Origin: Gallionellales bacterium RIFCSPLOWO2_02_FULL_57_47
GTDB taxonomy: Bacteria > Pseudomonadota > Gammaproteobacteria > Burkholderiales > Gallionellaceae
Assembly: GCA_001801175.1 (NCBI GenBank)
Contig: MGWZ01000012.1
Span: 1 to 60,997 of the forward strand
Direction: 5' to 3'
Length of the DNA: 60,997 nucleotides
The position numbers were made by a program, and so were the translations under genes. The notes below the pieces were generated by a model, which had not been told where the DNA came from, searched no databases, and worked only from the letters and a program-made list of their open reading frames with translations. Below, piece by piece: positions 1-60,997 of the stretch. Positions within the stretch are counted from its first letter, which is position 1. Each line of letters opens with the position of its first letter.

Positions 1-285
1 CAGATCGTACTGTGTTTGCAGGTTCATCCAGGTTTGCGCGGACATGCCGAACAAGCGGCCAAGGCGCATGGCGGTGTCGGCGGTAACGGCGCGTTTTCCG
101 GTGCATATTTCATCTATGCGGCGCTGGGGGACACTGGTGAATTTAGCGACCTTGTAGCGGGTCAGCCCCATGGGCTCGATGAAGTCATGCAGCAGAATTT
201 CGCCGGGATGCACGGGCGCAAGCCTCTCGCCGGTGACGATGTTGCCCCATTTCATGTTGTTCAATTCTTCGCGCTGAATACTCAT
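1..285 (-). CDS. higA: HigA-type antitoxin (3' part beyond the window)
   Basis: Antitoxin and repressor half of a HigBA module. The 95 visible codons start at an ATG with an AGGAG-like ribosome site 6 nt upstream and run off the left edge. The reading contains the HigA-family signature around 'HPGEILLHDFIEPMGLT', followed by an XRE helix-turn-helix (residues about 38-75, including 'RRIDEICTGKRAVTADTAMRL') and 'SAQTWMNLQTQYDL', which is typical of the family's C-terminal half. The toxin gene lies 9 nt upstream on the same strand, the usual toxin-first HigBA order. In this family the antitoxin neutralises the toxin and represses the operon. The last few residues are not visible, so intactness cannot be judged. 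Confidence 0.88.
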   Translation of the reverse strand, partial: MSIQREELNNMKWGNIVTGERLAPVHPGEILLHDFIEPMGLTRYKVAKFTSVPQRRIDEICTGKRAVTADTAMRLGRLFGMSAQTWMNLQTQYDL

Positions 286-294
286 TTCGTTCTC

Positions 295-576
295 CTAGTG
301 GTAATCCACGACTTCCACATCTGCGGCGTGTCCGTCTTCCCAGTTGAAGCAGATACGCCATTGGTCGTTGATACGGATGCTCCATTGTCCTGCTCGATTG
401 CCGGTTAGCTGTTCGAGTCGGTTGCCGGGCGGCTTGCGTAATTCTTCTATTTTGCTCGTGGCATCAATGAGTTTGAGTTGTCGCCGAGCTTTTGCTTGAA
501 TCTCATGCGGAAGTTTGCGAACAAATTGCCCCTCAAACACCGCAGCCGTAACCTTGTCAGCAAATGATTTGATCAT
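295..576 (-). CDS. higB: HigB-type toxin (RelE/ParE fold mRNA interferase)
   Basis: A 93-residue toxin with the HigB pattern: 'MIKSFADKVT' at the start, 'LRKPPGNRLEQLTG' in the middle, then 'QWSIRINDQWRICF' and a C-terminal 'VEVVDYH'. HigB proteins are ribosome-dependent mRNA endonucleases. I chose the ATG at 576 over the upstream in-frame GTG at 594 because GGGAG sits 7 nt before the ATG and family members begin at this methionine. It is followed after 9 nt by higA in the same direction, so the two form one operon, toxin first. The length is normal and no damage is visible. Confidence 0.9.
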   Translation of the reverse strand: MIKSFADKVTAAVFEGQFVRKLPHEIQAKARRQLKLIDATSKIEELRKPPGNRLEQLTGNRAGQWSIRINDQWRICFNWEDGHAADVEVVDYH

Positions 577-784
577 GTTGTAGCTCCCTTTCACAGCGCC
601 ATCACGGCGTTAGTTAGTAGCTTGGTCAGGATTGACTTAGCAGTGTGAATGCTAACCCTTTGCATTAGTATCGTCAATCGTTACTATTTTCAATACGGAT
701 TGCGTGTGTGGTTGAAAAACACAGCCTTGAAGTACAGATGTAATCGTGATCTGATTCTGAGTGCGCAATATAAAGGGGAACAAT

Positions 785-1477
785 ATGCTCCAGCAAATTT
801 CAACCGACAGTCTTCCAGACTCATTTGTTGTCTTCGACCTTGAGACAACTGGCCTTGATGCCTCGCAGCACGAGATTATTGAAATCGCCGCGATAAGATT
901 CAAGAAAGGCAGGACTGCACACGAGACCATGCAGGCGCTGGTAAAACCGAAGGGAGCTTTGCCGCTGAGGATTACAGAGCTGACGGGTATTACGCAAGAA
1001 ATGGTTGATCGTGATGGTGAGCAAATTCGTGATGTGCTTGATGAATTCGCAACCTTTGTTGGCGACCTCCGTTTGGTTACGTTTAACACTGAATTTGACA
1101 TGGCTTTCCTGCAAGTTGCCGCTAAGGGTAACGGATTGCGCACTTTCAAGAACCCCACATCTTGTGCTTTAAAGTTGGCGCGTAAAGCATGGCCTAATCG
1201 AAAAAGTTATCGTCTCGATGACCTCGCCCCTGATGGTGAATTTAATAGCGGCATCTCTCACCGGGCTTTAGAGGATGCGCGTCGTGCTCTAATCGTCTAT
1301 GCCGCAGCAACCGATGCGCTCAAAACTAAGCGCGCTCAGAAGGGGAGTACTGAGAAGGTTAGCACTGCGCCCAAACGAAGGGCGACGCAACCCGCAAAGA
1401 AAAAGCTCAGCTTTGGGGAAAAAATGGCCAAGGGGGCGTTTTCGCTATTCATCAGCGCGTTAAGAAAGCGTAGATAA
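785..1477 (+). CDS. DEDDh 3'-5' exonuclease (DnaQ/PolC-epsilon-like)
   Basis: A 230-residue exonuclease. Motif ExoI is 'FDLETTGLD' (D and E ligands) near residue 18, ExoII is around 'NTEFDMAFL', and ExoIIIepsilon is 'HRALEDA', which identifies the DEDDh class. The family degrades single-stranded DNA or RNA from the 3' end using two metal ions. The C-terminal 50 residues are strongly basic ('KKKLSFGEKMAK', ending 'ALRKRR') and may bind nucleic acid. The chosen ATG has AGGGGA 7 nt upstream; an in-frame GTG at 761 is the alternative. It stands alone, between the HigBA module and a mobile-element-like segment, so its cellular job (repair, defence or RNA turnover) cannot be assigned. Confidence 0.85.
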   Translation: MLQQISTDSLPDSFVVFDLETTGLDASQHEIIEIAAIRFKKGRTAHETMQALVKPKGALPLRITELTGITQEMVDRDGEQIRDVLDEFATFVGDLRLVTFNTEFDMAFLQVAAKGNGLRTFKNPTSCALKLARKAWPNRKSYRLDDLAPDGEFNSGISHRALEDARRALIVYAAATDALKTKRAQKGSTEKVSTAPKRRATQPAKKKLSFGEKMAKGAFSLFISALRKRR

Positions 1478-1698
1478 CTACGAGATCAATGGGGCCGCGA
1501 GATCAATGGAGTCGTACTCGATTGATTTTCAACCCTCAGCCAAGTAAGTCTGTTGCCACTGGTGTTTCAGTGCCGGCAGTGGTGCTAGAGCCAGTCGTGC
1601 CGATCAAATATTGCTGGATTTATGACCGTTCCTCAATCGGGAGCGGACATCCAAATTGCCTGTTCCAACATCAATCCCTGAAACACGGCACAGACCGC

Positions 1699-2110
1699 TA
1701 AGGCCGATTATGCAAAGTCGTTGATTATGAAAAGTAGCAGATTGGAACACGCGCCAAGGCTGCGTGGCAGCGCTCGGCGCGAATTCCGAGCTTTACATAA
1801 TCACAGTGGCTTTAGGTAGTCGATTAGCGAGTCTGGTGCCGTTTAACGGAGTTCCTCTGCAATGTGATCCCTGTATGCAGCCGGTTTCAGTGCGTTTGAC
1901 GCTGCACGACGCGCAATAGTGTGGGTCATATAGTCTCCTGAAGTGGACCTACCACTTCTGGCTACCGATGAGATTATGTCTAGTCCACAGCACTGTCACC
2001 GGCTACTAAACCCCTTGCTGCATAGGTCTTGTCGCCAATTAGTCCCGCTACTTTACATAATCAACGACTTTGCATAATCGGCCTTATGTAAAGCTTTGCA
2101 TAAGGCCGAT
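1699..2110. mobile_element. Non-autonomous element with 40-bp inverted ends made of CTTTRCATAA half-sites
   Basis: Positions 1699-1738 and 2047-2086 are inverted repeats of 40 bp with one mismatch. They are built from the decamer CTTTRCATAA or its complement, at 1708-1717, 1725-1734 (one change), 2051-2060, 2068-2077, 2084-2093 (reverse) and 2094-2103; another copy lies inside at 1791-1800. At 2068-2093 two decamers face each other across the 6-bp spacer TCGGCC, the layout of a tyrosine-recombinase crossover site. The 11-mer TAAGGCCGATT occurs at 1699 and again at 2102 as a direct repeat. There is no recombinase gene inside. I infer a MITE-like element mobilised in trans by a tyrosine recombinase. 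It fills most of the 770-bp gap between the exonuclease and the lexA-like gene; 1478-1698 and 2111-2189 show nothing else recognisable. Confidence 0.6.
1843..1929 (-). CDS. Possible 28-residue ORF inside the inverted-repeat element
   Basis: A short frame of 28 codons plus stop, starting at ATG 1929 with AGGAG 5 nt upstream on the same strand, a better ribosome site than many real genes here have. The product is basic at the N-terminus ('MTHTIARRAASNALKPAAYR') and has no recognisable domain. It is the only frame in the element with a convincing start signal. A perfect 7-bp hairpin (GAAGTGG...CCACTTC) lies just upstream at 1940-1958. It may be spurious because of its size. Confidence 0.3.
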   Translation of the reverse strand: MTHTIARRAASNALKPAAYRDHIAEELR

Positions 2111-2189
2111 TTGCAGAACTTTGTAAACGACTGGTTTCGGGCAGCAAGGAATTCGACTCCAGCACTGTTGCCCGTTAAAAATATCCCGG

Positions 2190-2236
2190 TTGACAAAAGA
2201 ACGTTCGTTCTTTACAGTTCGCAGCACGTTCGTTCT
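2190..2236 (+). promoter_or_regulatory. SOS-type promoter with two LexA-like operator repeats
   Basis: TTGACA at 2190-2195 and TACAGT at 2213-2218 are separated by 17 bp, a near-consensus sigma70 promoter. A 14-bp motif AGAACGTTCGTTCT lies between -35 and -10 (2198-2211). It is repeated as AGCACGTTCGTTCT at 2223-2236, exactly 25 bp later, covering the likely start site. The motif fits GAAC-N4-GTTC, the form of the Bacillus-type LexA box, and not the CTGT-N8-ACAG box usual in beta- and gammaproteobacteria. The expected ligand is the LexA-like protein encoded directly downstream. No clear Shine-Dalgarno precedes the ATG at 2251. Confidence 0.75.
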
Positions 2237-2250
2237 GTATCAATTTTGCC

Positions 2251-2880
2251 ATGACTGATTCCAACCCTCCCTCCGACTTCAATTCTTCCCCGGACTTCAG
2301 CAGCAGGGATGCCGAGTACCTTGCCAAGCTGCAGGATTATTATTCCGACTGGAAAAGCATTCCCTCTTACGCCAAGCTGTGCGAGGTGTTCGGCATCGCT
2401 TCCAAGTCCTGGGTCAAGGCTATCCTGACCCGCCTGAGCGAGGCAGGCTTCATCGAGCGCACCCCGGACGGGGTTTGGGTGCCGACCCGCCAGTTTTATG
2501 CCCGCCCCCTGGCAGAGTCTTCCGTCCAGGCAGGAATGCCGGTTTCCGTAACCGCCACCCAGGGAGAGTTCTTCGTCATCGACGAGCTGCTGGTCGATAC
2601 GCCGTCCAAAACCACGCTGATCCCGGTCAGGGGCGATTCGATGATCGAGGCGGGTATCCACGATGGCGATATCGCCGTGGTGGAAAAGCGTAACGTTGCC
2701 AATGTGGGTGATATCGTGGTGGCCATCGTGGACAACGAATTCACGCTGAAGACGCTGGATAAAGAGCGCGGTCATTTCATCCTGCGCCCCGCCAATCAGG
2801 CTTTTCCGGTTATCCGTCCGCAAAGCACGCTGGAGATTTTCGGCGTGTTGATCGGCCTGATCCGCAAGTACCGGAAGTAG
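2251..2880 (+). CDS. LexA-like autocleaving repressor (S24 peptidase)
   Basis: A 209-residue repressor of the LexA/S24 class. Residues about 22-72 form a winged-helix-like DNA-binding region ('IPSYAKLCEVFGIASKSWVK', then 'LTRLSEAGFIER'). The C-terminal protease half has Ser130 in 'VRGDSM' and Lys167 in 'FTLKTL', the catalytic dyad. Ala94-Gly95 in 'SVQAGMP' is the expected self-cleavage bond. RecA-filament contact would trigger cleavage and derepression. It is the first gene of an operon with umuD-like and umuC-like genes and has two operator-like repeats in its promoter, so autoregulation is likely. The N-terminus carries about 20 extra polar residues before the DNA-binding fold. It is probably a second, operon-specific LexA; the housekeeping lexA is not in the window. 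Confidence 0.85.
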   Translation: MTDSNPPSDFNSSPDFSSRDAEYLAKLQDYYSDWKSIPSYAKLCEVFGIASKSWVKAILTRLSEAGFIERTPDGVWVPTRQFYARPLAESSVQAGMPVSVTATQGEFFVIDELLVDTPSKTTLIPVRGDSMIEAGIHDGDIAVVEKRNVANVGDIVVAIVDNEFTLKTLDKERGHFILRPANQAFPVIRPQSTLEIFGVLIGLIRKYRK

Positions 2881-2885
2881 CCGGA

Positions 2886-3383
2886 ATGCAAGCCGCCATT
2901 CATCCCCGGTGCGCAGACCGGCCAGTACCAAGCCGGCAAGTGCTGCGCGCCGCGCGCGGCCTGTTGTCGCTGACCTATCCCAACAAGGAGTTGTTCCACC
3001 GGCAGTGCGCCCTGCTGCGCGGCGCCGTACCTGCGGGTTTCCCCTCCCCTGCCGATGATTATGTGGAGCAGCGCATCAGCCTCGACGAGCATTTGGTCCG
3101 GCATCCCGAGAGCACTTTTTTCATGCGCGTGGCTGGCGACTCGATGCGCGGACTCGGGATTTTCGATGGCGACCTGCTGGTGGTAGACCGCTCCCTGCCT
3201 GCTGCGCACGGCTGCGTGGTGATCGCGGTGCTGGATGGCGAATTCACCGTGAAGCAATTGCTGCATACGGCGGAGGGACAGGTATTGCGCGCCGCACACC
3301 CTGATTATCCCGACCTGCATATCAAGCCGGAACAGGATTTTTCGATCTGGGGCGTGGTGAGATGGAATGTTCACAAGGTTTGA
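2886..3383 (+). CDS. umuD: UmuD-like SOS mutagenesis protein (S24 peptidase)
   Basis: 165 residues, resembling UmuD from about residue 40 onwards: a cleavage-site Ala50-Gly51 in 'AVPAGFPSP', Ser86 in 'VAGDSMRGLG' and Lys123 in 'GEFTVKQL'. RecA-stimulated self-cleavage yields UmuD', which joins UmuC to form translesion polymerase V. The first 40 residues are longer than in E. coli UmuD (139 residues) and have no recognisable motif. The ATG lies 5 nt after the stop of the lexA-like gene, so the two are co-transcribed and probably translationally coupled. A gap of 310 bp full of palindromic repeats separates it from umuC, which is unusual for this operon. Confidence 0.88.
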   Translation: MQAAIHPRCADRPVPSRQVLRAARGLLSLTYPNKELFHRQCALLRGAVPAGFPSPADDYVEQRISLDEHLVRHPESTFFMRVAGDSMRGLGIFDGDLLVVDRSLPAAHGCVVIAVLDGEFTVKQLLHTAEGQVLRAAHPDYPDLHIKPEQDFSIWGVVRWNVHKV

Positions 3384-3429
3384 TACAGGATTATCCATTA
3401 GGCCGAGGATGAGCGTTTTCAACGCGTCC

Positions 3430-3511
3430 TACCCCCATCCCAACCTTCCCCCTGCGATGGGGAAGGAGCCGATCCCCTCACCCTTGAGGGGGAGGGCTAG
3501 GGTGGGGGTGA
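3430..3511. repeat. Palindromic GC-rich repeat (CCCCCATCCCAACCTTCCCC family)
   Basis: Two facing hairpins, reading roughly TACCCCCATCCCAACC...GGGGAAGG and CCCTTGAGGG...GGTGGGGGTGA. The same family occurs at 7531-7640, 12896-12936, 16328-16470, 27521-27566, 29399-29473, 43824-43900 and 52887-52990. Here it is intergenic, inside the lexA-umuD-umuC operon. Confidence 0.7.
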
Positions 3512-3544
3512 GATGCGTGAAACACCTAAAATATTCTAAGAAAA

Positions 3545-3667
3545 CTCTGAATAAGTCCGTTCGCCCTGAGCCTGTCGAAGGGCGGTTCGCTTAACCCGTT
3601 GATCTGATTAACCCCTCCATTCATGGTTCGACAGGCTCACCACGAACGGAGGACTTAATCAGAGCTT
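3545..3667. repeat. Palindromic repeat (CGCCCTGAGCCTGTCGAAGG family)
   Basis: An inverted structure with outer arms CTCTGAATAAGTCC and GGACTTAATCAGAG and inner arms CGCCCTGAGCCTGTCGA and GTTCGACAGGCTCAC. A second copy lies at 51947-52036. This family is widespread in proteobacterial intergenic DNA. It lies directly upstream of umuC and could act on the operon mRNA as a processing or stability structure. Confidence 0.7.
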
Positions 3668-3693
3668 CCCTAATGAATTATCCGGGTTGAATC

Positions 3694-4998
3694 ATGCAAC
3701 GCGCCATCGCGCTAATCGACTGCAACAACTTCTACGTCTCCTGTGAGCGGCTGTTCCAGCCTCGGCTGGAAGGCAAGCCGGTGGTGGTGCTCTCCAACAA
3801 CGACGGCTGCGTGGTGTCACGCTCGCAGGAAGTCAAAGACCTCGGCGTCAAGATGGGAGCGCCGTGGTTCCAGTTGAAAGACCTGGCCAGACGCCACGGC
3901 ATCATCGCGTTATCCTCGAATTACACGCTGTATGCCGACCTTTCCAACCGGGTGATGCGGCTGTTGTCGCAGTGGAGCCCCGATCAGGAAATCTATTCGA
4001 TAGACGAGTCCTTTCTGGACCTGACCGGCATTGCTGAGTCATTCAGCATTGGGCCATCCAGCCCGGACAGCCTGACCCGCTACGCCCAGCATATGCGCAG
4101 AACCATCAGGCAATGTGTGGGTATTCCGGTGTGTGTGGGCATCGCACCGAGCAAGACGCTGGCGAAGCTCGCCAACCATGTCGCCAAGAAGCAGCAGCGC
4201 TATGACAGCGTGTGCGACTTCAATGCGATGTCAGCCATGGAGCTGGATGCGCTGCTCGCGCAAATCGAAGTCGGCGAGGTGTGGGGCGTGGGCAGGCGCA
4301 GCACCAGCCGCTTGCAGCAGATGGGCATCAACACGGTGCTGGAATTGAAACAGGCGCAGCCTGCGCGCATCCGCGCCGAATTCGGCGTCGTGCTGGAACG
4401 CACCGTTGCGGAGCTGAATGGTGTAGCCTGCCTGGAGCTGGACGATGTCACCCCGCCCCGCCAGCAGATCATTTGCTCGCGCTCGTTTGGCGTGCCGGTT
4501 TCGCTGCTGCCGGACCTGGAACAGGCGGTCATCGCCTATACCACCCGCGCCGCCGAGAAGCTGCGCCACCAGCATTCCCTCGCGGGCGGCATCCAGGTTT
4601 ATATCCGCACCAACCCGCACAAGGAAAGCGATCCACAATACCAGCAAGCCAGGCTGCTGCCGCTGTTCGAGCCCACCAATGACACGCGCCTGCTGTGTCA
4701 TGCGGCACTGGGCGGATTGCGGCAGATCTACCGCAGCGGTTACGCCTATCAGAAGGCGGGCGTGATGCTGACCGAAATCATCCCCGCCACGGCAAGGCCG
4801 CGCACCCTGTTCGACGATGTCGCGGCACAGCAAAAATCCGCGTCGCTGATGGCTACCCTCGACCGGATCAACCGCCGCATGGGCAGCGGGACAATGCAAC
4901 TGCTCGGCGAAGGGGTCAGCAAAAACTGGTCGATGCGGCGCGGGAACATGTCGCAACGCTACACTACGGAGTGGGACGAGCTGGCGGTGGCGCGATGA
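3694..4998 (+). CDS. umuC: UmuC, Y-family translesion DNA polymerase V subunit
   Basis: 434 residues (E. coli UmuC has 422). It opens with '[17 protein letters not shown]', giving the first metal Asp (residue 9), and has '[11 protein letters not shown]' with catalytic Asp104-Glu105. The HhH thumb ('[15 protein letters not shown]') and little-finger region follow, ending in the DUF4113-like tail ('[17 protein letters not shown]') typical of UmuC and its relatives. It copies past DNA lesions together with UmuD'. It belongs to the operon starting at 2251, although 310 bp of repeats separate it from umuD. No strong ribosome site is visible before the ATG. Confidence 0.95.
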
Positions 4999-5054
4999 AA
5001 TATGCGGCAGGGCAACCCGCCCCTCTGTGCCGACACACAGAAGAACGGATTTGA

Positions 5055-7427
5055 TCACATAAAACGTAATGCCTTTAACTTGGTCTCGACCACTTTTCCG
5101 GCGCGCGCGCGGCCGCCAAAATATGTTTTGAGTATGGATTGATTGAGGTTGAGCTGCTGCACCCGGCTTCCGGCATTGCCAAACAGCGTGATCAGCGGCT
5201 CGTTAATGACCATGCATCCGGAAAGCGCATCGCCGGCTTTCAAGTCAAGCAACATCATCCCTTTGCCTCCGCCGGGCAACGCCTTCAGTTCGGACAACAT
5301 GAACAGCAGCAGCCTGCCCTGGTTCGATAGCACGGCAACCAGAGAGTTTGGGTTCGGGGTAAAGGGGGCTGGCTCAAGTATCGTATCCTGGCCAACGGTA
5401 ATGAACTGTTTGCCGGCCTTGTTCCGCCCGACCATGTCACCGATGGTGCAGGTGTATCCATAACCCGCGCTGGTCGATATCAGCAGATGGGTATCCTGAT
5501 GACCGCACAGCGCATGGGCGATTCTGGAGCCGGGCAAGAGTTCGATGAATGTGGCCAGCGGGGCGCCATCACCGCGGCCGGATGGAAGCTGCGAAACCGG
5601 GACACTGCACACGCGTCCGTTGCTGCAGATGACGATGCATTGGTCGGTTGTCCGGCACTCATACTTTGCCGCTACGCTGTCGCCATCCTTGAAGCTCACC
5701 GTCGATGCATCAAGACCGTGACCTTGTCGCGTCCGGACCCAGAACCGTTGTGAAATAAAGACGGTAACGGGTTCGTCACTCACCGGCGTAACCAGCCTGG
5801 TTATTTGGGCTTCCTCGATCAGGGTGCGGCGCGCATCGCCGTACATTTTGGCATCGGCCTCGATCTCGCCGGTAACCATTTCCCTGAGCGACTTCTCGCT
5901 GGAAAGCAACTTCTTTAATTCCCTGGCCTCCTTCTCCAGTGCCTTGATTTCCTTCTCGATGCGGATACCTTCGAGTCGTGCAAGCTGCCTTAACCGGATC
6001 TCGAGGATGTCCTCGGCCTGCCTGTCGGACAATTCGAATCTCGAGATCAGGTCCTCCTTGGGGCTGTCAGACTGCCTGATCAGCGCAATAACCTCGTCAA
6101 TGTTCAGGATGACGATCATGCGGCCGGCCAGAATGTGGAGGCGATCGTTAACCTGATCGAGGCGATGCTGACAGCGGCGGGTCACGGTACTCAAACGGAA
6201 CTGAGCCCATTCGCGAAGGATTTTCGTCAAGGGTTTCTGCTGCGGCCGTCCGTCCAGCCCGATCATTGTTAAGTTGACAGGCACCGAGGTCTGCAAACTG
6301 GTGTGTGTCAGCAACACCGCCATCAATTCATCCGGGGTTTGCCGCGAAGACTTCGGCTGTAATACGAGGCGGACAGCTTGCGACTTGTCGGATTCATCCG
6401 CCACGGTATCCAGAACGGACAACACCAGCTGTTTACTCTGGACCTGGTCTTGCGTCAGGGATTTCTTGTTGGCCTTGACCTTGGGGTTGGTAACCTCACC
6501 GATCTCCTCCAGCACTTTCTGCGTGGAGACTCCATGCGGCAGCTCATGGACTGCCACTTGCCACTGGCCGCGCGCCAGTTGCTCGACGGTCCAGCGTGCG
6601 CGCATCCTGAGCGATCCGCGGCCCGTTACATAACAATCCCGGATGTCGGCTGCCGAGGAGATGATCTGCCCGCCGCCGGGAAAGTCCGGGCCTTGTACCA
6701 GTGCGAGCAGCTGATCGTCCCCGATGTTCGGGTTGCGCACCAGTTCGTACGCTGCACGGGCTATTTCGGCCAGGTTGTGCGACGGTATCTCGGTCGCCAT
6801 GCCAACGGCAATCCCGGATGCGCCGTTGAGCAATACCATCGGGAGCCGCGAAGGTAGCATGGCCGGTTCCTGGAATGCGCCGTCGTAATTCGGCACAAAA
6901 TCCACCGTTCCCATGTCCAGTTCGGACAACAGAAGGTCAGAGATAGGGGTGAGCCGCGCTTCGGTGTAGCGCATCGCGGCGGCATTGTCGCCGTCCCGGC
7001 TGCCGAAATTGCCCTGGCCATCGACCAAGGGGTAGCGCATCGAGAAATCCTGAGCCAGCCTGACCATTGCGTCATAGGCAGACGCATCGCCGTGCGGATG
7101 GTATTTACCCAGCACATCGCCCACAACACGGGCGGATTTGACATGCTTGTTGCCATGGGTCAAACCCATTTGCCGCATTGCATAAAGAATGCGCCGCTGA
7201 ACCGGTTTCTGGCCGTCGCACACTTCAGGCAATGCCCGGCCCTTCACGACGGATACCGCGTACTCCAGATAGGCACGCTCTGCGTAATCGGCAAGGGCGA
7301 CTTCATCGCCTTCCGGCAGTTTTGCCAGCGGCTTGAATTGCTGGTTGCTGCCGGATGACGCTGATTGGGCATCCTCGATATTGTCGGTTTCTTGCGGGAT
7401 AGAACTCTGTTCGTCTTTTTTCTGCAT
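5055..7427 (-). CDS. parC: DNA topoisomerase IV subunit A
   Basis: 790 residues. It breaks and rejoins DNA to decatenate daughter chromosomes and works with ParE. The N-terminal winged-helix domain has '[15 protein letters not shown]' and the catalytic Tyr in '[14 protein letters not shown]' (about residue 154). The quinolone-resistance region around '[14 protein letters not shown]' is wild-type-like (Ser at the usual position). The coiled-coil arm ('[19 protein letters not shown]') and a C-terminal beta-pinwheel follow. I chose the ATG at 7427 over an in-frame TTG at 7433. parE lies 360 bp upstream on the same strand. The gap contains several hairpins, so co-transcription with read-through or processing is possible. 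Confidence 0.96.
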
Positions 7428-7442
7428 GGCCAAAATAATTAA

Positions 7443-7530
7443 ATTACCTCCGGCAAAGCCGGAGGCTTATTGGGTGAGCGCCTCAAAGGCGCTGATAAAA
7501 CCATGAGCCGCCCAAGGCGGCTGGTTTCCA
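7443..7530. repeat. Row of three short perfect hairpins upstream of parC
   Basis: Three perfect stems with 2-3 nt loops follow one another: CCTCCGGC/GCCGGAGG, GCGCCT/AGGCGC and GCCGCC/GGCGGC, spaced by 12-15 nt. A fourth, CCCCCGGC/GCCGGGGG followed by TTT, lies at 7704-7725. All fall in the parE-parC gap, that is in the 5' leader of parC if transcription comes from parE. Confidence 0.6.
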
Positions 7531-7640
7531 CTCCTTCCCCCTATCAGGGGGAAGGTTGGGATGGGGGTACAAACTTTTGACTGCATCCGTGCTTGAATTT
7601 CTACCCCCACCCTAACCCTCCCCCTGCAAGGGGGAGGGAA
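7531..7640. repeat. Paired palindromic GC-rich repeat
   Basis: Two hairpins with CCTTCCCCC...GGGGGAAGG and CCCTCCCCCT...AGGGGGAGGG stems. Each carries a GGTTGGGATGGGGGTA-type arm, and they face each other across a roughly 30-bp unique spacer. 52887-52990 has the same architecture. It fills most of the parE-parC intergenic region. Confidence 0.7.
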
Positions 7641-7787
7641 TAATGTAGCCAAGTTTTAACGTTACTCGTTAATGACCACCGGAACGGTCAAACCTAACGG
7701 AGTCCCCCGGCAAAGCCGGGGGTTTACCTCACCGAATTAAAAGTTGCTGTTGATGGTTGCCGGCTCTTGATTCAGATCACGCCAGGA

Positions 7788-9746
7788 TCAGATATCCACC
7801 TCGACCTCATTGCCGTGATATTCCAGCCACGCGCGCCGTGTTGCCGCCTCCTGCTTGCCCATCAGCATGTTGAACATGCCCATGGTTGCCTTATAGGATG
7901 ACGCATCCACCTTTACGCAGAGCGCGCGCCTGGTATCCGGGTTCAGCGTGGTATCCCAGAGCTGCTCGGGGCTCATTTCCCCGAGTCCCTTGAAGCGGGA
8001 TATCGTCCAGCTTCCCTCGCGGACCTTTTCCTTGCGCAACTTGTCCTGAATGACCTCCAGTTCGGCGTCATTGAGCGCATAAATTTTGCGCGCCTGGGTC
8101 TTGCCGTGCGCCGGCACATCAATGCGGAATAACGGGGGCTGCGCCAGGAACACTTTGCCGGCCTCAACCACCCGGTAGAAATGCCGGTAAAACAAGGTGA
8201 GCAGCAGCGTGGAAATATGTGCTCCGTCAACGTCCGCATCGGCCATGATGAAGATGCCGCTGTAGCGCAGACTGGACAAGTCCACGGTGTCCTCCGGCGC
8301 ATGCGGATCGACCCCGATGGCCACCGCGATGTCGTGAATTTCGTTATTGGAGAATAAGCGGTCCTTTTCCACCTCGAAGGTGTTCAGCACCTTGCCTCGC
8401 AACGGAAGGACTGCCTGGAATTCCTTGTTTCTGCCCTGCTTGGCAGATCCTCCGGCAGAGTCTCCCTCCACCAGGAAAAGTTCGGTGCGCGCGGTGTCTC
8501 TGGAACTGCAATCCGTAAGCTTTCCGGGGAGAACCGCGACACTGCTTCCCTTCTTCTTTTCGACCTTCTGCGCCGATCGCATCCTTGCCTGTGCCTGCTC
8601 GATAGCCAGCTCGACGATGCGCTTCGCGTGCTCGATATGATCGTTCAACCAGAGATCAAGCGGGTCCTTGAGCATCGAAGAAACCAGTTTCACTGCATCC
8701 CTGGAAACCAGCTTGTCCTTGGTCTGGCCCTGGAATTGGGGATCGAGCACTTTGGCGGAAAGAACGAAGCTCAGCCTGGAAAAAACATCCTCGGGCACCA
8801 GCTTGACGCCCTTGGGCAACAGGCCATGCAATTCGGCAAACTGCCTGACCGAGTTGAATATGCCGTCGCGCAGCCCCGCTTCATGTGTTCCGCCGGAAGG
8901 GGTAGGAATCAGATTGACATAGGATTCACGGATGACCGCCCCTTCCGCAGACCAGGTGAGCGCCCAGGACGCGCCTTCGCCTTCCGCGAAACCGCCCTCG
9001 CTCTTCCTGGCGAATTTTTCCTGAAAGATTATTGGTGTCGCAAGTTCAAACCCGGACAGCGACTCGGCAAGATAGCCACGCAAGCCATCAGGGTAGATCC
9101 AGGTTCTGGTTTCGCCTGTTTTTTCCAGCGTCAGGGAGATGGTCGCCCCGGACAGCAGAACAGCTTTCGACCGCAGCGAGCGCTCGAGCTGTGCCAGGTT
9201 GACGCCAGGGTTATCGAAATACCTGGGGTTAGGCCATGCACGCACGGTTGTCCCCGTCTGGCTCCTGGGGCACGGTCCGGTCTTTTTCAGCGGGTGCTCG
9301 GCCACGCCGTCCAGGAACGTAATCGAATACTGCCCGGCATCCCGGGATACGGTCACTTCGACCTTTTTGGACAAGGCATTCGTCACTGCAACACCCACGC
9401 CATGCAAGCCGCCGGCGAACTGGTATGCGCCATCCGTCGTCTTGTCGAACTTGCCACCCGAATGCAGCATGGTAAAGGCGACTTCGACCACTGACTTGCC
9501 TTCCTCGGCATGGATGCCTACAGGTATTCCGCGGCCATCGTCCTGAACGGATACCGAGCCATCCGTGTGCGCGATTACCTGGATGTTCCTGGCATGGCCG
9601 GCCAGCGCCTCATCGCAGGCGTTATCCACGACTTCGGCAATGATGTGATTGGGGGATTCAAGATTCGTGTACATGCCGGGCCGCTGGCGAACCGGGTCAA
9701 GACCGCGCAATACCTTGAAACTGGACTCGTTATAAGATTTTGGCAT
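7788..9746 (-). CDS. parE: DNA topoisomerase IV subunit B
   Basis: 652 residues. It is the ATPase subunit of topoisomerase IV. The GHKL ATPase domain has 'EVVDNACDEALAGHA', 'DDGRGIPVGIH' and 'GGLHGVGVAVTNALS'; the TOPRIM domain has 'ELFLVEGDSAGGSAKQGRN' and 'IMADADVDGAHI'. The C-terminus 'RRAWLEYHGNEVEVDI' matches ParE ends, and the absence of the long GyrB insert supports ParE over GyrB. It is upstream of parC on the same strand. Confidence 0.96.
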   Translation of the reverse strand: MPKSYNESSFKVLRGLDPVRQRPGMYTNLESPNHIIAEVVDNACDEALAGHARNIQVIAHTDGSVSVQDDGRGIPVGIHAEEGKSVVEVAFTMLHSGGKFDKTTDGAYQFAGGLHGVGVAVTNALSKKVEVTVSRDAGQYSITFLDGVAEHPLKKTGPCPRSQTGTTVRAWPNPRYFDNPGVNLAQLERSLRSKAVLLSGATISLTLEKTGETRTWIYPDGLRGYLAESLSGFELATPIIFQEKFARKSEGGFAEGEGASWALTWSAEGAVIRESYVNLIPTPSGGTHEAGLRDGIFNSVRQFAELHGLLPKGVKLVPEDVFSRLSFVLSAKVLDPQFQGQTKDKLVSRDAVKLVSSMLKDPLDLWLNDHIEHAKRIVELAIEQAQARMRSAQKVEKKKGSSVAVLPGKLTDCSSRDTARTELFLVEGDSAGGSAKQGRNKEFQAVLPLRGKVLNTFEVEKDRLFSNNEIHDIAVAIGVDPHAPEDTVDLSSLRYSGIFIMADADVDGAHISTLLLTLFYRHFYRVVEAGKVFLAQPPLFRIDVPAHGKTQARKIYALNDAELEVIQDKLRKEKVREGSWTISRFKGLGEMSPEQLWDTTLNPDTRRALCVKVDASSYKATMGMFNMLMGKQEAATRRAWLEYHGNEVEVDI

Positions 9747-9830
9747 TTTTCAGAAATTAAAAATCAGACTTGAAATACTTCCCGAACTGCACGCGGCATC
9801 GGGAAGAGCCGCTATGAGTATGCCCTGCAC

Positions 9831-10871
9831 TCAGCTCACCGTTACACGCGGCACGCCCTGCTTCATCGTGCCGATCACCGCAGCCTGCGCGAATCCGGCA
9901 CTCTTGAAAGCAGACAACACTACATCCACGGTATCCGGCGCGACGGCGGCCAATAACCCGCCGCTGGTTTGCGCATCGGCCAGCAGGCGGCGCTGCCAGC
10001 TTTCCAGATGCGCTGCAAAATCCACTTCATGTCCATAGCTCGCCAGGTTTTGGTCTATCGCACCAGGGCCGTAACCTTGCTGCGCCAGCACCAGGGCCTC
10101 GGACAGAATCGGCACGTGCTCGAACTGCAGCTCGGCAGCCAGCCCCGAGCCCCGACACATTTCCAGCAGATGTCCGAGCAGGCCGAATCCGGTCACGTCA
10201 GTCAGCGCGTGTACACCGTTCAGTCCGGACAGTGCGCTGCCCACCGTATTGAGCTGGGTGGTGCTGGCAATCAGTTGCGCATAACCATCGGCAGGCAGCG
10301 CGCCCTTCTTCAATGCCTGCGCCAACACACCGACACCCAGTCCCTTGCCGAGTATCAGCACATCACCCGCATGTGCTTCGCTGTTTTTCTTTAGCCGGTC
10401 GGGATGCACAATGCCGATTGCCACCAGCCCGTAGATCGGCTCGGTCGAATCAATTGAATGCCCGCCCGCAAGCGGAATTCCCGCCGCCTGGCACACCGAC
10501 TCGCCGCCTTGCAGAATCGCGCGTATGGCCTCGACCGGCAGCTTGTTGATCGGCATCCCGACGATTGCCAGCGCCATGATTGGCGTGCCGCCCATCGCAT
10601 AGACATCGGACAGTGCATTGGTGGCGGCGATGCGGCCGAAGTCGAACGGGTCATCGACGATAGGCATGAAAAAATCGGTGGTCGCGATGATCGCCTGCTG
10701 GTCGTTGAGTCGATACACTGCCGCGTCATCGCTGGTCTCCGTGCCGACCAGCAGGTTGGCATACGGCAGCTTTATTTTTACCTCGCCCAATATCTGCTGC
10801 AACAGCGCCGGAGCGATTTTGCAGCCGCAGCCGCCACCGTGAGATAATCGGGTCAACTTTATTTCAGACAC
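9831..10871 (-). CDS. selD: Selenide, water dikinase (selenophosphate synthase)
   Basis: 346 residues from a GTG at 10871 that has AGGAG 5 nt upstream; a longer frame to 10955 would overlap mnmH. It makes selenophosphate from selenide and ATP. The catalytic motif 'SHGGGCGCKI' has Cys15 and Cys17 plus Lys18, so this is the cysteine form and not the selenocysteine form. AIRS-fold ATP-binding motifs follow ('DDAAVYRLND', 'TDFFMPIVDDPFDFGRIAA', 'GGHSIDSTEPIYGL'). The divergent neighbour is tRNA 2-selenouridine synthase, so the selenophosphate probably feeds tRNA modification. No selA or selB is in the window. Confidence 0.95.
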   Translation of the reverse strand: MSEIKLTRLSHGGGCGCKIAPALLQQILGEVKIKLPYANLLVGTETSDDAAVYRLNDQQAIIATTDFFMPIVDDPFDFGRIAATNALSDVYAMGGTPIMALAIVGMPINKLPVEAIRAILQGGESVCQAAGIPLAGGHSIDSTEPIYGLVAIGIVHPDRLKKNSEAHAGDVLILGKGLGVGVLAQALKKGALPADGYAQLIASTTQLNTVGSALSGLNGVHALTDVTGFGLLGHLLEMCRGSGLAAELQFEHVPILSEALVLAQQGYGPGAIDQNLASYGHEVDFAAHLESWQRRLLADAQTSGGLLAAVAPDTVDVVLSAFKSAGFAQAAVIGTMKQGVPRVTVS

Positions 10872-10890
10872 ATCTACTCCTTTTCCCATA

Positions 10891-11925
10891 ATGCTTTTCA
10901 AAACCGCGAACCTATCACAGCTCGGTGAATTTGACGAAATTATCGACGTGCGCACCCCGGCGGAATTCGCCGAAGATCACATTCCCGGCGCAATCAATTG
11001 TCCGGTGCTGTCCGATGAGGAACGCATCACCGTCGGCACATTGTACAAGCAAGTTTCGCCGTTTGAGGCGCGCAAAGCCGGCGCGGCCCTGGTCGCAAAA
11101 AATATCGCGCACCATCTGCAAACGCGCTTTCACGACCGTCCCAAATCATGGCGCCCGCTGATCTACTGCTGGCGCGGCGGACAGCGCAGCGGCGCGATGA
11201 GCATCATCCTCTCCCAGGTGGGCTGGGCGGCGCACAAACTGGAAGGCGGCTACAAAACATACCGGCGCGATGTGCTGGAGAAACTGGAGGCTTTGCCGCA
11301 AAGTTTCACATTCCGCGTGATCTGCGGCCCGACCGGCTCGGGCAAAAGCCGCCTGCTTAACGCATTGGCGGAAAGCGGGCAACAGGTTCTCGACCTGGAA
11401 ATGCTCGCAAAACATCGCGGCTCGGTGTTGGGCAAACTGCCTGAGCAAGCACAGCCCTCGCAAAAATGGTTCGACAGCGCGCTGCTGCAAGCCATGCAAA
11501 GCCTCGATCCGGCCAGGCCGGTGTTTGTGGAAGCGGAGAGCAACAAGATCGGCCAGATCACGCTGCCCCCTGCCCTGATCACCGCGATGCACGCAAGCGT
11601 ATGCCTGGTGTTGGAGACGCCGCAATCGATACGCGTCGCCGGACTACTGGAAGACTACTTGCATTACCTCGAAAATCCGGAAATATTGATCGCCCACCTG
11701 CAATCGCTGCACCGCTTTCACGGGACGAAACAACTGGAACACTGGAGTTCGCTGATTCATGCCGGAGACTTCGCCACGATGGTTGCCGAACTGCTCACGA
11801 TGCACTACGACCCGAGCTACTTCCGCGCAACGTCACAGCACTTTGCGCAACTGGGCACGGCGCGGCATATCTTGCTGGAAGACTTGTCGCACGATGCGCT
11901 GAAAAAAATCGCAGCGGAACTTTGA
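10891..11925 (+). CDS. mnmH: tRNA 2-selenouridine synthase
   Basis: 344 residues. MnmH (SelU/YbbB) replaces sulfur by selenium in 2-thiouridine at tRNA wobble positions by way of a geranylated intermediate. The N-terminal rhodanese domain has catalytic Cys93 in 'LIYCWRGGQRSGAM'; the C-terminal P-loop domain has 'CGPTGSGKSRLL' (146-156). The family signature 'YRRDVLEKLE' lies between them. The start codons of mnmH and selD are only 19 bp apart and divergent, so each promoter must sit inside the other gene or in overlapping sequence. A palindromic repeat follows the stop. Confidence 0.95.
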   Translation: MLFKTANLSQLGEFDEIIDVRTPAEFAEDHIPGAINCPVLSDEERITVGTLYKQVSPFEARKAGAALVAKNIAHHLQTRFHDRPKSWRPLIYCWRGGQRSGAMSIILSQVGWAAHKLEGGYKTYRRDVLEKLEALPQSFTFRVICGPTGSGKSRLLNALAESGQQVLDLEMLAKHRGSVLGKLPEQAQPSQKWFDSALLQAMQSLDPARPVFVEAESNKIGQITLPPALITAMHASVCLVLETPQSIRVAGLLEDYLHYLENPEILIAHLQSLHRFHGTKQLEHWSSLIHAGDFATMVAELLTMHYDPSYFRATSQHFAQLGTARHILLEDLSHDALKKIAAEL

Positions 11926-11940
11926 TAAACACCGTTAATC

Positions 11941-12065
11941 CGTAGGGCGGGTTAACCAGCGGCTTGCCTGCGTTTTTTGCAGGCTTAGCCGAATGGCTAT
12001 GCAAAGCCAACCCGCCGTAACCCACCGGATGCCGTACAACCATGGCGGGTGTGACCCGCCCTACA
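11941..12065. repeat. Inverted repeat with GTAGGGCGGGTT arms
   Basis: The left arm CGTAGGGCGGGTTAACC and right arm GGGTGTGACCCGCCCTACA enclose further internal inverted segments (GCCTGC...GCAGGC). Related GTAGGGCGGGTT or GTAGGGTG arms occur at 39029-39104 and 51090-51195. It separates the convergent ends of mnmH and the dioxygenase gene, overlapping the latter's last codons by a few bases. Confidence 0.7.
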
Positions 12066-12855
12066 CAGGGTCAAACACCCACGCATCCATCGCCAGCATC
12101 CCGTAGGTCATCACGCGATTGATATGCACCGCGCTGTCAATCTTGTCCGCCGCGCCCAGAGCCGCGAACAACGGCAGCAAATGTTCGTCAGTGGGGTGAT
12201 TCTGCACGGCGTGCGGCGCACGGGTGCGATATGCTCTGAGCGCTTCCAGATCGCCGGCCTTGATCTTTGCCGCCATCCAGTCGCAAAATTCCGTCACCCA
12301 TTCCGGCGCGGACTCGCCCTGCGGATGTTTGAATATCGCACCCAGGTTATGCGAAATCGAGCCGCTGCCGATGATCAGCACGCCCTGTTCACGCAACGGG
12401 CGCAGCGCGCGGCCCAACGCGATGTGCCATGCCGGATCTTTATCCGGCTGTATCGAGAGCTGCGCGACCGGAATGTCTGCGTCCGGAAACAGAAAACTCA
12501 GCGGAACCCATGCGCCGTGGTCCAGGCCGCGAGTGTCGTCCAGTTGCACCGGGATGCCCGCCTGCTGCAACGCAAGTGCTGCGGCCTGCGCCAACTCCGG
12601 TGCGCCGGGTGCGGGATATTTCAACTTGTAAAGCTCTGCCGGAAAGCCGCTGTAGTCGTGGATGGTTTCCGGTTGAGCGGCGCGGCTGATAGTCGGGATG
12701 CGCGTCTCCCAATGCGCCGAGATCACCAGAATGGCAGACGGCTTCGGCAATCGCGCGCCGAGCTGGCGCCATGCCACACCGGTCTCGCCCGGTTGCAGCG
12801 ACAGCGTGGGTGCGCCATGTGAAACGAACAGGACCGGCATCGTCATGCGGTGCAT
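12061..12855 (-). CDS. DODA-type extradiol ring-cleavage dioxygenase (LigB superfamily)
   Basis: 264 residues. Family members cleave catechol-type rings using non-haem iron or zinc; close relatives include E. coli YgiD (4,5-DOPA dioxygenase). Metal and acid-base histidines are visible in 'FVSHGAPTL', 'ISAHWETR', 'LDHGAWVPLSFL' and 'GSGSISHNL'. The substrate cannot be read from sequence. The first codons 'MHRMTMPVLF' offer three starts; none has a clear Shine-Dalgarno, and the family usually begins near 'MPVLFVSHG'. It is isolated between repeats, with no pathway neighbours. Confidence 0.85.
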   Translation of the reverse strand: MHRMTMPVLFVSHGAPTLSLQPGETGVAWRQLGARLPKPSAILVISAHWETRIPTISRAAQPETIHDYSGFPAELYKLKYPAPGAPELAQAAALALQQAGIPVQLDDTRGLDHGAWVPLSFLFPDADIPVAQLSIQPDKDPAWHIALGRALRPLREQGVLIIGSGSISHNLGAIFKHPQGESAPEWVTEFCDWMAAKIKAGDLEALRAYRTRAPHAVQNHPTDEHLLPLFAALGAADKIDSAVHINRVMTYGMLAMDAWVFDPV

Positions 12856-12895
12856 GCTAGCACATGGTTAACGTGAAACTCGCGTAGCGATTCGT

Positions 12896-12987
12896 TTGCC
12901 CTTTCTCCCGCGTGCGGGGGAAAGTTGGATAGGGGGAAACGGGCATGGCGAGTTTCATTATCAGGTGTGGCATCTTTGCCATGCCCG
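12896..12987. repeat. Partial GC-rich palindrome and GGGCATGGC hairpin
   Basis: CCCTTTCTCCC...GGGGGAAAG followed by TTGGATAGGG resembles the palindrome family at 27521-27566. Immediately after it, GGGCATGGC (12941) and GCCATGCCC (12979) form an inverted pair. This is the spacer between the dioxygenase gene and the large barrel-protease gene. Confidence 0.45.
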
Positions 12988-13046
12988 TTCGATTGGCTCG
13001 CCACGAGCGGATCAGCAATTGCGTGCCACCCGTACCGGGAATTCAT

Positions 13047-15944
13047 CTAGAACAGCGCATACCATATGTTGACGATCCCCTGATATCCGCCCCTGTCGTC
13101 AAGCGCTTTGGCGAAGCCCAGACGCACGGTGATCGGCAGGTTATAAGCGAAAGACATGTCCATCCTTGCTTCGAAACCCACCGCTCTCTTTATATCCTTG
13201 CCGGAATAAGCCGCATCCCAGGCATTGCCGGCTTCGGCAAACATGGCGCCGTGTACCCGCTTGAAGAAGAACGGCGTGTTGCTGAAACCCTTTTCCAGAT
13301 TTTTCACCGGGAAACGGTATTCCGCTGACATCAGCCCGACTTTTTGTCCGCGGTACTGGTTGACCGGGTAACCGCGCAAGTAGACATACTCATCGAGGAC
13401 GTTGATTGTCAGGTCGCCGGGATTGTCGCCGCCCAGTTGGAAGGCGCGCTGCGCAATGACATCTCCTATTGATTTCCCGGCATAGCCGCGCAACAGCAGG
13501 ACATGATGGTCGAATGGCAGATCGACATATTCATGCCAGTCGAAACTGTATTTTCTCAGGTTGAAATCGCTGCCGATCTTCCTGCTGAAACGTTCATAGC
13601 CGAGTTCGATGCTGCGACCATTTTCCGGGCTGATCGAATAGCCATATTTTTGCGCATTATTGAAAAAATAACTGCCCCTGCCGGAGGCCAGCACGCCTTG
13701 CGCAGGTATCACCCCGTCATAGCCACCCCAGGGAGGCACCGAGGAAAGGCCGCCGATGATTTTGTGCCGGTAGCCGAGGCTCAAGTCGTGCTGCTGGTCG
13801 AGTTCAAGCAGCGGAAAGATCACGGAGGCATCAAGCACGCGGGCACGCTCAACGTAATGCTCCTGGGCACTGAAACCCGCCTTCTGCTCGAGCAGGTTCG
13901 CATGGGTCGTGTCCATATCCCGCGCAACCAAACGCAGGCTGGGAAACAAACCGTCGTAACGATAATCAAGGTCGTACCAGACTCGACCCTTCGACGGCCC
14001 GTACAAGGCGCTGAGAAGATAACTGTGGCGTTGCACCGCATCCGAGCCGAAGGTGATGAAGCCGCCGAGCGTGCCGCTGTATGGACTGTAGCCCGGATAG
14101 GGCAGCCAGAAACGGGGGTACAGGGTCGGCAGGGGATTGTATGGACTCTGCCCGGTAACGACTGCATTATCGGTATAACTCATCGCCGGGTATGGATCGC
14201 GGTAATCGCCAACCGGCTTCCATGCTTCCGCCCTGTTTGTCAGGACATGAATGTCATAGCCGAGAGCACTGTAATTCGCAAACGCAATCTCGCTGCCGTC
14301 GGGCGTAACCGACGGCATGAAAGCCCCGCCAAGCACATTGCTGACCTGGGATATCTGCTTGCCGGCCAGATCGTATGCGTAGAGGTTGAAAATGCCGCTG
14401 CGGTCGGAAGAAAAATACAGGCTGCGGCCATCCGCGCTCCACACCGCGCCTCCGTCAACGGCGCGGTCATGCATCAGTTCCTCGAGCTTGTTGCCCTGGC
14501 TGTCGAGGATCCAGATGTCCTTGCAGCCATCCGGCTGCCTGACTCCGACCGCGATTTTCTGCCCGTCCGGGCTGAAGCGCGGCGTTTCGAACTGGTTCGC
14601 ACTGTCTTCGCTAAGCCAGTGGATATCCTGTTCCTTCGCAATCTTTTTCTGCGTCAGCGGCAGCATCGCAAGCCGCGTATTGCCAAGCCGGCTGGTCACG
14701 AACACCAGCCTGGTGCCGTCCGGCAAGGGCGCTGCATCGCGGGCGCGCAGATGCCGGGTGAGGCGAATTTCCTTGCGCCGTTCGAGATCGTAATAATAGA
14801 TGTCGTTGTAGAGATTGGCGTTACGCACTATCTCTATCCTGGTGTAATAGATGCCCTTGCCGTCACCTCCCCATGCAATGCCCTGCCCGGACGAGGTAAT
14901 ATTGTCGACGAGCTTGCGATCATTGCTGCCATCAATGTTCATCAGGTGTATCGAGGGATGCTCATCCGCATTCCGGACCGAATAAGCTATCTGCCTGCCG
15001 TCCGGAGAAATTGCCGGCGCAAGATTCTGATATCCGCCCCTGTTGGATCCATTTGGCGTCAAGGCGCGCGATCTGCTCAGGCCGTTATCAAGCACTTTCT
15101 GTCTGGTGACTTCAAAGCGTCTGTGCAGCTTGCTTTTCCATTCTTCCCATAATTCGGGATAATCGTTGCCAATCGCGCGATATGCCGTACTGCTCACCAG
15201 AAACGGCCAGCCGCGCCCGCTGTATTCAATTGAAATATCGGCAAGCTTTTCGCGCCCGAATTTTTCGGCCAGATACCTGGTAAAACTGCCCCCGAACAAA
15301 TAGGGCACCTCGCCGGCCGGCCATTTCTCGGTGAAGTTGGCGGCATGGCTGATGGGCGGAAATTTATCTTCCAGTAATGCCATGCGCAATACCATGTCGG
15401 CAGCAGGCGATCGATTGCGGCCACCGCCGGTCAACTCCGTTTCCTCATATACCGCGAGACCTTCGATCAGCCAGACTGGCTGCCACATATTCGGAAAATA
15501 CAGGTTCCCGAAAATATTGTTCAACACCCGCGGAGCGCCATTCAACATATCGAGCTGCACGATGTGGGTATATTCGTGCGTAATCAGCATGCGCATCCAG
15601 TCATCATGGGGGTGCGCGCCAAAACCCGGCTCTCCCAGCGGCGGGGTAATATAAAGCGTGATCAGGTTATAGGGCATCGACGTCGCCCAGCCATTGGCGT
15701 CGTCCATCGCATCGATGAGAACGATATGGGTGCGGTTTCGCGGCTGTGACTTCATGCGCGGCACAAGCCGTCGGTGCACATCTTCTGCGAGCACGACAGC
15801 ACGCCGTGCCAGTGCCTCTTCGCCCTGATGATAATGGACCAGAAAATGCGGGGAAGTCAGCGTCATCCAGGAAAATGACGGATCAGTCATGGCAGCGCCG
15901 ACCGGGAGATAGAAAAGCAAGAACAGCGGAAGCAGTCTTTTCAT
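13047..15944 (-). CDS. Outer-membrane gluzincin protease / beta-propeller / Omp85-like barrel fusion
   Basis: 965 residues with a signal peptide (residues 1-18). A zinc-protease domain follows, with HEYTH at 123-127 and a third-ligand Glu161 in 'WLIEGLAVYEE', a gluzincin layout. Residues about 300-590 hold TolB-like PD40 repeats ('PAISPDGRQIAYSVRN', 'RFSPDGQKIAVGV', 'VWSADGRSLYFSSDRSG'). The C-terminal 330 residues resemble the surface-antigen (D15/BamA-type) barrel: 'RGYAGKSIGDVIAQRAFQLG', 'YVYLRGYPVNQYRGQK', and a final aromatic 'NIWYALF'. The protein should sit in the outer membrane with protease and propeller on one side. All catalytic residues look intact. Its substrate is unknown; the next gene downstream on this strand belongs to another function. 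Confidence 0.85.
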   Translation of the reverse strand: MKRLLPLFLLFYLPVGAAMTDPSFSWMTLTSPHFLVHYHQGEEALARRAVVLAEDVHRRLVPRMKSQPRNRTHIVLIDAMDDANGWATSMPYNLITLYITPPLGEPGFGAHPHDDWMRMLITHEYTHIVQLDMLNGAPRVLNNIFGNLYFPNMWQPVWLIEGLAVYEETELTGGGRNRSPAADMVLRMALLEDKFPPISHAANFTEKWPAGEVPYLFGGSFTRYLAEKFGREKLADISIEYSGRGWPFLVSSTAYRAIGNDYPELWEEWKSKLHRRFEVTRQKVLDNGLSRSRALTPNGSNRGGYQNLAPAISPDGRQIAYSVRNADEHPSIHLMNIDGSNDRKLVDNITSSGQGIAWGGDGKGIYYTRIEIVRNANLYNDIYYYDLERRKEIRLTRHLRARDAAPLPDGTRLVFVTSRLGNTRLAMLPLTQKKIAKEQDIHWLSEDSANQFETPRFSPDGQKIAVGVRQPDGCKDIWILDSQGNKLEELMHDRAVDGGAVWSADGRSLYFSSDRSGIFNLYAYDLAGKQISQVSNVLGGAFMPSVTPDGSEIAFANYSALGYDIHVLTNRAEAWKPVGDYRDPYPAMSYTDNAVVTGQSPYNPLPTLYPRFWLPYPGYSPYSGTLGGFITFGSDAVQRHSYLLSALYGPSKGRVWYDLDYRYDGLFPSLRLVARDMDTTHANLLEQKAGFSAQEHYVERARVLDASVIFPLLELDQQHDLSLGYRHKIIGGLSSVPPWGGYDGVIPAQGVLASGRGSYFFNNAQKYGYSISPENGRSIELGYERFSRKIGSDFNLRKYSFDWHEYVDLPFDHHVLLLRGYAGKSIGDVIAQRAFQLGGDNPGDLTINVLDEYVYLRGYPVNQYRGQKVGLMSAEYRFPVKNLEKGFSNTPFFFKRVHGAMFAEAGNAWDAAYSGKDIKRAVGFEARMDMSFAYNLPITVRLGFAKALDDRGGYQGIVNIWYALF

Positions 15945-15997
15945 GTTTGCATGGTTTCCACGGAATCGGTTTTCATGTCGCCCTTACCCCAACCGGT

Positions 15998-16270
15998 TCA
16001 GGCCTTCCACAGCGTCCAGACGCCGATGATGATGAAGCCCGCTCCGGCAGCATAATGCAGATATTTTTCGTCGACGTATTGAGACAGCACCCCGCCGACC
16101 AGCACGCCGATGGCGGAAGCGGCGACCAGTGCCAGCGAGGCGCCGAGGAAGATCGTCAGCTTGCTGACCTCCTTGTCACAGGCGAACAGCATCGTGGCGA
16201 GTTGCGTCTTGTCGCCCATTTCGGCGATGAATACGGAAATCAAAACAGTGGAAAATATCTTCCAGTCCAT
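15998..16270 (-). CDS. UPF0016/GDT1-family membrane protein, half-size (putative Mn2+ exporter)
   Basis: 90 residues, three hydrophobic segments. The family signature E-x-G-D-K-T appears once, as 'AEMGDKTQLATML' near residues 16-28. Family members (TMEM165/Gdt1, bacterial MneA/MntX-like) export Mn2+ or exchange Ca2+/Mn2+ for protons. Most have two copies of the motif in about 190 residues. This gene encodes a single repeat, so the protein presumably dimerises or pairs with a second half elsewhere. No second half is adjacent. No manganese riboswitch is visible upstream; that space is filled by a palindromic repeat. Confidence 0.8.
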   Translation of the reverse strand: MDWKIFSTVLISVFIAEMGDKTQLATMLFACDKEVSKLTIFLGASLALVAASAIGVLVGGVLSQYVDEKYLHYAAGAGFIIIGVWTLWKA

Positions 16271-16327
16271 GGCATATCCCTAATTATCGATGCGAGTTTC
16301 CAGCAGGTGCAGTGCCAGTCAACCACC

Positions 16328-16470
16328 GCATTCCAACCTCTCCCGGCCTCCCCTTGCCAGGGGAGGAGCGATGTAGCCTCCCCTGATAAAACAACTAGCC
16401 ATTCGACTTGGCTATCCAAAGACGATAGCCAAATCGCTGGTTATGAAAAAGGGAGGTTTGGAGGGGTTTG
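16328..16470. repeat. GC-rich palindrome interrupted by a second hairpin element
   Basis: The outer parts (CCTCTCCCGGCCTCCCCTTG...GGAGG and GGGAGGTTTGGAGGGGTTT) match the palindrome at 29399-29473 and 43824-43900. About 65 bp is inserted between CCTCCCCTGA and the closing arm, and it forms its own hairpin: TTGGCTATC (16409) and GATAGCCAA (16425), with outer AACAACTAGC/GCTGGTT arms. This looks like one mobile palindrome nested in another. Confidence 0.6.
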
Positions 16471-16472
16471 TT

Positions 16473-17318
<846 letters not shown>

Positions 17319-17340
17319 TCACTTTTCGCCAATCACCCGG

Positions 17341-17667
17341 TTATTGTCCTGCCTGGCCATTATCCATGCGCACCAGATTGTCACCTTCAAAATAAAGTGT
17401 CAGATTCTGCTTCTCGATCACTTTTCCGCCACGCTCAAAACGGTACACATAATCCCAGCGATTTCCGTGAAAAGCATCGTTGATCGCGGGTGTGCCCAGC
17501 ACATAACGCACCTGCTGTTTGGACATGCCGATCTTCACCTTTTCGCGCATCTCCGGCGTCACATAGTTGCCCTGACGGATATCCATTTTGTATGGCGACA
17601 ACAAGGGTTCGGAAAGGCCGCTGCACGAAGCCAGCAGCACGGAAAGCAAAATCAGTTTGCTGCGCAT
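17341..17667 (-). CDS. bamE: Outer-membrane protein assembly factor BamE (SmpA/OmlA lipoprotein)
   Basis: 108 residues from the ATG at 17667, which has AGGA 6 nt upstream. Lipobox 'LLASC' with Cys15 marks signal peptidase II cleavage. The SmpA/OmlA fold signature 'RQGNYVTPEMREKVKIGMSK' and 'VRYVLGTPAINDAFHGNRWD' is complete. BamE stabilises the BamA-BamD complex that inserts beta-barrels. Order nadK-recN-bamE is shared with many proteobacteria. Confidence 0.95.
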   Translation of the reverse strand: MRSKLILLSVLLASCSGLSEPLLSPYKMDIRQGNYVTPEMREKVKIGMSKQQVRYVLGTPAINDAFHGNRWDYVYRFERGGKVIEKQNLTLYFEGDNLVRMDNGQAGQ

Positions 17668-17721
17668 AACAGTCCTAATTATTAAATTCAAAGCAGTCGA
17701 TTCCCTTAAAAAAACATTGTT

Positions 17722-17851
17722 GTCCGCAGATTACGCAGATTTCCGCCAATTAAACAAACAGGCAACCTTGGGCTGCCGAGCAACTTTCTGGGTGATATGT
17801 TACTCGCCAGCATCCCTCTAATAATCTGCGTTAATCTGTGTACTCTGCGGA
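17722..17851. repeat. Inverted repeat TCCGCAGATTACGCAGATT ... AATCTGCGTTAATCTG
   Basis: The arms at 17722-17745 and 17823-17851 are imperfect inverted copies enclosing about 77 bp. This is an interspersed repeat type seen in many genomes, placed between recN and bamE. Confidence 0.55.
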
Positions 17852-17878
17852 TTGAACTGAGGTTTTCAGGATAATACC

Positions 17879-19570
17879 TCAAGACGAGGCTGCGAGCATT
17901 TCGGCGGCGTGTTTGCGGGTCGTTTCGGTGATCTTTACTCCACCCAGCATGCGCGCAATTTCCTCGACGCGTTGCGCGGCGTCCAGCACCTCGATATGGC
18001 TCAGCGTGACGCCGTTTTCGACCGCCTTGCTCACCTGCCACTGGTGGTCAGCCGCCGCTGCAACTTGCGGCAAATGCGTGACACATAGCACCTGGTAATC
18101 CTTGCCCAGCCTTTTGAGCAAATGCCCGACGATTTCTGCGACGCGCCCGCCGATGCCGCTGTCCACTTCGTCAAATATCAATGTCGGCACGCTGGCGACT
18201 TGAGTGGTGGCGACCTGTATCGCCAGACTGATGCGCGACAACTCGCCGCCCGAAGCGACCTTGGCAAGGCTGCGCGGCGGCACACCGGGATTCGCGGCAA
18301 CCTGAAATTCCACCGTTTCCAACCCATTGGCATTGCCCATGATGGCATCGTCCCTGTGAGCATCATTCTGGGCCAACGGCATCAAGGCCACCGCAAAACT
18401 GCCGCCCGGCATCGCCAGTGTTTGCAGCGCCGCCGTGATTTCGTGCCCCAGTTTGCCGGCGGATTTTTTGCGCGCGGCACTCAGTTTCTGCGCCGCCGCT
18501 TGATAACTTTGCAGCGCGGCCTTTTCCTGCTGCCCCAATTCAACCAGATCGGCATCGCCGCCCAACTCCGCCAGGCGCGCCGCGATGCGCTCCAACGCCT
18601 GGTCCAGTTGTTCCGGAGCAACACGATATTTGCGCGCGGCATCCATCACGCCCTGGATGCGCTGCTCCTGCTCGCGCAAACGCTGCGGGTCGGTGTCCAG
18701 ACGCTGCTGATAATGGCGCAGCGCGTAGACCGCCTCCTGCAATTCTGCCTGCGCGCTTTCCAGCATCCGCAGTGTCTCGCCCAGACTGGCGTCATGCTGC
18801 ATGCCATCACGCAAGCGCGCCGTCAGCGAGTTGAGCTGTGCCAGACAGGCGTTATCCGCCTCGCTCAGGGTTTCGATGCCGAACGCTGCGGTCTCCAGCA
18901 GACCCGCCGCGTGCGCCAGGCGCGCATAATCCTCCTGCAACGTGTTCCACTCTGCCACGTTGAAGCCCAGGCCTTCCAGTTCGTTGCGCTGAAACTGCAA
19001 CAGTTCTCGCTCGGCAGCCACCGCTTCGGCATTCTCGCTCAGGCTGACACGGCGACGGTGCAACGCCTGCCAATCGCGATACAGCGATGCAACTTTCCCG
19101 GCATCAGCCGCGATCCCCGCAAAACCGTCCAGCAGGGAACGCTGAACGTCAGGCCGCAGCAACGATTGATGGGCATGCTGCCCATAAATATCCAGCAGTT
19201 GCTCACCCGCTTCGCGCAACTGTTGCAGGGTCGCGCTGCGCCCGTTGATGAAGCCGCGTGAACGCCCCCCGGCATCCAGCACGCGGCGCATCAGGCACAC
19301 ACCCTCATCGCCCGCAAGTTCCTGCTCCAGCAGCCATGCCTGCAAATGCGGCAATGTGCTCACGTCAAACTCGGCGGCAACCTCGGCTCGCTCGCAGCCG
19401 TTGCGCACCATGGATGCATCGCCGCGTTCGCCGAGCGCCAGCGACAGCGCGTCAATCAGGATGGACTTGCCCGCGCCGGTCTCGCCGGTCAGCGCGGTAA
19501 ATCCGGCGGAAAAATCCAGCTCAAGCGAGGAGACGATGACGAAGTCGCGGATGCTCAGGAATTTCAGCAT
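17879..19570 (-). CDS. recN: DNA repair protein RecN (SMC-like ATPase)
   Basis: 563 residues. RecN holds broken DNA ends and sister chromatids during double-strand-break repair. Walker A is 'GETGAGKSILIDAL' (29-36), the signature motif 'KVASGGELSRISLAIQ', and Walker B 'TLIFDEVDSGIGG'. The central coiled coil is shorter than in SMC proteins, as expected. It starts 'MLKFLSIRDFVIVSSLELDF', typical of the family. I looked for an SOS operator upstream, in either the CTGT-N8-ACAG or the GAAC-N4-GTTC form, and did not find a convincing one. Confidence 0.96.
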   Translation of the reverse strand: MLKFLSIRDFVIVSSLELDFSAGFTALTGETGAGKSILIDALSLALGERGDASMVRNGCERAEVAAEFDVSTLPHLQAWLLEQELAGDEGVCLMRRVLDAGGRSRGFINGRSATLQQLREAGEQLLDIYGQHAHQSLLRPDVQRSLLDGFAGIAADAGKVASLYRDWQALHRRRVSLSENAEAVAAERELLQFQRNELEGLGFNVAEWNTLQEDYARLAHAAGLLETAAFGIETLSEADNACLAQLNSLTARLRDGMQHDASLGETLRMLESAQAELQEAVYALRHYQQRLDTDPQRLREQEQRIQGVMDAARKYRVAPEQLDQALERIAARLAELGGDADLVELGQQEKAALQSYQAAAQKLSAARKKSAGKLGHEITAALQTLAMPGGSFAVALMPLAQNDAHRDDAIMGNANGLETVEFQVAANPGVPPRSLAKVASGGELSRISLAIQVATTQVASVPTLIFDEVDSGIGGRVAEIVGHLLKRLGKDYQVLCVTHLPQVAAAADHQWQVSKAVENGVTLSHIEVLDAAQRVEEIARMLGGVKITETTRKHAAEMLAASS

Positions 19571-19694
19571 GACTATCCTTCGGCAACCGTTACGGGCAGA
19601 TCAGGATGCAACGCGCGACGAGGCATACCGAGGCTGGTAGACGAGGGGCAAGTGAGCACGCAACGCCGCAGATTGACTGCACAGTAGGTTGCCA

Positions 19695-20567
19695 TTAGAG
19701 CGTCTGATTCCAGAGCAGTTTTTCGCGCAGCGTATGGTAGTAGCTGTGTCCAACCGGATGCAGCAAACAAGCCGTTTCGGGATAGCGTGCGACGATGATC
19801 CTGTCGTGCAACTGCAAGTCGTAACTGGTGTGGCTGTCGAAACGCACGCGAACATCTCCGGTGCGGTGCGTCAGGATTTCCAGCACCGAGGAAGCCTTCA
19901 CCACGATGGGTCGATTGCTCAATGTATGCGGACATATCGGGACCAGTTCGATCACGTCAAGACTGGGGTGCAATATCGCCCCGCCTGCAGACATCGCGTA
20001 AGCGGTCGAGCCTGTCGGCGTCGAGACTATCAGCCCATCGGCGCGCTGATTGTAAAGATACTCGCCGTCTATGCGCACCTCGAATTCGATCATGCTGCTG
20101 ATACTGCTGCGGTGCACCACCACTTCGTTGAAAGCCAGGCCGCTGAATACCTCGGCATCATTGCGCAGAATCTGGGCTGAGAGCAGCAGGCGCTGCTCGG
20201 TAATGAACTTCCCGTCCAGCATGGCCGCGATACTATCCTGCATATTGTCCAGCGTAAGGTCGGTGAGAAAACCGAGCCGTCCCTGATTCACACCGACCAG
20301 GGGAACATGGCGCGGCGACAAAGTGCGCGCGATGTTCAGCATCGTGCCGTCGCCTCCCAGCACGATCGCCAAATCAACTACACTGCCTATTTCATCCAGA
20401 GTCATCGCCGGATAAGGGCTATCCTTGAGATGCTCGGCGGTCAGGCTGTCCACCACCACGGTCAATCCTCTGGATGCCAAAAATGCGGCCAGTCGCAATA
20501 ACGGCTCGGCGATTTCCGGAGCCTTGTGTTTGCCGATCAACGCGACGTTCTGGAAGGGAAATTTCAT
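19695..20567 (-). CDS. nadK: NAD kinase
   Basis: 290 residues from the ATG at 20567 ('MKFPFQNVALIGKHKAPEIA'), the usual family start; the frame is open further upstream. It phosphorylates NAD to NADP. The diagnostic 'LGGDGTMLNIAR' and 'FNEVVVHRSS' motifs are present, along with 'DGLIVSTPTGSTAYAMSAGG' and 'LSNRPIVV'. It precedes recN on the same strand, the widely conserved nadK-recN order. Confidence 0.96.
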   Translation of the reverse strand: MKFPFQNVALIGKHKAPEIAEPLLRLAAFLASRGLTVVVDSLTAEHLKDSPYPAMTLDEIGSVVDLAIVLGGDGTMLNIARTLSPRHVPLVGVNQGRLGFLTDLTLDNMQDSIAAMLDGKFITEQRLLLSAQILRNDAEVFSGLAFNEVVVHRSSISSMIEFEVRIDGEYLYNQRADGLIVSTPTGSTAYAMSAGGAILHPSLDVIELVPICPHTLSNRPIVVKASSVLEILTHRTGDVRVRFDSHTSYDLQLHDRIIVARYPETACLLHPVGHSYYHTLREKLLWNQTL

Positions 20568-20684
20568 GGTCGCGATTAAACCACATCGCCCACGCAATGA
20601 CAAAGCCGTGTCTGAACCAGATCGCTGCGACCACCCCCCCGGAAATGCACCTCTCCCTGCAAGAGGGATGGGAATTCAATAATG

Positions 20685-20713
20685 CAAAAGACCAACCCGA
20701 AGGCTGGCCTTTT
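20685..20713 (-). terminator. Rho-independent terminator with TTCG loop
   Basis: On the minus strand GGCCAGCC-TTCG-GGTTGGTC is followed by TTTT. The 8-bp stem (two G-U pairs) is 20690-20709 and the T run is 20686-20689. It lies 85 bp after the stop of the chemoreceptor gene. Confidence 0.7.
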
Positions 20714-20794
20714 ATTGCCCCGAATCTCGTTTACCGAAATCACCCTTACAGGGAACAACTACCCATCCGAGGCCCCCAGGAAATTTGGCTCGAC

Positions 20795-22507
20795 CTAGAA
20801 CTCTTTCCCGTCGCCATCCTTGTCTTCTCTGGTCCTGGCGAGTCTGCGTGTGCTCCAGGCCGGTGCAGCCGGGACATGATGGCGTGCAGCGGCTGGTTTG
20901 GCTGCGGCTTTAACCACGGCTCGCTGCGAGCTTGTCCTGCCTGTCTCCAGCTTGAATGTGTCCACCGCCACATACAGGGCGTTGGCCTGCTCCTGCATCG
21001 CTTCGGCTGCGGCGGCGGCTTCTTCGACCAGCGCGGCGTTCTGCTGGGTCACTTCATCCATCTGGATGATCGCCTGGTTCACCTGTTCGATACCAGAGCT
21101 CTGTTCGTTCGAAGCGGCGGCAATCTCGGCCATGATGTCGGTGACGCGTTTTACCGCCTGGACGATCTCGGTCATCGTCGCGCCGGCCTGGTCCACTTGC
21201 CTGGAGCCGGCATACACTTGGCTCACCGAGTCGTCGATCAGGGTCTTGATTTCCCTGGCGGCGGCAGCCGAGCGTTGCGCCAGGTTGCGCACTTCGCCGG
21301 CGACCACCGCGAAGCCGCGTCCCTGTTCTCCGGCGCGCGCTGCTTCGACGGCGGCATTCAAAGCAAGAATGTTGGTCTGGAAGGCGATGCCTTCGATGAC
21401 GCTGATGATGTCGATGATCCTTCCCGAACTGGTGCTGATCGAGGCCATGGTTTCGACCACTTCGTTGACCGCCTGGCCGCCCTTGACGGCGATGTCCGAA
21501 GCATTGTTGGCCAACTGGTTGGCCTGTCTGGCGTTCTCGGTGTTCTGCCGCACGGTGGAAGTGAGTTCTTCCATGCTGCTGGCGGTTTCTTCCAGGCTGG
21601 AGGCCTGTTCTTCGGTGCGCTGCGACAGGTCGGCGTTACCCTGCGCGATTTCCTGCGAGGCGGTGGTGATCGATTCGGTGGTGCTGCGCACTTCACTGAC
21701 GATCTTGGCAAGATTCTCGCTCATGAGCTTCATCGCAAACAGCATGCTGTTGTTGTCGCCGATCCGGGTTTGCACTTTTACCGTCAGGTCGCCGTCGGCA
21801 ATTCTGGACATCACTTCCGCCGCATACGCAGGTTCCCCACCCAGTTGCCGCAGGACGCCGCGAACGATCCATACGGCAAGTACAGCCGCCAGCAGTGCTG
21901 CGGCAATGCTGCCCCAGATCATTTCGGCCATCGTGGTATTGGCTGCACTCAAAGTGCTGGCAGAAATATTGTTGGCCTCGGTCACCTGCTGTGCGCGGAA
22001 TTTTGCCAATTCATCTGAGAGGGTTTGGCTGTCCTTGTCGAAGCCCGCATCTGTGTCGGAACCTTTCATCAGCAGATTGCCTGCTTCCATCCCTTTCGTG
22101 ATATAGGCTTCCGCCATAACCTTGCCATTGGCATAAAATTTGTTGAAAGCCGCTTCGATGGCTTCTATTTGCTTCAGGCTGACAGCATCGTTTTCCCGCC
22201 GGTACATCTGCCGGTATTTTTCCACCCCGCCCAGGAAGCGCTTGGCCGATGCTTCGGCTTCCATGTAGCCGGCCCGGTCGTGGGTGGCGGAGACATCGGT
22301 CAGGAATTGCTGAACTTCGGAGCGGCTGACATCCATTTCATCCACCGCCAGAATATACGGCAGGGTTTCTTCATTGATCTGCCTGATATTCTGCGTGAGA
22401 TGCGAGAGCGCCACCCCAACCGTCAGTAAAGTCACTGCAAACAGGCCCACGACGACGGCAAAACCGCCACCGAGCCGCACCCCGATACGTAAATTCCCGA
22501 ACATCAT
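20795..22507 (-). CDS. Methyl-accepting chemotaxis protein
   Basis: 570 residues. TM1 (about 11-33, 'GGGFAVVVGLFAVTLLTVGV') and TM2 (about 190-212) bracket a periplasmic four-helix-bundle sensor. A HAMP domain ('VLRQLGGEPAYAAEVMSRIA') and the cytoplasmic signalling hairpin follow, with the invariant tip 'FAVVAGEVRNLAQRSAAAAR'. The C-terminus ends 'TREDKDGDGKEF' without the NWETF-type CheR/CheB tether. The ligand is unknown. The GGGGGG ribosome site is 5 nt before the first of two adjacent ATGs. cheW lies upstream on the same strand (84 bp), so the pair probably forms one operon. Confidence 0.93.
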   Translation of the reverse strand: MMFGNLRIGVRLGGGFAVVVGLFAVTLLTVGVALSHLTQNIRQINEETLPYILAVDEMDVSRSEVQQFLTDVSATHDRAGYMEAEASAKRFLGGVEKYRQMYRRENDAVSLKQIEAIEAAFNKFYANGKVMAEAYITKGMEAGNLLMKGSDTDAGFDKDSQTLSDELAKFRAQQVTEANNISASTLSAANTTMAEMIWGSIAAALLAAVLAVWIVRGVLRQLGGEPAYAAEVMSRIADGDLTVKVQTRIGDNNSMLFAMKLMSENLAKIVSEVRSTTESITTASQEIAQGNADLSQRTEEQASSLEETASSMEELTSTVRQNTENARQANQLANNASDIAVKGGQAVNEVVETMASISTSSGRIIDIISVIEGIAFQTNILALNAAVEAARAGEQGRGFAVVAGEVRNLAQRSAAAAREIKTLIDDSVSQVYAGSRQVDQAGATMTEIVQAVKRVTDIMAEIAAASNEQSSGIEQVNQAIIQMDEVTQQNAALVEEAAAAAEAMQEQANALYVAVDTFKLETGRTSSQRAVVKAAAKPAAARHHVPAAPAWSTRRLARTREDKDGDGKEF

Positions 22508-22591
22508 GACGCCCCCCTTTAATATTTATACTTTTTAAGTTTTATTAAAAACTTATCCACTCTTCAAAGCCTGTAGACTCGATGCTGCGCG

Positions 22592-23086
22592 CTAGGCTCC
22601 CATCTCTTCTGCCGATTCGATCAGATCCATGTCGCGGCTGGTCATCAGTTTTTCGATGTCCACCAGGATGATCATGCGCTCGTCCACGGTGCCCAACCCT
22701 TGCAGGTACCTGGTATCCAGGCCGGCGCCGAATTCCGGCGCCGGTTTGATCTCGTCCGCTTTCAAGGTGGTGACGTCGGAGACGCCGTCCACCACCATGC
22801 CCACCACGCGGTCGGCGACGTTGAGGATGATCACGACGGTGGTCTCGTCATAGGTCACGCTGCCCAGTTTGAACTTGATGCGCATGTCGACGACCGGCAC
22901 GATGATGCCGCGCAGGTTGATCACGCCCTTGATGAAGTCGGGCGCGTTGGCGATCGTGGTGACGGCCTCGTAGCCGCGGATCTCCTGGACCTTGAGGATG
23001 TCGATGCCGTATTCCTCGCTGCCCAGCGTGAAGGTCAGCAGTTCGCGGCTTGCGCCGGTGGCGGATTGTTCATTGCTTGCGTGCAT
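22592..23086 (-). CDS. cheW: Chemotaxis coupling protein CheW
   Basis: 164 residues. CheW links chemoreceptors to the CheA kinase. The family pattern is clear: '[20 protein letters not shown]', '[19 protein letters not shown]', '[16 protein letters not shown]' and '[20 protein letters not shown]'. AGGGAGACC precedes the ATG at a good distance. It is the first gene of an operon with the chemoreceptor. No other che genes are in the window, so the core pathway must lie elsewhere. Confidence 0.95.
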
Positions 23087-23973
23087 GGTGGTCTCCCTCA
23101 GGTAGTGGTTCAGTTTGAAATTATTGATATTTTCGTGATTATCGGAGAAAAAATAATAAATTGCATTATTTTGCGAAACGTCGTGAATTTGCCATTTTTG
23201 CAGATTAAATAATCCGTAACGTCACCGATTTTCAGAAATCCGTAGTATCCGGTCAAAAGTTGAACAGATTAAGCTGGTCAAGGGAGAATCAGTCTGTTCA
23301 GGAACAAGGCCGCTGCCTGCGGCGGCATGTAATTGCCTGGCTTTTTCAAAAACAAAAGCCGTCTGATTTCAAATCGGTACCCCAATAGATTGTTCTGTAA
23401 CTCGCGCCAATGCTTAAGCTATGCGCATATCTATATTTAGGTCATCAACCACGCGCGGCAAAATGTTTTATGCATGCTTAAGTTTTGCTAATTTCGACCC
23501 AGCTTATAAAGCAGGAACAATGCCAACAGTTATGTTCCACCGGACATTAATGACAAAACAAATAGATAGGAGCAGGTTCAATTTGCAGTTTGGCTTGCGC
23601 TATCCATCGATCAATGGTTTTTTTGGGCGAAAAGTCGTCAAACTCTGTCGGGAAGGTGGCAGAAACAGTGCAAGCTCAATTCTAGAGTACAGCGCTAATT
23701 GTTTTGCCTTGTAGCGTACTGAGTTCGATCAACGTTAGCGAAGACCAAGTGGTTAAGCAGCGGTTTGCTTTGCATGGAGCTGCGGCGCGAAATTTCATAC
23801 AGAACCACTTTCCTCCCTTCGCCTTTAGAGTTTCTTGGGCACAATTTCGGGGAATACTGCGACACCCGCGAGAATCAGTGGTTTTTTCGCCAACAAAGTG
23901 CGCAAGAAGATTGACCTGGCTGCAACACCTCGGATAACATCGCGACAGTTCCAACTTTCCAGGAAGAGCACAC
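23087..23973. other. Gene-poor, AT-rich intergenic region
   Basis: 887 bp between divergent cheW and mltD with lower GC than its surroundings. No frame here shows a domain, codon bias or convincing start. On the minus strand TCCGATAA at 23139-23146, 55 bp before cheW, resembles the -10 of a flagellar sigma28 promoter (GCCGATAA), but the -35 is poor. I see no tRNA or known RNA fold. It may hold a decayed gene or regulatory DNA. Confidence 0.4.
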
Positions 23974-25386
23974 GTGCCATTAATTCGACCAATTTTTTTT
24001 GCACTGCTCACCTTCGGCGCACTCGCCTTGCCGGCATTCGTTCACGCGGAAGAAACTCTCGCGCTCAATACTGTTTTAGATGACACACTTGTACCGGAAT
24101 TTCTGCCCTCGGCACAAGATGTCAGAATCGAGCTTATCCCGGATGCATATCTTAACCATGAAGCTAATCTGGCCGAGCATGACCTGTGGCCACGGATACG
24201 CAGCGGTTTCGCGATGCGCGATCTGGATTCCAAGCTGGTCGCGAGGCACGAGAAATGGTACGCCAGCCGTCCCGATTACCTCGCGCGCATGACCGACCGC
24301 GCACGCCGCTACCTTTTTTACATCACCGAGGAAGTGGAACGGCGCGGCATGCCCAGCGAAATCGCATTGCTGCCGATGATCGAAAGCGCCTTCAATCCCG
24401 GCGCCTATTCAACCAGCCGCGCTTCCGGCATCTGGCAATTTATCCCGTCCACCGGCAAAATATTCGGCATGGAGCAAAACTGGTGGTATGACGGCCGCCG
24501 CGATGTCATCAGCGCGACCAACGGCGCGCTCGACTACCTGCAAAAACTGCACGACATGTTCGGCGACTGGGAATTGGCTCTGGCCGCCTACAATTGCGGC
24601 GAAGGAGCCGTGCAACGCGCGCAGGCACGCAATCGCAAACGCGGTCTGCCGGTAAATTACACCAGCCTGAAATTGCCGAATGAAACGCGCAACTACGTGC
24701 CCAAATTGCTGGCCGTCAAAAATATCATTGCCAATCCCGCCGGCTTTGGATTGAAACTGTCAGACATCCCCAACGTACCCTACTTTGCCGCAGTTGCAAC
24801 CACCAGACACATAGACGTAAAACTGGCCGCGCAACTCGCTGATATTTCAATAGAAGAATTCATCGCGCTGAATCCCGCGCACAACCGTCCGGTGATATTG
24901 CAGGACAACACTGATTTGATTCTGCTGCCGGCAGACAAGATGGAAACCTTCCGCGCCAATCTGGAAAGCTACGACAAGCCGCTGGTCACCTGGCAGTCTT
25001 ACCAGCCGAAAAAAGGCGAACGGCTGGATAAATTGGCCCCGCGTTTCGGCTTGTCGGTGGAAAACCTGAAATCCGTAAATGGCCTCACCGCGCGCGGCAA
25101 CATCAGCACCGGTCAAACCCTGCTGGTGCCGATTAATGCCGAAGAAGCCGAAGCCGAAACCGAATTTGAAACTTTCAACATGCACCTTGCCGCCGATGAT
25201 CAATCACGCAGCATCAAACATAAAGTGCGCCGAGGCGATACGCTTGGAAGTTTGGCGCGCCGTTATCATGTCAGCATCGCCAAGCTCAAACAGTGGAACG
25301 GGCCATTGAAAATAATCAGAATAGGCCAAGCCATCCGGGTCAGGCCACCCGAGCAAATCCAGAGATCGCTCGCACAAAGAATCTAG
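23974..25386 (+). CDS. mltD: Membrane-bound lytic murein transglycosylase D (SLT plus LysM)
   Basis: 470 residues from a GTG start preceded by AGGAAGAG. Signal peptide residues 1-25 end 'FVHA'. The SLT/goose-lysozyme-like domain has catalytic Glu137 in 'LPMIESAFNPGAYS' and 'ASGIWQFIPSTGKIFGM', then 'ALAAYNCGEGAV'. Two C-terminal LysM modules (about 335-385 and 415-460; 'YQPKKGERLDKLAPRFGLS', 'HKVRRGDTLGSLARRYHVS') bind peptidoglycan. It cleaves glycan strands to 1,6-anhydro ends during wall remodelling. It lacks an obvious lipobox, so may be periplasmic. Confidence 0.94.
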   Translation: MPLIRPIFFALLTFGALALPAFVHAEETLALNTVLDDTLVPEFLPSAQDVRIELIPDAYLNHEANLAEHDLWPRIRSGFAMRDLDSKLVARHEKWYASRPDYLARMTDRARRYLFYITEEVERRGMPSEIALLPMIESAFNPGAYSTSRASGIWQFIPSTGKIFGMEQNWWYDGRRDVISATNGALDYLQKLHDMFGDWELALAAYNCGEGAVQRAQARNRKRGLPVNYTSLKLPNETRNYVPKLLAVKNIIANPAGFGLKLSDIPNVPYFAAVATTRHIDVKLAAQLADISIEEFIALNPAHNRPVILQDNTDLILLPADKMETFRANLESYDKPLVTWQSYQPKKGERLDKLAPRFGLSVENLKSVNGLTARGNISTGQTLLVPINAEEAEAETEFETFNMHLAADDQSRSIKHKVRRGDTLGSLARRYHVSIAKLKQWNGPLKIIRIGQAIRVRPPEQIQRSLAQRI

Positions 25387-25682
25387 CGTCGTGACGCTGG
25401 CCTTGCCGTAATTGCGGTGAAATAACAGTATCCCCTACACACCCGCCAGAAAACCCTCGCCATCCCAGCCACGCCGCGACGGCGTATCACCATGGCAGCG
25501 ATTACACCAGCGCCCAGCACAGGATGGAAACGCAGAAAACGCGCGGCAGCCACACCCAGATCGGCAAATGCCAGCGGGGTTTGAAGACGCTCCCCGATCT
25601 CGGCCACTTGCCCGCGTTGCGAGGCGATCCTGGCCAACAGTTCGGCGCGGTGCTGCATCACCGCATACATTTGGTTATTCAT
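25383..25682 (-). CDS. YqjK-like small protein
   Basis: 99 residues, last of a three-gene set resembling yqjDEK. The N-terminal half is helical and charged ('RAELLARIASQRGQVAEIGE'), and a hydrophobic segment ('PVLGAGVIAAMVIRR') follows near residue 55-70. YqjK function is unknown. It overlaps the convergent mltD stop by 4 bp and lies 12 bp after the yqjE-like gene. Confidence 0.65.
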   Translation of the reverse strand: MNNQMYAVMQHRAELLARIASQRGQVAEIGERLQTPLAFADLGVAAARFLRFHPVLGAGVIAAMVIRRRGVAGMARVFWRVCRGYCYFTAITARPASRR

Positions 25683-25694
25683 TGCTGTACCTAT

Positions 25695-26093
25695 TCATAA
25701 CTGGTCTGGCCTGTCATGGCTGTCACCCAGATGTTCCCTGTCCCTGGCAAACTCGGCCAGGCTGGCGGAGAACAGCCTGGATTTGGCCTGCGCCTTGCTG
25801 CGCAGCAACATCACCATCAACAGGCCAAAAGCGAAAAAAATAACGCTCAGCACGCAGGTTACTGCAAGACGATGATCGTCCCAAAACAGCAGCACCACTA
25901 ATACTGTTAGCAGCAGTATCCCGATACCGAAGAAGAACAACGCGAGCAAGGCAAAAAAGAGCATCTGCGTTAAACGCAACCGCTCCTCCTGCAGTTCGTT
26001 CGCCAGCAATTCGAGCCGTGTCGAAGCAATGAAAATCAGCGTGGACAACAACCGCTTGACCGACGCCATCAGACCCAAACCTGCCTCCGGCAT
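25695..26093 (-). CDS. yqjE: YqjE-like phage-holin superfamily III membrane protein
   Basis: 132 residues with two long hydrophobic helices ('MLFFALLALFFFGIGILLLT' and 'LAVTCVLSVIFFAFGLLMVM') after an amphipathic 'LELLANELQEERLRLTQ', the family pattern. Function is unproven; family members co-occur with YqjD-type ribosome-associated inner-membrane proteins. An internal Met at residue 9 is an alternative start. It sits 3 bp after the yqjD-like gene, so is surely co-transcribed. Confidence 0.8.
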   Translation of the reverse strand: MPEAGLGLMASVKRLLSTLIFIASTRLELLANELQEERLRLTQMLFFALLALFFFGIGILLLTVLVVLLFWDDHRLAVTCVLSVIFFAFGLLMVMLLRSKAQAKSRLFSASLAEFARDREHLGDSHDRPDQL

Positions 26094-26096
26094 GGT

Positions 26097-26426
26097 TTAA
26101 CGATTACGCGAAATCAGCATGCCCACGATCAGGCCTACCCCGACCCCGATCCCGACCGCCTTCCAGGGGTTCTCATGCACGTATTCGTCGGTCGCTTTCG
26201 CCGCTTCTTTGGCCTTGGCGGCCACTGCCTCTTCTGCGGCAGCCAGGCGCACCTTTGCCGCGACCAAATTCTCCTGAATGCGTTCGCGTGCAGCGGCCAC
26301 CTTCTCGCCCGCATGGCCCGCCGTTGCGCGCAACAACTCCTCAGCGTCTGCCACCACCACACGAAAATCCTGCATGAGTTTCTCTTTGCCAACTTCACCC
26401 GGTACGCTTATTGATTTTGTGCTCAT
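26097..26426 (-). CDS. yqjD: YqjD/ElaB/DUF883-family membrane-anchored ribosome-binding protein
   Basis: 109 residues. A long amphipathic helix ('LRATAGHAGEKVAAARERIQ') is followed by the signature 'DEYVHENPWKAVGIGVGVGL' and a C-terminal membrane anchor ending 'GMLISRNR'. E. coli YqjD tethers ribosomes to the inner membrane in stationary phase. AAGGAGAGAATC precedes the ATG. It is the first gene of the yqjD-yqjE-yqjK-like operon. Confidence 0.88.
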   Translation of the reverse strand: MSTKSISVPGEVGKEKLMQDFRVVVADAEELLRATAGHAGEKVAAARERIQENLVAAKVRLAAAEEAVAAKAKEAAKATDEYVHENPWKAVGIGVGVGLIVGMLISRNR

Positions 26427-26527
26427 GATTCTCTCCTTATATAAAGATATGCAATCAAATGCTACACGACTTCCCGATGACTCATCGGATACTTATATTT
26501 CCTTTTTAATCCTAAAACTCCTGGTCG

Positions 26528-28552
26528 TCAATTTAAATCGGGTCCATATAAAAAGCATTGCACGGTGTGCGTTGCCGAGTGGCTTGTGGCTGGCGGATAG
26601 CCGGCCCGGCATGATTCCCCGGCATGTGCGCAGCGCGGCGCGAAATGGCAGCCTTGCGGCGGATTGGCGGGCGAAGGCAAATCACCCTCCAGCTTGATGC
26701 GCTCCACTCCGGAGCCGTCAATGCGCGGCACGGCAGACAACAGCGCCCGGGTGTAGGGATGTTTGGGCGAGCGCAGCACCTCCTCTGCCGTGCCGCGCTC
26801 GACGATGCGCCCCAGATACATCACGCACACTTCGTGCGCGATGTATTCAACTACCGCGAGATTGTGGGTGATGAACAAATAACTCAGATTCAATTCCCGT
26901 TGCAGTGATTTCAGAAGATTCAGAATTTGCGCCTGCACCGACACATCCAGCGCGCTGGTGGGTTCGTCGCAAATCAACAGTCGCGGGGAGACTGCAAGGG
27001 CGCGCGCAATCGCGATGCGCTGCCGCTGCCCGCCGGAAAACTCATGCGGATATCGCCATTTGGCGGTGCGCTCAAGACCAACCTGATCGAGCAGGATGTC
27101 GAGGCGCGCCTGGCGAGCTTTACTGTTGCTCCCGATATTGAGCGCCGCCATACCCTCTTCGAGAACTTCCGCGACGCGCATTTTTGAGTTCAATGAGGCG
27201 TAAGGATCCTGGAACACCATTTGCATCGCCGCGCGCCGGGTGCGCAATTCACGCGCTGCGAGTCCGGTCAACTCATGCCCGTCAAACTTCACGCTGCCCG
27301 CCGTGGGCGGGATCAATTGCAGCAATGCCTTGCCCAGCGTGGTCTTGCCACAACCGGATTCGCCCACCAGAGCCAGCGTGTGCCCCTGCGGAATTTCCAG
27401 CGACACACCGTCCACTGCCTTTACCTGCCCGACCACGCGTTGCAGGATCCCCTTGCGGATCGGGAAATGGACTTTGAGGTCGGAGACCTCAAGGATCGAG
27501 GATCGAGGATCGAGGATTGAGCTCCCCTCTCCCGCTTGCGGGAGAGGGGTTGGGGGAGAGGGTGTTTTTTCTCGATCCTCGCTCCTCGCTCCTCGCTCCT
27601 GATAAAGATGGCACCTCACCCCGCGCCCGCCATCCAGCACCGTCCACCCCGGCGTCTGTTCACTGCACAACGCCCACGCCCTGTCGCAGCGCGGCGTGAA
27701 ACGGCAGCCCTGCGTGATGCTGCCCAGCGGCGGCACGTTGCCAGGAATGGCGGTCAGCGGCTGGTTGCGCCGCATCGCACCGGGCAGCGCGGCGAACAAT
27801 TTTTGCGTGTAGGGATGCAGCGGTCGGGCAAACAACTGCGCGCGGCTGGCCTGCTCGACGATTTGTCCCGCATACATCACGCCGACCTGATGAGCCATTT
27901 CCGCCACCACACCGAGATCGTGGGTGATCAGCAGTAACGACATGCCGCTGGCGGCCTGGGTGTCGCGCAACAGTTGCAGCACTTGCGCCTGTATCGTCAC
28001 GTCCAGCGCGGTGGTCGGTTCATCGGCGATCAATAACTTCGGCTGCCCGGCCAGCGCCATCGCAATCATCACGCGCTGTTTCATGCCGCCGGAAAGTTGA
28101 AACGGATATTCCATCATGCGCCTTGCCGCATCCGGGATACCGACCTGGTCGAGCAAGTCCACGCTGCGCCGTTGTGCTGCTGCTCCACGCAAACCCTGGT
28201 GCAAGGTTAATACTTCGGCGATTTGCTGGCCGACCGTCATCACCGGATTCAGGCTCAGCGCCGGCTCCTGAAAAATCATTGCGGCAGTACCGCCGCGCAC
28301 ATTGCGCATGTCGCGCTCGCGCAAATCGAACAGATTTACGCCATCCAGTTGCGCCGTGCCGCCCGCGTTAACCACGCCATCCGGCAACAAGCGCAGCAAT
28401 GACAACGCGGTCATGGATTTGCCGCAACCGGATTCGCCAAGCAGCGCAAAAGTCTCGCCTGCTTTGATGCTGAAGGAAATGTCGTCCACGATGCGCGCGC
28501 CGTTGCGCAACTGTGTAACCAGGCTGGAGACGTCAAGAATGTTGTTCATCAT
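26528..28552 (-). CDS. yejF: Peptide ABC transporter, fused double ATPase (YejF-type)
   Basis: 674 residues from the ATG at 28552, which overlaps the permease stop (ATGATGA). Two complete ABC domains lie in one chain, each with Walker A ('LLGESGCGKSMTALSLL', 'LVGESGCGKTTLGKALL'), signature ('QLSGGMKQRVMIAMAL', 'EFSGGQRQRIAIARAL') and Walker B ('LLIADEPTTALD', 'LLICDEPTSALD'). Each ends with an oligopeptide-transporter cysteine cluster ('GCRFTPRCDRAWALC', 'GCHFAPRCAHAGESC'). It powers peptide or microcin C-like import with YejB, YejE and YejA. The linker between domains contains an in-frame palindromic repeat ('SPPTPLPQAGEGSS'). Confidence 0.92.
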   Translation of the reverse strand: MMNNILDVSSLVTQLRNGARIVDDISFSIKAGETFALLGESGCGKSMTALSLLRLLPDGVVNAGGTAQLDGVNLFDLRERDMRNVRGGTAAMIFQEPALSLNPVMTVGQQIAEVLTLHQGLRGAAAQRRSVDLLDQVGIPDAARRMMEYPFQLSGGMKQRVMIAMALAGQPKLLIADEPTTALDVTIQAQVLQLLRDTQAASGMSLLLITHDLGVVAEMAHQVGVMYAGQIVEQASRAQLFARPLHPYTQKLFAALPGAMRRNQPLTAIPGNVPPLGSITQGCRFTPRCDRAWALCSEQTPGWTVLDGGRGVRCHLYQERGARSEDREKTPSPPTPLPQAGEGSSILDPRSSILEVSDLKVHFPIRKGILQRVVGQVKAVDGVSLEIPQGHTLALVGESGCGKTTLGKALLQLIPPTAGSVKFDGHELTGLAARELRTRRAAMQMVFQDPYASLNSKMRVAEVLEEGMAALNIGSNSKARQARLDILLDQVGLERTAKWRYPHEFSGGQRQRIAIARALAVSPRLLICDEPTSALDVSVQAQILNLLKSLQRELNLSYLFITHNLAVVEYIAHEVCVMYLGRIVERGTAEEVLRSPKHPYTRALLSAVPRIDGSGVERIKLEGDLPSPANPPQGCHFAPRCAHAGESCRAGYPPATSHSATHTVQCFLYGPDLN
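27495..27600. repeat. Palindromic repeat inserted in frame in the yejF linker
   Basis: GAGGATCGAGGATCGAGGATT on the left and CTCGATCCTCGCTCCTCGCT on the right flank a palindrome CCCCTCTCCCGCTTGCGGGAGAGGGG with tail TTGGGGGAGAGGG. All lie inside the coding frame and are translated as a proline- and serine-rich linker without breaking either ATPase domain. Confidence 0.75.
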
Positions 28553-30021
28553 GCCGTTCCTTCGCTGCGATTCAACCGCGGATCGAACGCATCGCGCACC
28601 GCATCGGCAAACAGATTCGCCGCCAGCACCAGCGCCAGCATGAAACCGAAAGCTGCCGCCAATGCCCACCAGACCATCGGCTCGCGCCCCATCTCCAGCC
28701 GTGCCGCGTTGATCATCGTGCCGAAGCTGATCATCGACGGATCGACACCCACGCCGACGTAGGACAGCACCGCCTCGGCCAGCACCAGCGCGCTGAAATC
28801 CATCACCAGCGCAATCAGGATGATGTGCATCACATTAGGCACGATGTGGCGCGCCAGAATGCCCAGAGTAGACACGCCAAACGCCTGCGCCGCCAGAATG
28901 TATTCCTGCTCGCGCAACTTCAGCGTCTCGCCGCGCAACAGGCGGCACAGCCCGGTCCAACTGGTCATGCCCAGGATCAAACACAAAAAAACCAGACGCA
29001 AATCGGCGCGCGATGCAGCGGTGTCAAACCACTCCGGATGCGTGTCGATGGTGACCTGCATCATCAGCACCGCCGCCGCGATCAGCAGCACGCTGGGGAT
29101 GGAACTCAGCACGGTATAAACATACTGGATCACATCATCTACCCAACCGCGCAAATATCCCGCCGCGATGCCGAGCAGCAATGCCAGCGGCAACGTGACC
29201 AGCGTCGTCACCGTGCCGATGATCAGCCCGGTGCGGATGCTTTTCAGCGACAGATACAGCACGTCCTGCCCGACCTTGTCGGTGCCGAGCACGTGATAGA
29301 CGGAAGCAAGGCTGGCGGTTGCACCGATCAGCGCGGCGATGATGATGAAGGCGATTATCAGGGCGTAATTGGAATCGATATATTTTTTCAAGTGCGCTAA
29401 CCCCTCCCAGCCTCCCCTTGTCAGGGGAGGAGTGCGGGCATTCCCCCTGACAAGGGGGGACTGAGGGGGGTTGTTGCCGTCGAGGTTCTGCATCCTCAGT
29501 AACGACGTAATGCCTGCAATTAACACACCTACCACCAGTCCGCCCATTGCCCCTTTGAAACCGCGCCACAGCACATCGCCATCGCGCTGCGACACATCAG
29601 CCAGATGCGCGCCGCCATAGCGCAAACGCGGATAATCGCGCAGCACTCTGCCCTGAGCATCGCTGATACTTTCCTTGGCATGCAGCGTCACGGCCAATGG
29701 CGCGGAATAGGTTTTTTCAGTTTGCGTTCTGAGAGGCGTAACCAGCTTGTCGAACACGCTCAACACTTCCGGCGAATATACCGATGCACTGCCATTTTTT
29801 TCCGGCAGTGCAACGCGATAGTGCAGCGTATCCAGCAGGCCCACTGCAAAAAACAGCGACAGCACCGCCAGCGACACCATTGCCGTCGCGCTCTGCGCAA
29901 CGCGGCGCCAGGGCAACAGCAGATGCTCGCGTCTACGCACATACCATGCGCCGGAAATGCCCGCTGCCAGCAACAGGAATACCAGTGCGTCGCTCCACAG
30001 TATGACCGGCATGAAACTCAT
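28549..30021 (-). CDS. yejE: Peptide ABC transporter permease (YejE-type)
   Basis: 490 residues, longer than typical YejE (about 340). The C-terminal 270 residues are a standard DppC/OppC permease with five membrane segments and the EAA loop ('EYILAAQAFGVSTLGILARH'). The N-terminal part adds two membrane segments (11-29, 45-65) and a 95-residue extracytoplasmic stretch. Residues 178-203 ('NNPPQSPLVRGNARTPPLTR' and following) come from a palindromic repeat inserted in frame between the N-terminal extension and the core. It overlaps yejB by 4 bp (ATGA) upstream and yejF downstream. Confidence 0.9.
   Translation of the reverse strand: MSFMPVILWSDALVFLLLAAGISGAWYVRRREHLLLPWRRVAQSATAMVSLAVLSLFFAVGLLDTLHYRVALPEKNGSASVYSPEVLSVFDKLVTPLRTQTEKTYSAPLAVTLHAKESISDAQGRVLRDYPRLRYGGAHLADVSQRDGDVLWRGFKGAMGGLVVGVLIAGITSLLRMQNLDGNNPPQSPLVRGNARTPPLTRGGWEGLAHLKKYIDSNYALIIAFIIIAALIGATASLASVYHVLGTDKVGQDVLYLSLKSIRTGLIIGTVTTLVTLPLALLLGIAAGYLRGWVDDVIQYVYTVLSSIPSVLLIAAAVLMMQVTIDTHPEWFDTAASRADLRLVFLCLILGMTSWTGLCRLLRGETLKLREQEYILAAQAFGVSTLGILARHIVPNVMHIILIALVMDFSALVLAEAVLSYVGVGVDPSMISFGTMINAARLEMGREPMVWWALAAAFGFMLALVLAANLFADAVRDAFDPRLNRSEGTA
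29399..29473. repeat. Palindromic repeat inserted in frame in yejE
   Basis: AACCCCTCCCAGCCTCCCC, TTGTCAGGGGAGG, then TTCCCCCTGACAAGGGGGG and GGGGGGTT form facing hairpins of the same family as 43824-43900. The 75 bp is a multiple of three and the frame continues through it. Confidence 0.8.
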
Positions 30022-30995
30022 GAAAGGCGCACCCGTGGGTCAACGACGGTGTAGGAAACGTCCGTCAGTATCAGCCCCACGATATACAGCAGCGAACCGA
30101 GGAACACCATCGCGCGCACCACGCTGAAATCCTGCGCGTTGATCGCGTCGATTGTGTAGCTGCCCAAACCGGGAATGCCGAAGAACGACTCGGTGAGCAG
30201 GCTGCCCATGAACAGCAGCGGGATCACCACCACCACGCCGGTGAGTATCGGGATCATCGCGTTCTTCAGCACATGGCTGAACAGTACGCGCAATTCCGAC
30301 AGCCCCTTGGCGCGTGCGGTGCGCACATAATCCTTGCCGGATTCTTCGAGGAAGATGGTGCGATACCAGCGGCTGCTGGAACCGACGCTGCCGATCACGC
30401 CGATCACGACGGGCAATACCACAAACCTGAAACCGCCGATGCCGCCGTCGTAACCGGAAATCGGCACCAGATGCCAAAGCTTGCTCACCACAAACTGGCC
30501 GCCGATGATGTAAAACAGGCCGGACACCGACATCAGCAGCACGCACAACGCCACGCCCGCAATGTCCAGCGCGGTGGCGCGAAACAGCGTCATCAGCAGA
30601 GCGAAGCTGACATACACCACCAATCCGATCAGAAAAGTCGGCAGCGCAATCGCCAGGCTCGGCCCCATGCGCTGCGCAATCTCGCGAGCGATGCTGCGCC
30701 CGTCGTCGGAGTAGCCGAAATCAAGAACGAACATGCTGGCGGATTTCTGCCAGAAAATCGTGTCGGTGAGTTTGCCCGCGCCACTCGCCGCGCTGTTCAG
30801 CAACAGCGGCTTGTCGTAGCCGCGCTGCTGCTTCCATTTTTCTATCGCTTCGGGTGTCACACGCTTGATGCCGAGCTGCATGCGCGCCATGTCGTCCGGT
30901 GTGTTCACCACGAAGAACAGCGCAAAGGTGAGCAGGTTCACCCCGATCAGGATAGGGATAGCGTAAAGGATGCGGCGGATGAGGTAGGCGATCAT
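30018..30995 (-). CDS. yejB: Peptide ABC transporter permease (YejB-type)
   Basis: 325 residues from the ATG at 30995 ('MIAYLIRRILYAIPILIGVN'), the classical DppB/YejB start; the frame is open 14 codons further. There are six membrane segments and an EAA loop ('DYVRTARAKGLSELRVLFSH'). The YejB-specific loop after TM1 ('FFVVNTPDDMARMQLGIKR') is present. It imports oligopeptides together with YejE, YejF and an external binding protein. The binding-protein gene is not adjacent but 5.8 kb away at 36828-39017. Confidence 0.93.
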   Translation of the reverse strand: MIAYLIRRILYAIPILIGVNLLTFALFFVVNTPDDMARMQLGIKRVTPEAIEKWKQQRGYDKPLLLNSAASGAGKLTDTIFWQKSASMFVLDFGYSDDGRSIAREIAQRMGPSLAIALPTFLIGLVVYVSFALLMTLFRATALDIAGVALCVLLMSVSGLFYIIGGQFVVSKLWHLVPISGYDGGIGGFRFVVLPVVIGVIGSVGSSSRWYRTIFLEESGKDYVRTARAKGLSELRVLFSHVLKNAMIPILTGVVVVIPLLFMGSLLTESFFGIPGLGSYTIDAINAQDFSVVRAMVFLGSLLYIVGLILTDVSYTVVDPRVRLS

Positions 30996-31295
30996 GAGTT
31001 TCAGTATTGTACGGGCAAACATCGGGTTGCCAAACATTCAGGAAGGCTGTGACGGAAAATGCACGCATGAAATCCACCCGGGGGAACCTCAAATTCTCTT
31101 ACCGGCAGCAAAAATGCGGTGATGACAATCGCTTCCGCTACCGGCACGCCATAACCCGGATTAAGGTTGCCTGGATATTTATCCTGTTTTGCCGGTGTAA
31201 GATTTTGTTTATACTGCGCCGCTAGCACAAACTTTATTAAAAGCCAAAAAATGAAAGTCATGGACAGCAACAGCAACCACGGCAGGAAATAATAA

Positions 31296-34169
31296 ATGAA
31301 GAAAATCTTCTCCCCTGCCATCTTCCTGCTTAACCGGATGAACTACACCAGGAAATTTTCACTGCTGTGGCTGATGTCTCTGGTCGCTATTGCCGTGGTG
31401 ACGCAAAGCTTGTTTAATAACCTTGAACGGATTATCCAACCCTCGCAGCGGCGGCTGGAAGGCCTCGCGCTGATCGAACCGATTACCCGCTCCTTGCAGG
31501 CCCTGCAGTTGCACCGCGGACTCTCTGCCACGCTGTTAAGCGGCGGCGAGGCGATGCTCGACAGGCGTGCCGCCCATGCAAAGGAAGTCAGCGGCGCCTT
31601 CGATGCGCTGGAAAAGGAACTGCCCCCCGAACTGACCGCGACCGAAGACTACCGCCATATCCGGACAGAGTGGGCACGACTGCGACAGGAAGGGCTGGAA
31701 TGGACAGTGGGCGCGAACCTTGCCGCGCACACCCGTCTGATCGAGAACATGCAGCATTTCGAACAACGGGTGGCCGACGAACACTTGCTGATCATGGATA
31801 CGGATATCGCTGCGTATTACCTGATCGACATCACCACCAACAGGCTGATACACGTGCTGGAACACCTCGGCCGCCTGCGCGCCTACGGCACGGGTGCGCT
31901 GGCCAGAAAACGTATCACCGAAGACCAGCGGGTCGAACTGAAGGTCATATTGGCCGAACTGGACGATACGCTCAGGCATTTCAACCTCGGTATCAGCAGT
32001 GTCGCCCGCCACAATCAGGACATACACAGCGCACTTCAGGGCGTATCCCGGAATATCGACAATTCAGTCAGGCTGGTGACCGATCTCATCACGGCGGACA
32101 TACTCTCCGGCCGTCTTGCCACTCCCCCTGAAACCTTCATGAATGTCGCCACCGAACAAATCGACATGAGTTACGCGCAACTGTACGATACCCTGCTGCC
32201 GATGGCCAGGAGGCTGACCCAGACGCATATCGACCGCGCCAAACAAGACCTGTTCACCAGTGTCGGCATTTCCATGCTGTTGTTCCTGCTGGTGGTTTAT
32301 CTGTCGGTCAGCATCTATTACGCCATTATCGGCAACATCCGCTCGATTGCGAATGCCGCGCGTTCCTTTGCCGAAGGCAGCCTGCAAACGCGCATCAATC
32401 TCGACACGCGCGATGAACTCAGCCAGGTAGGCGACAGTTTCAACGAAATGGCCGAAGGCTTCAATGCGATGCTTGAAGCGCGCCGCGAAGATGATGAGCG
32501 CCTGCGTACCACCTTTGAAACCGCCATGGACGCCGTGGTGCAGATGAACGACCGGGGCATCATCACCGTATGGAATCCGCAGGCGGAAAATATTTTCGGC
32601 TGGACACGGGAAGAAGCAGTCGGGCGAATACTGCATGAAACGATCATTCCGCCCCAGTATCGCGAGGCGCATGCGCATGGCCTGGAGCGTTTCCTGCTCT
32701 CCGGCGAGGGGCCTGTTTTGAATTCGCGGATCGAACTGGTGGGACTGCATCGCGACGGCCACGAGTTTCCCGTCGAATTGGCCATCGTCCCGATCAAGGC
32801 GAAGGGCAAATACGAATTCAGCGCTTTCATTCGCGACATCACCAGGAAGAAAGAAACCGATGACCTGATATGGAAACAGGCCAACTTTGACACATTGACC
32901 GGCCTGCCAAACCGCCTGATGCTGCACGACCGTCTGGTGCAGGAAATCAAGAAAGCAGATCGCGCCGAACTCAAGATAGCGCTGCTGTTCATTGATCTCG
33001 ACAAATTCAAGGAGGTCAACGACTCGCTCGGGCACAGTATGGGCGACATCCTGCTGGTGGAAACCGCGCGCCGCATCGGCGGCTGTGTGCGCGAGACCGA
33101 CACGGTGGCACGTCTGGGCGGTGACGAGTTCACCGTCGTCCTGGCCGAACTCGACGACAGCAGCAATGTTGAGCGGGTAGCCGAAAACATTCTGCACAAA
33201 CTGGCTGAACCTTTCCATTTGGGGGATAACGTGGCTTATGTGACAGCCAGCATCGGCATCACGCTATATCCCGACGATGCCACCGATATAGAAGACCTGC
33301 TCAAGAATGCCGACCAGGCGATGTATGCGGCTAAAGATAAGGGCCGCAACCGTTTCAGTTATTTCACACCGTCTATGCAGCAAACCGCCCAGAACCGGCT
33401 GCGCTTGATCAACGAGTTGCGCGGTGCGATGGCCGGCAACCAGTTCATGGTTTATTACCAGCCTGTCCTGGAGTTAGCCACGGGCAGCATCCACAAGGCG
33501 GAAGCGCTGATCCGCTGGCAGCACCCGGTGCTCGGCATGGTCAGCCCGGCCCAGTTTATCCCCCTGGCCGAGGAAACCGGGATGATTGCCGAAATCGGCG
33601 ACTGGGTGTTCAAGGAATCGGCTCGCCAGCTGAAGCACTGGAGTGGGTCTTGCGGCGCCATGTTCCAGATCAGCGTGAATGTGTCGCCCGTGCAGTTCAA
33701 CAGCACTGTTTGCCTGTGCAAATCCTGGCTCATTTATTTGCAGGAGCTGGGGCTGCCCGGACAAAGCCTGTGCATAGAAATCACCGAAGGTTTGCTGCTG
33801 AATGCTGAATCCAGCATCACTGACAAGCTGATCGGATTTCGCGATGCGGGCATACAAGTGGCGATTGATGATTTTGGCACGGGCTATTCGGCGCTGGCCT
33901 ACCTGAAGAAATTCGATATCGATTACCTGAAAATCGACCAGTCATTCGTGCACAATCTGGTGATTGACCCAGACGGCCTGGCGCTATGCGAAGCCATCAT
34001 CGTGATGGCGCACAAACTCGGCCTCAAGGTGATTGCCGAGGGGGTGGAGACCGAGGAGCAGCGCAAGCTGCTGGCTGATGCGGGTTGCGACTACGCGCAG
34101 GGGTATCTGTTCGCCATGCCGGTGCCAGCCGAAGAGTTTGAGAAGTTGTTGAAAACCAAACGAAGCTGA
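31296..34169 (+). CDS. Membrane sensor with HAMP, PAS, GGDEF and EAL domains
   Basis: 957 residues. TM1 (about 20-41) and TM2 (about 328-350) bound a 285-residue periplasmic sensor whose start ('LHRGLSATLLSG') recalls nitrate/nitrite-type sensor helices. HAMP (350-400), PAS (about 408-520), GGDEF (about 525-690; 'VARLGGDEFTVVL' intact) and EAL (about 700-950) follow. The EAL domain has 'KAEALIRW', 'IEITEGLLL', 'AIDDFGTGYSALAYL', 'KIDQSF' and 'EGVETEEQ', so both synthesis and hydrolysis of c-di-GMP look possible. AGGAAA precedes the ATG. It lies between yejB and a sigma54 activator, inside the split transporter locus. Confidence 0.93.
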   Translation: MKKIFSPAIFLLNRMNYTRKFSLLWLMSLVAIAVVTQSLFNNLERIIQPSQRRLEGLALIEPITRSLQALQLHRGLSATLLSGGEAMLDRRAAHAKEVSGAFDALEKELPPELTATEDYRHIRTEWARLRQEGLEWTVGANLAAHTRLIENMQHFEQRVADEHLLIMDTDIAAYYLIDITTNRLIHVLEHLGRLRAYGTGALARKRITEDQRVELKVILAELDDTLRHFNLGISSVARHNQDIHSALQGVSRNIDNSVRLVTDLITADILSGRLATPPETFMNVATEQIDMSYAQLYDTLLPMARRLTQTHIDRAKQDLFTSVGISMLLFLLVVYLSVSIYYAIIGNIRSIANAARSFAEGSLQTRINLDTRDELSQVGDSFNEMAEGFNAMLEARREDDERLRTTFETAMDAVVQMNDRGIITVWNPQAENIFGWTREEAVGRILHETIIPPQYREAHAHGLERFLLSGEGPVLNSRIELVGLHRDGHEFPVELAIVPIKAKGKYEFSAFIRDITRKKETDDLIWKQANFDTLTGLPNRLMLHDRLVQEIKKADRAELKIALLFIDLDKFKEVNDSLGHSMGDILLVETARRIGGCVRETDTVARLGGDEFTVVLAELDDSSNVERVAENILHKLAEPFHLGDNVAYVTASIGITLYPDDATDIEDLLKNADQAMYAAKDKGRNRFSYFTPSMQQTAQNRLRLINELRGAMAGNQFMVYYQPVLELATGSIHKAEALIRWQHPVLGMVSPAQFIPLAEETGMIAEIGDWVFKESARQLKHWSGSCGAMFQISVNVSPVQFNSTVCLCKSWLIYLQELGLPGQSLCIEITEGLLLNAESSITDKLIGFRDAGIQVAIDDFGTGYSALAYLKKFDIDYLKIDQSFVHNLVIDPDGLALCEAIIVMAHKLGLKVIAEGVETEEQRKLLADAGCDYAQGYLFAMPVPAEEFEKLLKTKRS

Positions 34170-34188
34170 TCGTGGAAAAAGCAGTCCG

Positions 34189-34508
34189 TCCACGAAAGGC
34201 ACGAAAAACACGAAAAAATCAAAAGACTGCATGCTGCAAATTGATGCCCAATGGGTGAGTCATCGAACCAATGCAGCTTCTTGTTTTATCCTGGAAAACT
34301 CAGTTCAAGCCACGGTTTGATTGGAACGCGGGCTTCCAGCCCGCAAGCGGACAGGATGTCCGCGCTCCCAGTGTCCATTCTTGGACTCACCCAAAAGGTG
34401 AATCGCATCAATAGCGATAAAGTCAATCATCACGAGGGTTTCAACTGAAATAGGAGCGTTCAACTGAGGTTTTTAGGTTTATTTCGTGCCTTTCGTGTTT
34501 TTCGTGGA
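34189..34508. repeat. Distant inverted repeat (CCACGAAAGGCACGAAAAAC) enclosing hairpins
   Basis: TCCACGAAAGGCACGAAAAA at 34189 and its complement TTTCGTGCCTTTCGTGTTTT...GTGGA at 34482-34508 face each other over about 265 bp. Inside, CGCGGGCTTCCAGCCCGC and GCGGACAGGATGTCCGC (about 34328-34366) are two small perfect hairpins. No gene is visible between the convergent GGDEF/EAL and activator genes. The right arm sits 31 bp beyond the activator stop. Confidence 0.65.
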
Positions 34509-34538
34509 TCAATAGCCCTTTTTTTGGTTGATGGATGT

Positions 34539-35924
34539 TTACTGTGCCGGATTGCCAATCCCGTACTGTTTCAGTCTCTTCCACAACGTCGTGCGCGACA
34601 TGCCGAGCTTCTCGGCGGCCGCAGCCTTGTTGCCGCCGCTTTCCTCCAGTGCGCGCATCAGCATTTCCTTTTCCTGCCCTTCTTGCTGCACCGGGGCGCG
34701 ATAGTAGTGCTGCACGAGTGCCGGGGCCGGTGCAGTCCTGGCATGAGGATCGGCGGTAAGCCGGCCTGTTTCCCGAATCTCCGGCGGCAGGTGGCGCGCC
34801 AGAATCGTTGTACCGTCCACGTGCACCATTGCATATTCCAGGGCATTTCCCAGCTCCCGGACATTGCCCGGCCAGCCATAGGCACTCAGCGCATCTAGTG
34901 CCTCGCCGGAGATTTGCAGATCGCGCCCCGGATGCCGGATAAGCATATTGGCAAGCATGGAGTTGGCCAGCAGCGGAATATCCTCACGGCGCTCGCGCAG
35001 CGCGGGAAGGTGCAGCGGCAGTACGCGCAGCCGGTAATAAAGGTCGGCGCGGAATTCGCCGCGACTCACCATCGCGGGCAGATCGCGATGGGTTGCCGCG
35101 ATAATCCGTACATCCACCTTGCGCGTCTGGTTTTCGCCGAGCCGTTCGATTTCGCGCTCCTGCAGGACGCGCAGCAGCTTCACCTGAACGCTCAGCGGCA
35201 CCTCGCCGATTTCGTCCAGCAGCAGCGTTCCGCCATGCGCCGCCTCGAAGCGGCCTTCGCGTGCCGCGGCTGCTCCGGTAAAAGCGCCGCGCGCATGACC
35301 GAACAATTCGTCTTCAAGCAGTTGTTCGGGAAAGGCGGCGCAGTGCACGCGTATATAAGGCCCCTTGGTGCGGCTCGAGTTGTCGTGCAGCGCGTGCGCA
35401 ACCAGCTCCTTGCCGGTGCCGCTTTCGCCGGTGACAAGTATGCTGGCCTCACTGGCCGCCGCCCGCAGGATATGACGAAACAGCTCCTGCATCACCGCGC
35501 TGTGTCCGACCAGCCCGCCCAGATGCATCTTGTTGCTGGCCTCCTCTTCCAGTTCTATCTCATGGGTGCGGTCGCGCAATACCACGGCACAATATTTCAA
35601 CGGTTCGTCGGAAGGCAGCACCATGGCCCACATGCGCAGCGGGACCAGCACGCCATCCGGCCGCTGCACGACCAGGTCTTGAACCTTTTTGCCCCGTTTT
35701 GCATTTGCCATCAGGGTGCAATGCCCTATCCTTCCACAGTTCCGCGCGCAAGGCGTTCCTTCGAAAAGGCTGGGGCACAGCTTGTTCAGGATGGCATCCT
35801 GTTTTTGCCCCAGCATACGGCTGGCCGCCTCATTGATCGCCACGACGTGGCGCTCCTGGTCAAGAAAAAGAATTCCTTCTTCGAGGTTGTCGAGGAACTG
35901 GCTCAATCCCGGCAAAGCAATCAT
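34539..35924 (-). CDS. Sigma54-dependent activator, PAS-AAA+-Fis, with four-cysteine PAS
   Basis: 461 residues. An N-terminal PAS domain (1-125) carries Cys50, Cys59, Cys63 and Cys69 ('CPSLFEGTPCARNCGRIGHC'), a possible metal or Fe-S site. The AAA+ domain (about 138-365) has Walker A 'VTGESGTGKELVAHAL', the sigma54-contact loop 'ARGAFTGA', Walker B 'GGTLLLDEIGEV' and an arginine finger region 'FRADLYYRLRVLPLHLP'. The C-terminus is a Fis helix-turn-helix ('GGNKAAAAEKLGMSRTTLWK'). No receiver domain is present, so it senses a signal directly. It is divergent from the small secreted protein gene at 36125, which has a sigma54 promoter, the most obvious target. Confidence 0.93.
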   Translation of the reverse strand: MIALPGLSQFLDNLEEGILFLDQERHVVAINEAASRMLGQKQDAILNKLCPSLFEGTPCARNCGRIGHCTLMANAKRGKKVQDLVVQRPDGVLVPLRMWAMVLPSDEPLKYCAVVLRDRTHEIELEEEASNKMHLGGLVGHSAVMQELFRHILRAAASEASILVTGESGTGKELVAHALHDNSSRTKGPYIRVHCAAFPEQLLEDELFGHARGAFTGAAAAREGRFEAAHGGTLLLDEIGEVPLSVQVKLLRVLQEREIERLGENQTRKVDVRIIAATHRDLPAMVSRGEFRADLYYRLRVLPLHLPALRERREDIPLLANSMLANMLIRHPGRDLQISGEALDALSAYGWPGNVRELGNALEYAMVHVDGTTILARHLPPEIRETGRLTADPHARTAPAPALVQHYYRAPVQQEGQEKEMLMRALEESGGNKAAAAEKLGMSRTTLWKRLKQYGIGNPAQ

Positions 35925-36049
35925 AAATGTTCATTCCTTCGTAAAAATGTTAATTGTGGACGCCATGTTAACGTTTAATCTTTACACAGTCAACGCTGAC
36001 TGAAAATCGATATAATTATAGCTAATTGATTTTTAATGAATTAAATATC

Positions 36050-36065
36050 TGGCACGGTTACTGCT
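36050..36065 (+). promoter_or_regulatory. Sigma54 (-24/-12) promoter
   Basis: TGGCACGGTTACTGCT matches the consensus TGGCACG-N4-TTGCW at every position except one (CTGC for TTGC), with the correct 10-bp GG-to-GC spacing. It points toward the gene at 36125, with an expected start near 36076. Upstream, ATGTT-type boxes at 35927, 35947 and 35965 (ATGTTCATT, ATGTTAATT, ATGTTAACG) are candidate activator sites, spaced 18-20 bp. Confidence 0.8.
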
Positions 36066-36124
36066 TATATCATTGCATAGACGATCGCTACTGTATCGTC
36101 CCAATCAACAAAAGGATAACAACC

Positions 36125-36613
36125 ATGAAACTGAACAAACTTGTTTTGACATTGACTGCAGCAGCTTTGCTGCCAACCTTTGCTTATGCCGGTACGGACG
36201 CGGTTGTTGCCAGCTTCGAGCGTGACCTGCATCGTGGCGTTACCGTCGAATCACTGGCGGTTGCCAAGGCCGAGGCCGATCCGCTGGACATCGTCAACAA
36301 TATCCTGAACAAGGAAGAGGATGCTGTCGTGGCCAGCTTTGAGCGTGACCTGTATCGCGCGCCTGCCGCAACCCAAACCGTGCTGGCCGCCAAGGCAGCC
36401 GACCCGCTGGTGGAAGCGATCAGCCTTGCCCTGTATGGCACAACCGACCAGGTGTTGGCCAGCTTTGAGCGTGACCTGTATCGCGCGCCGGCTGCTGCCG
36501 ATGCGGTAATGATTGCCGGGGAAGCTGACCCGCTGGCCGCCATCAACGCTGCCTTGTGGAGCGAAATTGTCAAGCCCGTGGTGCATGCCGCACTTCCGGG
36601 CAGCGGCAGTTAA
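36125..36613 (+). CDS. Secreted protein with three ASFERDL(H/Y)R repeats
   Basis: 162 residues from the ATG at 36125 with AGGA upstream. Signal peptide residues 1-22 end 'FAYA'. The mature protein is three tandem units of about 45 residues, each opening 'D-x-V-x-ASFERDL-(H/Y)-R' and closing 'ADPL...I...AL'. I do not recognise the family. The repeats are closer to each other in units 2 and 3 ('ASFERDLYRAPAA' identical). It has its own sigma54 promoter and a strong terminator, so it is a single-gene unit. The divergent PAS-AAA-Fis activator is its probable regulator. A periplasmic or extracellular role is likely; no cysteines and no catalytic motif are visible. Confidence 0.8.
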   Translation: MKLNKLVLTLTAAALLPTFAYAGTDAVVASFERDLHRGVTVESLAVAKAEADPLDIVNNILNKEEDAVVASFERDLYRAPAATQTVLAAKAADPLVEAISLALYGTTDQVLASFERDLYRAPAAADAVMIAGEADPLAAINAALWSEIVKPVVHAALPGSGS

Positions 36614-36630
36614 TCACTGCTTAGCCAAAC

Positions 36631-36662
36631 AAAAACCGGAGCGATGTGCTCCGGTTTTTTTT
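36631..36662 (+). terminator. Rho-independent terminator
   Basis: ACCGGAGC-gatgt-GCTCCGGT, an 8-bp perfect stem (36635-36655), is followed by eight T. It lies 21 bp after the stop of the secreted repeat protein gene. The A run on the other side could make it bidirectional. Confidence 0.92.
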
Positions 36663-36744
36663 CAGCCATATATTCGCGGCAATCTGCAGATGTGAATGAA
36701 TTCGCATCTTCAAACAACTCAACTGCGGTTTTCAGGTTGAGACA

Positions 36745-36790
36745 AAACGAACTTCTGGATTGCCACGCTGCGCTCGCAATGACGATTTGA
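36745..36790. repeat. Half copy of the GGATTGCCACG...CGCAATGACG repeat
   Basis: CTTCTGGATTGCCACGCTGC and GCTCGCAATGACGATTT match one half of the palindromic element at 53809-53947. It lies just downstream of the binding-protein gene's stop. Confidence 0.6.
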
Positions 36791-36827
36791 CCAGCGTGTC
36801 CTTAATGTGAACTGCGCTGGGCCCCGG

Positions 36828-39017
36828 TCATCTTGCCTCTTCACGCTTGCGCAGCACACGCCACACCCAGCCTGCAAGTAACATCAAGGCCATGGTACCC
36901 AGCCACAGCGGCCAGCGTGCGGGCTGATTCCATTCGCGGCGCAGCTGGTCGCGCTGCCTGGCATCCACACGCCAGTATTTGAGTTTGTTGTTCGCCATCA
37001 CATTGGGTTTCACGTTGTGCAGCCAGCCGTGCTGCAGCACGTAGCTCTTCGGATGGTAGCCCCACAGCCACGGCGAGTCGCGGCGCAGGATTTCCAGCAT
37101 CCGGTCGATGATGGCCTGCCGGGCGGGGCTGTTTTCCATGTTCTTCATCTGTTCAAACAGCCTGTCGTATTCCGGATTGCTGTAATTTGCGGCATTCTCG
37201 CCGCCCTTTGCTACCTTGGCTTGCGCGCCATGCAGCAGGAAGAAGAAATTTTCCGGGTCGGGATAATCGGCATTCCAGCCGAAATAGAACATCTGCGTGT
37301 CACCCTTGCGTATCTTGTCCTGAAAACGGTTGTAGTCGGTGCTGCGCACCACCAGCTGCACGTTGATCTTGTCGAACTGCTTGCGCATCCAGTCGAGCCG
37401 TGACTTGTCTCCGATGCCGCTCGATGTGGTATCCAGATTAATCACCAGCGGCTGATTGGTTCGCGCGTCCACGCCCTCCGGATAGCCCGCTTCGGCAAGC
37501 AACCGCCTGGCAGTTTCGATGTTTTTACGCTTCGATTCTCCGCCTGCCCAGTCATATACGTAGCGATTGATGCCCGCCTCGCCCTCGCGATAGCCGAAGA
37601 TACCGGGCGGGATCGGTGACTGCGCGGCGATCCCGCGCCCGTTGGCGAAGATGGAAATGAATTCCTCGAAGTCCACCGCTATCGCAATCGCCTGGCGCAG
37701 CTTGCGGGAACGTTCAGAATTTCCTCCGAAAACCGGATCGAGCCAGTTGAAGCCGGTGTACATCGTGGAAGTCGAAACCGCAGTCGAAAGCCTGATACCT
37801 TGCGCCTTCATCTCGTCGGTCACGGCGGCCTCGCCACCGACTGTTACCTGCACCGCCTGGTCGAAGCTGTCCGAGCTGATGCCGGACGCATCGTAATAGC
37901 CCTGCAAAAACTTGTTCCAGTAAGGAATGGTTTCCTTTTCCAGGCTGAATACCACCCGGTCGATCAGCGGCAGCGGCTTGCCCGCATCCGCCAGCAGACC
38001 GGCCTGCGCATCGCCCGCTTCGCCTTCGGCAGGATAGGTTTCGCTGTCGTAATATGGGTTGCGCGTGAGCACCATGCGCTGGTTGGGATCGTTTTCTGAC
38101 AGGTAATACGGCCCGCTGCCCACCGGCCACCAGTCCAGCGTCAGGTTGCGCTCGCGCATCCCGGCCTGGGCGTAAAACCGCTCGGCCTCGTGCGGCATCG
38201 GCGCGAAGAACGGCATCGCCAGCCAATAGGCGAATTGCGGGTACTTGCCGTGTACCGTGATGCGGTAAGTCAGTTCGTCCACTGCTTCTACACCCGGCAA
38301 AGGATAGGCATTCAAGTCGAGAAACGCCTGCGGTTCCTTGTTGAGAGCGTCCTGCAGCGTCGCGGCGTAGTCTTTCAGGCCGACGATGTATTCGCTCATC
38401 ACGCCGAAAATCGGCAGGTGCAATTGCGGATGCGCGAGCCGCTTGATCTGGTATACATAGTCCGCCGCCGTCACGGTGCGCGTGCCGCTGTGCGGAAAAT
38501 CGCTCAGCGCATGGATGTCGCTCAAGTCATGCGCGTTGAGCTGGCCGTATTCCGGCTTGCCCTGCCCATGCCTGTCAAATACGCCCCGCGCAAACGCCGG
38601 GTGCGGCTGGTAGCGCATGTTCGGCTTGATGCGGATTTCATACACGCTGAAGGCGATTTTTTCCGCTGGCGCAGTATCCGGCAACGGGCGGCGATTCCTG
38701 TCAAGATAGCGCACCGTCGGCATCGCGCTGGCTGCCAGCGGAACCAGCTGATAGGGACGCTTCAGGTAATGATATTGCAGCGGCGGCGCGTAGATTTGCG
38801 CGAGGAACTCGTACTCGTTTTCGCTATACGCCTGGGCCGGATCAAGATGCTTCGGACGCCCGGTGAACGCGCTGTAGAGTACCGGCTTGCCCTCGTCCGC
38901 CGCCGGATAGGGATTGTTCCACAGTCCGCCGTCACAGGCGGAAAGCGGCAGAACCAGCAGCGCAACAAACAGGACTCTCATGGCGCGGAGTTTAGCGGAA
39001 TAGCGCAAGCGCGTCAT
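36828..39017 (-). CDS. yejA: Peptide ABC transporter substrate-binding lipoprotein (YejA-type) with C-terminal TM
   Basis: 729 residues. The signal peptide contains lipobox 'LPLSAC'. The SBP_bac_5 fold is clear: 'FTGRPKHLDPAQAYSENE', 'VTAADYVYQIKRLAHPQ', 'PVGSGPYYLSENDPNQRMVL', 'RKLRQAIAIAVDFEEFI', 'MFYFGWNADYPDPENFFFLL'. The 'WNADYPDPENFF' element is characteristic of YejA-like proteins. Unusually, the C-terminus has a hydrophobic helix ('WPLWLGTMALMLLAGWVWRV') with a basic tail 'RKREEAR', a second anchor. It presumably serves YejB/YejE/YejF encoded 5.8 kb away on the same strand. Both 'MTRLRY' (39017) and 'MRVLFV' (38981) are possible starts; neither has a good ribosome site. Confidence 0.9.
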   Translation of the reverse strand: MTRLRYSAKLRAMRVLFVALLVLPLSACDGGLWNNPYPAADEGKPVLYSAFTGRPKHLDPAQAYSENEYEFLAQIYAPPLQYHYLKRPYQLVPLAASAMPTVRYLDRNRRPLPDTAPAEKIAFSVYEIRIKPNMRYQPHPAFARGVFDRHGQGKPEYGQLNAHDLSDIHALSDFPHSGTRTVTAADYVYQIKRLAHPQLHLPIFGVMSEYIVGLKDYAATLQDALNKEPQAFLDLNAYPLPGVEAVDELTYRITVHGKYPQFAYWLAMPFFAPMPHEAERFYAQAGMRERNLTLDWWPVGSGPYYLSENDPNQRMVLTRNPYYDSETYPAEGEAGDAQAGLLADAGKPLPLIDRVVFSLEKETIPYWNKFLQGYYDASGISSDSFDQAVQVTVGGEAAVTDEMKAQGIRLSTAVSTSTMYTGFNWLDPVFGGNSERSRKLRQAIAIAVDFEEFISIFANGRGIAAQSPIPPGIFGYREGEAGINRYVYDWAGGESKRKNIETARRLLAEAGYPEGVDARTNQPLVINLDTTSSGIGDKSRLDWMRKQFDKINVQLVVRSTDYNRFQDKIRKGDTQMFYFGWNADYPDPENFFFLLHGAQAKVAKGGENAANYSNPEYDRLFEQMKNMENSPARQAIIDRMLEILRRDSPWLWGYHPKSYVLQHGWLHNVKPNVMANNKLKYWRVDARQRDQLRREWNQPARWPLWLGTMALMLLAGWVWRVLRKREEAR

Positions 39018-39028
39018 GGCTTAGTCAA

Positions 39029-39104
39029 GTAGGGTGGACACGTTTTGTGCCCACGCGGAAGCAACCTTCGCTGACCGCGTGGGCACAAAACGTGCCCACC
39101 CTAC
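39029..39104. repeat. Perfect-armed inverted repeat (GTAGGGTGG...CCACCCTAC)
   Basis: GTAGGGTGGACACGTTTTGT and its complement (with one unpaired base) close a 76-bp palindrome with inner arms GCCCACGCGG and CCGCGTGGGC. It lies between divergent yejA and ygfZ. Confidence 0.75.
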
Positions 39105-39198
39105 CCGCTAACATATCCTATGCATGATGATTGACAGCGACGTGCCATTGAACAACACTGTGTACGAATAACATCGTCGAACCACCAACACAATAACC

Positions 39199-40251
39199 AT
39201 GAATCCAGACTGGCAAAGCTTCCTCATTCAACACGGCGCAACCTTCGAAGCGGGTGTGGTGCAACACTTTGGCGACACTGCCGCCGAACTACTCGCTACC
39301 CGGCAAGACACCGTGCTGTCCGACCTTGGCCAGTTCGGCACGTTGCGCGTGTCCGGCGAGGAAGCGCAGACGTTCCTGCAAAACCTGCTGAGCAATGACA
39401 TCCGCGAAGTCAGCAGCACGCGCGCGCAACTCAGCAGCTTCAACACCGCAAAAGGGCGGATGCTGGCGACCCTGCTGATCCGGCGCGAGGGCGACGACTA
39501 TCTTCTGCAACTGCCGCGCGTGCTGAGCGAGGCGATGCGCAAAAAACTGGGCATGTATGTGCTGCGCGCCAAGGTGAAAATCGCCGATGCCAGCGAGGAA
39601 ATCGTTACGCTGGGGCTTTCCGGGGCAAATGCGCAGGAAATTTTGACCGGGCAATTTGGCGAACTGCCGCAATTGCCGCTCGGCTTCATCGGTGCCGCGC
39701 AAGCCAGCATCATCAGGATCGGCGACACGCGCTTCCAGATCAACACCGGCACACCCCAGGCGCAAGCCCTGTGGCAGGCGCTCAGCCAGCACGCGCAACC
39801 CGTCGGCAGCGTATGCTGGGATTGGCTGAACATTCGTTCCGGCATCCCGGTCATCTTGCCGCAGACGCAGGAAAAGTTCGTCGCACAGATGGTAAATTTC
39901 GACCTTGCCGGCGGCGTGAGTTTCAAGAAGGGTTGCTACCCCGGCCAGGAAATCGTGGCGCGCATGCAGTATCTCGGCCAGCTGAAACGGCGCATGTACC
40001 TCGCGCATATTGATGGGGCTCACCTCGACAGCAGCGAAGTTCCGCAGGCAGGCGACGAGTTATTAAGCGCGGCCACGGAAGGCCAGCCATGCGGCATGAT
40101 CGTCAACGCCTCTCCCGCACCGGGCGGCGGCTGCGACGTACTGGCGGTGGTACAGATCGCCAGCCGTGAAGCGCAAACAGTGCGTTGGAAATCCCTGCAT
40201 GGCGAGGCACTACAATTTTTACCGCTGCCCTATCCGCTGCCGCAAGGTTGA
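39199..40251 (+). CDS. ygfZ: Folate-binding Fe-S/tRNA-modification protein YgfZ (GcvT-like)
   Basis: 350 residues. YgfZ proteins use tetrahydrofolate and assist Fe-S cluster maturation and repair, affecting tRNA thiolation. The diagnostic motif K-G-C-Y-x-G-Q-E appears as 'FKKGCYPGQEIVARMQYLGQ'. The N-terminal 'LRVSGEEAQTFLQNLLSNDI' and 'LSSFNTAKGRMLATLLIRR' are also typical. The tail 'LQFLPLPYPLPQG' is short and variable. It is a monocistronic-looking gene after an inverted repeat. Confidence 0.94.
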   Translation: MNPDWQSFLIQHGATFEAGVVQHFGDTAAELLATRQDTVLSDLGQFGTLRVSGEEAQTFLQNLLSNDIREVSSTRAQLSSFNTAKGRMLATLLIRREGDDYLLQLPRVLSEAMRKKLGMYVLRAKVKIADASEEIVTLGLSGANAQEILTGQFGELPQLPLGFIGAAQASIIRIGDTRFQINTGTPQAQALWQALSQHAQPVGSVCWDWLNIRSGIPVILPQTQEKFVAQMVNFDLAGGVSFKKGCYPGQEIVARMQYLGQLKRRMYLAHIDGAHLDSSEVPQAGDELLSAATEGQPCGMIVNASPAPGGGCDVLAVVQIASREAQTVRWKSLHGEALQFLPLPYPLPQG

Positions 40252-40688
40252 TCAGTGCGGATCAGGCGCAACCCGACAGGCTCGGCTTGCTGGACAAAAT
40301 CATGAGCACTTGTTTTTTCAACGCTTGCCCCGCACCCGGGCAAAACGGCAAACGGATTAACGGCGAATTGTCCCGGCGCAAATAAACGGGTATCCGGAAT
40401 TCAATTTCGGCTTACGAACAACTTGGCTGGAAAACTCTTTCAGCACTATTTCCGGCAGAATTTTGGGGGCATCAAACCATTAACTGAAGGGCGTTCGTCG
40501 ATTGTAGAGCGTTCAATAAAGCCAGTGTTTTCGAAGCCATGATTATCGAGCCGGCAACAAGGAATTTTTCAACAGAATAATCCCGGCGCCGCCATTCGCG
40601 TTTCCCGAAAGCGGGCTATCAACGTTTGCACACACAGCGAAATGCAAGCAGGTAAATCGCAACGTGCAAGGTACATCATCAACAGCGA
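40252..40688. other. Intergenic region without recognisable features
   Basis: 437 bp between convergent ygfZ and a GGDEF/EAL gene. A 27-codon frame from ATG 40302 has no convincing ribosome site. I see no repeat, RNA or terminator with confidence. Confidence 0.4.
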
Positions 40689-42281
40689 TCAACCCTGCGT
40701 TAGTAACGCCTCAAACTGCTCAATCGGTACCGGCTTGCCAAACAGATACCCTTGGTAGTGAGAGCAGCCCTTGTCCAGGAGAAGTTGCCGTTGCTCTTCC
40801 GTCTCTACCCCTTCGGCAATGACGTCCATGTCCAGGCTTTGTGCCATCGCAATGATGGTGCGCACGATCGCTTTATCGCTACTGTTGGCGGCAAGGTCGC
40901 GTACGAACGACTGATCGATCTTGAGCTGATCGAGCGGCAGCCGTTTAAGGTATTGCAAGGATGAATAGCCGGTGCCGAAGTCGTCCAGTGAGAACCGGAC
41001 ACCGATTTCCTTCAATGCGTTCATGGTTGCAATGGTGTCTTCGATGTTCTCCTGCAACATGCTTTCGGTCAGCTCCAGCTTAAGCAGCTTTGGGTTGATG
41101 CTATGGCGTTGCACGGCAGCTTGCACTTGTTCCACAAAATCAACCTGGCGGAATTGCTTGGCGCTCACGTTCACCGCCAGAATGAGGTCGCGGGCGAGTG
41201 CATCTTGCTCCCATGTCTTGAGCTGGGCGCAAGCCGTTTCCAGCACCCATTGCCCGATGGCCAGTATCAGCCCGGTTGCTTCCGCCAGCGGAATGAATTG
41301 AGCAGGAGACACCAAACCGCGTTCGGGGTGCAGCCAGCGTATCAATGCCTCTGCGCCCAATGGACGAAGCGAACTGTCCACCTGGATTTGGTAATACAAA
41401 TGGAATTGGTGGTTCTCGAGTGCTTTGCGTAAATCGCTTTCGAGAGCTGCGCGGGTGTTAATGACGTCCTGCATTTTCGGGTTAAAGAATATCAGGGTGT
41501 TGCGGCCTGCTTTCTTGGCCTGGCACATGGCGATGCCGGCTCGTTGCAGCAACTCATCCCCAGACAGGTGGTGATCGCTGAAAATGGTCGCACCGACATT
41601 AAGGCTGCTGTGGTATTCGTGCGCGTCAAGCTGGTAAGGCTGGTCGAGAGCAGCGAGAATTTTTTCGCCGACGGCTTTCGCCTGTGTCGCGGCTTCAATG
41701 GGTTGCTTGCTCAGTTCTTCCAGCATCACCACGAACTCGTCACCACCCAGACGTGCCACGGTGTCGCCTTCGCGCATACAGGACTCCAGGCGTTGCGCGG
41801 TCTGTTGCAGCAGCATGTCACCGATGTCATGGCCGAGGGTGTCGTTGATGTTCTTGAAATTGTCCAGGTCAATGAACAGCAGCGCACCCTCACGGCCGCT
41901 ACGCGCGCTGGAAGCGAATGCCTGACGGAGCCGGTCCATAAGAAGCCGCCGGTTGGGCAGGCCGGTGAGCGGGTCGTAGAAGGCCAGGTGCTTGATTTCA
42001 TCTTCGGCCTGTAAACGGCGCAATTCAGCGAGTTGCCGTTCGAGCCCGGCTTGCTGGTTCAGCGGCCGGAAAACCAGGAGATAGAGGGCGGGAGAAACAA
42101 TCGCGGTGAGCGCAATGGGGTCAAGGAATAAGACCTGATTTTCCAGAAACGTATCTTTCAGGAAGGTGGTATGGATACTTTTGAGCAGCGCCATGATCAA
42201 AAACTCGCCCACCAGCACGATCAAACCCACCGCAATCGCCACTCTCGCGGGGGTCTTCAGAACTATTGGCAAATTTTTCAT
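40689..42281 (-). CDS. Membrane GGDEF-EAL protein
   Basis: 530 residues. Two hydrophobic helices (about 12-35 and 52-72) anchor it. The short coiled segment 'LERQLAELRRLQAEDEIKHL' leads to GGDEF (about 95-265; 'VARLGGDEFVVMLEEL' intact, with RxxD-like 'REGDTVAR') and EAL (about 275-530; 'GAEALIRWLHPERG', 'LELTESMLQ', 'SLDDFGTGYSSLQYL', 'KIDQSFVRDL', 'EGVETEEQRQLL'). All catalytic residues of both domains are present. There is no dedicated sensor domain beyond the membrane part. The surroundings are intergenic on both sides, so it is probably monocistronic. Confidence 0.93.
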   Translation of the reverse strand: MKNLPIVLKTPARVAIAVGLIVLVGEFLIMALLKSIHTTFLKDTFLENQVLFLDPIALTAIVSPALYLLVFRPLNQQAGLERQLAELRRLQAEDEIKHLAFYDPLTGLPNRRLLMDRLRQAFASSARSGREGALLFIDLDNFKNINDTLGHDIGDMLLQQTAQRLESCMREGDTVARLGGDEFVVMLEELSKQPIEAATQAKAVGEKILAALDQPYQLDAHEYHSSLNVGATIFSDHHLSGDELLQRAGIAMCQAKKAGRNTLIFFNPKMQDVINTRAALESDLRKALENHQFHLYYQIQVDSSLRPLGAEALIRWLHPERGLVSPAQFIPLAEATGLILAIGQWVLETACAQLKTWEQDALARDLILAVNVSAKQFRQVDFVEQVQAAVQRHSINPKLLKLELTESMLQENIEDTIATMNALKEIGVRFSLDDFGTGYSSLQYLKRLPLDQLKIDQSFVRDLAANSSDKAIVRTIIAMAQSLDMDVIAEGVETEEQRQLLLDKGCSHYQGYLFGKPVPIEQFEALLTQG

Positions 42282-42737
42282 AAGGTGCTCCTCAATCCCG
42301 GCCGTTCAGTGACGGCGTGAAGCACAAGCAATAACGATGTGAGGAGAATTACCGCAAGGTGATCGCGGGGGCAGCATGAATTGTCCTCACTCAGTTATCA
42401 CCCGTTCAAGTACGGGGGCTATGAATACATGGGGTGGATTACAGGCACAAGGCATCATTACTAAAAACATCCAGATATTCTGGACGGGCTGTTCTCTGGT
42501 TTGAGTCCAAGTCTGAGCCAAGCACAACGAATACTGAACATCCACTTGTGGCACGCAACATACGCCTTATTTGATAGTATAAAAATAGTCCAAACTGACT
42601 AGGTGAGCCAATCTGATTCGAATGAAGAACATTTGCATAATGACACATGCGGCCATTGCACCCACCCCTTGATTACCCTTCGGCAGCGGATTACGTTTAA
42701 CAAATCGACTCCGCCCGAATGGCGGTATGCTGGACTG
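42282..42737. other. Intergenic region without recognisable genes
   Basis: 456 bp upstream of the GGDEF/EAL gene and downstream of a GNAT gene. The short frames on both strands lack starts with ribosome sites and show no family. A T-arm-like string at about 42498-42508 (GGTTTGAGTCC) has no matching tRNA body. Confidence 0.35.
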
Positions 42738-43166
42738 CTAAAGTTTCAGCGCCATCTTGATGCGCTGCACACCCGCATCCCTGAATGTCTCGCCTTGCTC
42801 GACAAAACCGTTGCTTCGATAGAACGGCACGTAGCAGGGCTGCGCATCGACACTTATCTGCGGGTATTCATGCGCACGGGCATAATCGAGCAACGCTTCC
42901 ACGATCGCCGTGCCGACTTTCTGCTTGCGCCACTGCGGCAACACCGCAATATGCCCGATGTGTCCGTCGGGCAGCATCCGTCCGCAGCCAATGGTATTGC
43001 CTTGCAGGCTGAGGGCCAGCGCATGGCGGCAGCCCTCATCCTTGCCATCCCACTCAAGTTCGGCGGGAATACCCAGTTCGCGAATGAACACTGCCTCGCG
43101 TATCGATCTAAGCAAAGGTTCGCCATCGTGCCAGCAAACCAGACTCACTGTAAAAGGATTGCTCAT
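42738..43166 (-). CDS. GNAT-family N-acetyltransferase
   Basis: 142 residues. The pattern matches small GNAT enzymes like ElaA/YjcF: 'AVFIRELGIPAELEWDGKDE' near the start, motif A 'GHIGHIAVLPQWRKQKVGTA' with the acetyl-CoA-binding Q/R-x-x-x-G, and 'VPFYRSNGFVEQGETFRDAG' at the C-terminus. The acceptor is unknown. It is 21 bp downstream of the L,D-transpeptidase gene and likely part of the tadA-ldt-gnat operon. Confidence 0.88.
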   Translation of the reverse strand: MSNPFTVSLVCWHDGEPLLRSIREAVFIRELGIPAELEWDGKDEGCRHALALSLQGNTIGCGRMLPDGHIGHIAVLPQWRKQKVGTAIVEALLDYARAHEYPQISVDAQPCYVPFYRSNGFVEQGETFRDAGVQRIKMALKL

Positions 43167-43187
43167 GCCTGTAACCCCCTCGATGAA

Positions 43188-43666
43188 TCACCCGAAAATC
43201 TCGACTGCCGTTCCCGCTGGCACCAAGTCAAACAACTCGATCAAATCCGCATTGCGCATCCTGATGCAACCATGCGAATAGGGTTTGCCAAGTTGCACTG
43301 AATCCGGCGTGCCGTGGATGTAGATGTAGCGGCGCATAGTATCCCTTTTTCCCGAACGGTTAAAGCCCGCCTCGCAACCGGAAAGCCACAGGATACGGGT
43401 CAATATCCAGTCACGACCGGGGAACTGCGCGCCCAGTTCCTGCGTGTAGATTTCACCGGTAGCACGGCGGCTCACAAACACGGTATTTTCCGGTTGCCCC
43501 GCGCCGATTCTGGCGCGGATGATATGTTTGCCGCGCGGCGTGCAATGGCTGTCCAACGTCTCGCCCGGGCCGTTTGCAGCGGTTGAAACCGTGTAGCGGC
43601 GCAGCAATTTGCCCGCGTCGTCGAATAATTCAAGCTGCTGCGTGGCAATGTAAACGTTGATTTTCA

Positions 43667-43667
<1 letters not shown>
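43188..43667 (-). CDS. L,D-transpeptidase (YkuD fold)
   Basis: 159 residues. Catalytic motif: His118 in 'IYIHGTP' and Cys134 in 'YSHGCIRMRNADL'; the arrangement is complete. Such enzymes make 3-3 peptidoglycan crosslinks or attach lipoproteins to the wall. No signal peptide or TM is visible: the chain begins directly with the beta-strand 'MKINVYIATQQLELFDDAGK'. Export is therefore unexplained, as for several small YkuD proteins in betaproteobacteria. Its ATG overlaps the tadA stop by one base (TGATG), implying translational coupling. Confidence 0.92.
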
Positions 43668-45220
<1,553 letters not shown>

Positions 45221-45224
<4 letters not shown>

Positions 45225-46261
45225 ATTGCAGTCCAAGTAGTGTCAGTAAGGCTTACTGGAGAACTCCCGCCAGCGCCGTCTTCGTCAACAACCATCTGAA
45301 CATGTACGCCATCGGGAAGAGCAGTCAGGGTCAGCGTGCTGTTGTTCGCACCGGTAATCACCATCACCCCTGCGGTGGGATCGCCGTCCCCCTGACCCGT
45401 AAATGGGGTAGTTGTCGCGACAGTGACTGAACCATTTGCAACCGTACTGGCAATGGTCATGTTGACCGAAAAGCTGTAGGGAGTAGCGGTGGTCGGAACA
45501 TTGGCTTCCGTGAAGCTGATCGAATAATACGTCATCAGGAATGCGCCATCCGCTGAACTATCCATGCGCAGGCTTGTTCCAGACATCGTCCCCGTCGTGT
45601 TAGTGCCATCATCGGAAATGACAAAGCCAATGTCGCCATTGATGGAATCTGTCAGGCCGGTGGCATTATCCCTGCTGGTAAAATTACTGAAAGTCAGCGT
45701 GAATGCGGCGCTGAATGGCGTTATTCCCATCCCCAAAGCCCCGCTCGCGGAGGTGATGGCAAATATCGCGCTGCCATTCGACGTGCTGAGGTTCCCTGTA
45801 ACAGGATCTGGCTCCACACAGTTGTTGAAAGCCATGGTCATAATGTCGCCGACATCAAACGTACCAATGCTATTGGTATCCTGGAAACTGACAGACACTG
45901 TACCGCTGGTTGTACAATTTAAACTGAAACTCGCAACCGCCCCGGCGACGACTGGGGGGAATTTCAAGCCGCGCGCCCGGTTGAATTCAGTAAGGGAAAT
46001 ATCCAGTACGGTGCGCGAGCGCCCGGAGGCCTGCGCCACAACGCCGACGACACCAGCCTGCCCACTACCCGTCTTGACCATGCCCTGAGCCGGGGTCACC
46101 GCGCCTTTGGCAACGGCGGGTGCGTTGGTGGGGGTAATCTGCACTGCTGCTGTGGGTATGGTGGTGCCGCTGGAGGTCGCGCTGTACCCATCCCCCCCCC
46201 CACAACCGGCAACGAGCAAAGCAACGCATGAAGAAGCAAGTGCCAAATGTATTCTTTCCAT
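45221..46261 (-). CDS. Secreted lipoprotein with poly-G tract after the lipobox
   Basis: 346 residues from the ATG at 46261 with GGGAG 6 nt upstream. Signal peptide with lipobox 'LLVAGC' (Cys20). The mature chain is rich in Thr, Ser, Ala and Gly, with 'SFSLNCTTSGTVSVSF' and 'NGDIGFVISDDGTNTTGTMS', suggesting a beta-sheet fold. I do not recognise a family. Codons 21-24 are encoded by ten consecutive G (46192-46201 on the plus strand as C), a tract able to slip. It is followed by the barrel gene, overlapping by 4 bp. Confidence 0.75.
46192..46201. repeat. Homopolymer tract C10/G10
   Basis: Ten C on the plus strand, read as GGG GGG GGG G in the lipoprotein gene right after the lipobox Cys codon. 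It is the longest homopolymer noticed in coding sequence in the window. Confidence 0.9.
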
Positions 46262-46436
46262 AACATTCTCCCTTGTCCGATTAATCAGAAACCGTTTAAT
46301 TCGACAACAACGTAGAACTGGAGCGGCCAGTCTAGACTTGTGGTTAAAAAAAGCAAGCCGCACAACAGGGTCGCGATGAAGCTTGCCTTTAGCGCGGTTT
46401 TTGACAAGAATGTCGACATCTCTATTGGATTCATTC

Positions 46437-46895
46437 ATGTCAGAAAACACGGTTGCAGATTTTTCCCTGCCCGCCACAGGCAATCATTCCTTCACTCTAT
46501 CCGGCGCGCGCGGCAAGCATCTGGTCATCTATTTTTATCCCAAGGACAATACCCCGGGCTGTTCGACCGAAGCGCAGCAATTTCGCGACCTGTATGCCGG
46601 GTTCAAGAAGGCGAATTGTGAGGTGGTGGGCATTTCGCGCGATAGCCTCAAGTCTCATGAAAATTTCAAGGCCAAATTCACGCTGCCGTTCGAGCTGCTT
46701 TCCGATGCAGATGAAACGGTATGCAATCTGTTCGGTGTGATCAAGCTGAAGAATATGTACGGCAAACAGGTGCGCGGCATCGAGCGCAGCACCTTTGTCC
46801 TCGATAAAAATGGCATACTTCGCCGTGAATGGCGCGGCCTCAAGGCCGACGGCCACGCGCAGGAAGTCCTGGATTTCGTCACCACCCTCAACTAA
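46437..46895 (+). CDS. bcp: Thioredoxin-dependent peroxiredoxin (Bcp/PrxQ)
   Basis: 152 residues from the ATG at 46437 ('MSENTVADFSLPATG'); an in-frame ATG at 46410 also exists. Reduces peroxides. The peroxidatic Cys42 is in 'YPKDNTPGCSTEAQQFRDLY'. The resolving Cys found five residues later in E. coli Bcp is absent (Gln here). Other cysteines (in 'KKANCEVV' and 'DETVCNLF') could serve, or the enzyme is a 1-Cys type. It lies 9 bp before the phoH-family gene and is probably co-transcribed. Confidence 0.93.
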   Translation: MSENTVADFSLPATGNHSFTLSGARGKHLVIYFYPKDNTPGCSTEAQQFRDLYAGFKKANCEVVGISRDSLKSHENFKAKFTLPFELLSDADETVCNLFGVIKLKNMYGKQVRGIERSTFVLDKNGILRREWRGLKADGHAQEVLDFVTTLN

Positions 46896-46904
46896 AGGAA
46901 CGTA

Positions 46905-48332
46905 ATGTCCCCACCCCCAAGCAAAAAATCAGCCAAGACGGAAAATAGTACCGACATCAAGTTTTTCGTGCTGGACACCAACGTATTGCTGCATGACCCG
47001 ACCAGCCTGTTCCGTTTCGAGGAACACGACATCTGCCTGCCGATGTTCGTACTGGAGGAACTGGACAACAAGAAAAAAGGCATGACCGAAGTCGCGCGCA
47101 ATGCGCGCCAGGCCAGCCGCTTTCTGGATGAAATCGTCAGCGATGCGCCGCACAAGATAGAGGAAGGCATCGCGCTGGAATCAGCCGCGCACAAGAACTG
47201 TACCGGAAGGCTGTACCTGCAGACCAGCTTCATCAAGCACGAACTGCCGCAGCATCTGGAGCTGGGCAAGGCGGACAACGCGATCCTCGGCGTGGTCATC
47301 GGCATGCAGAAGCTGTACCCGCAACGCTCGGTGATCCTGGTCTCCAAGGATATCAACATGCGCATCAAGGCGCGCGCGCTGGGGCTGGAGGCACAGGATT
47401 ATTTCAACGACAAGGTGCTGGAAGACACCGACCTGCTCTACAGCGGCGTGCTGCCGTTGCCGGACGATTTCTGGGACAGGCACGGCAAGGACATGAAGTC
47501 ATGGCAAAAGGAAGGCCACACCTATTACCAGATACGCGGCCCGCTGTGCGCGGCATTTTTTGTCAATCAATTCGTCTATCAGGAAAACGGCACGCCGTTT
47601 TACGCCGTGGTGCTGGAGCAGGATCAAACGACCGCATTGCTGCGCACGCTGACCGATTACACGCACAGCAAGAACAACGTGTGGGGCATCACCGCGCGCA
47701 ACCGCGAACAGAATTTCGTGCTCAACCTGCTGCTGAACCCGGAGATCGATTTCGTCACGCTGCTGGGGCAGGCGGGCACCGGAAAAACCCTGCTGACGCT
47801 GGCGGCCGGTTTAATGCAAACGCTGGAATCCAAGCTGTATACGGAAATCATCATTACCCGCGTGACAGTTCCGGTGGGTGAAGACATCGGTTTCCTCCCC
47901 GGCACCGAAGAAGAAAAGATGACGCCGTGGATGGGCGCGCTGGAAGACAACCTCGATGTGCTGACCAAGTCTGACGAGGAAGGCGGCGACTGGGGGCGCG
48001 CCGCAACCCGCGACCTGATCCGTTCGCGCATCAAGGTCAAATCGCTCAACTTCATGCGCGGACGCACTTTCCTCAACAAGTATCTGATCATCGACGAGGC
48101 GCAAAACCTCACGCCCAAGCAGATGAAGACGCTGGTGACCCGCGCCGGCCCCGGCACCAAGGTGGTGTGCATGGGCAACATCGCGCAGATCGACACGCCT
48201 TACCTCACCGAGGGCAGCTCCGGCCTGACTTATGTGGTGGATCGCTTCAAGGGCTGGGAGCACGGCGGCCATGTCACGCTGATGCGCGGCGAACGGTCAC
48301 GGCTGGCAGATTATGCAGGTGAGGTGTTGTAG
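46905..48332 (+). CDS. PIN-PhoH fusion ATPase (YlaK/PhoH2-type)
   Basis: 475 residues. The N-terminal PIN nuclease domain (about 18-150) begins '[20 protein letters not shown]' with Asp24, and contains '[14 protein letters not shown]' and '[12 protein letters not shown]'. The C-terminal PhoH ATPase (about 240-475) has Walker A '[19 protein letters not shown]', '[20 protein letters not shown]' and Walker B '[19 protein letters not shown]'. PhoH2-type proteins are sequence-specific RNA helicase/RNases in mycobacteria. AAAGGA precedes the ATG. It is widely conserved next to bcp in betaproteobacteria. Confidence 0.92.
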
Positions 48333-48433
48333 GGGTTGTCGGGGCGATTCATGTTTTTCCCGATGGCCCAAAACCTACCGGATTACGTTTTTGCATCAAC
48401 TCCGCCGCACTTAAACTGGAAAATAAATAACTC

Positions 48434-48976
48434 ATGAAACTGCTCTTCGATCTATTCCCTGTCATTCTGTTTTTCGTTGCTTTCAAGTTTCAGGGCATTT
48501 ATGTCGCCACGGCAGTGGCGATCGCCGCCACTGTCGCCCAGATCATCTGGACAAAATTCCGGCACGGCAAGGTTGACACCATGCTATGGGTGAGCTTCGC
48601 CATCATCAGCGTGTTCGGCGGTGCCACGCTGCTGCTGCACGACGAGACGTTCATCAAGTGGAAACCGACCGTGCTGTACTGGATGTTCTCCGCCATCCTG
48701 CTGGTCTCGAATGTGCTGTTCAACAAAAACCTGATGCGCACGTTGCTGCAGGAAAAAATCGCGCTGCCGCTGCATATCTGGCACCGCCTCAATTTAAGCT
48801 GGAGCCTGTTTTTTGCGGTACTCGGATTTCTCAATCTGTATGTGGCGTTCAATTACTCCACCGATAGCTGGGTGAGTTTCAAGCTGTTCGGCTTCACCGC
48901 TCTGATGCTGGTATTTGTTCTGGCTCAGGGCGCATGGTTGTCGAAGTATGTCGACGAGAAAAAAGAAAACAACTGA
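48434..48976 (+). CDS. yciB: Intracellular septation protein A / YciB
   Basis: 180 residues, five to six membrane helices. It starts '[20 protein letters not shown]', the family signature, and includes '[20 protein letters not shown]' and '[20 protein letters not shown]'. It is needed for normal envelope and cell shape; biochemistry is unresolved. It starts the yciB-yciI-bolA-ppiC string, conserved in betaproteobacteria. Confidence 0.95.
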
Positions 48977-48989
48977 TGGAGACTCTATA

Positions 48990-49292
48990 GTGTGGTATGC
49001 GATCATCGGGCATGACACTGCGGACAGTCTGGACAAACGCATGGCGGCACGCCCGGCGCATCTGGCGCGCTTGCAGGCATTGCAGGATGAAGGCCGGCTG
49101 TTGCTGGCAGGCCCCTTTCCTGCGGTGGATGCCATTGATCCGGGCGCGGCGGGCTACTCCGGCAGCCTGATCGTTGCCGAGTTTGCTTCGTTGCAGGCGG
49201 CCCGGGAATGGGCTGCATCCGACCCGTATGTCGCCACCGGCGTGTATGCGCAAACCACCGTGCAGCCGTTCAAAAAGGTATTGCCGGCATGA
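48990..49292 (+). CDS. yciI: YciI-family protein
   Basis: 100 residues from a GTG at 48990, preceded by GGAG 8 nt upstream. The YCII fold signature is present: '[20 protein letters not shown]', '[19 protein letters not shown]', '[20 protein letters not shown]', '[19 protein letters not shown]'. The conserved His/Asp pair suggests a dehydrochlorinase-like enzyme, role unknown. The stop overlaps the bolA start (ATGA). Confidence 0.93.
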
Positions 49293-49555
49293 GTTCGCGC
49301 ATGGATATAATGCGCCAGCGCCTCGCCGCGCTCGCCCCTGTTTCGCTCGATATCATCGACGAAAGCCACAAGCACGCCGGACATGCCGGCGCGCGCGATG
49401 GCGGCGGGCATTATGTGTTGCGCATCGTCTCGGCGCAGTTTGCCGGAAAGAATACGATGGCGCGCCACCGTATGATATATTCCGCGCTGGGAGAAATGAT
49501 GAAGCGCGAAATACACGCGCTCAATATCCAGGCGCATACGCCGGATGAAATTTAA
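49289..49555 (+). CDS. bolA: BolA-family protein
   Basis: 88 residues. It has the BolA core '[20 protein letters not shown]' with the conserved His, '[18 protein letters not shown]' and '[20 protein letters not shown]'. BolA proteins pair with monothiol glutaredoxins in Fe-S trafficking and can act as transcriptional regulators. ATGA overlap with yciI; 31 bp before ppiC. Confidence 0.95.
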
Positions 49556-49586
49556 TTGTCAATTTATTATTGGAAGAGGACTCAGC

Positions 49587-50390
49587 ATGTATAAAACTGA
49601 AAAATTTGCAGCACTGAAATTTGCAGCACTGGCAATATTTGGCGCCCTGGCGATACATCCCGCTTACGCCGAAGAAAAATCAGCCGCCTTGGTGAACGGT
49701 ATTTCCATTCCGCAAGCGCGTCTCGAATTTCGCGTCAAAGCCGCCACCGCACAAGGGCAGGCAGACACCCCGGAATTGCGCAAGGCGATTCGGGAAGACA
49801 TGATCAACCTCGAAGTGCTGGCGCAAGAAGCCGCCAAAGCAGGGATGGACAAGAACCCCGATGTCATTCAACAAACCGAGATAGCCAGGCAGACGGTGCT
49901 GGCTGGCGCTTTTGTGCAGGATTACACCAGGAATCATCCTGTCAGCGAAGACCAGCTCAAACAGGAATATGACAAGCTGAAAGCCAATCTCGGCAAAAAT
50001 GAATATAACGCTCGCCACATTCTGGTGGAAACCGAAGCCGAGGCGAAGGCCATCATCGCGCAGCTCGGCAAGAAGGGCAATTTTGACAAGATTGCCAAAG
50101 AGAAGTCCAAGGATGCCGGCTCTGCGGGACGCGGCGGCTCATTGAACTGGGCGGTGCCAAGCAACTTCGTTGCACCGTTTGCCAACGCACTGACCACCCT
50201 GAAAAAGGGCGCATACACCAAAGAACCGGTACAAACGCAATTCGGCTGGCACGTCATCAAGCTGGACGATGTGCGCGAACTGAACGCGCCTCCATTTGAT
50301 GATGTCAAGCCGCAAATACATCAACGCCTGACGCAGCAATCCATCCAGGGAATCATTAACGACCTGCGCAGCAAAGCCAAGATCGAGTAA
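49587..50390 (+). CDS. Periplasmic parvulin-type peptidyl-prolyl isomerase (PpiC/SurA-like)
   Basis: 267 residues from the ATG at 49587 with GAGGA upstream. Signal peptide residues 1-28 end 'HPAYA'. A SurA-N-like helical region (30-125) is followed by the parvulin domain (about 130-235): 'EYNARHILVETEAEAKAIIA', 'AKEKSKDAGSAGRGGSLNWA', 'KEPVQTQFGWHVIKLDDVRE'. It folds outer-membrane proteins. Inside the signal peptide a 15-bp tandem duplication (AAATTTGCAGCACTG twice) encodes 'KFAALKFAAL'. A terminator follows. Confidence 0.93.
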   Translation: MYKTEKFAALKFAALAIFGALAIHPAYAEEKSAALVNGISIPQARLEFRVKAATAQGQADTPELRKAIREDMINLEVLAQEAAKAGMDKNPDVIQQTEIARQTVLAGAFVQDYTRNHPVSEDQLKQEYDKLKANLGKNEYNARHILVETEAEAKAIIAQLGKKGNFDKIAKEKSKDAGSAGRGGSLNWAVPSNFVAPFANALTTLKKGAYTKEPVQTQFGWHVIKLDDVRELNAPPFDDVKPQIHQRLTQQSIQGIINDLRSKAKIE

Positions 50391-50417
50391 TTGCTGATCG
50401 CGTTACGCAGCAAATTA

Positions 50418-50448
50418 AAAGGGCGCTTCTTCGAGAGTGCCCTTTTTC
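50418..50448 (+). terminator. Rho-independent terminator after ppiC
   Basis: AGGGCGCT (50420-50427) and AGTGCCCT (50436-50443) pair, with one G-U, and are followed by T5. It closes the yciB-yciI-bolA-ppiC unit. Confidence 0.85.
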
Positions 50449-50500
50449 TATTCCTCATCGTCGCCATACACCTCTCAATGACGATTTAACCAGTCCTTTC

Positions 50501-51040
50501 CTAAGCCACAGACCAATCCAGTTCCACCCATGCGCAATTGGCGATGCTGCCGCGTACGATTTGTTCCGGGTCATCTGCTGTCAAGGCCAGCGCCGCGAGT
50601 ATCGGGTTTTCGTGGGATACCGCCAGCACTTTCCCGACCGGGTGGCGTGCGGCGATTTCGTCCATGAAGCCGCGCAGGCGTTCCATCTGTTCCAGAAACG
50701 ATTCCCCACAATCCGGTTTGATTCGCAATGGGTCGGTGTATACCAGATCGACAAACACATCCACCGGCAGCCCATCCATTCCGGTTCGGCGTTCATTTAT
50801 GCGTGCATCAATATGCAGCGGGCAGGCGTGGTGGCGCAGCAGAATCTTCGCGGTTTGCTGGGCGCGCGGAAATTCGGAAGCATAAGCATGGGTGAAGTGC
50901 GCCGCACGCAATTCAATTGACGCAGCCTCGGCCTGCGCCCTGCCCCGCTCCGTCAGGTTTACAGGCCGTGCGGGATCATCGTTGATGCGGTGGGCGACAT
51001 TCGCTTCGCTCTCGCCATGGCGGATCAGAAGTAATTTCAT
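50501..51040 (-). CDS. Histidine phosphatase family protein
   Basis: 179 residues. Catalytic 'LLLIRHGESEANVAHRI' has the phosphorylated His in RHG; 'ASEFPRAQQTAKILL' has the conserved Arg; 'KVLAVSHENPILAAL' provides the second His. It belongs to the phosphoglycerate-mutase-like branch; substrate not assignable. It is monocistronic, followed on its 5' side by a long inverted repeat. Confidence 0.9.
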   Translation of the reverse strand: MKLLLIRHGESEANVAHRINDDPARPVNLTERGRAQAEAASIELRAAHFTHAYASEFPRAQQTAKILLRHHACPLHIDARINERRTGMDGLPVDVFVDLVYTDPLRIKPDCGESFLEQMERLRGFMDEIAARHPVGKVLAVSHENPILAALALTADDPEQIVRGSIANCAWVELDWSVA

Positions 51041-51089
51041 GACGGTCTCTTTCAGTACAATTCCATTTCCCGATTAATAGAGCAGTAAC

Positions 51090-51195
51090 GTAGGGCGGGT
51101 TCCACCCGCCAGATATAGCCATCTGGCATAGCCAGTGAAAATCGTAGGGTGCATTCCATGCACCAATTGCAATGGTGCATGGAATGCACCCTACA
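51090..51195. repeat. Double inverted repeat with GTAGGGYG arms
   Basis: CGTAGGGCGGG...CCCGCC and TAGCCATCTGGCATAGCC hairpins are followed by a near-perfect palindrome, GTAGGGTGCATTCCATGCAC at 51144 and its complement ending at 51194. It sits between the histidine phosphatase and yceH genes. Confidence 0.8.
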
Positions 51196-51240
51196 TGGTT
51201 ATTGTTGTATTAAAAAATAAATGGAATGGATGCGTAGATC

Positions 51241-51918
51241 CTATCCGGCTGAAACGCCCAGCTCCGCGCACAGCCTGACTATCATCGACCGCAGCTCGCT
51301 TACCTCCGCTTCGAGCCTGGCGACGTTGGCCTTGAGCGCGGCGATTTCGCCCACCGTCACATCGCCCGAAGGTGTCGCAGATGCCGCTCTTGCGGACACG
51401 CTTTCCTCAATGACTGGTGCGCCGGAGAGCAGGTGCATCCAGCGGTTTTCGCGCGAGCCGGGCTGGCGTGGCAACTCCGCCACCAGGCCACCCGCCGCAC
51501 GCTCGGCCAGCTCGACCAGAAAACTTTCGACCGAAGAAATGTCCGCGAACTTGTGCAACCGCTCGCAATTGAGGCGCAACTCCCCCGCCGTCTGCGGACC
51601 ACGCAACATCAGCATGGCCAGCAGGGCGGTGGACTGGGTGGGGATGTGCAGCACCCGTTCGATGTTGTGCCCGTAACGCGACGCCCTCCCCCCGCTGGTT
51701 TCCACGATCAGCGACAACCCCCTCAGGCTATCCAGCGCCACCAGCACTTCAGATTCCGAAGCCTCGAGAACCGGGTCGCGGCTGCTCTTCTGGTTGCAGC
51801 CGGAAACCAGCGAGTTCAGCGTCAGCGGATAAGAGTCCGGCACCGTGCGCTGCTTCTCGGCGAGCACGCCGAGGACGCGGGTTTCGAGGAGGGAGAGAAT
51901 GGGGAGTGTGGTGGGCAT
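51241..51918 (-). CDS. YceH family (DUF480) winged-helix protein
   Basis: 225 residues. The UPF0502 pattern is clear: 'LETRVLGVLAEKQRTVPDSY', 'LTLNSLVSGCNQKSSRDPVL', 'VETSGGRASRYGHNIERVL', 'LLAMLMLRGPQTAGELRLNC'. The C-terminal coiled coil ('LKANVARLEAEVSELRSMI') suggests oligomerisation. Two winged-helix domains are known from structures in the family; function unknown. Confidence 0.93.
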   Translation of the reverse strand: MPTTLPILSLLETRVLGVLAEKQRTVPDSYPLTLNSLVSGCNQKSSRDPVLEASESEVLVALDSLRGLSLIVETSGGRASRYGHNIERVLHIPTQSTALLAMLMLRGPQTAGELRLNCERLHKFADISSVESFLVELAERAAGGLVAELPRQPGSRENRWMHLLSGAPVIEESVSARAASATPSGDVTVGEIAALKANVARLEAEVSELRSMIVRLCAELGVSAG

Positions 51919-51946
51919 AATTTATCTTCGTGTATTAAAAATCCGT

Positions 51947-52036
51947 TCGCCCTGAGCTTGTCGAAGGGCATTGGGCGAGTGGCTGGTGGTTCGACAAGGC
52001 CTTTAGTCCTGAGCGAAGTAGAAGAGTCACCACGAA
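51947..52036. repeat. Palindromic repeat (CGCCCTGAGCTTGTCGAAGG family)
   Basis: CCGTTCGCCCTGAGCTTGTC and GTTCGACAAGGC...CACCACGAACGG form the arms. Second copy of the family seen at 3545-3667. It separates yceH and djlA, both on the minus strand. Confidence 0.7.
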
Positions 52037-52066
52037 CGGTTGAACATCATTAGCGTTAAAGGAAAA

Positions 52067-52840
52067 TCAAATATTCCTGCTCTTCTTGACCATGTCGTAG
52101 GCAAGCTGGATTTCTTTCGCCTGCTCGGTTGCCATTGCAATCATGTCCTCCGGCACGCCCTGCCCCATCAACTTGTCCGGGTGGTACTGGCTCATCAGCT
52201 TGCGGTAGGCGCGCTTGACCTCCGCGTCGGTGCTGTCTTTATTCACGCCCAGGGCCTTGTAGGCATCGTCCAGTGCTGCGGCTGTGGTGACCTTCCCCCC
52301 GCCGAAATGGGACTGATTCAGCACCATCTCGATCATCTGTTTGAACGCGTCCGGGCCATATCCCAGATGGCCGGCGATCTCGGTGAGCAACGCTTCTTCA
52401 GCCGGATGAAAATGTCCGTCCGCCAGCGCCATCACGATCAGGTAAGCCAGCAACACCTCCCGCAGATTCTTCGTGTGCCCGCAAACCGATATGAACCGCC
52501 GGCAGGCCGGATAGATGTCAAACGCCGGGTCGGCGCCCTGCTTGAACAACTTGATCGCCTGCTCGCGATGCGTCTCTGTCATGCCCAGTTTCTGCATGAA
52601 CTGCTCGACATGATCGATCTCTTCCCGAGAGACACGCCCATCGGCCTTGGCCAGCTTGCCCATCGAGACGAACACCGTCTCCAGGAACACAGCCTGGCGC
52701 AGCGCATTCTGCAACGGGTTCATCCCGCCGGAACCATACACCCTGATGCGGTCGATAAACGACCCGATGAACAGGCCGAGCAGCGCACCAAAGATGCCGA
52801 AAAAGTAATAACCTGCAATGACACCGATGATCTTGAACAC
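52067..52840 (-). CDS. djlA: DjlA-type membrane-anchored J-domain co-chaperone
   Basis: 257 residues. One N-terminal membrane segment (about 4-28, glycine-rich) is followed by a TerB-like helical domain ('GKLAKADGRVSREEIDHVEQ', 'LADGHFHPAEEALLTEIAGH') and a C-terminal J domain ('YKALGVNKDSTDAEVKRAYR', with HPD in 'SQYHPDKLMGQG'). DjlA stimulates DnaK at the inner membrane. The arrangement is the standard one for DjlA. A palindromic repeat lies immediately upstream. Confidence 0.94.
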   Translation of the reverse strand: MFKIIGVIAGYYFFGIFGALLGLFIGSFIDRIRVYGSGGMNPLQNALRQAVFLETVFVSMGKLAKADGRVSREEIDHVEQFMQKLGMTETHREQAIKLFKQGADPAFDIYPACRRFISVCGHTKNLREVLLAYLIVMALADGHFHPAEEALLTEIAGHLGYGPDAFKQMIEMVLNQSHFGGGKVTTAAALDDAYKALGVNKDSTDAEVKRAYRKLMSQYHPDKLMGQGVPEDMIAMATEQAKEIQLAYDMVKKSRNI

Positions 52841-52886
52841 AGCAACTCCAGAAAAAAATTAACCCAAATAAACCATTAGCCACAAT

Positions 52887-52990
52887 ATCCCCTCCCCCAT
52901 GCAGGGGGAGGGTTAGGGAGGGGGTAGAAACTCAGCTCTCCCCGCTGTTCTACCCCCATCCTAGCCTTCCCCCTGCAAGGGGGAAGGGAC
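52887..52990. repeat. Paired palindromic GC-rich repeat
   Basis: CCCCTCCCCCATGCAGGGGG and TTCCCCCTGCAAGGGGGAAG hairpins, each with a GGGTTAGGGAGGGGGTA-type arm, face each other across about 24 bp, as at 7531-7640. It lies between divergent djlA and the RHH antitoxin gene. Confidence 0.75.
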
Positions 52991-53105
52991 GTATCTAAAA
53001 AGGCGCGCATTATACCTGCACCGCCGTGTCTACCCTCCGCGTCCGGCCAATTGACGAAACAGCATCAAGGTGTTACTTTGGTGTCACTTTTGCAAGGAGA
53101 TCATC

Positions 53106-53432
53106 ATGGCAGCCACCACCACGCTGAAACTACCCGAAGAACTGAAAGCGCGCATCGCATCCGCCGCACAGGCATCCGGCAGAACCCCGCACGCCTTCAT
53201 GATTGAAGCGCTTGAAGTGCAAGCCCACCTGGCCGAAATGCGGCAATCATTCATCAATGACGCAATCTCCTCTGCCGCCGAGGTAGATACAGGCGGCGCA
53301 CTCTACGCAATGGAAGATGTGCAGGCATACATTCTGGCCCGCACTTCAAGAAAGACAGCGAAACGCCCCAAGCCCATCGTTCGCACTGACGCGAAGAACC
53401 AACCCCGCACGACTAAACGCACCGCACGCTGA
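53106..53432 (+). CDS. RHH-type antitoxin
   Basis: 108 residues from the ATG at 53106 with AAGGAG upstream. The first 45 residues form a ribbon-helix-helix: 'TTTLKLPEELKARIASAAQA' then 'SGRTPHAFMIEALEVQ'. The middle ('AVHLAEM'-like helix and 'MEDVQAYILAR') is helical and the last 40 residues are strongly basic ('SRKTAKRPKPIVRTDAKN'), longer than usual in ParD/CopG antitoxins. It is 4 bp before the ParE-type toxin gene and should neutralise it and repress the operon. Confidence 0.88.
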   Translation: MAATTTLKLPEELKARIASAAQASGRTPHAFMIEALEVQAHLAEMRQSFINDAISSAAEVDTGGALYAMEDVQAYILARTSRKTAKRPKPIVRTDAKNQPRTTKRTAR

Positions 53433-53436
53433 TTCC

Positions 53437-53730
53437 ATGCCCAAGGTGCATTTCACAAAACAGGCACTGTCCGACCTCGAACGTATATTCCAATTTCTCG
53501 AACAAGAAGCACTGGACTTCGCCATCACGGCCGGTAAAGAGATCGTCGATGCCACCTCGATATTGCAGCGCCACCCCCTGATCGGACGCCCGGCCCCGCA
53601 CAACCTGCGCGAACTCGTCATTTCGAAAGGACGTTCCGGTTACGTGGCGATGTATCGCTTCCTGCCTGCAAAAGACCGTATCGACATCCTCGCCATCCGC
53701 CACCAGCGCGAATGCGGTTTCATCGATTGA
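53437..53730 (+). CDS. ParE/RelE-superfamily toxin
   Basis: 97 residues from the ATG at 53437. The fold pattern is 'VHFTKQALSDLERIFQFLEQ', then 'LQRHPLIGRPAPHNLRELVI', 'GYVAMYRFLPAKDRIDILAI' and 'RHQRECGF'. ParE toxins poison gyrase, RelE toxins cut mRNA on ribosomes; the missing RelE catalytic set favours a ParE-like role. It forms a complete module with the preceding antitoxin gene. Confidence 0.9.
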   Translation: MPKVHFTKQALSDLERIFQFLEQEALDFAITAGKEIVDATSILQRHPLIGRPAPHNLRELVISKGRSGYVAMYRFLPAKDRIDILAIRHQRECGFID

Positions 53731-53808
53731 ATGCGTGCAGCCATACCCCTCACATTGGCCTTTACAACCCCCTGAACAATACAACTGCCGCAAGTTCGAT
53801 TCCCGCAT

Positions 53809-53947
53809 CTAGGGAAACGCAGATTAAATCGTCATTGCGAGGAGCGTAGCGACGTGGCAATCCAGAAGTTCGTTTGATATCAAACAACTGGATTGCCACG
53901 CTTCGCTCGCAATGACGGATTGAGTGAATAAATCGGCGTTTCCCTAG
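53809..53947. repeat. 139-bp near-perfect palindrome with 12-bp terminal inverted repeats
   Basis: CTAGGGAAACGC (53809-53820) and GCGTTTCCCTAG (53936-53947) are perfect inverted ends. Inside, CGTCATTGCGAGGAGCG...GTGGCAATCCAG pairs with CTGGATTGCCACG...CTCGCAATGACG around a centre TTTGATATCAAA. A half copy lies at 36745-36790. 53948-54233 shows nothing else recognisable. Confidence 0.8.
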
Positions 53948-54233
53948 TCAAAAAAGACTATTCTCAAACACTGAAATCGCGTGTATGTTCAGCAATCACT
54001 GAAAAGCTGGATAGCATGCAAAATCGATTGTTATTTGTTTCATGCAAATATCAATAATCGAATGGCTGGCCGATAGAAAAAAGGGGCGCCACCACCGGCA
54101 GCAGTACTTGTTCAAGGGGAATCACATGTCACCTTTAACGCCTGCAATCCGCTTCGCACAGCGACTGCCCGCACCAGCCCGGACGGGCACGCGATGAGCC
54201 CGGAATTAACATGTACGGACATGCGCTGCCCAC

Positions 54234-54371
54234 CTGCCGGCGAAGACCGCGCGCATCCGCAACAGCCCCGGTTTCGTTATACACATTCAATGCTGCTCCA
54301 ATAATGTCGTTGCGCACCTGACTCAACCCGCCAGGCAGAACGTATTCAGAATATTGTTTTTCGTTGTTCAA
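54234..54371 (-). pseudogene. Possible remnant of a GxxExxY-family gene
   Basis: On the minus strand the frame from TTG 54371 reads 'LSQVRNDIIGAALNVYNETG', which resembles the N-terminal 'xxIIGAAxxVHxxLG' of GxxExxY proteins. The similarity then stops, with a hint that the next residues continue in another frame ('GLL'). No proper start or domain remains. This is a weak call based on about 20 residues. Confidence 0.25.
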
Positions 54372-54394
54372 CTACCACCAGGGAGGCGAATAAA

Positions 54395-57265
54395 ATGGAA
54401 AGCGCGAAAATCAAAATGATACTGTTGATGCGGGGCAACACCGGCAAGGAGGTTGCCACGCTGAAGAAAGCCCTGCGCAAGGCACTGGGCGCAGGCGCAG
54501 CGGCATATCCTGGGCTGGCCGCCGGCAATGAATTCGACACCGACACCCAGACCGCGCTGCGCGCCTGGCAGTCCAGTGTGGGCCTGGTGGCGGACGGCAT
54601 CGCCGGGCCTCGCACCTTGTCCGCGCTGGGCATTGCACCGCCCGCAAAATTGGCCGTCAGCGTGGACACCGCCACAGTGAACAAGTTGTTTCCTTACACC
54701 AAGACATCCAGCATCGCCAGGAATCTGCCTTATGTGACCGCGGCACTGGCAGCCTTCGGCCTGACCGATGCGAACATGATCAGCACCGCGCTGGGCACGA
54801 TACGCGCCGAGACCGAGGGTTTCGTGCCGATCGCCGAATTGCCGTCCCATTTCAATACGCTGCCCGGCCAGGCCGCCTTCAGCGCCTACGATCACAGGCT
54901 GGGCAACAAGGAACCGGGCGACGGCGCACGCTATCGCGGGCGGGGTTTTGTGCAATTGACCGGGCGCGACAATTACGAAAAATTCGGCAAAGTTCTCGAC
55001 ATTTCACTGGCAGATAATCCGGATTGCGCCTGCGCTCCGGAAGTCGCCGCCTGCCTGCTGGCGGCCTATCTCGATGCCAACCGGGAAAAATTATCCAGCG
55101 CACTTGCGAAGGATGACCTGAAGGCGGCACGCAAGGTAGTCAATGGCGGCAGTCACGGCCTGGAGCGATTTTCCGACACATTCCGCATGGCGCAGAAGCT
55201 GTGGGCCGCCTCCGCGAAACCACTCGTCGGGGCGCTGGCCAGGGCGGCCCCGATCGCGGCGCGCCGGGCATCCCTCAATGTGAAGCGCGACGCGGCGGAT
55301 CTGCGCGACCGGCAGTACATGCCGCCGCCGCACTCGCTGCCGCAAATTTTTCCGGCGGATGGCGACATCAAGCATTTCATGGGCGCCTATACCCAGTCCG
55401 GACTCATCCTGGATCAGGGACAGGAAGGTGCATGCACCGGTTTCGGCCTGGCCTGCGTCGTCAACTACCTGCGCTGGCGCGCCGCCGGAATGCCGAAGAA
55501 ACTCGAGTCGGTCAGTCCGCGCATGCTGTATCACTTCGCCCGGCGTTTCGACGAATACGAAGGCGAGAACTACGACGGCTCAAGCTGCCGGGGCGCGCTC
55601 AAGGGCTGGTATCACAACGGCGTGTGCCTTGAATCCAGGTGGCCTTACGCGGAAGGAAACGACACTCTGCCCAAGTCGGGCTGGGACAGCGACGCCGTCG
55701 AACGGACGCTGGGGGTGTATTACCGCATCGACCCGCAGGCCATCACCGACTTGCAGGCGGCGATTCTGGAAGTCGGCGCGATCTACGCTTCGTCCTATAC
55801 CCATAAAGGCTGGGACGCGGTCAAAACCAGCGCCAAGCCGCCGGCATCCCACGCCACCCTGCCGGTGATCGCCTACGACGGCAAACCGTCGCGCAGCGGC
55901 GGTCACGCCTTCGCGCTGGTGGGGTTCAACCGCACCGGCTTCGTGATCCAGAATTCCTGGGGCGACCAATGGGGCGCCGGCGGTTTCGCCGTGGTCAGTT
56001 ATGCGGATTGGCTGGCGCATGCGATGGACGTCTGGGTCGCCGCGATGGGCGTGCCGGGAGTCGTCTCGGGCCGGCTCGCGTCAGGCGGCAGGGAAGTTGC
56101 GGGCGCTGAAGCAGCAGCGGCCCGCGCCAACTGGTGGGACGAGGCCACCGCCTACCGGCACAGCATCGTGCTGGGCAACGATGGTCGCGTCAATCGCTAC
56201 GAAAAACTGGACGGCGTCACTCGCTCCCTGCAGAACCAGGCGTGCGTGATGCCGGATAGCTGGTTCCGGCAGAACCCGCACGAGAAAAAACGCCTGGTGA
56301 TCTATGCGCACGGCGGCCTCAACAGTGAAGCAGACGCGATCCACCGCGCCCGAGCAATGGGACGATATTTCCTCGGCAACGGCTGTTACCCGCTATTCCT
56401 GGTGTGGAAGAGCGGCCTGCTCGAATCGCTCGGCAACATACTGGCGGAGAAAGTCAGTCCCGGCGCGGCGGGCATGGCCGGGGGCATCGGCGGCTGGCTA
56501 ACCGACAAGGTCAGCGACCCCCTCGTCGAAAAAACCATCGGACGCCCGTTCGCCCGCCCGCTGTGGAGCGAGATGAAGGAAAACGCCGAACTCGCGTCGG
56601 AAGGCGGACGGGGCGGCGACCTGCTGACCGAAGCGCTGCGCTCGCTGGCCGGCAGCTGGGGCGACAAATTCGAACTGCACCTGATGGGCCATTCCGCCGG
56701 CTCCATCATCCTCGGCAGATTGCTCGGCAGCCTGGCGCAGAAAGGTCTCGCCGACAGCGTCAAGTCCGTCCATCTGTACGCCCCGGCGTGCACGGTCGCC
56801 TTTGCCAACCGGCACTATGCGCCGCATGACAAGATCATGAGCAGGCTGCACCTGGACATCCTCGGAGATCAGCGCGAACAGGATGACAACGTGGCATTTG
56901 TCTATCAGAAGTCCCTGCTCTACTTCGTTTCCAACGCGCTGGAGGCCGATTTGCGCATGCCCATACTCGGCATGGAGAATGTCTTTAACCCGCAGTATTC
57001 CGGGTGGAACGGCTCTTCAATCACCGCCGAAACCCTGACCAACTGGCGCAACGCTGCGGAAATCGCCAGGCTGAAGGATAGGCTGACGATTCACCACGAA
57101 GAGAAGATACTGACCCGGCGCGGCAACGGTGCGGATGTGCAGGAAAAGACCGAAAGCGCATCTCACGGCGGATTCGACAACAGTGTCGAAATCATCGGCA
57201 AGACTCTGGAACGGATCACCGGCGCACCGCTCGCACTGCCGGTCGATGATCTGGTCGGGTTCTAG
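54395..57265 (+). CDS. Four-domain hydrolase: PG-binding, GH19 lysozyme, papain-like protease, alpha/beta hydrolase
   Basis: 956 residues with GGGAGG 8 nt before the ATG; no signal peptide or TM. Residues 9-80: PG_binding_1 ('LRAWQSSVGLVADGIAGPRT'). Residues 92-270: GH19-type chitinase/lysozyme with Glu139 in 'IRAETEGF', 'RLGNKEPGDGARYRGRGFVQ' and 'LTGRDNY'; the usual YEGR second-acid segment reads YDHR (Asp166). Residues 330-555: papain-like (C1) protease with Gln341, Cys347 ('QGQEGACTGF'), His504 ('SGGHAFALVGF') and Asn520 ('VIQNSWGDQWG'), a complete catalytic set. Residues 630-880: alpha/beta hydrolase with 'VIYAHGGLN' and nucleophile Ser767 in 'LMGHSAGSII'. It should attack peptidoglycan, proteins and an ester or lipid. 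The lack of a secretion signal suggests type VI-like export, lysis release or action in a recipient. Four small genes follow in the same direction. Confidence 0.9.
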   Translation: MESAKIKMILLMRGNTGKEVATLKKALRKALGAGAAAYPGLAAGNEFDTDTQTALRAWQSSVGLVADGIAGPRTLSALGIAPPAKLAVSVDTATVNKLFPYTKTSSIARNLPYVTAALAAFGLTDANMISTALGTIRAETEGFVPIAELPSHFNTLPGQAAFSAYDHRLGNKEPGDGARYRGRGFVQLTGRDNYEKFGKVLDISLADNPDCACAPEVAACLLAAYLDANREKLSSALAKDDLKAARKVVNGGSHGLERFSDTFRMAQKLWAASAKPLVGALARAAPIAARRASLNVKRDAADLRDRQYMPPPHSLPQIFPADGDIKHFMGAYTQSGLILDQGQEGACTGFGLACVVNYLRWRAAGMPKKLESVSPRMLYHFARRFDEYEGENYDGSSCRGALKGWYHNGVCLESRWPYAEGNDTLPKSGWDSDAVERTLGVYYRIDPQAITDLQAAILEVGAIYASSYTHKGWDAVKTSAKPPASHATLPVIAYDGKPSRSGGHAFALVGFNRTGFVIQNSWGDQWGAGGFAVVSYADWLAHAMDVWVAAMGVPGVVSGRLASGGREVAGAEAAAARANWWDEATAYRHSIVLGNDGRVNRYEKLDGVTRSLQNQACVMPDSWFRQNPHEKKRLVIYAHGGLNSEADAIHRARAMGRYFLGNGCYPLFLVWKSGLLESLGNILAEKVSPGAAGMAGGIGGWLTDKVSDPLVEKTIGRPFARPLWSEMKENAELASEGGRGGDLLTEALRSLAGSWGDKFELHLMGHSAGSIILGRLLGSLAQKGLADSVKSVHLYAPACTVAFANRHYAPHDKIMSRLHLDILGDQREQDDNVAFVYQKSLLYFVSNALEADLRMPILGMENVFNPQYSGWNGSSITAETLTNWRNAAEIARLKDRLTIHHEEKILTRRGNGADVQEKTESASHGGFDNSVEIIGKTLERITGAPLALPVDDLVGF

Positions 57266-57283
57266 CGGGCTGATGAAATTCCC

Positions 57284-57345
57284 CAGAGCTTGAATGGAGC
57301 CAGCATCACAATGTTTTCTATTCCAGCAAATTAAGGTGAGGTTGA
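57284..57345. repeat. REP-like hairpin, copy 1
   Basis: CCAGCATCACAATGTT ... TGAGGTTGACCCTA, an imperfect hairpin whose sequence is shared with 58232-58292 (CAGCATCAC-TGTT, ATTCC-GCAAA, AAGG-GA-GTTG, CCTA-GGCTT). It lies between the large hydrolase gene and the lipoprotein gene. Confidence 0.65.
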
Positions 57346-57398
57346 CCCTATGGCTTCGAGATACTTAAACGTTAGGTCTTTTACAGAGGAATAGCAAA

Positions 57399-57854
57399 AT
57401 GCAAAAAGCAGAAACAAAAGCCTCAAATCCATTGGTATTTGCCTTGTTAATAGCAGCAGTTGCTTTACAAGGTTGTGCTTTGTTTGTATCTCATTACGAT
57501 GCCGGTGCCTATCAGTATTTCACCAGCCTGAAGGCTTTCCATGTCAAATTATTGGAAGATAACAAAGCTGGTGAAGGAAAACTTTTTGACGAAGCAAAAA
57601 CGAAGATTGCTTGTGATACTGGCGAGCTTAAATTCCGTGAGGCAAGCGAATATGCGAATGGAAAGCAAGACACCACTCGCGTCAAAGCAATCGAATACGT
57701 TCATAACGTATTTATCCGCAACTGCAAATTGACTCTGGATGGCAAAAAGTTGTTTGGGAGCGATTATGCAGATCAACAAATAGTGGACATCAAGACAAAC
57801 TACGATTTGGCAATTGCTGGTGAAAGTGCCCGTGTTGGCGCACCTTCAAAATAA
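57399..57854 (+). CDS. Small lipoprotein of unknown function, candidate partner of the large hydrolase
   Basis: 151 residues; GAGGA lies 8 nt before the ATG. Signal peptide with lipobox 'ALQGC' (Cys26 region, 'AVALQGCALFVSHYDAGAYQ'). The mature part is helical and charged with three more cysteines ('IACDTGELKF', 'FIRNCKLTL'). I do not recognise a family. Base composition is clearly more AT-rich than the hydrolase gene, suggesting a different origin. By position it could be an immunity or anchoring lipoprotein acting in the periplasm, but nothing in the sequence proves that. Confidence 0.75.
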   Translation: MQKAETKASNPLVFALLIAAVALQGCALFVSHYDAGAYQYFTSLKAFHVKLLEDNKAGEGKLFDEAKTKIACDTGELKFREASEYANGKQDTTRVKAIEYVHNVFIRNCKLTLDGKKLFGSDYADQQIVDIKTNYDLAIAGESARVGAPSK

Positions 57855-57866
57855 GGAGCAGAAAAA

Positions 57867-58196
57867 ATGGCAACCATAGATGATGTTTTGAATTCACTAA
57901 AAGATGATGCTGTTAAGCTTGTCAAAGACCAGTTAAAGGACCTATTAACTTCCGCAAAGAAGGATGCAGACTCTGTCGTAAAAGAGACCGGACAGAAGAT
58001 CACCGACTGGCTTGTGATGAGAGCCCATGGAAAACTCAGCGACGATGAATTAGAAGCCTTACTTTACTCAAGAGACCAGCTTCTGCGTCAATACAAGAAC
58101 ACTCTTGAAATTCAAACAAGGGCAAGGGTTGAAAAAATCGCTGTCGGTTTGATAAATCTTGTACTGGACAAAATTCTTGGCTTTGCTTTTGGTTAA
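57867..58196 (+). CDS. Small amphipathic helical protein of unknown function
   Basis: 109 residues; AAGGAG precedes the ATG by 9 nt and the lipoprotein stop is 12 bp upstream, so the two are co-transcribed. The chain is almost wholly helical, Lys/Asp-rich at first ('LKDDAVKLVKDQLKDLLTSA', 'KKDADSVVKETGQKITDWLV'), and ends with a hydrophobic amphipathic helix 'VGLINLVLDKILGFAFG'. There is no signal peptide, so it is probably cytoplasmic or peripheral to the inner membrane. It shares the AT-rich codon use of its neighbour. The family is unknown. Confidence 0.75.
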   Translation: MATIDDVLNSLKDDAVKLVKDQLKDLLTSAKKDADSVVKETGQKITDWLVMRAHGKLSDDELEALLYSRDQLLRQYKNTLEIQTRARVEKIAVGLINLVLDKILGFAFG

Positions 58197-58231
58197 TAAA
58201 CCCAACTCTACAGTCAAGTGGCAGATGGAAG

Positions 58232-58292
58232 GGTCAGCATCACAGTGTTATTATTCCGGCAAAGCAAGGCGATGTTGGTCCTAGGGCTTATG
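58232..58292. repeat. REP-like hairpin, copy 2
   Basis: GGTCAGCATCACAGTGTT ... GCGATGTTGGTCCTA. Shares most positions with the copy at 57284 over about 60 bp and lies in the next intergenic gap of the same gene cluster. Confidence 0.65.
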
Positions 58293-58346
58293 TATGCACG
58301 CTAAAATAACAGGCATCATGCAGCATTGCTCACCCAGGAGGTGTGT

Positions 58347-58934
58347 ATGGATCGATACCTGATTTATATCGTCACGCTGTTCGGCTTCTTTCTGAGTGCG
58401 CTTTGCTTTGTCGTCATATTCCGCGGCAAGCGCATTCCGGGCGATACCGGTTCCACTCAGGAGCTCGAGTACAAGGGCTTCAAGATGAAAACCAACGCCG
58501 TCGTGATGCTGCTCGCGGTGTCCTCGATCGTCACGGTGCTTCCGCTTTCCTTGCAGGCATGGTTGGAGAGCATCCGTACTGCCAACTCGGATCGCGGGAA
58601 TACACCGTTGCCACCTGCCAAAAATCAGCCGCTGACGATATTCATCACCGGCCAGGTGCTTGACAGCGAAGGCCCCATCGAGGGAGCGAAGGTCACCGTG
58701 GTCAACATGAAGAACGTCAAGGCGGGCGACAAACTTGCGCCGCTGGAAGAGCGCGTGACGGATGGCAGCGGCACCTTCGACTTTCCCCCGCTGTCATTCG
58801 GCGAGGGCGATCGCTACAAGGTTGTTGCGGCGAAGGAAGGCCATGTTGAGCAGTACTTCTATATGGGGCCCTCAGGCGCCGTCGATGTGAGGACGGTGCT
58901 CGTCGCCAAGAAAAAAAGCGGAGGCGAACCATGA
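58347..58934 (+). CDS. Two-TM protein with carboxypeptidase-regulatory-like domain
   Basis: 195 residues from the ATG at 58347, with an excellent AGGAGGT site. TM1 (about 4-26) and TM2 (about 54-75) are followed by an extracytoplasmic beta-sandwich (about 105-190) resembling CarboxypepD_reg/Cna-B-like domains: 'ITGQVLDSEGPIEGAKVTVV', 'VTDGSGTFDFPPLSFGEGDR', 'YKVVAAKEGHVEQYFYMGP'. Such domains mediate binding or act as structural modules. It overlaps the next gene by 4 bp (ATGA), so they are coupled. GC content is high, unlike the two genes before it. Confidence 0.8.
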   Translation: MDRYLIYIVTLFGFFLSALCFVVIFRGKRIPGDTGSTQELEYKGFKMKTNAVVMLLAVSSIVTVLPLSLQAWLESIRTANSDRGNTPLPPAKNQPLTIFITGQVLDSEGPIEGAKVTVVNMKNVKAGDKLAPLEERVTDGSGTFDFPPLSFGEGDRYKVVAAKEGHVEQYFYMGPSGAVDVRTVLVAKKKSGGEP

Positions 58935-59698
58935 GCATGAACAAATGGATCTTCGCGTCGGTTATGTTGATGCTTGCGACCGGCACCTGCGTCGCGCAGC
59001 CGGCGAGCATTACTTCCCAGCCCGATGGCGCAGAGATGATTCTGATTCCAGCAGGGTCTTTCATCTACGGTGCCGACCAAAAGGAAATCAAGACGCTGCT
59101 CAAGCAGATCAAGGCCGGCTGGGCGGATATCTACGGCACCGAGCATCCCAGGCAATCCAGGACACTGCAGGCGTTCTACATTGACCGCTACGAGGTCACC
59201 AATGAGCGTTACAACCGCTTTGTCCAGGCCACCAAACGCCAGCCGACACGTTTCGCGCGCTATCCCCAGCTGAATGCTCCGAAACAGCCTGTGGTCGGAA
59301 TCGGCTGGGGCGATGCCGAAGCCTACTGCAGGTGGTCCGGCAAACGCCTGCCCACCGAGGAGGAATGGGAAAAAGCGGCCAGGGGAACGGACGGCCGGAC
59401 ATGGCCCTGGGGCAACACGGCAAACGCGACAATTTACAACGGCAAGGGAGCAGAGTTTTTTGCGCCGGTGGCGGCAGGCAGCTATCGGAACAGCGACAGC
59501 CCGTATGGGGTGGCTGACATGTCGGGAAATGTCTGGGAGATGACTTCAAGCGAGTGGCAAGACGGCGCTAGAGTCATGCGGGGCGGTTCGTTCCTGAACC
59601 GGCTGGCTGATGTTCGCGTCACTGTGCGCTGGTCAGCCGAAGATGAAGTGCGCGGTGCCAATTGGCTCGGCTTCCGCTGCGCGCAGGATGTGAAATAA
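58931..59698 (+). CDS. Secreted FGE/sulfatase-modifying-factor-like protein
   Basis: 255 residues; signal peptide 1-22 ('VMLMLATGTCVA'). The SUMF1/FGE-sulfatase fold is complete: 'MILIPAGSFIYGA', 'FYIDRYEVTNERYNRFVQAT', 'PVVGIGWGDAEAYCRWSGKR', 'LPTEEEWEKAARGTDGRTWP', 'GVADMSGNVWEMTSSEW', 'RVMRGGSFLNRLADVRVTVR', 'GFRCA'. The pair of active-site cysteines expected after 'RGGS' in true formylglycine-generating enzymes is missing, so it is probably a non-enzymatic binding variant. No sulfatase gene is in the window. Such domains recur as recognition modules in bacterial conflict systems. Confidence 0.88.
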   Translation: MSMNKWIFASVMLMLATGTCVAQPASITSQPDGAEMILIPAGSFIYGADQKEIKTLLKQIKAGWADIYGTEHPRQSRTLQAFYIDRYEVTNERYNRFVQATKRQPTRFARYPQLNAPKQPVVGIGWGDAEAYCRWSGKRLPTEEEWEKAARGTDGRTWPWGNTANATIYNGKGAEFFAPVAAGSYRNSDSPYGVADMSGNVWEMTSSEWQDGARVMRGGSFLNRLADVRVTVRWSAEDEVRGANWLGFRCAQDVK

Positions 59699-59713
59699 AT
59701 ACCCTTGCCATAG

Positions 59714-59758
59714 AGGTTAGCATCACAATATTTTTTCAAAAGCAAAATGATGCTGACC
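59714..59758. repeat. REP-like hairpin, copy 3
   Basis: GAGGTTAGCATCACAATATT ... AAATGATGCTGACCCC; GTTAGCATCA pairs with TGATGCTGAC. Related to the copies at 57284 and 58232 and placed just after the FGE-like gene. Confidence 0.65.
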
Positions 59759-59774
59759 CCGTTATTTCTGCGCG

Positions 59775-59900
59775 GACTATTGGGCAACCTACTTCACCGA
59801 CCCCGATGGCATCCGCCTTGAAGTCACCAATTACAGGCAAGAGCGTAGCGAACGTCATGACAATTGTTCGGATTGTTCCATCAAGAGAGCGAGGTGTTAG
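59775..59900 (+). pseudogene. C-terminal fragment of a VOC/glyoxalase-family gene
   Basis: The frame from 59775 reads 'DYWATYFTDPDGIRLEVTNY' and continues 'RQERSERHD' to a stop at 59898. This is the characteristic end of VOC superfamily proteins. No start or N-terminal half is present; the preceding bases are the REP-like hairpin. So it is a decayed remnant. Confidence 0.65.
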
Positions 59901-59936
59901 AATGGCAAAACCACATCGCAATTTTAGGGCAATCGC

Positions 59937-60257
59937 ATGATTTCCGAGCAAACCATACTGCAAGCCGCACAGCTTTTAGGTGAAGCCGCCAAGCCAGCCA
60001 GAGTTATTCTGTTTGGCTCGTATGCGCGCGGCGATGCACAGGAAAATTCCGATCTGGATTTTTTGGTGATCGAGCCGGAGCTGCATGACAAATTCAACGA
60101 GATGGTGCGCCTGAGGCAAGTGCTGCGCCCTTTAAGAGTGGCGGCGGATGTGTTGGTCTATTCGCAGGCGGAAATCAACCAGCAACAAGATGCCTGCTCG
60201 ACTGCCGTCTATTGGGCATTGCGCGAAGGCAAGGTCTTGTATGACACAGCCCATTGA
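59937..60257 (+). CDS. MNT-domain nucleotidyltransferase antitoxin
   Basis: 106 residues. It has the minimal nucleotidyltransferase motif 'ILFGSYARGDAQENSDLDFL' with Gly-Ser and the Asp39/Asp41 pair. In MNT-HEPN modules this protein AMPylates and silences the HEPN RNase. AGGG lies 10 nt before the ATG. The partner HEPN gene overlaps the end of this gene, as usual, but is truncated to 38 codons, so the module is probably inactive or the antitoxin is orphaned. Confidence 0.88.
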   Translation: MISEQTILQAAQLLGEAAKPARVILFGSYARGDAQENSDLDFLVIEPELHDKFNEMVRLRQVLRPLRVAADVLVYSQAEINQQQDACSTAVYWALREGKVLYDTAH

Positions 60258-60357
60258 TCGGGCGCGCAGACTATTGGTGTTTGCCGAGCGCGCGCGACAT
60301 TATCTCGTTTCGGGAGACCTCAGGGACGGGATCCAATTGATTTTGCGAAAAGGATAA
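60241..60357 (+). pseudogene. Truncated HEPN-domain toxin
   Basis: From the ATG at 60241, overlapping the MNT gene by 17 bp, the frame reads 'MTQPIDRARRLLVFAERARH' and stops after 38 codons. Intact HEPN partners have about 110-140 residues and an R-x4-6-H motif, which is absent here. The homology fades after about residue 20. The 81 bp that follow show no further HEPN coding. Confidence 0.65.
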
Positions 60358-60438
60358 GGCTCCCCATGTAATCGCGGAGTGTTACTTTGCCGCCGATATT
60401 GCTATGATAAACGTGCCTAACGGATCGAGGAAATCAAG

Positions 60439-60684
60439 ATGAACGCAATAGCCCCAACGCTGATTCAGAAACTGCAAGAGCTGCCGCCGCAGCGGCTGGC
60501 CGAGGTGGAAGATTTTGTTGAGTTTCTGGCGGTACGCGAAATGCGTAGCGCTGCCGGAGCACGGCTTGGCGAGGCGCTAAGCAAACTCGACGCATTGAAC
60601 CTGCCCCCGCTCTCCGATGATGAAATCAACGCCGAGATACAAGCCACACGCCAAGAACGCAAAACGCAACATAAACATAACTGA
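60439..60684 (+). CDS. DUF2281-like antitoxin
   Basis: 81 residues; GAGGA precedes the ATG. Begins 'LIQKLQELPPQRLAEVEDFV' and 'EFLAVREM', the DUF2281/VapB-like helical pattern, and ends with a charged tail ('DDEINAEIQATRQERKTQHK'). It lies 2 bp before a PIN-domain toxin gene, the usual VapBC-type order. Confidence 0.82.
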   Translation: MNAIAPTLIQKLQELPPQRLAEVEDFVEFLAVREMRSAAGARLGEALSKLDALNLPPLSDDEINAEIQATRQERKTQHKHN

Positions 60685-60686
60685 TC

Positions 60687-60997
60687 GTGCGGGTTGTGCT
60701 CGACACTAACACACTGGTATCCGCCGTAATTTCAGCAGACGGCCCGCCGCGCCGACTGCTGGACGCAGCAAGAACACAGGCTTTTGATTTGTGCAGCAGC
60801 GCCGTGCTGCTGGCGGAACTGCTCGATGTGCTCTCTCGCGAAAAATTTTCCGCACGCCTGACCCAAGCCGATTTGACACCACTAAACATCGTCAGTGTGC
60901 GAATGATATGGGGACGGAGCCTGAGGTCTCCCCACAAAACCCCATTGAATTTCAATAAACTAGGGCGTATTGTTCAACCCAAAACAGCACATGCAAG
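60687..60997 (+). CDS. PIN-domain toxin gene, 3' end lost or disrupted, open at the window edge
   Basis: From a GTG at 60687 the frame reads 'VRVVLDTNTLVSAVISADGP' with the first PIN acidic residue Asp6, and 'SSAVLLAELLDVLSREKFSA' with the conserved Glu. After 'TPLNIVSV' (about 60900) the normal continuation with the second acidic cluster (typically 'DPDD..FLALA') is missing and unrelated sequence follows ('RMIWGRSLRSPHKTPLNF') without a stop up to the edge. The new sequence starts with a hairpin (TGGGGAC...TCTCCCCA), suggesting an inserted element. PIN toxins are RNases; this one is probably inactive. Confidence 0.7.
   Translation, partial: MRVVLDTNTLVSAVISADGPPRRLLDAARTQAFDLCSSAVLLAELLDVLSREKFSARLTQADLTPLNIVSVRMIWGRSLRSPHKTPLNFNKLGRIVQPKTAHA

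Follow-up and report, generated by a model that had tools for sequence, protein, structure and literature searches.

The GH19 endolysins SPN1S (4ok7) and PWe2 (9ms7) are stand-alone proteins, and the same applies to xylellain (3ois), a bacterial papain-type C1 protease. Four proteins that combine a metacaspase with an Amidase_2 domain were noted by Asplund-Samuelsson et al. 2012, and the available part of that paper (PMC3501461) suggests autolysis or cell death. For conflict systems, the accessible text of PMC7159879 describes the pairing of a caspase with a neighboring alpha/beta hydrolase and notes papain-like and lysozyme effectors. Furthermore, 68 predicted toxins associated with the contractile injection machine eCIS carry a peptidoglycan-binding domain, according to the available text of PMC11297309. 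We have analyzed a stretch of 60,997 nucleotides from Gallionellales bacterium RIFCSPLOWO2_02_FULL_57_47 (contig MGWZ01000012.1; referred to as the window), in which a single gene encodes a peptidoglycan-binding domain, a GH19 domain, a papain-type protease, and an alpha/beta hydrolase. Unlike the stand-alone endolysins, this GH19 domain forms part of a four-domain chain, and the protease, unlike xylellain, is located mid-chain among several enzymes.

Domain organization and conservation

The gene, supported by its open reading frame and by homologues, occupies positions 54395..57265 of the forward strand and encodes 956 amino acids; its ATG is preceded by a Shine-Dalgarno-like AGGGAGG (54380..54386, same strand, as are all domains below). 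The chain starts with a PG_binding_1 domain (residues 16-78; 54440..54628; PF01471, E 3.4e-9), which is followed by a GH19 endolysin-type glycosidase (residues ~89-275; 54659..55219) with E139 and E148, recognized by structure and PHROG matches and by invariant residues. The papain/xylellain-like C1 protease (residues ~296-556; 55280..56062) contains Q341, C347, H504, and N520, and is flanked by two linkers of low model confidence (pLDDT <50), namely, residues 275-304 (55217..55306) and 558-576 (56066..56122), an arrangement that would suit self-processing. The remainder is an alpha/beta hydrolase (residues ~583-956; 56141..57262), assigned by its predicted model, fold comparison, and conserved residues. 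This domain possesses the motifs HGGLN (639-643) and GHSAG with S767, the candidate acids D825/E828/D831, and H924.

A GH19 lysozyme fold with catalytic glutamate is thus present in this protein, as are a papain fold with its Gln-Cys-His-Asn set in the C1 domain and the fold, G-x-S-x-G nucleophile, histidine, and acid of an alpha/beta serine hydrolase in the C-terminal domain. Among solved structures, the GH19 domain matched endolysins with E values down to 2.8e-14 and chitinases with E values of 0.02 and up, and its PHROG match was also an endolysin. The Foldseek "pdb" comparison was made with the full-chain model and the hydrolase domain alone was compared by VIA-align, by which its fold matches were scattered over lipases, esterases, a thioesterase, and others; a putative cleavage of esters or lipids by this domain is probable. 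Neither a signal peptide nor a membrane segment was seen in the chain, with a maximal 19-residue hydrophobic mean of 1.32.

Residues E139, E148, Q341, C347, H504, N520, S767, E828, D831, and H924 were invariant in 68 aligned full-length proteins, a set with identities down to 53% that includes the window's protein and still contains close relatives; this 68-row alignment is quoted because a 69-row set contains some genomes twice. Comparison with six relatives gave dN/dS values of 0.05-0.24 in every domain, and each of the domains is under purifying selection. The earlier note, made from the sequence alone, had proposed four domains in one chain, a complete papain set, a GHSAG serine nucleophile, a GH19-like core, and the lack of a signal peptide or membrane segment, and profile, fold, and invariant residues have now confirmed this description.

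Distribution of the four-domain protein

The same architecture, in the same domain order, recurs across many proteobacterial genomes, as the search in other genomes proposed in the earlier note has revealed. A protein search returned 4446 matches at E <=1e-3 among 8000 scored candidates, which are not necessarily all full-length; the best 120 of the 4446 covered at least 90% of the query at identities of 69-92%, the query's own record aside. Where names were given among the matches listed, they were usually peptidoglycan-binding protein, C1 family peptidase, or predicted chitinase. Relatives were also encoded in 137 of 143 stretches of genome contigs, 80 of which were kept, and these include Gallionella, Ferrigenium, Rhodoferax, Variovorax, Aquabacterium, Pseudomonas, Dyella, Rhodanobacter, Buttiauxella, and Desulfobulbaceae, among others.

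Of 101 genomes, consisting of the window's and its relatives', 42 had some match, many of them to a stand-alone GH19 or C1 protein only. An open full-length gene was present in 11 of the 101 (window's included), and others had short forms, fragments, or broken copies (G048, G019, G031). Signs of turnover, in the form of copies that are broken, decayed, or duplicated in part, were observed at L229:7013-9824 (G048), L228:12472-12960 (G028), and L014 (G019). No full-length match favored a phage or plasmid origin: none of the 463 matching phage records and none of the 58 plasmid records with a match reached a coverage of 80%, and in all five viral-contig loci the GH19 part alone was matched.

A constant hydrolase with exchangeable partners

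What stays constant in this family is the alpha/beta hydrolase, which is a new result of this analysis. From 398 genomes searched of the phylum (27 with a match) and 300 of the order (40 with a match), 40 of the best loci, with the window's own excluded, were assigned to architecture classes, and 39 were classifiable. The short form, in which the C1 protease is followed by the hydrolase (C1-ABH), accounted for 25 of the 39, the full PGBD-GH19-C1-ABH chain for 5, and an Amidase_2-ABH-caspase arrangement for 4; three loci had the hydrolase alone (among them L243, which is interrupted by a stop), and GH19-C1-ABH and PF11860 muramidase-C1-ABH were each found once. A Pfam scan of examples confirmed the amidase, muramidase, GH19, and caspase domains. 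The wall hydrolase is therefore interchangeable, being GH19, a PF11860 muramidase, or Amidase_2, and the protease slot can be occupied by a papain-type enzyme or a caspase.

The proteins with amidase and caspase form a large family themselves, since a query with one of them matched 547 of 8000 candidates at E <=1e-3, and PF00656 and PF01510 were both present in 116 of the 120 among the matches listed, own record included. The middle domain of these relatives (L126, L127, L259, L260, P0241-P0360) was found to share homology with the hydrolase of the window's protein, and Pfam gave no match to it in either of the two examples scanned.

A hydrolase tree of 66 rows, built by a quick method with SH-aLRT (22 of 63 inner branches starred, 23 open), placed the fused GH19 proteins of the window's clade, the GH19 protein of L120, the muramidase protein of L122, and the amidase-caspase group at separate positions. 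On this tree, four changes between the fused and the nonfused state are needed with L093 corrected or omitted and five before this, L093 having first been labeled C1-ABH because of one in-frame stop. This swapping of the wall hydrolase around the same hydrolase points to a tool for cell lysis, and the recurrence of one hydrolase core alongside a variety of wall hydrolases lends indirect weight to the "envelope-lytic" function proposed previously.

Genomic context

Upstream of the four-domain gene, the window carries a flank of hotspot markers (49545..52840): a PPIase-like gene on the forward strand, followed on the reverse strand by phosphoglycerate-mutase-like, YceH-like, and TerB-DnaJ genes. 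The last was identified by Pfam, and the names of the first three are putative. Between this flank and the gene of interest are the genes of an RHH antitoxin-like protein, below the Pfam cut-off, and a ParE toxin (53106..53730, forward strand). At least one hotspot marker was found within a few kilobases of the full-length gene in G044, G051, G014, G003, G020, and G048, and one or more were near a remnant of the gene in G019. Other forms were located close to such markers as well: in G057 only the PPIase marker, near a GH108-holin-C1-ABH set; in G586 only the mutase marker, near a set of C1-ABH, GH19, sheath, and tube genes; and in G008 TerB-DnaJ and a ParDE pair related to the window's, near a short form. 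The presence of fused and split forms in one neighborhood, observed in part of the Gallionellaceae, suggests that they do the same job. The flanks read of the Gallionellaceae full-length carriers G012, G050, G027, and G028 contained no hotspot marker, which counts against a role in lysis.

The neighbors of the full-length gene are not conserved past close relatives. A tally was made of 145 neighbors of 90-700 amino acids from 48 loci, with the window and 13 near-copy or short loci left out. In the best 25 of its 133 families, the commonest was PLA1 with 5 members, and the next families had 2 each; PG_binding_1 was present in 2 of the 145. Outer-membrane phospholipase A1 was rejected as a partner: four of the five PLA1 matches come from the sibling loci L050 and L052-L054, are 95-100% identical, and lie on the opposite strand, and because of this origin they were taken as shared synteny. 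Downstream in the window (57399-59698) are genes for a lipoprotein-like protein of 151 amino acids, a 109-amino-acid protein, a membrane protein with a CarboxypepD_reg domain, and a protein with an FGE-sulfatase domain; the first three were likewise discarded as partners, being found, among the loci searched, just in the window's own contig (L001, L115). In three lineages, putative catalase-like genes were seen in the vicinity of the full-length gene (L058, L088, L076, L082, L049).

The short forms were analyzed at 29 loci, i.e., 27 from a neighbor scan plus L154 and L202, with the siblings of genus g256 counted once (L205). A gene for a wall hydrolase or a peptidoglycan-binding protein was located at most two genes away in 6 of these (L150, L154, L202, L203, L230, L231), which represent about four lineages because L202 is related to L203 and L230 to L231. 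At L150, a PGBD protein gene lies 11 bases upstream of the short form, and at L231 a gene with Amidase_2 and PGBD domains is 80 bases upstream; L230 has an annotated, divergently oriented PGBD protein gene, and a GH19 gene is near the short form at L202 (Pfam) and L203 (BLAST). At L154, a GH108 gene (E 4e-24) overlaps a GTA_holin_3TM-like gene, which is followed by C1-ABH; the holin-like match, found in one genome, has 20.8 bits and is under the Pfam cut-off of 24.8. At another locus, L151, the distance between the short form and a PGBD-GH19 gene is about 11 kb. The remaining 23 of the 29 loci had no wall hydrolase within two genes, which counts against the lysis reading. The neighbor scan covered 93 of 105 neighbors from the 27 loci, L155 being without its main ORF, and relied, like its full-length counterpart, on a longest-ORF caller that is error-prone in GC-rich DNA. 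In the best 25 of its 149 families, PG_binding_1 was the commonest, with 3 members among the 93 neighbors, and an An_peroxidase match was observed in 2 of the 93.

Possible function

We tentatively favor, as the best single explanation of this gene, a cytoplasmic, endolysin-like lysis enzyme encoded by one gene and active once the inner membrane fails. The protein would stay in the cytoplasm and be harmless before the inner membrane is breached, after which it would open the Gram-negative envelope on three levels. The peptidoglycan-binding domain would anchor GH19 on the wall, where the latter would cut glycan strands; the papain domain may cut envelope proteins or its own flexible linkers, which would release the other two domains; and the alpha/beta hydrolase would cleave ester or lipid bonds. 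The three pieces would act jointly in lysis, and the lysed cell would be the producer, in a programmed lysis triggered by phage or serving particle release, and not a rival. The family core is a cysteine protease with an alpha/beta hydrolase, which a wall hydrolase joins by fusion or as a neighboring gene. It is conceivable, if rather doubtful, that this is a widespread, unnamed family for programmed lysis in which a core of the alpha/beta hydrolase and a papain or caspase has repeatedly recruited peptidoglycan hydrolases, one gene replacing the endolysin and the outer-membrane step of phage lysis. The best 25 of 133 families in the Pfam tally revealed no holin beside the full-length gene, which speaks against a lysis function.

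The earlier note had seen in the protein an antibacterial or envelope-lytic effector that attacks wall, protein, and ester or lipid targets simultaneously. Profile and fold matches, together with invariant residues and purifying selection, support three intact hydrolase domains that could attack such targets, but delivery to other cells found no backing. An effector exported to rival cells via an unrecognized route appears unlikely to us: VipA (PF05591) was matched in none of the 11 open full-length carriers, including the window genome (a draft, 99.8% complete), no export signal is visible in the chain, and the best 25 of the 133 families contain no immunity candidate that recurs next to the gene beyond close relatives. 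The lack of VipA and of an eCIS tube in the window genome, together with the unconserved neighbors, makes an effector a weaker explanation than a lysis enzyme. As the families tested (VipA, PF05591; tube, PF06841) were unmatched in the window genome, the type VI secretion system (T6SS) and eCIS were rejected as general carriers.

Alternatively, the protein may be a suicide effector of an anti-phage conflict network, triggered by proteolysis or nucleotide signals, an idea that overlaps with the lysis reading but that we consider improbable. It agrees with the caspase-hydrolase pairs and the papain-like and lysozyme effectors mentioned above, with the gene for an FGE-sulfatase domain downstream in the window, and with a Rhizobium leguminosarum plasmid, where genes for a caspase-GDSL protein, YLATT, a weak DUF5675 match, and trypsin adjoin C1-ABH (L113:2186-7317). 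However, six proteins scanned gave no PADLOC match up to E 0.1, the eight window neighbors scanned had no NTPase domain, and the lipoprotein-like, 109-amino-acid, and CarboxypepD_reg genes were not found at the other loci searched.

A part in a contractile injection machine (eCIS), as payload, tail lysozyme, or release enzyme, is clearly improbable for the window's protein, even if several short forms are in suitable company. A contractile tail sheath gene adjoins C1-ABH in G585 (L201:2531-5911), and sheath and tube genes adjoin C1-ABH and GH19 in G586 (L202:4756-9245), with no additional injection-system gene recognized in either stretch. The third gene past the short form was eCIS_core in seven of the nine g256 loci read (L204-L211, L216; by Pfam on L205 and by BLAST for the others), and a tube gene was present in 10 of the 12 g256 carriers tested. 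This tube gene, however, is some 22-32 kb away where it is on the same contig (G524, G527, G532, G537), and in G527 and G532 housekeeping genes separate it from the short form. PF06841 was unmatched in the window genome and was found in 2 of the 11 full-length carriers (G027 and G088 only) as opposed to 14 of 90 other genomes, a weak tie at the genome level. A scavenging or predatory digestive enzyme, extracellular after leakage or ordinary turnover, would account for the union of three broad hydrolases in a single chain and would need no immunity if never periplasmic, but is highly improbable given that no secretion signal was seen and that one split form is accompanied by a holin-like gene (L154).

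If the lysis explanation is correct, this protein would be a compact bacterial lysis tool that fuses the cutting of wall, protein, and ester or lipid, and a single-gene system for the study of programmed lysis. Papain-type and caspase-type proteases would occupy the same slot, which would link certain bacterial caspases with a machinery for lysis. This would also explain many proteins named only "peptidoglycan-binding protein," "C1 family peptidase," or "caspase family protein," and provide an enzyme with the potential to open the Gram-negative envelope from within.

Comparison with known systems

The combination of papain, GH19, and hydrolase had no description in the titles and abstract starts of the open-access literature searched. 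The earlier view that the families are known and their combination is not thus stands for this literature, but not for sequence databases, where the architecture recurs. TseP (8xcl), a dual effector, is delivered by the T6SS according to its entry title, whereas the window genome is without VipA. The NTP-dependent conflict systems likewise bring a cysteine peptidase together with an alpha/beta hydrolase, but they have NTPase-system genes, and, going by the accessible text of PMC7159879, their likeness to the window's protein is one of domain type. The Amidase_2-metacaspase proteins also unite a wall hydrolase with a cysteine protease; as the available part of PMC3501461 presents them, the wall hydrolase is an amidase and not GH19, the protease is a caspase and not a papain, and the order is different. 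That part makes no mention of a hydrolase between amidase and metacaspase, whereas the Amidase_2-caspase relatives classified here have a homologous alpha/beta hydrolase in this position. The enzymes that make up the window's protein are thus familiar ones, brought together in a combination that recurs but is unnamed.
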